A DNA stretch of 8,278 bases, taken from NCBI GenBank assembly GCA_021808195.1, contig JAKBCE010000103.1, positions 1 through 8,278 on the forward strand. Direction: 5' to 3'. Positions 1-8,278 of the stretch are shown here, piece after piece (the stretch's first letter is position 1; each line of letters starts with the position of its first letter). The DNA comes from Pseudomonadota bacterium. GTDB lineage: Bacteria; Pseudomonadota; Gammaproteobacteria; Steroidobacterales; Steroidobacteraceae. A model generated the notes under the pieces. That model was given only the letters and a program-made list of their open reading frames with translations. It searched no databases and was not told the DNA's origin. The position numbers and the translations under genes were made by a program.

Positions 1-504
1 GGCGAACGGCCCGCCGCCGAGCGCGGCGAGCGGCGCGGCCGGCGGCGCGGGCGCCGGGGCGGACGGCGCGGCGGCGCGCGGGGTGAGAATGCCGCGGGCG
101 AGAACCGAATGAGTGAAGGCGGCAGCGCCCGCGAAGCTTCACACGAATTCGGCGCAGCCGAACGACATGAGGCGCAGACACCGCCGGCCGAGCGGGATAC
201 TCGAGCATCGCTCGAGCCGGCCCCCGCATTCCGGCCGTCCGAGCCGGCCCCTGCGAGCGCTCCGGTGCAGGCCGCACCGAGCCTCCCGACTCCGGTGCCG
301 ACTCCGGTGCCGACTTTCGCTCCGGCTCCGGCTCCGGCGCGCGAGGAGAAGCCTGCAGCGTGGCATGAGGAGCCGAAGCCGGCCACCGTGCACGTCGAGC
401 CGGTCTCAGCGCCGCCCGCCAGCGCGCAGGACGGCAAACCGCACGTGGTGTGGACATCTGCGCCGGCCGAGTGGACGCCCAGCCGGCGCGGCACCGAGGA
501 ATAG
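1..504 (+). CDS. rne: C-terminal tail of ribonuclease E-like protein (partial, 5' end outside window)
   Basis: Frame 1 is open from the first base to a TAG at 502-504, giving 167 residues with no start needed inside the window. The first ~30 residues are Arg/Gly-rich (GERRGRRRGRRGG), followed by about 130 residues rich in Pro, Ala and Glu, ending in KPHVVWTSAPAEW and a short charged tail. There is no folded catalytic domain here. RNase E is the endonuclease scaffold of the RNA degradosome; its C-terminal half is disordered, with Arg-rich RNA-binding patches and partner-binding segments, and this piece looks like such a tail. The convergent phosphatase neighbour is, as I recall, also found next to rne in Xanthomonads. 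Low-complexity tails are weak evidence, so another Arg-rich RNA-binding protein such as RluB remains possible. The Met at 109 is internal, not a start. Confidence 0.62.
   Translation, partial: GERPAAERGERRGRRRGRRGGRRGGARGENAAGENRMSEGGSAREASHEFGAAERHEAQTPPAERDTRASLEPAPAFRPSEPAPASAPVQAAPSLPTPVPTPVPTFAPAPAPAREEKPAAWHEEPKPATVHVEPVSAPPASAQDGKPHVVWTSAPAEWTPSRRGTEE
289..337 (+). repeat. Short tandem repeats in the Pro/Ala-rich tail
   Basis: The 12-base unit ACTCCGGTGCCG is repeated exactly at 289-300 and 301-312 and encodes Thr-Pro-Val-Pro twice. A few bases on, a GCTCCG hexamer is repeated three times (about 319-336) and encodes Pro-Ala repeats. This is in-frame low-complexity sequence that can change length by slippage without breaking the protein. 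Confidence 0.8.
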
Positions 505-512
505 GCCTCGTT

Positions 513-539
513 CCCCTGGGACGCACCGCGTCCCAGGGG
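513..539. terminator. Hairpin between convergent genes, possible bidirectional terminator
   Basis: CCCCTGGGACGC (513-524) and GCGTCCCAGGGG (528-539) are perfect reverse complements around a 3-nt loop ACC. The stem can be lengthened by a T-G and a T-A pair (511-541). It sits 9 nt after the RNase E-like stop and 13 nt beyond the phosphatase stop on the other strand, where a shared terminator is expected. Neither side has a clear T-tract, so it is not a textbook intrinsic terminator. It may instead protect 3' ends or work with Rho. Confidence 0.65.
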
Positions 540-551
540 GATCGAACCTCC

Positions 552-1043
552 CTACAGCGCCAACTCCCCGCCGCGTACCGCGGCGCACAGTCCAAGCGAA
601 GCAGCTTCGACCAGATCGAGCACCTGCTCGAACCCATTCGCTCCGCCGTAGTACGGATCCGGCACTTCCATCAGACCGCTCTGCGGGGCAAATTCCAGCA
701 GCAGTCGCAACCGAGTGTGGGCCTCGGCCGGTGCCCGCCGCTGGAGCGTCTCGAGATTCTGTCGATCCATGGCGAGGATCAGGTCGAACACCTCGAAATC
801 GCGCGGCTCGACCACCCGTGCGCGCAGCCCGGAAAGGTCATACCCGCGCCGCAGCGCCGCTTCGCATGTACGGCGATCCGGCGGCTCCCCGGCGTGATAG
901 CCCGCCGTACCGGCCGAATCGACGGTGAGCGCCACTTCGGGCAGCTCACGCGCCGCCATGGCGCGAAATACGGCCTCGGCCGTCGGCGAGCGGCAGATGT
1001 TACCCAGACACACGAACAGAATTTTCACACCGGCTCCGCTCAT
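552..1043 (-). CDS. Low-molecular-weight protein tyrosine phosphatase
   Basis: This is a cytoplasmic phosphatase of the low-molecular-weight (arsenate reductase-like) fold, which hydrolyses phosphotyrosine through a phospho-cysteine intermediate. From ATG 1043 it has 163 residues, the usual family length. The N-terminal strand runs into the P-loop VCLGNICRSPTAE, with nucleophile Cys12, Arg18 and Ser19 matching CX5R(S/T). The C-terminal DPYYGG carries the expected general acid Asp129. The frame extends further upstream to 1076, but that extra N-terminus is unlike the family. A GTG at 1028 would give the very typical start MKILFVCLGN, with GGAG 3 nt before it; ATG 1043 has no clear Shine-Dalgarno, so either start is possible. 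In Xanthomonads such genes can lie in a kdsB-rne neighbourhood, and bacterial relatives often act on tyrosine kinases of exopolysaccharide synthesis. The role here is not shown by the sequence. Confidence 0.93.
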   Translation of the reverse strand: MSGAGVKILFVCLGNICRSPTAEAVFRAMAARELPEVALTVDSAGTAGYHAGEPPDRRTCEAALRRGYDLSGLRARVVEPRDFEVFDLILAMDRQNLETLQRRAPAEAHTRLRLLLEFAPQSGLMEVPDPYYGGANGFEQVLDLVEAASLGLCAAVRGGELAL

Positions 1044-1063
1044 CCAACGCTTGAATGGGGGAA

Positions 1064-1092
1064 ATTCTAGGTGCATTTACCTAGGGTGTCTG
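1064..1092 (-). promoter_or_regulatory. Predicted sigma70-type promoter of the phosphatase gene
   Basis: On the minus strand a -35-like CAGACA (1092-1087, 4 of 6 to TTGACA) is followed after exactly 17 nt by TAGAAT (1069-1064, 5 of 6 to TATAAT). Transcription would begin near 1057, leaving a leader of about 14 nt to the ATG at 1043 or 29 nt to the GTG at 1028. It was found by eye and is not experimentally supported. Confidence 0.5.
1067..1084. promoter_or_regulatory. 18-bp dyad CTAGGT-N6-ACCTAG, candidate operator
   Basis: CTAGGT (1067-1072) and ACCTAG (1079-1084) are perfect inverted repeats around GCATTT. The dyad overlaps the -10 box and the spacer of the predicted phosphatase promoter, so a bound dimer would block it. 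The bound protein is unknown. The site has no central CG and does not resemble the LacI-type operator near 7850, so the neighbouring regulator is an unlikely ligand. Confidence 0.45.
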
Positions 1093-1158
1093 CACCGCCG
1101 GCCTGCCCGTCGGGCGATTCGCATGTCAGGTCGGCCGCGGCCGGCTGCAATCGAATTC

Positions 1159-1167
1159 TGATAATAT
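1159..1167 (+). promoter_or_regulatory. Extended -10 promoter of the LacI-family gene (leaderless mRNA predicted)
   Basis: TGATAATAT has the extended -10 TG dinucleotide followed by TAATAT (4 of 6); the overlapping GATAAT (1160-1165, 5 of 6) is an alternative box. It is the only AT-rich patch in a GC-rich spacer. Counting about 7 nt from the box places transcription start at or within 1-2 nt of ATG 1174. No Shine-Dalgarno precedes that ATG and no convincing -35 is visible, which fits an extended -10 promoter giving leaderless mRNA. Confidence 0.5.
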
Positions 1168-1173
1168 ATACAG

Positions 1174-2202
1174 ATGGCAACCATCAAAGACGTGGCCAAG
1201 CTCGCCGGAGTCGGTGTTGGTACCGCCTCACGCGTCATTGCCGGCAAAGGCCCCGTTTCCCAGGATGCCATCAAGCGGGTGACCCAGGCGATCGAGGCGC
1301 TGCAGTACCGGCCCTCGCACGCCGCACGCGTCCTGCAGAAGGGCCACTCGCGCATGATCGGCGTGTTCATCCCGGTGGTCTCCGGATCGTTCTACACCCC
1401 GATCCTGCACGCGATCTTCCTCGCGCTGCACGCCCAGCAATGCCACATGGTGGTGAATTTCGGTCTCGAGCCGCACGACGAACGCAAAGAGGCTCTCGCC
1501 GGCGCCGAATTCCTCACCGACCGCGGCTGCGACGGGCTGCTGCTGATGGGCACGGCGCTCACCCCGTCCGATGCGGAACACATCACCCGGCTGCAACGCA
1601 ATTTCGTGCTGTTGAACCGCAGCCTGCCGCACCTTCAGGAACAGTGCTTCAACCCCGATCACCGCGCCGCCGGTGCGCTCGCCGCCCGGACGTTGTGCGA
1701 GGCCGGTCACCGGCGCCTCGCGGTCATTGAAGGTCCGAAGGAATCCCGCGACAACGCACTGCGCATGCGCGGGTTCTACGAGACGCTCACCGAGTACGGC
1801 ATCGACGTCGAGGCCCAGCCGCGCGTACATGGAAATTTCACGCCCGAGAGCGGCCGCTCCGGCACGCGCACGCTGCTCGAGACGAACAGGCCGTTCACGG
1901 CGCTGTTCTGCGCCAATGACGAAATGGCCATCGGCGCGCTCTCCTATCTGAGTCAGATCGGGATATCGGTGCCGAAGGACATCTCGGTCATGGGCTACGA
2001 CAACATCGACCTCTCGGCCGTCTCCGCGCCCCCGCTCACCACGGTGCTCATACCCTGGGTCGAGATTGCGACCAACGCGGTGCACCGGCTGCTGAACCTG
2101 TGCTACGGGTCAGCCCTGCCCGTCGAGCGGGAGATCGCCACGAAGATCCTCTGGCGCGATTCAGTGCGGCGCCTCCGCGCGGCGAATCAGCTCACCGGCT
2201 GA
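1174..2202 (+). CDS. LacI/GalR-family transcriptional regulator
   Basis: The protein has 342 residues, normal for the family. Residues 2-22 form the helix-turn-helix, MATIKDVAKLAGVGVGTASR, which differs from E. coli GalR in that stretch only at K9, G14, G16 and A18. A hinge follows at about 45-58 with the family's minor-groove Leu (AARVL, Leu54). Residues 60-335 are the two-lobed periplasmic-binding-like sensor domain, with IGVFIP, CANDEMAIGAL and the family's typical DISVMGYDNIDLS. Such proteins repress sugar-uptake and catabolic genes and release DNA on binding a small sugar. It is convergent with the receptor-halogenase-SapC operon, 27 nt between stops, and its recognition helix fits the GalR-like operator at 7843-7858, so control of that operon is the likely job. 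The effector cannot be read from the sequence. The start at ATG 1174 is fixed by the family N-terminus. Confidence 0.95.
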   Translation: MATIKDVAKLAGVGVGTASRVIAGKGPVSQDAIKRVTQAIEALQYRPSHAARVLQKGHSRMIGVFIPVVSGSFYTPILHAIFLALHAQQCHMVVNFGLEPHDERKEALAGAEFLTDRGCDGLLLMGTALTPSDAEHITRLQRNFVLLNRSLPHLQEQCFNPDHRAAGALAARTLCEAGHRRLAVIEGPKESRDNALRMRGFYETLTEYGIDVEAQPRVHGNFTPESGRSGTRTLLETNRPFTALFCANDEMAIGALSYLSQIGISVPKDISVMGYDNIDLSAVSAPPLTTVLIPWVEIATNAVHRLLNLCYGSALPVEREIATKILWRDSVRRLRAANQLTG

Positions 2203-2219
2203 GCGGACCCGGATCCCGG

Positions 2220-2239
2220 CGGCGCACCGTCACGCGCCG
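2220..2239. terminator. Weak GC hairpin between convergent LacI-family gene and SapC gene
   Basis: CGGCGC (2220-2225) and GCGCCG (2234-2239) can pair around an 8-nt loop. The hairpin covers the 27-nt gap and the last codons of the SapC-family gene. There is no T-tract, and in DNA this GC-rich a 6-bp dyad is easily due to chance. Confidence 0.2.
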
Positions 2240-2967
2240 ATCGCGCTGTGCGCTGGCACAAGCCCTTCAGTCTGCTTCAGCAGGTGCGCATTTTTTGCTC
2301 GCGCCATCACCCGCACCTGCTTCAACGAGTTGATCATCATGTGGATCAGCGCCAGGTAGCCGCGCCGGAACAGCTCGACTACCACGGCATCGGGCAGCCG
2401 CGCGAGAGCGTCCTGATTGATCGTGTACAAGCCATCGCAATGGCGCAGCGTGCCGTCCTCGAACTCAACCTCGATGTCGATCGGCTCGATGAGATTCAGC
2501 TCGAGCAGTCGCGCGATGAAGATCCGGGTCTGCTCGATACCCGGGTGCAGATCCTGGAACGCCCAGATGATCCGCTGCAGATACCGGCTCGGCTGCCCCT
2601 GCTCGGTGAACAGTGACTGGCCGCTCTCGGCACCGACTCTCGGATCGTCCAAATCGATCGCCAGCTCCGGACCGTTGATGTAGAAGGGGCCGCGCTGCAG
2701 ACTCAAGGGCCGATAGAACTCCGGCTCGCGGCGCCAGTCGTCGAGAAACTGGTTTTCACCTTCGATGAACCCGAGCATCGCGCCGCAGAAGAACTGCCCG
2801 GTGTCCCTATGCTTGCCGAAGAGGATCGGATAGTGCACCAGCAGGTGCGAGAACTCCCCGACGATCACCTGCACGAAGTGCTGGTTGTCGCCGTGCGCCG
2901 CCGACGGCCGTCCGTCGACCTTCAGGTCGCGATATTTCTCTTTGTTCAGCGGTACGATATTGCTCAT
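2230..2967 (-). CDS. SapC-family protein
   Basis: A 245-residue protein with no signal peptide or membrane segment, so probably cytoplasmic. It resembles the SapC family (named after a Campylobacter fetus S-layer locus gene) in the N-terminal block FVQVIVGEFSHLLVHYPILF (residues 31-50), the central FFCGAMLGF and RGPFYI motifs, and the helical C-terminal segment around RRGYLALIHMMINSLKQV (201-218). The biochemical role of the family is unknown to me. In Xanthomonas, Caulobacter and relatives such genes recur beside Xanthomonas/Caulobacter-type TonB-dependent receptors and flavin halogenases. Here it is the last gene of the operon, 18 nt after the halogenase stop. No clear Shine-Dalgarno precedes ATG 2967, which suggests it depends on upstream translation. 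The assignment rests on recalled motifs and on context. Confidence 0.85.
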   Translation of the reverse strand: MSNIVPLNKEKYRDLKVDGRPSAAHGDNQHFVQVIVGEFSHLLVHYPILFGKHRDTGQFFCGAMLGFIEGENQFLDDWRREPEFYRPLSLQRGPFYINGPELAIDLDDPRVGAESGQSLFTEQGQPSRYLQRIIWAFQDLHPGIEQTRIFIARLLELNLIEPIDIEVEFEDGTLRHCDGLYTINQDALARLPDAVVVELFRRGYLALIHMMINSLKQVRVMARAKNAHLLKQTEGLVPAHSAIGA

Positions 2968-2985
2968 GAGGCGGTACGCGTCAAA

Positions 2986-4530
2986 TCAAACGGGCTGCAG
3001 CCCGTACTGGTAGATGCGGCTCAACAGCTCGCGGTTCTTCGGCAGCCGCGCACATAGCTGCGCGGTCATCCGGGCATTCTCCTCGACCAGCTTCGCGGCA
3101 TTGGCGGACGATTCGGCACGCTCCTCCGGCACCACCTCGGTGCGAAAGCCCATGCCGTACAGCACGTACTGATAACTCGCCGCCGGAAAGACTTCCTCCA
3201 GCCGGTCGAGCTCATCGAAGAACCACGGCGACTGGTATTTCCACAACGTCAGCATATCCTGAAGCCGCTGCGGCACGGTCGCCGGGTCGACATTATCGCG
3301 CCAGAATGCCGTGTCGGTGCGCCGCGTGAGCACGTAATGGAGCTTGAGGAAATCGATGATCCGGCCCCAGCGATACGCGGTCACCTCGTTGAAGCGCCGT
3401 GCAACGATGTCCATCACTTCCCGGCACGCCGGCATCTGTTCGGCGAGCAGCTTCGCCGAGAGCTCCACCAGGACGATCGCCGAGGCCTCGAGCGGCTCGA
3501 GAAACCCCTGCGCCAGTCCGACGGCGAGGCAGTTGTTCTTCCAGAACACCTGCCGATGACCCGAACGGATGGGAATCTTGCGCACCGGCAGATCCCGATG
3601 GCGCGCCCCGACGTAGCGCAGCAGCGTCTCGCGCGCGAGCTCTTCGCTCGTGTGCCGGCTCGAATAAACGTGTCCGACCCCCCGCCGGGTCGGCAGCGCG
3701 ATGTCCCAGATCCACCCCGCCTCCTGCGCCGTGGCGATCGTCTCCGAGGCCATCGGCTGATCGGGCGTATCGTACGGCACCTGCACGGCGAGCGCGGTAT
3801 CGCAGAGCAGGACATCCGAGCACGGTTTGAAACCCACCTTCAGCGTCTCGCCGAGCAACAGCGCACGAAAACCACTGCAATCGACGAACAGGTCACCCTC
3901 GAGGGTGCCCGCCTGCGCGGTCTCGAGGCCCGTGATGTCGCCCGACTCGCTCTGGTTAACGCCAGTGACGTCCGCCAGGACGTGGCGGACCCGCAGCTGC
4001 TCGATGCAGTGCCTGGCGAGAAACGGGCCGAACTTGCCCGCATCCAGGTGATACGAGTAGTTCGCCGCCGAGCGGTACTCCCCCTGCGCGATCGTCTTCG
4101 GCGCCAGTCCCTGGTCGCACAGCCGCCCCTGCGGCGTGACGAAATCGCAGAAACTCCCGGCGCGCCCCTCCGTCAGCCAGTGCGGCACCAGATTCACGCG
4201 CGAGAAGCCGTGCGGAATCATCAGCGGATGATGATATGCATCCCCGGCCTCCCCGCTCGTCCAACCGACGAATTTTCCGCCCTGCTTGAAGGCGGCATCG
4301 CACTCGCGAAACAGCGCAGTCTCGGACACGCCGATGCGCTCGAGGGTCGAGCGCATCGTAGGCCAGGTCCCCTCACCCACACCGATGGTGCGGATATCGG
4401 GCGACTCGACCAGCGTGACCGAGAAACCGCCCGCCTTCATCCTAGGTTGAAGGCGGGCGGCGATGATGCCTGCGGTGAGCCAGCCGGCGGTTCCTCCGCC
4501 GACAATAACCACCGAGCGGACCGGTTTCAC
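2986..4530 (-). CDS. Flavin-dependent halogenase, 'tryptophan halogenase' family
   Basis: A 514-residue FAD protein of the PrnA/RebH superfamily. These enzymes use FADH2 supplied by a separate reductase, with O2 and halide, to form HOCl or HOBr that halogenates an aromatic ring. Visible signatures are the nucleotide-binding loop VVIVGGGTAGW (7-17); FKQGGKF, with Lys82 at the position of PrnA Lys79; ADLF-like EGDLFVDCSG (211-220); and GFLEPLE, with Glu348 matching PrnA Glu346. The usual WxWxIP is GWIWDIALP, with Ala278 replacing the Pro, and the residue after the catalytic Glu is Ala349, not Ser. Both changes fit the TonB-receptor-associated subgroup that includes Brevundimonas BrvH and Xanthomonas homologues, whose natural substrates are unsettled. 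The start is GTG 4530, 4 nt after the receptor stop, with no Shine-Dalgarno, so translational coupling is likely. No flavin reductase gene is present in the window. Confidence 0.93.
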   Translation of the reverse strand: MKPVRSVVIVGGGTAGWLTAGIIAARLQPRMKAGGFSVTLVESPDIRTIGVGEGTWPTMRSTLERIGVSETALFRECDAAFKQGGKFVGWTSGEAGDAYHHPLMIPHGFSRVNLVPHWLTEGRAGSFCDFVTPQGRLCDQGLAPKTIAQGEYRSAANYSYHLDAGKFGPFLARHCIEQLRVRHVLADVTGVNQSESGDITGLETAQAGTLEGDLFVDCSGFRALLLGETLKVGFKPCSDVLLCDTALAVQVPYDTPDQPMASETIATAQEAGWIWDIALPTRRGVGHVYSSRHTSEELARETLLRYVGARHRDLPVRKIPIRSGHRQVFWKNNCLAVGLAQGFLEPLEASAIVLVELSAKLLAEQMPACREVMDIVARRFNEVTAYRWGRIIDFLKLHYVLTRRTDTAFWRDNVDPATVPQRLQDMLTLWKYQSPWFFDELDRLEEVFPAASYQYVLYGMGFRTEVVPEERAESSANAAKLVEENARMTAQLCARLPKNRELLSRIYQYGLQPV

Positions 4531-4534
4531 GGGA

Positions 4535-7500
4535 TCAGAACTGGGCTCGAACTCCGAACGAGAGCGAAGTCCCGTAGTCGATCAGATTCAACGTCTGGTT
4601 GGAGAACCGTCCATACGTGTGATAGATCGAGTTCAGCAGGTTGTTCGCCGTGAAGTACACGTTCAGGTGGCTGTCGATCTTGTAATTGGTCGACAGGTCC
4701 AGCTGGGTGAACGGCGCCTCGTACACCGGCTCGGCGCCGAACGCACTGTTGTCGTTCTGCTGACCGAGGCCGAGCAGCAGTTTGCCCTGCCAGTTCACCG
4801 TCATGCGCGCCTGCCACTTGCCCTTCTGATAGAAGAGCGTTCCGTTGGCAGAGTTGCCGACACCCGTCAATGCGAACTGATTCGTTGTCAGATTGTAATT
4901 GTCGAAGTTCGCATTGCTGTGCATCCACGTGCCGTTGATCAGAATGCCGAATCCGTACGGCAGCAGCTGCTGCCAGGTCGCCGACACGCCGGTGACGTCC
5001 GCCGACAGCTTGTTCGTGTAGGTCGTCTCCGCGAACACCATCGGTTTACCGCAGTTGGCATCGGTGAACAGGATGTGGCCGTTCTGGTTGTAGGAACACG
5101 GCGCGGGATCATTGATCGGAACCGTGACGTTCTGCACGTTGGAGGTCGGGAAATTCGACACCTGCTTGTAGAACGGATGCAACTCGGCGTAATCGCCGTG
5201 CTTGTAGTACCACGTGAGACGGAAGTCGAAGTTGTTCGACAGATACGGCTTCAGGTACGGATTATTTCCGGTTGCCGTCAGCGCGTTCACCAAACCACCG
5301 AAGCTGGTATTCGGAATGATCTGGCCGTTCGGCGGAGCGGATTCGGTCCGCGAAAAGTCGAACGCCGCCTCGAGATCATGCGTGGGCCACAGCGCGAGGT
5401 CGAGTGACGGCAGGAAGTATCCGTACGACAGCGAAGTCTGCGTCCACTGCGGGGCGCCCACAGCGAAGACATACTGCGTCGGATCCGCCGCGCCCTGCCA
5501 GGCGACAGACGTCAGCGGCGCGGACAGACCGGCAATTTGCTCCTCGGTACGCTGGTAGCGCATTCCGAGGCGGGTCATCAGCTTCATCCCGTAAACCCGG
5601 AAATTGTGACTGACCTGCACGAACGGCGAGTAGTTCATACGCGCCACGTGCTGCACCGAGTTCGGCACCAGCACCTGCGTGGGAACGCCGCCGGTATAGC
5701 GCGGGTAACCCGTGGTCGGATTCCACCCCGAATCGACCGGTTGCGTCTCCAGGTAGCTCAGCAGCGACCACGGATTGTAGTAGAGGAACTGATTCGGCAG
5801 ATTCCCGTTGCCGCTGTATCCCGGCATCCAGGTGCCGGTATGCAGCACGGTAAACAATGATGACGGAACGGTAACGCCCTGAGTATTGCCGGAAGCCGGA
5901 CCGTAGCCTGACCACAGCTCCCAGTAATTGTTCTGGAAAGTATTAAATGTCTTGGTGTTCCAATCATCATCGAGGAACTGGGCACCAAAGGTCAATTTCG
6001 TGCTGTCGCCCGGCGCCCACGTCGCACGAATCGTCCCCTCATTGATCTGATCCGCATTTTCGTTGGTCGTCAGCGGAAGAATGTGCGAGCCGATGATATA
6101 CGGATTCAAACCGAGGTAATTCGGCGAGGCGACCACACCGGAGCCCGAGGCAACCGCATTCGGTCCGTAGGCGCTCCAGTACGGCACTGCATTGCTGCCG
6201 CTCGCCACCAGGCCGCCGGTATAGACATTGGTGGCGTCGCCGTAACCGACATCGCCCTCGACTGTATTAGTGTTGCCGTTCGGATTGAATTTAGACACAG
6301 ATTGATCCGCGTCCGCCTCCACCGTCCAATCGGCATTCACGTTCCACAGCACATTGAGCCCGTAGGTATTCGTCACGATGTAGGCGTTACCGATTTCCGC
6401 CTGCAGGTCCGTCGGGCCGGGGTAATTGAAGTTCGTGATGGTGCCGTTGCTGTCGACCGTCGAGTCCGGGAACGCGCCGAACCAGGTCGTACGTCCCCAG
6501 CTCTGATCATATTCGTCCGTTGACGAATAATTATCATCGAGAGTCACCATGACGGCATTGGTGGGATGCCACTGCAACACCACCCGCCCATCCTTGCTGC
6601 GCGTATCGACGTGCTCGAGATACATGCTGAGCTGCTGCGGATACCAGACCGGCACCTGAACGTTGCCGGTGGCGCCCGGCCCAACAGCGGCGCAACCGGT
6701 GCTGCCGAATGCCGTCGTGGTGTTGGCCGCAAGATTCGCGCAGCCGAAATTCCCCGCCGTGACGCCTTCCCAACCCGCCACGTCGCTGTGATGAGCGGTG
6801 GTGTGGTAATCGGTATAGTCGCCGTCGATCAGGATGCCGAACTTGCCGTGATCGAAAGTATCGCTGAACAGACCGCCGACCGCCGGGCGGATGCCGCCGT
6901 TCATGGTGTAATCGGTCCCGCCGATGTTCACACCCGCATGCAAACCGGGATTCTCGAAGGGCGTGAGCATCTTGACGTTGATGACCGAGCCGATATTTCC
7001 CGAAGACAAGGCCATATCGGGCGTCTTCAGGACGTCGATCTGCCCGACGTACATCGCCCCCAGAGATGCAAAATCGAAGTTCTGCCCGTTGCCCGAGGCG
7101 ATCTGGCGGCCATTCACGAGGACGGTATTGAACGACCCGCCGAAGCCGTTGACGTTGATCCCCTGTGCCAGTCCGGTCGCCGGCCCGGCGACGAAGCCGG
7201 AGGTAATCGAGCCGCGATTGACGGTCACGCCGGGCAAGTGCGCCAGCGCGCCACCGATCGAGGAGTCGGGGAACTGACCAATGCTCTCGGCGGAAATCGC
7301 ATCGACCACACCAATCGACTCACGCTTGATCGCGAGGGATCGCATCAAGGAGCCGCGAATGCCCGTCACGACGATCGGCGCCAATGTGGTGGCCGATGAC
7401 TGTCCGGCCATGTGGATGGTCGGTGTCTCGCCGTTGGCAGCCGCAGTGGCAGTGCCGGCCGGCGCGCTGTTCTGCGCGTACAGGCCCGCGCCATTCGGAC

Positions 7501-7765
7501 CAAATGAAGCGGCGGAGGCCAGCGGAGTCGCCTTGAAGCCGCGCCGCTTGACTTTGGCCGCCTTCGCGGGCGCAGCCGGTTGGTCCGAGCGCTTTCCAGT
7601 CGGGGCGCTCTGGGCATGGGCGACACCGCCAATGCCCAAGGAAAGCGAGCCGAGTGCCAGCCCCGATAGACCGAGGTTGCCGTACGCCGCGCGGCCCAGG
7701 CCGGCGAGACGAGCCCCCTTCTTCATGGCGTTCTTTGATCCGTTACGCGACGTCTTCCGACTCAT
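4535..7765 (-). CDS. TonB-dependent outer-membrane receptor, Xanthomonas/Caulobacter type
   Basis: A 1076-residue outer-membrane receptor for energised import of a ligand. From ATG 7765 there is a long, basic signal peptide (KKGARL, hydrophobic core 30-48, probable cleavage after AHA near residue 51). Next comes a ~75-residue low-complexity linker with a basic patch (KVKRRGFK), then a TonB box-like APIVVTGIR (129-137). The plug (about 137-270) has IGQFPDSSIGGALAHLPGV, INVNGFGG, VLVNGRQIASG and GSVINVKMLTPF, typical of this receptor class. The rest is a beta-barrel ending in the outer-membrane signature GVRAQF. No STN signalling domain is visible, so sigma/anti-sigma control is not expected. 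Loops are rich in Trp, Tyr and Asn (for example around 612-690), as in carbohydrate-binding receptors, but the ligand is unknown. Cys342/358 and Cys890/905 may form loop disulfides. ATG 7765 was chosen for its strong Shine-Dalgarno; the open frame upstream to GTG 7858 lies within the operator. Confidence 0.95.
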   Translation of the reverse strand: MSRKTSRNGSKNAMKKGARLAGLGRAAYGNLGLSGLALGSLSLGIGGVAHAQSAPTGKRSDQPAAPAKAAKVKRRGFKATPLASAASFGPNGAGLYAQNSAPAGTATAAANGETPTIHMAGQSSATTLAPIVVTGIRGSLMRSLAIKRESIGVVDAISAESIGQFPDSSIGGALAHLPGVTVNRGSITSGFVAGPATGLAQGINVNGFGGSFNTVLVNGRQIASGNGQNFDFASLGAMYVGQIDVLKTPDMALSSGNIGSVINVKMLTPFENPGLHAGVNIGGTDYTMNGGIRPAVGGLFSDTFDHGKFGILIDGDYTDYHTTAHHSDVAGWEGVTAGNFGCANLAANTTTAFGSTGCAAVGPGATGNVQVPVWYPQQLSMYLEHVDTRSKDGRVVLQWHPTNAVMVTLDDNYSSTDEYDQSWGRTTWFGAFPDSTVDSNGTITNFNYPGPTDLQAEIGNAYIVTNTYGLNVLWNVNADWTVEADADQSVSKFNPNGNTNTVEGDVGYGDATNVYTGGLVASGSNAVPYWSAYGPNAVASGSGVVASPNYLGLNPYIIGSHILPLTTNENADQINEGTIRATWAPGDSTKLTFGAQFLDDDWNTKTFNTFQNNYWELWSGYGPASGNTQGVTVPSSLFTVLHTGTWMPGYSGNGNLPNQFLYYNPWSLLSYLETQPVDSGWNPTTGYPRYTGGVPTQVLVPNSVQHVARMNYSPFVQVSHNFRVYGMKLMTRLGMRYQRTEEQIAGLSAPLTSVAWQGAADPTQYVFAVGAPQWTQTSLSYGYFLPSLDLALWPTHDLEAAFDFSRTESAPPNGQIIPNTSFGGLVNALTATGNNPYLKPYLSNNFDFRLTWYYKHGDYAELHPFYKQVSNFPTSNVQNVTVPINDPAPCSYNQNGHILFTDANCGKPMVFAETTYTNKLSADVTGVSATWQQLLPYGFGILINGTWMHSNANFDNYNLTTNQFALTGVGNSANGTLFYQKGKWQARMTVNWQGKLLLGLGQQNDNSAFGAEPVYEAPFTQLDLSTNYKIDSHLNVYFTANNLLNSIYHTYGRFSNQTLNLIDYGTSLSFGVRAQF

Positions 7766-7772
7766 GTACAAA

Positions 7773-7780
7773 CCCCCCTC
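7773..7780 (-). promoter_or_regulatory. Shine-Dalgarno deciding the receptor start
   Basis: The minus strand reads GAGGGGGG, then 7 nt, then ATG 7765. This is the best ribosome-binding site in the window. It favours this start over the upstream GTG at 7858 and over the internal ATG at 7726, which has only weak purine sequence before it. Confidence 0.75.
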
Positions 7781-7805
7781 ATGACACAGTGACGACTGGC
7801 GATTT

Positions 7806-7821
7806 GTTGCGCTCATGCAAC
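7806..7821 (-). other. Small inverted repeat in the receptor mRNA leader
   Basis: The minus strand reads GTTGC-ATGAGC-GCAAC, a 5-bp stem with a 6-nt loop, about midway through the predicted ~90-nt leader. It is too short to claim a regulatory role. Confidence 0.25.
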
Positions 7822-7842
7822 GCACGCCGATGGAACGCAAAT

Positions 7843-7858
7843 GTGGAAACGCTTCCAC
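7843..7858. promoter_or_regulatory. LacI/GalR-type operator overlapping the receptor transcription start
   Basis: GTGGAAACGCTTCCAC is a near-perfect dyad: arms GTGGAA/TTCCAC and the central CG are symmetric, with only the two flanking central bases breaking symmetry (14 of 16). The central CG and the GTG...CAC ends are typical of LacI/GalR-family sites. Compared from memory with the E. coli gal OE site GTGTAAACGATTCCAC, 14 of 16 bases agree. It lies just downstream of the predicted -10 box and covers the predicted start near 7854, where a bound repressor would block initiation. An outer dyad, GGAACG (7832-7837) with CGTTCC (7867-7872), is almost concentric with it. Confidence 0.8.
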
Positions 7859-7860
7859 TT

Positions 7861-7889
7861 AAGTTACGTTCCGTATCGTGAGCTGTCAA
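7861..7889 (-). promoter_or_regulatory. Predicted sigma70 promoter of the receptor-halogenase-SapC operon
   Basis: On the minus strand a perfect TTGACA (7889-7884) is followed after 17 nt by TAACTT (7866-7861, 3 of 6 to TATAAT). Transcription is expected near 7854, leaving a leader of about 90 nt before ATG 7765. The weak -10 is offset by the perfect -35 and spacing, and by the operator lying immediately downstream. Confidence 0.6.
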
Positions 7890-8136
7890 GCACCCTGCAA
7901 AGGCGCTACACGGCACGACCGCACTGGCCGCGTCCTGCGGTGCCCAAATGCTGCGCCTGGATGTATCGGCGACGCGACGCGACACACTGCGCATCGAAAC
8001 AAACACGGAGGTGAACCGAGCCGAGCGCCCCCGGCGGCGGGCACGGCGTCGCGGCGCTGAGCGTCCGCGGCCACTCGGGGCGGTATCGAATCGAAACGGG
8101 AAACGGCGGGCCGCCGGGCCCGGACCCAAGATCCGT
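7890..8136. other. Gene-free stretch between the operon promoter and the right-edge gene
   Basis: I see no gene in this 247-bp stretch. The open frames that cross it are Arg/Pro/Ala-rich products of GC-rich DNA, with no family resemblance. It holds a short GCGAC triplet tandem repeat (7969-7983), an orphan Shine-Dalgarno-like GGAGGTG (8007-8013) with no good start after it, and the hairpin at 8107-8122. Confidence 0.6.
8107..8122 (-). terminator. Possible terminator of the right-edge gene
   Basis: CGGGCC (8107-8112) and GGCCCG (8117-8122) form a 6-bp all-GC stem with a 4-nt loop, starting 14 nt after the stop of the minus-strand gene at 8137. On the minus strand it is followed by a moderately T-rich run (CCGTTTCCCGTTTCG). 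Position and strand fit a terminator, but the stem is short. Confidence 0.35.
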
Positions 8137-8277
8137 CTATCGCACGCTGTAGCCGCGTGCCTGCAGGCACGCGCTGAGTGCGCGCCGGTAATCCATGGCC
8201 TTGTGGGCCATCTGGCGGGCCTGCTCCCGAGCCGCTGAGTTCATCGCCTGGTCATTGGCCTGGGCATTGGCCGCATC
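8137..8277 (-). CDS. C-terminal end of a small Ala/Gln-rich protein (partial)
   Basis: Reading the minus strand from 8277, 46 codons run open to TAG at 8139-8137. The frame continues past the window edge, so the N-terminus is missing. The piece is Ala/Gln/Asn-rich and helical (ANAQANDQAMNSAAREQ) and ends in YRRALSACLQARGYSVR. An RA..AC(L/M)..RGY(T/S)VR ending is common, as I recall, in small proteobacterial envelope proteins with an upstream glycine zipper, where it forms a conserved C-terminal cap with a single Cys. That identity is inferred from the ending alone, since the diagnostic N-terminal part is outside the window. Coding is supported by the plausible composition, a likely terminator after the stop, and the contrast with the meaningless frames on the other strand. 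Confidence 0.6.
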   Translation of the reverse strand, partial: DAANAQANDQAMNSAAREQARQMAHKAMDYRRALSACLQARGYSVR

Positions 8278-8278
8278 G

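Follow-up and report, generated by a model that had tools for sequence, protein, structure and literature searches.

The window, by which we mean the whole stretch of 8,278 bases analyzed here, carries three adjoining genes for a TonB-dependent receptor (TBDR), a flavin-dependent-halogenase-family protein (FDH), and a SapC-family protein, which belong to a module that recurs almost without exception among the closest relatives of this FDH. SapC often follows large proteins that look exported, and one FDH subclass follows SapC, which makes action on the receptor in the cytoplasm the simplest mechanism that unifies these patterns. The reading that we place ahead of its alternatives, while holding it tentatively, is that FDH and SapC, usually together with a Cupin_8 protein, may act in the cytoplasm on the receptor protein before it is exported.

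Organization of the locus

The genes for SapC (positions 2230..2967, 245 amino acids), FDH (2986..4530, 514 amino acids), and the TBDR (4535..7765, 1076 amino acids) lie on the minus strand and are packed with gaps of 18 and 4 bases, which confirms the tight packing described in the first-pass annotation; all three coordinate pairs match open reading frames. SapC matches Pfam family PF07277 (E 1.2e-58) with 198.7 bits against a threshold of 28.9, covering profile positions 1 to 218 of 220, and FDH matches PF04820 (E 1.7e-118) with 396.8 bits, the gathering score being 21. The TBDR, the first gene of the presumed operon, is of the Xanthomonas/Caulobacter type (TIGR01782, E 3.5e-123; 412.7 bits, curated cut-off 310) and is composed of plug and beta-barrel domains (PF07715 and PF00593), for which the AlphaFold2 model has a mean pLDDT of 75. 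Its start at 7765 (MSRKT...) was chosen over an alternative, longer frame reaching 7858, because the longer frame crosses an operator-like site and because MSRKT is found in four of the five closest relatives. No signal peptide was seen at the N termini of FDH and SapC, as judged by eye.

The rest of the window carries the 3' end of an RNase-E-like plus-strand reading frame (1-504) with no Pfam match, a low-molecular-weight phosphatase gene (552-1076, minus strand), and a LacI-family regulator gene (1174..2202, plus strand; PF00356 and PF13377), which is convergent with the operon. The window's genes include no NRPS or PKS genes, just as the first-pass annotation had stated, and by Pfam they include no carbohydrate-active enzyme or inner-membrane transporter. 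Promoter-like sites (3, versus 1.4 in shuffles) and terminator-like sites (7, versus 4.9 in shuffles) stay near the shuffle level, and an Rfam search of the window returned no family at the gathering threshold.

Recurrence of the module

A scan of genome contigs for FDH confirmed 581 loci, of which the best 80 were analyzed, so that the following counts describe the close subfamily of the window's FDH. These 80 loci come from gammaproteobacterial metagenome-assembled genomes (MAGs; one Steroidobacteraceae), Steroidobacter, and many sphingomonads and caulobacters. SapC is present in 79 of them, the exception (L073) being a contig that begins within the TBDR gene, and a TBDR is likewise present in 79, the exception (L021) being a 4-kb contig. 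The claim that the three genes recur together in related bacteria is thus borne out.

A JmjC-like Cupin_8 gene is the usual fourth member (73/80 loci), its Pfam identity resting on one representative. It is missing from the window's five closest relatives (L001 to L004 and L006), from L041, and from the cut contig L073, and these seven loci indicate that Cupin_8 is dispensable in the same operon. The window's lineage is without Cupin_8 at this locus, and in the five closest relatives, the only 5 of the 80 loci with a LacI gene at that place, LacI occupies the position of Cupin_8. A second SapC is encoded elsewhere in the genome in four of these five relatives; in the three inspected, it belongs to a module with FDH and Cupin_8, plus a TBDR where the contig runs on, so that these three Cupin_8-less relatives still own a second module with Cupin_8. 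The Cupin_8 partner had been overlooked by the first-pass annotation, as had the LacI gene with its operator-like site and the large, exported-looking neighbors of SapC.

Two layouts were found. The collinear order TBDR-FDH-SapC is shared by the window, Steroidobacter, and most gammaproteobacterial MAGs, and in 48 of the best 80 loci, Cupin_8 and SapC are divergent from TBDR-FDH.

The association was then set against chance expectation in 97 genomes from the window's order. SapC is found in 27 of these genomes, listed FDHs are found in 31, and both are found in 21, so that a listed FDH is present in 21/27 genomes with SapC versus 10/70 others (Fisher P = 5.7e-9). With 5 kb taken as the limit, at least 20 of the 35 SapC genes have an FDH nearby, where chance predicts 0.5, and at least 74 of the 107 FDHs have a listed TBDR nearby, where chance predicts 1.8. 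These association counts are lower bounds owing to partial FDH and TBDR listings: the 107 PF04820 places are the listed matches, with weaker or partial ones excluded (including an FDH fragment at G027:C93 and a broken remnant in G095, both adjacent to SapC), and the TBDR search scored no more than 8 candidates per genome. The co-occurrence survey that the first-pass annotation had proposed as a check thus came out in favor of an association.

From the 15 SapC genes with no listed FDH nearby, 12 were inspected. Next to one of them (L186) are a Cupin_8 gene and a fragment of an FDH, and next to another (L182) is a broken FDH remnant; five (L183 to L185, L187, and L188) lie near a TBDR of another kind, two of them (L184 and L185) combining SapC and TBDR with a 2OG-Fe(II) oxygenase where FDH is missing. 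Near the other five (L177 to L181), the searches used found neither FDH nor TBDR, and the lone SapC of L178 adjoins a tannase/feruloyl esterase.

FDH and the altered WxWxIP motif

The closest solved structure to the window's FDH is 2pyx (528 bits), followed by 9ltb and 9lu2, with PrnA and RebH far behind. The FAD-binding motif GGGTAG (GxGxxG) is found at the N terminus. The catalytic lysine K82 (codon 4285..4287, minus strand), which we take to be K79 of PrnA, and the catalytic glutamate E348 (codon 3487..3489, minus strand), presumably E346 of PrnA, are each conserved in 84/84 aligned FDHs. A catalytic role of E346 in PrnA is stated in the available passages of the paper on the halogenase BrvH (PMC5945002).

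The full WxWxIP motif is not found in the window's FDH, where codons 273 to 278 (3697..3714, minus strand) read WIWDIA, with alanine replacing the proline. In the alignment of the 84 FDHs, both tryptophans of WxW are present in 84/84 sequences, and position 278 is G in 44, P in 26, C in 9, A in 3, and S in 2. The proline is absent in all 44 FDHs of the window's receptor clade. Among the 43 receptor-FDH pairs of the order survey, for which about 700 bases of flank were inspected, SapC stands beside 15/17 FDHs lacking the motif proline versus 2/26 FDHs with proline; conversely, 15 of the 17 survey FDHs with an adjacent SapC lack the proline. The available passages of the BrvH paper state that WxWxIP had been suggested to prevent monooxygenase activity of these enzymes (PMC5945002), and since the SapC-linked class mostly lacks the proline, a monooxygenase role is possible for it. 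The altered motif also lends some support to the idea of the first-pass annotation that the enzyme may have been repurposed.

The window's FDH scores 37.2 bits against the NCBIfam profile of QhpG (cut-off 240) and 19 bits against that of GoxB (cut-off 400), in both cases far below the threshold. A candidate SapC/FDH fusion (L221) was rejected, as one long frame contains SapC alone and the other the halogenase domain; the latter frame also has a subthreshold redox match.

Pairing of FDHs with receptors

A receptor tree was built from 43 paired receptors, 40 unpaired receptors (40 of the 95 TBDRs with no listed FDH within 20 kb), 40 locus pairs (every second of 79), and the window, with 122 of the 124 sequences passing a length filter. 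FDH pairing changes 7 times on this tree, versus a mean of 34 and a minimum of 27 in 200 shuffles. The FDH and TBDR distances correlate with an r of 0.85 over 82 pairs (permutation maximum, 0.17) and with an r of 0.65 over the 43 survey pairs only (permutation maximum, 0.14). These results show a stable FDH-receptor partnership, although some of this signal would also arise from co-inheritance of neighbors.

FDH genes of this kind are numerous, with up to at least 11 in one genome. In this genome (G005), which has the highest listed number in the order survey, 8 of the 11 FDHs have a listed TBDR no more than 5 kb away, two further ones (L197 and L198) lie beside receptors missing from the list, and one (L199) stands alone, so that a receptor is the feature common to 10 of the 11. 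The loci contain GH67 with glucuronate isomerase, a GH2 exo-glucosaminidase, GH31, GH32, and others, and another has a glucuronyl esterase with sugar-metabolism genes. As the FDH-TBDR units stand at loci for such unlike glycans, a single kind of aromatic cargo cannot account for all of them, and a cargo-specific aromatic substrate for FDH appears unlikely.

In raw counts, one receptor residue, Trp428 (codon 6482..6484, minus strand), tracks FDH pairing and is a candidate residue only: it is present in 55/56 receptors with a proline-less FDH, in 3/26 with the other FDH type, and in 2/40 with no FDH. In the AlphaFold2 model, it ends the barrel strand 405-428, probably at the outer rim, a predicted position that would suit sugar binding equally well. 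Independent contrasts were too few for significance, and Trp428 was therefore rejected as a proven modification site.

SapC and its large neighbors

The structure of SapC is predicted with confidence (pLDDT, 93), and the model has no structural match in the PDB or BFVD, a missing match being no proof of a new fold. The idea that SapC is a disguised oxygenase was rejected, because the HxD...H pattern is absent among the invariant residues of 40 sequences and because of the missing structural match. The idea of phage-borne SapC was rejected as well: not one of the 7 pattern matches obtained from viral contigs was a relative.

A class-level survey of 229 genomes found SapC in 32, and 35 of the 40 SapC places were examined. 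A protein of at least 900 residues lies within two genes of SapC in 23/35 loci versus 1/20 control regions, and a cysteine-poor protein of this size does so in 22/35 versus 0/20, leaving 13/35 loci with no such cysteine-poor neighbor. Because the gene-calling rules were unequal, the rule for SapC loci using homology and that for the controls not, the count was repeated with the simpler rule of the controls, which gave 25/35 loci with a large protein (1/20 control regions) and 24/35 with a cysteine-poor one (0/20 control regions), the center gene missing SapC in 3/35 loci; simple rules of this kind may take false frames in G+C-rich DNA.

The large cysteine-poor neighbors are rich in G, S, T, N, A, V, and D. 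Three of the 22 are TBDRs, and a fourth TBDR narrowly fails the composition rule. In some loci, ShlB/FhaC or HlyD genes are adjacent, and SecA and a FecR protein are also among the neighbors. We infer from the composition, together with the ShlB/FhaC and HlyD neighbors in some loci, that these large proteins are probably exported. In 11 of the 35 loci, the rules used found no large protein, TBDR, or FDH, so the tie to SapC is strong and not universal.

Regulator and probable cargo

The operon does look like an uptake unit, as the first-pass annotation had it. A single match to a LacI-family operator-like palindrome, TGGAAACGCTTCCA (7844..7857), lies about 80 bases upstream of the receptor start, with 0 matches in 200 shuffles. 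Receptor, LacI-family protein, and palindrome together give the putative combination of a receptor with a sugar-type regulator that is expected of a carbohydrate utilization locus. An exact copy of TGGAAACGCTTCCA is found upstream of the TBDR in L001, L003, and L006; in L004, only 49 upstream bases are present, and in L002, neither the receptor start nor the site is visible. The LacI-family protein is presumed to regulate the operon, and LacI-type control is likely shared in the window's lineage.

A regulon search in the genomes of the five relatives found one-base variants of the palindrome between the genes for a sodium:solute symporter and for a GH3 glycosidase in two relatives (L090 and L093), at a symporter in a third (L089), upstream of a symporter copy whose neighbors are a GH30 enzyme with CBM6, a TBDR, and an apparent second LacI gene (L092), and at one more place (L091). 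A reversed control pattern also gave 2 matches in the same five genomes, which leaves the variant sites no more than suggestive; they may also belong to the second LacI protein. Our guess for the inducer and cargo is a beta-linked gluco-oligosaccharide.

Proposed mechanism and alternatives

In the mechanism that we infer, for its substrate (the receptor), its adaptor (SapC), its reaction type, its LacI control, and its sugar alike, the operon, probably under LacI control, would serve the uptake of an oligosaccharide, the first gene encoding the outer-membrane receptor and the other two its cytoplasmic partners. SapC would bind or present the newly made receptor. Before the receptor is exported, its aromatic side chains would be halogenated or hydroxylated by FDH, joined in most relatives by the JmjC-like Cupin_8 oxygenase. 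This reading draws on the near-obligate linkage in the best 80 loci (SapC 79/80, TBDR 79/80, and Cupin_8 73/80), on an FDH pairing that follows the receptor in tree changes and distance correlation, on the many FDHs per genome at loci for unlike glycans, on the large cysteine-poor neighbors of SapC and the FDH-less loci with TBDR and 2OG-Fe(II) oxygenase, on the match of SapC to one FDH subclass, on catalytic residues that are intact in 84/84 FDHs, and on the weak match of FDH to QhpG and GoxB. Several points stand against it. Neighbor co-inheritance alone also predicts mirror-tree agreement, a barrel that leaves by the Sec route is difficult to modify while still in the cytoplasm, the Trp428 contrasts are not significant, and the QhpG match is far below the cut-off; moreover, 13/35 SapC loci have no large cysteine-poor neighbor, 7/80 loci have no Cupin_8, and BrvH, a characterized relative, halogenates free indole, if weakly (PMC5945002, available passages).

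The alternative to which we give the most weight, while considering it unlikely, is that the product of FDH is a small molecule, halogenated or hydroxylated and derived, for example, from indole or tryptophan, which serves as a signal or acts against rivals when the sugar is present, with SapC as an accessory. The catalytic residues are intact in 84/84 FDHs, LacI control would couple production to food, and, in the available passages of its paper, BrvH, a non-tryptophan relative, halogenates free indole, although the activity is so low that the authors doubted indole as the natural substrate (PMC5945002). Such a product would account neither for most FDHs of a genome adjoining a receptor of their own nor for SapC accompanying large, exported-looking proteins where FDH is absent. 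Slightly less likely still, an FDH-like protein that no longer halogenates could form with SapC a sensor or chaperone that controls receptor amount or assembly; the missing motif proline (15/17 SapC-adjacent survey FDHs and 44/44 in the window's receptor clade) and the export genes near SapC in some loci would fit this, whereas the invariance of both catalytic residues, Lys and Glu (84/84), favors catalysis.

The persistence of the linkage across two layouts, mostly with no LacI gene at that place, and the discrimination of SapC between FDH subclasses make it rather improbable that the genes are co-inherited for sugar-dependent expression only while serving separate processes, even though LacI-type control is likely shared in the window's lineage. 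The least probable of the five readings is the one offered by the first-pass annotation, namely that FDH acts on an imported compound, an aromatic or a glycoside, such as an aromatic substituent carried as an ester by a plant oligosaccharide. The alphaproteobacterial relatives do stand amid GH3, GH43, arabinofuranosidase, alpha-galactosidase-like, and esterase genes, and a lone SapC lies beside the tannase/feruloyl esterase mentioned above. The cargo of a TBDR, however, reaches the periplasm, whereas FDH and SapC have no signal peptide by eye, and FDHs also occur at GH32, GH31, GH67, and GH2 loci; the suggestion thus fits poorly with both the apparent location of the enzyme and the unlike glycans of its loci.

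Modification of the receptor in the cytoplasm, if it occurs, would explain the outcome for BrvH, whose tests on free small molecules, in the available passages, gave no convincing natural substrate (PMC5945002). It would also give SapC a first function and show that Gram-negative bacteria modify nutrient receptors after translation. A sequence rule from the survey, the association of SapC with FDHs that have lost the WxWxIP proline, makes the question testable. A wider version, which we regard as slightly more doubtful than the core reading, is that a cytoplasmic module in which SapC guides FDH, usually with Cupin_8, to the new receptor oxidizes or halogenates receptor aromatics and so tunes the receptor's ligand binding, stability, or recognition (e.g., by phages), with SapC serving large exported surface proteins in general as an adaptor.

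Comparison with known systems

Each component family is known; neither the module nor the pairing of SapC with one FDH subclass turned up in the open-licence PMC literature searched. In that literature, no paper combines SapC, tryptophan halogenase, and TonB-dependent receptor, none combines SapC with halogenase, and none links SapC family, SapC-like, or SapC protein with TonB-dependent; in broader searches, "tryptophan halogenase" occurs in none among the matches listed. The available text of one paper with tryptophan/flavin-dependent halogenase and TonB-dependent terms describes no gene pairing (PMC11337851), and that of another contains neither SapC nor TonB (PMC8269204).

Among solved structures, 2PYX (named "Tryptophan halogenase" in the PDB) resembles the window's FDH in Pfam family, in similar length, in the catalytic Lys and Glu, and in an altered motif, with WIWDIG in place of WxWxIP. 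It is presumably from Shewanella, and to our knowledge, it has no known substrate. BrvH, whose structure we take to be PDB 6FRL, likewise shares the Pfam family, the similar length, and the catalytic Lys and Glu. According to the available passages of its paper, BrvH is inactive on tryptophan, turns over indole slowly, and, unlike the window's FDH, has the full WxWxIP motif, and "TonB" and "SapC" have 0 occurrences there (PMC5945002). The tryptophan halogenases PrnA, RebH, and Thal belong to the same Pfam family and score about 221 to 242 bits against the window's FDH, versus 528 for 2PYX; unlike their systems, the window has no biosynthetic genes and an FDH without WxWxIP.

QhpG and GoxB are flavoproteins that modify protein side chains. 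Their sequence similarity to FDH is distant, and a protein substrate would be common to them only if the receptor reading is true; unlike the QhpG system, the window has no QhpC-like substrate gene among its genes.

The Xanthomonas sux locus, which serves sugar scavenging, resembles the window in combining a TBDR with a LacI/GalR-type regulator, and halogenase and SapC have 0 occurrences in the available text of its paper (PMC1790865). Unlike TBDR carbohydrate utilization loci, the window has no glycoside hydrolase or inner-membrane transporter. The S-layer region of Campylobacter fetus has a SapC with a surface protein as its neighbor, a likeness by family name and surface-protein neighbor, not by sequence comparison; in the window, unlike in that region, the part of surface protein falls to a TBDR, with an FDH gene alongside.

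Gene neighborhoods of SapC and the halogenase family

At two loci from other genomes, L228 (positions 3961 to 5283, minus strand) and L231 (3990 to 5321, minus strand), a CCP/MauG-family di-haem peroxidase is encoded close to SapC (PF07277), and a TPR-methyltransferase is also close to SapC at L228. The SapC gene of L178, which has no flavin-dependent-halogenase-family (FDH; PF04820) gene nearby, is immediately preceded by a tannase/feruloyl esterase gene (4303 to 5946, plus strand). At L210, a SecA-type protein is encoded upstream of SapC (3170 to 5155, plus strand). At L182, from genome G095, SapC is intact, and the adjoining FDH gene is a remnant with stop codons.

At L192 (contig C24 of genome G051, 2752 to 10622), five FDH-family genes form a nearly gapless tandem run on the same strand. 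In the window itself, the end of an Ala/Gln/Asn-rich reading frame (8137 to 8277, minus strand) continues beyond the window edge.

At L193, a TonB-dependent receptor (TBDR) and two FDH genes are followed by a gene whose TPR-containing product carries a sulfotransferase domain (4243 to 6189, minus strand) and is possibly a further side-chain-modifying enzyme in a TBDR-FDH setting.
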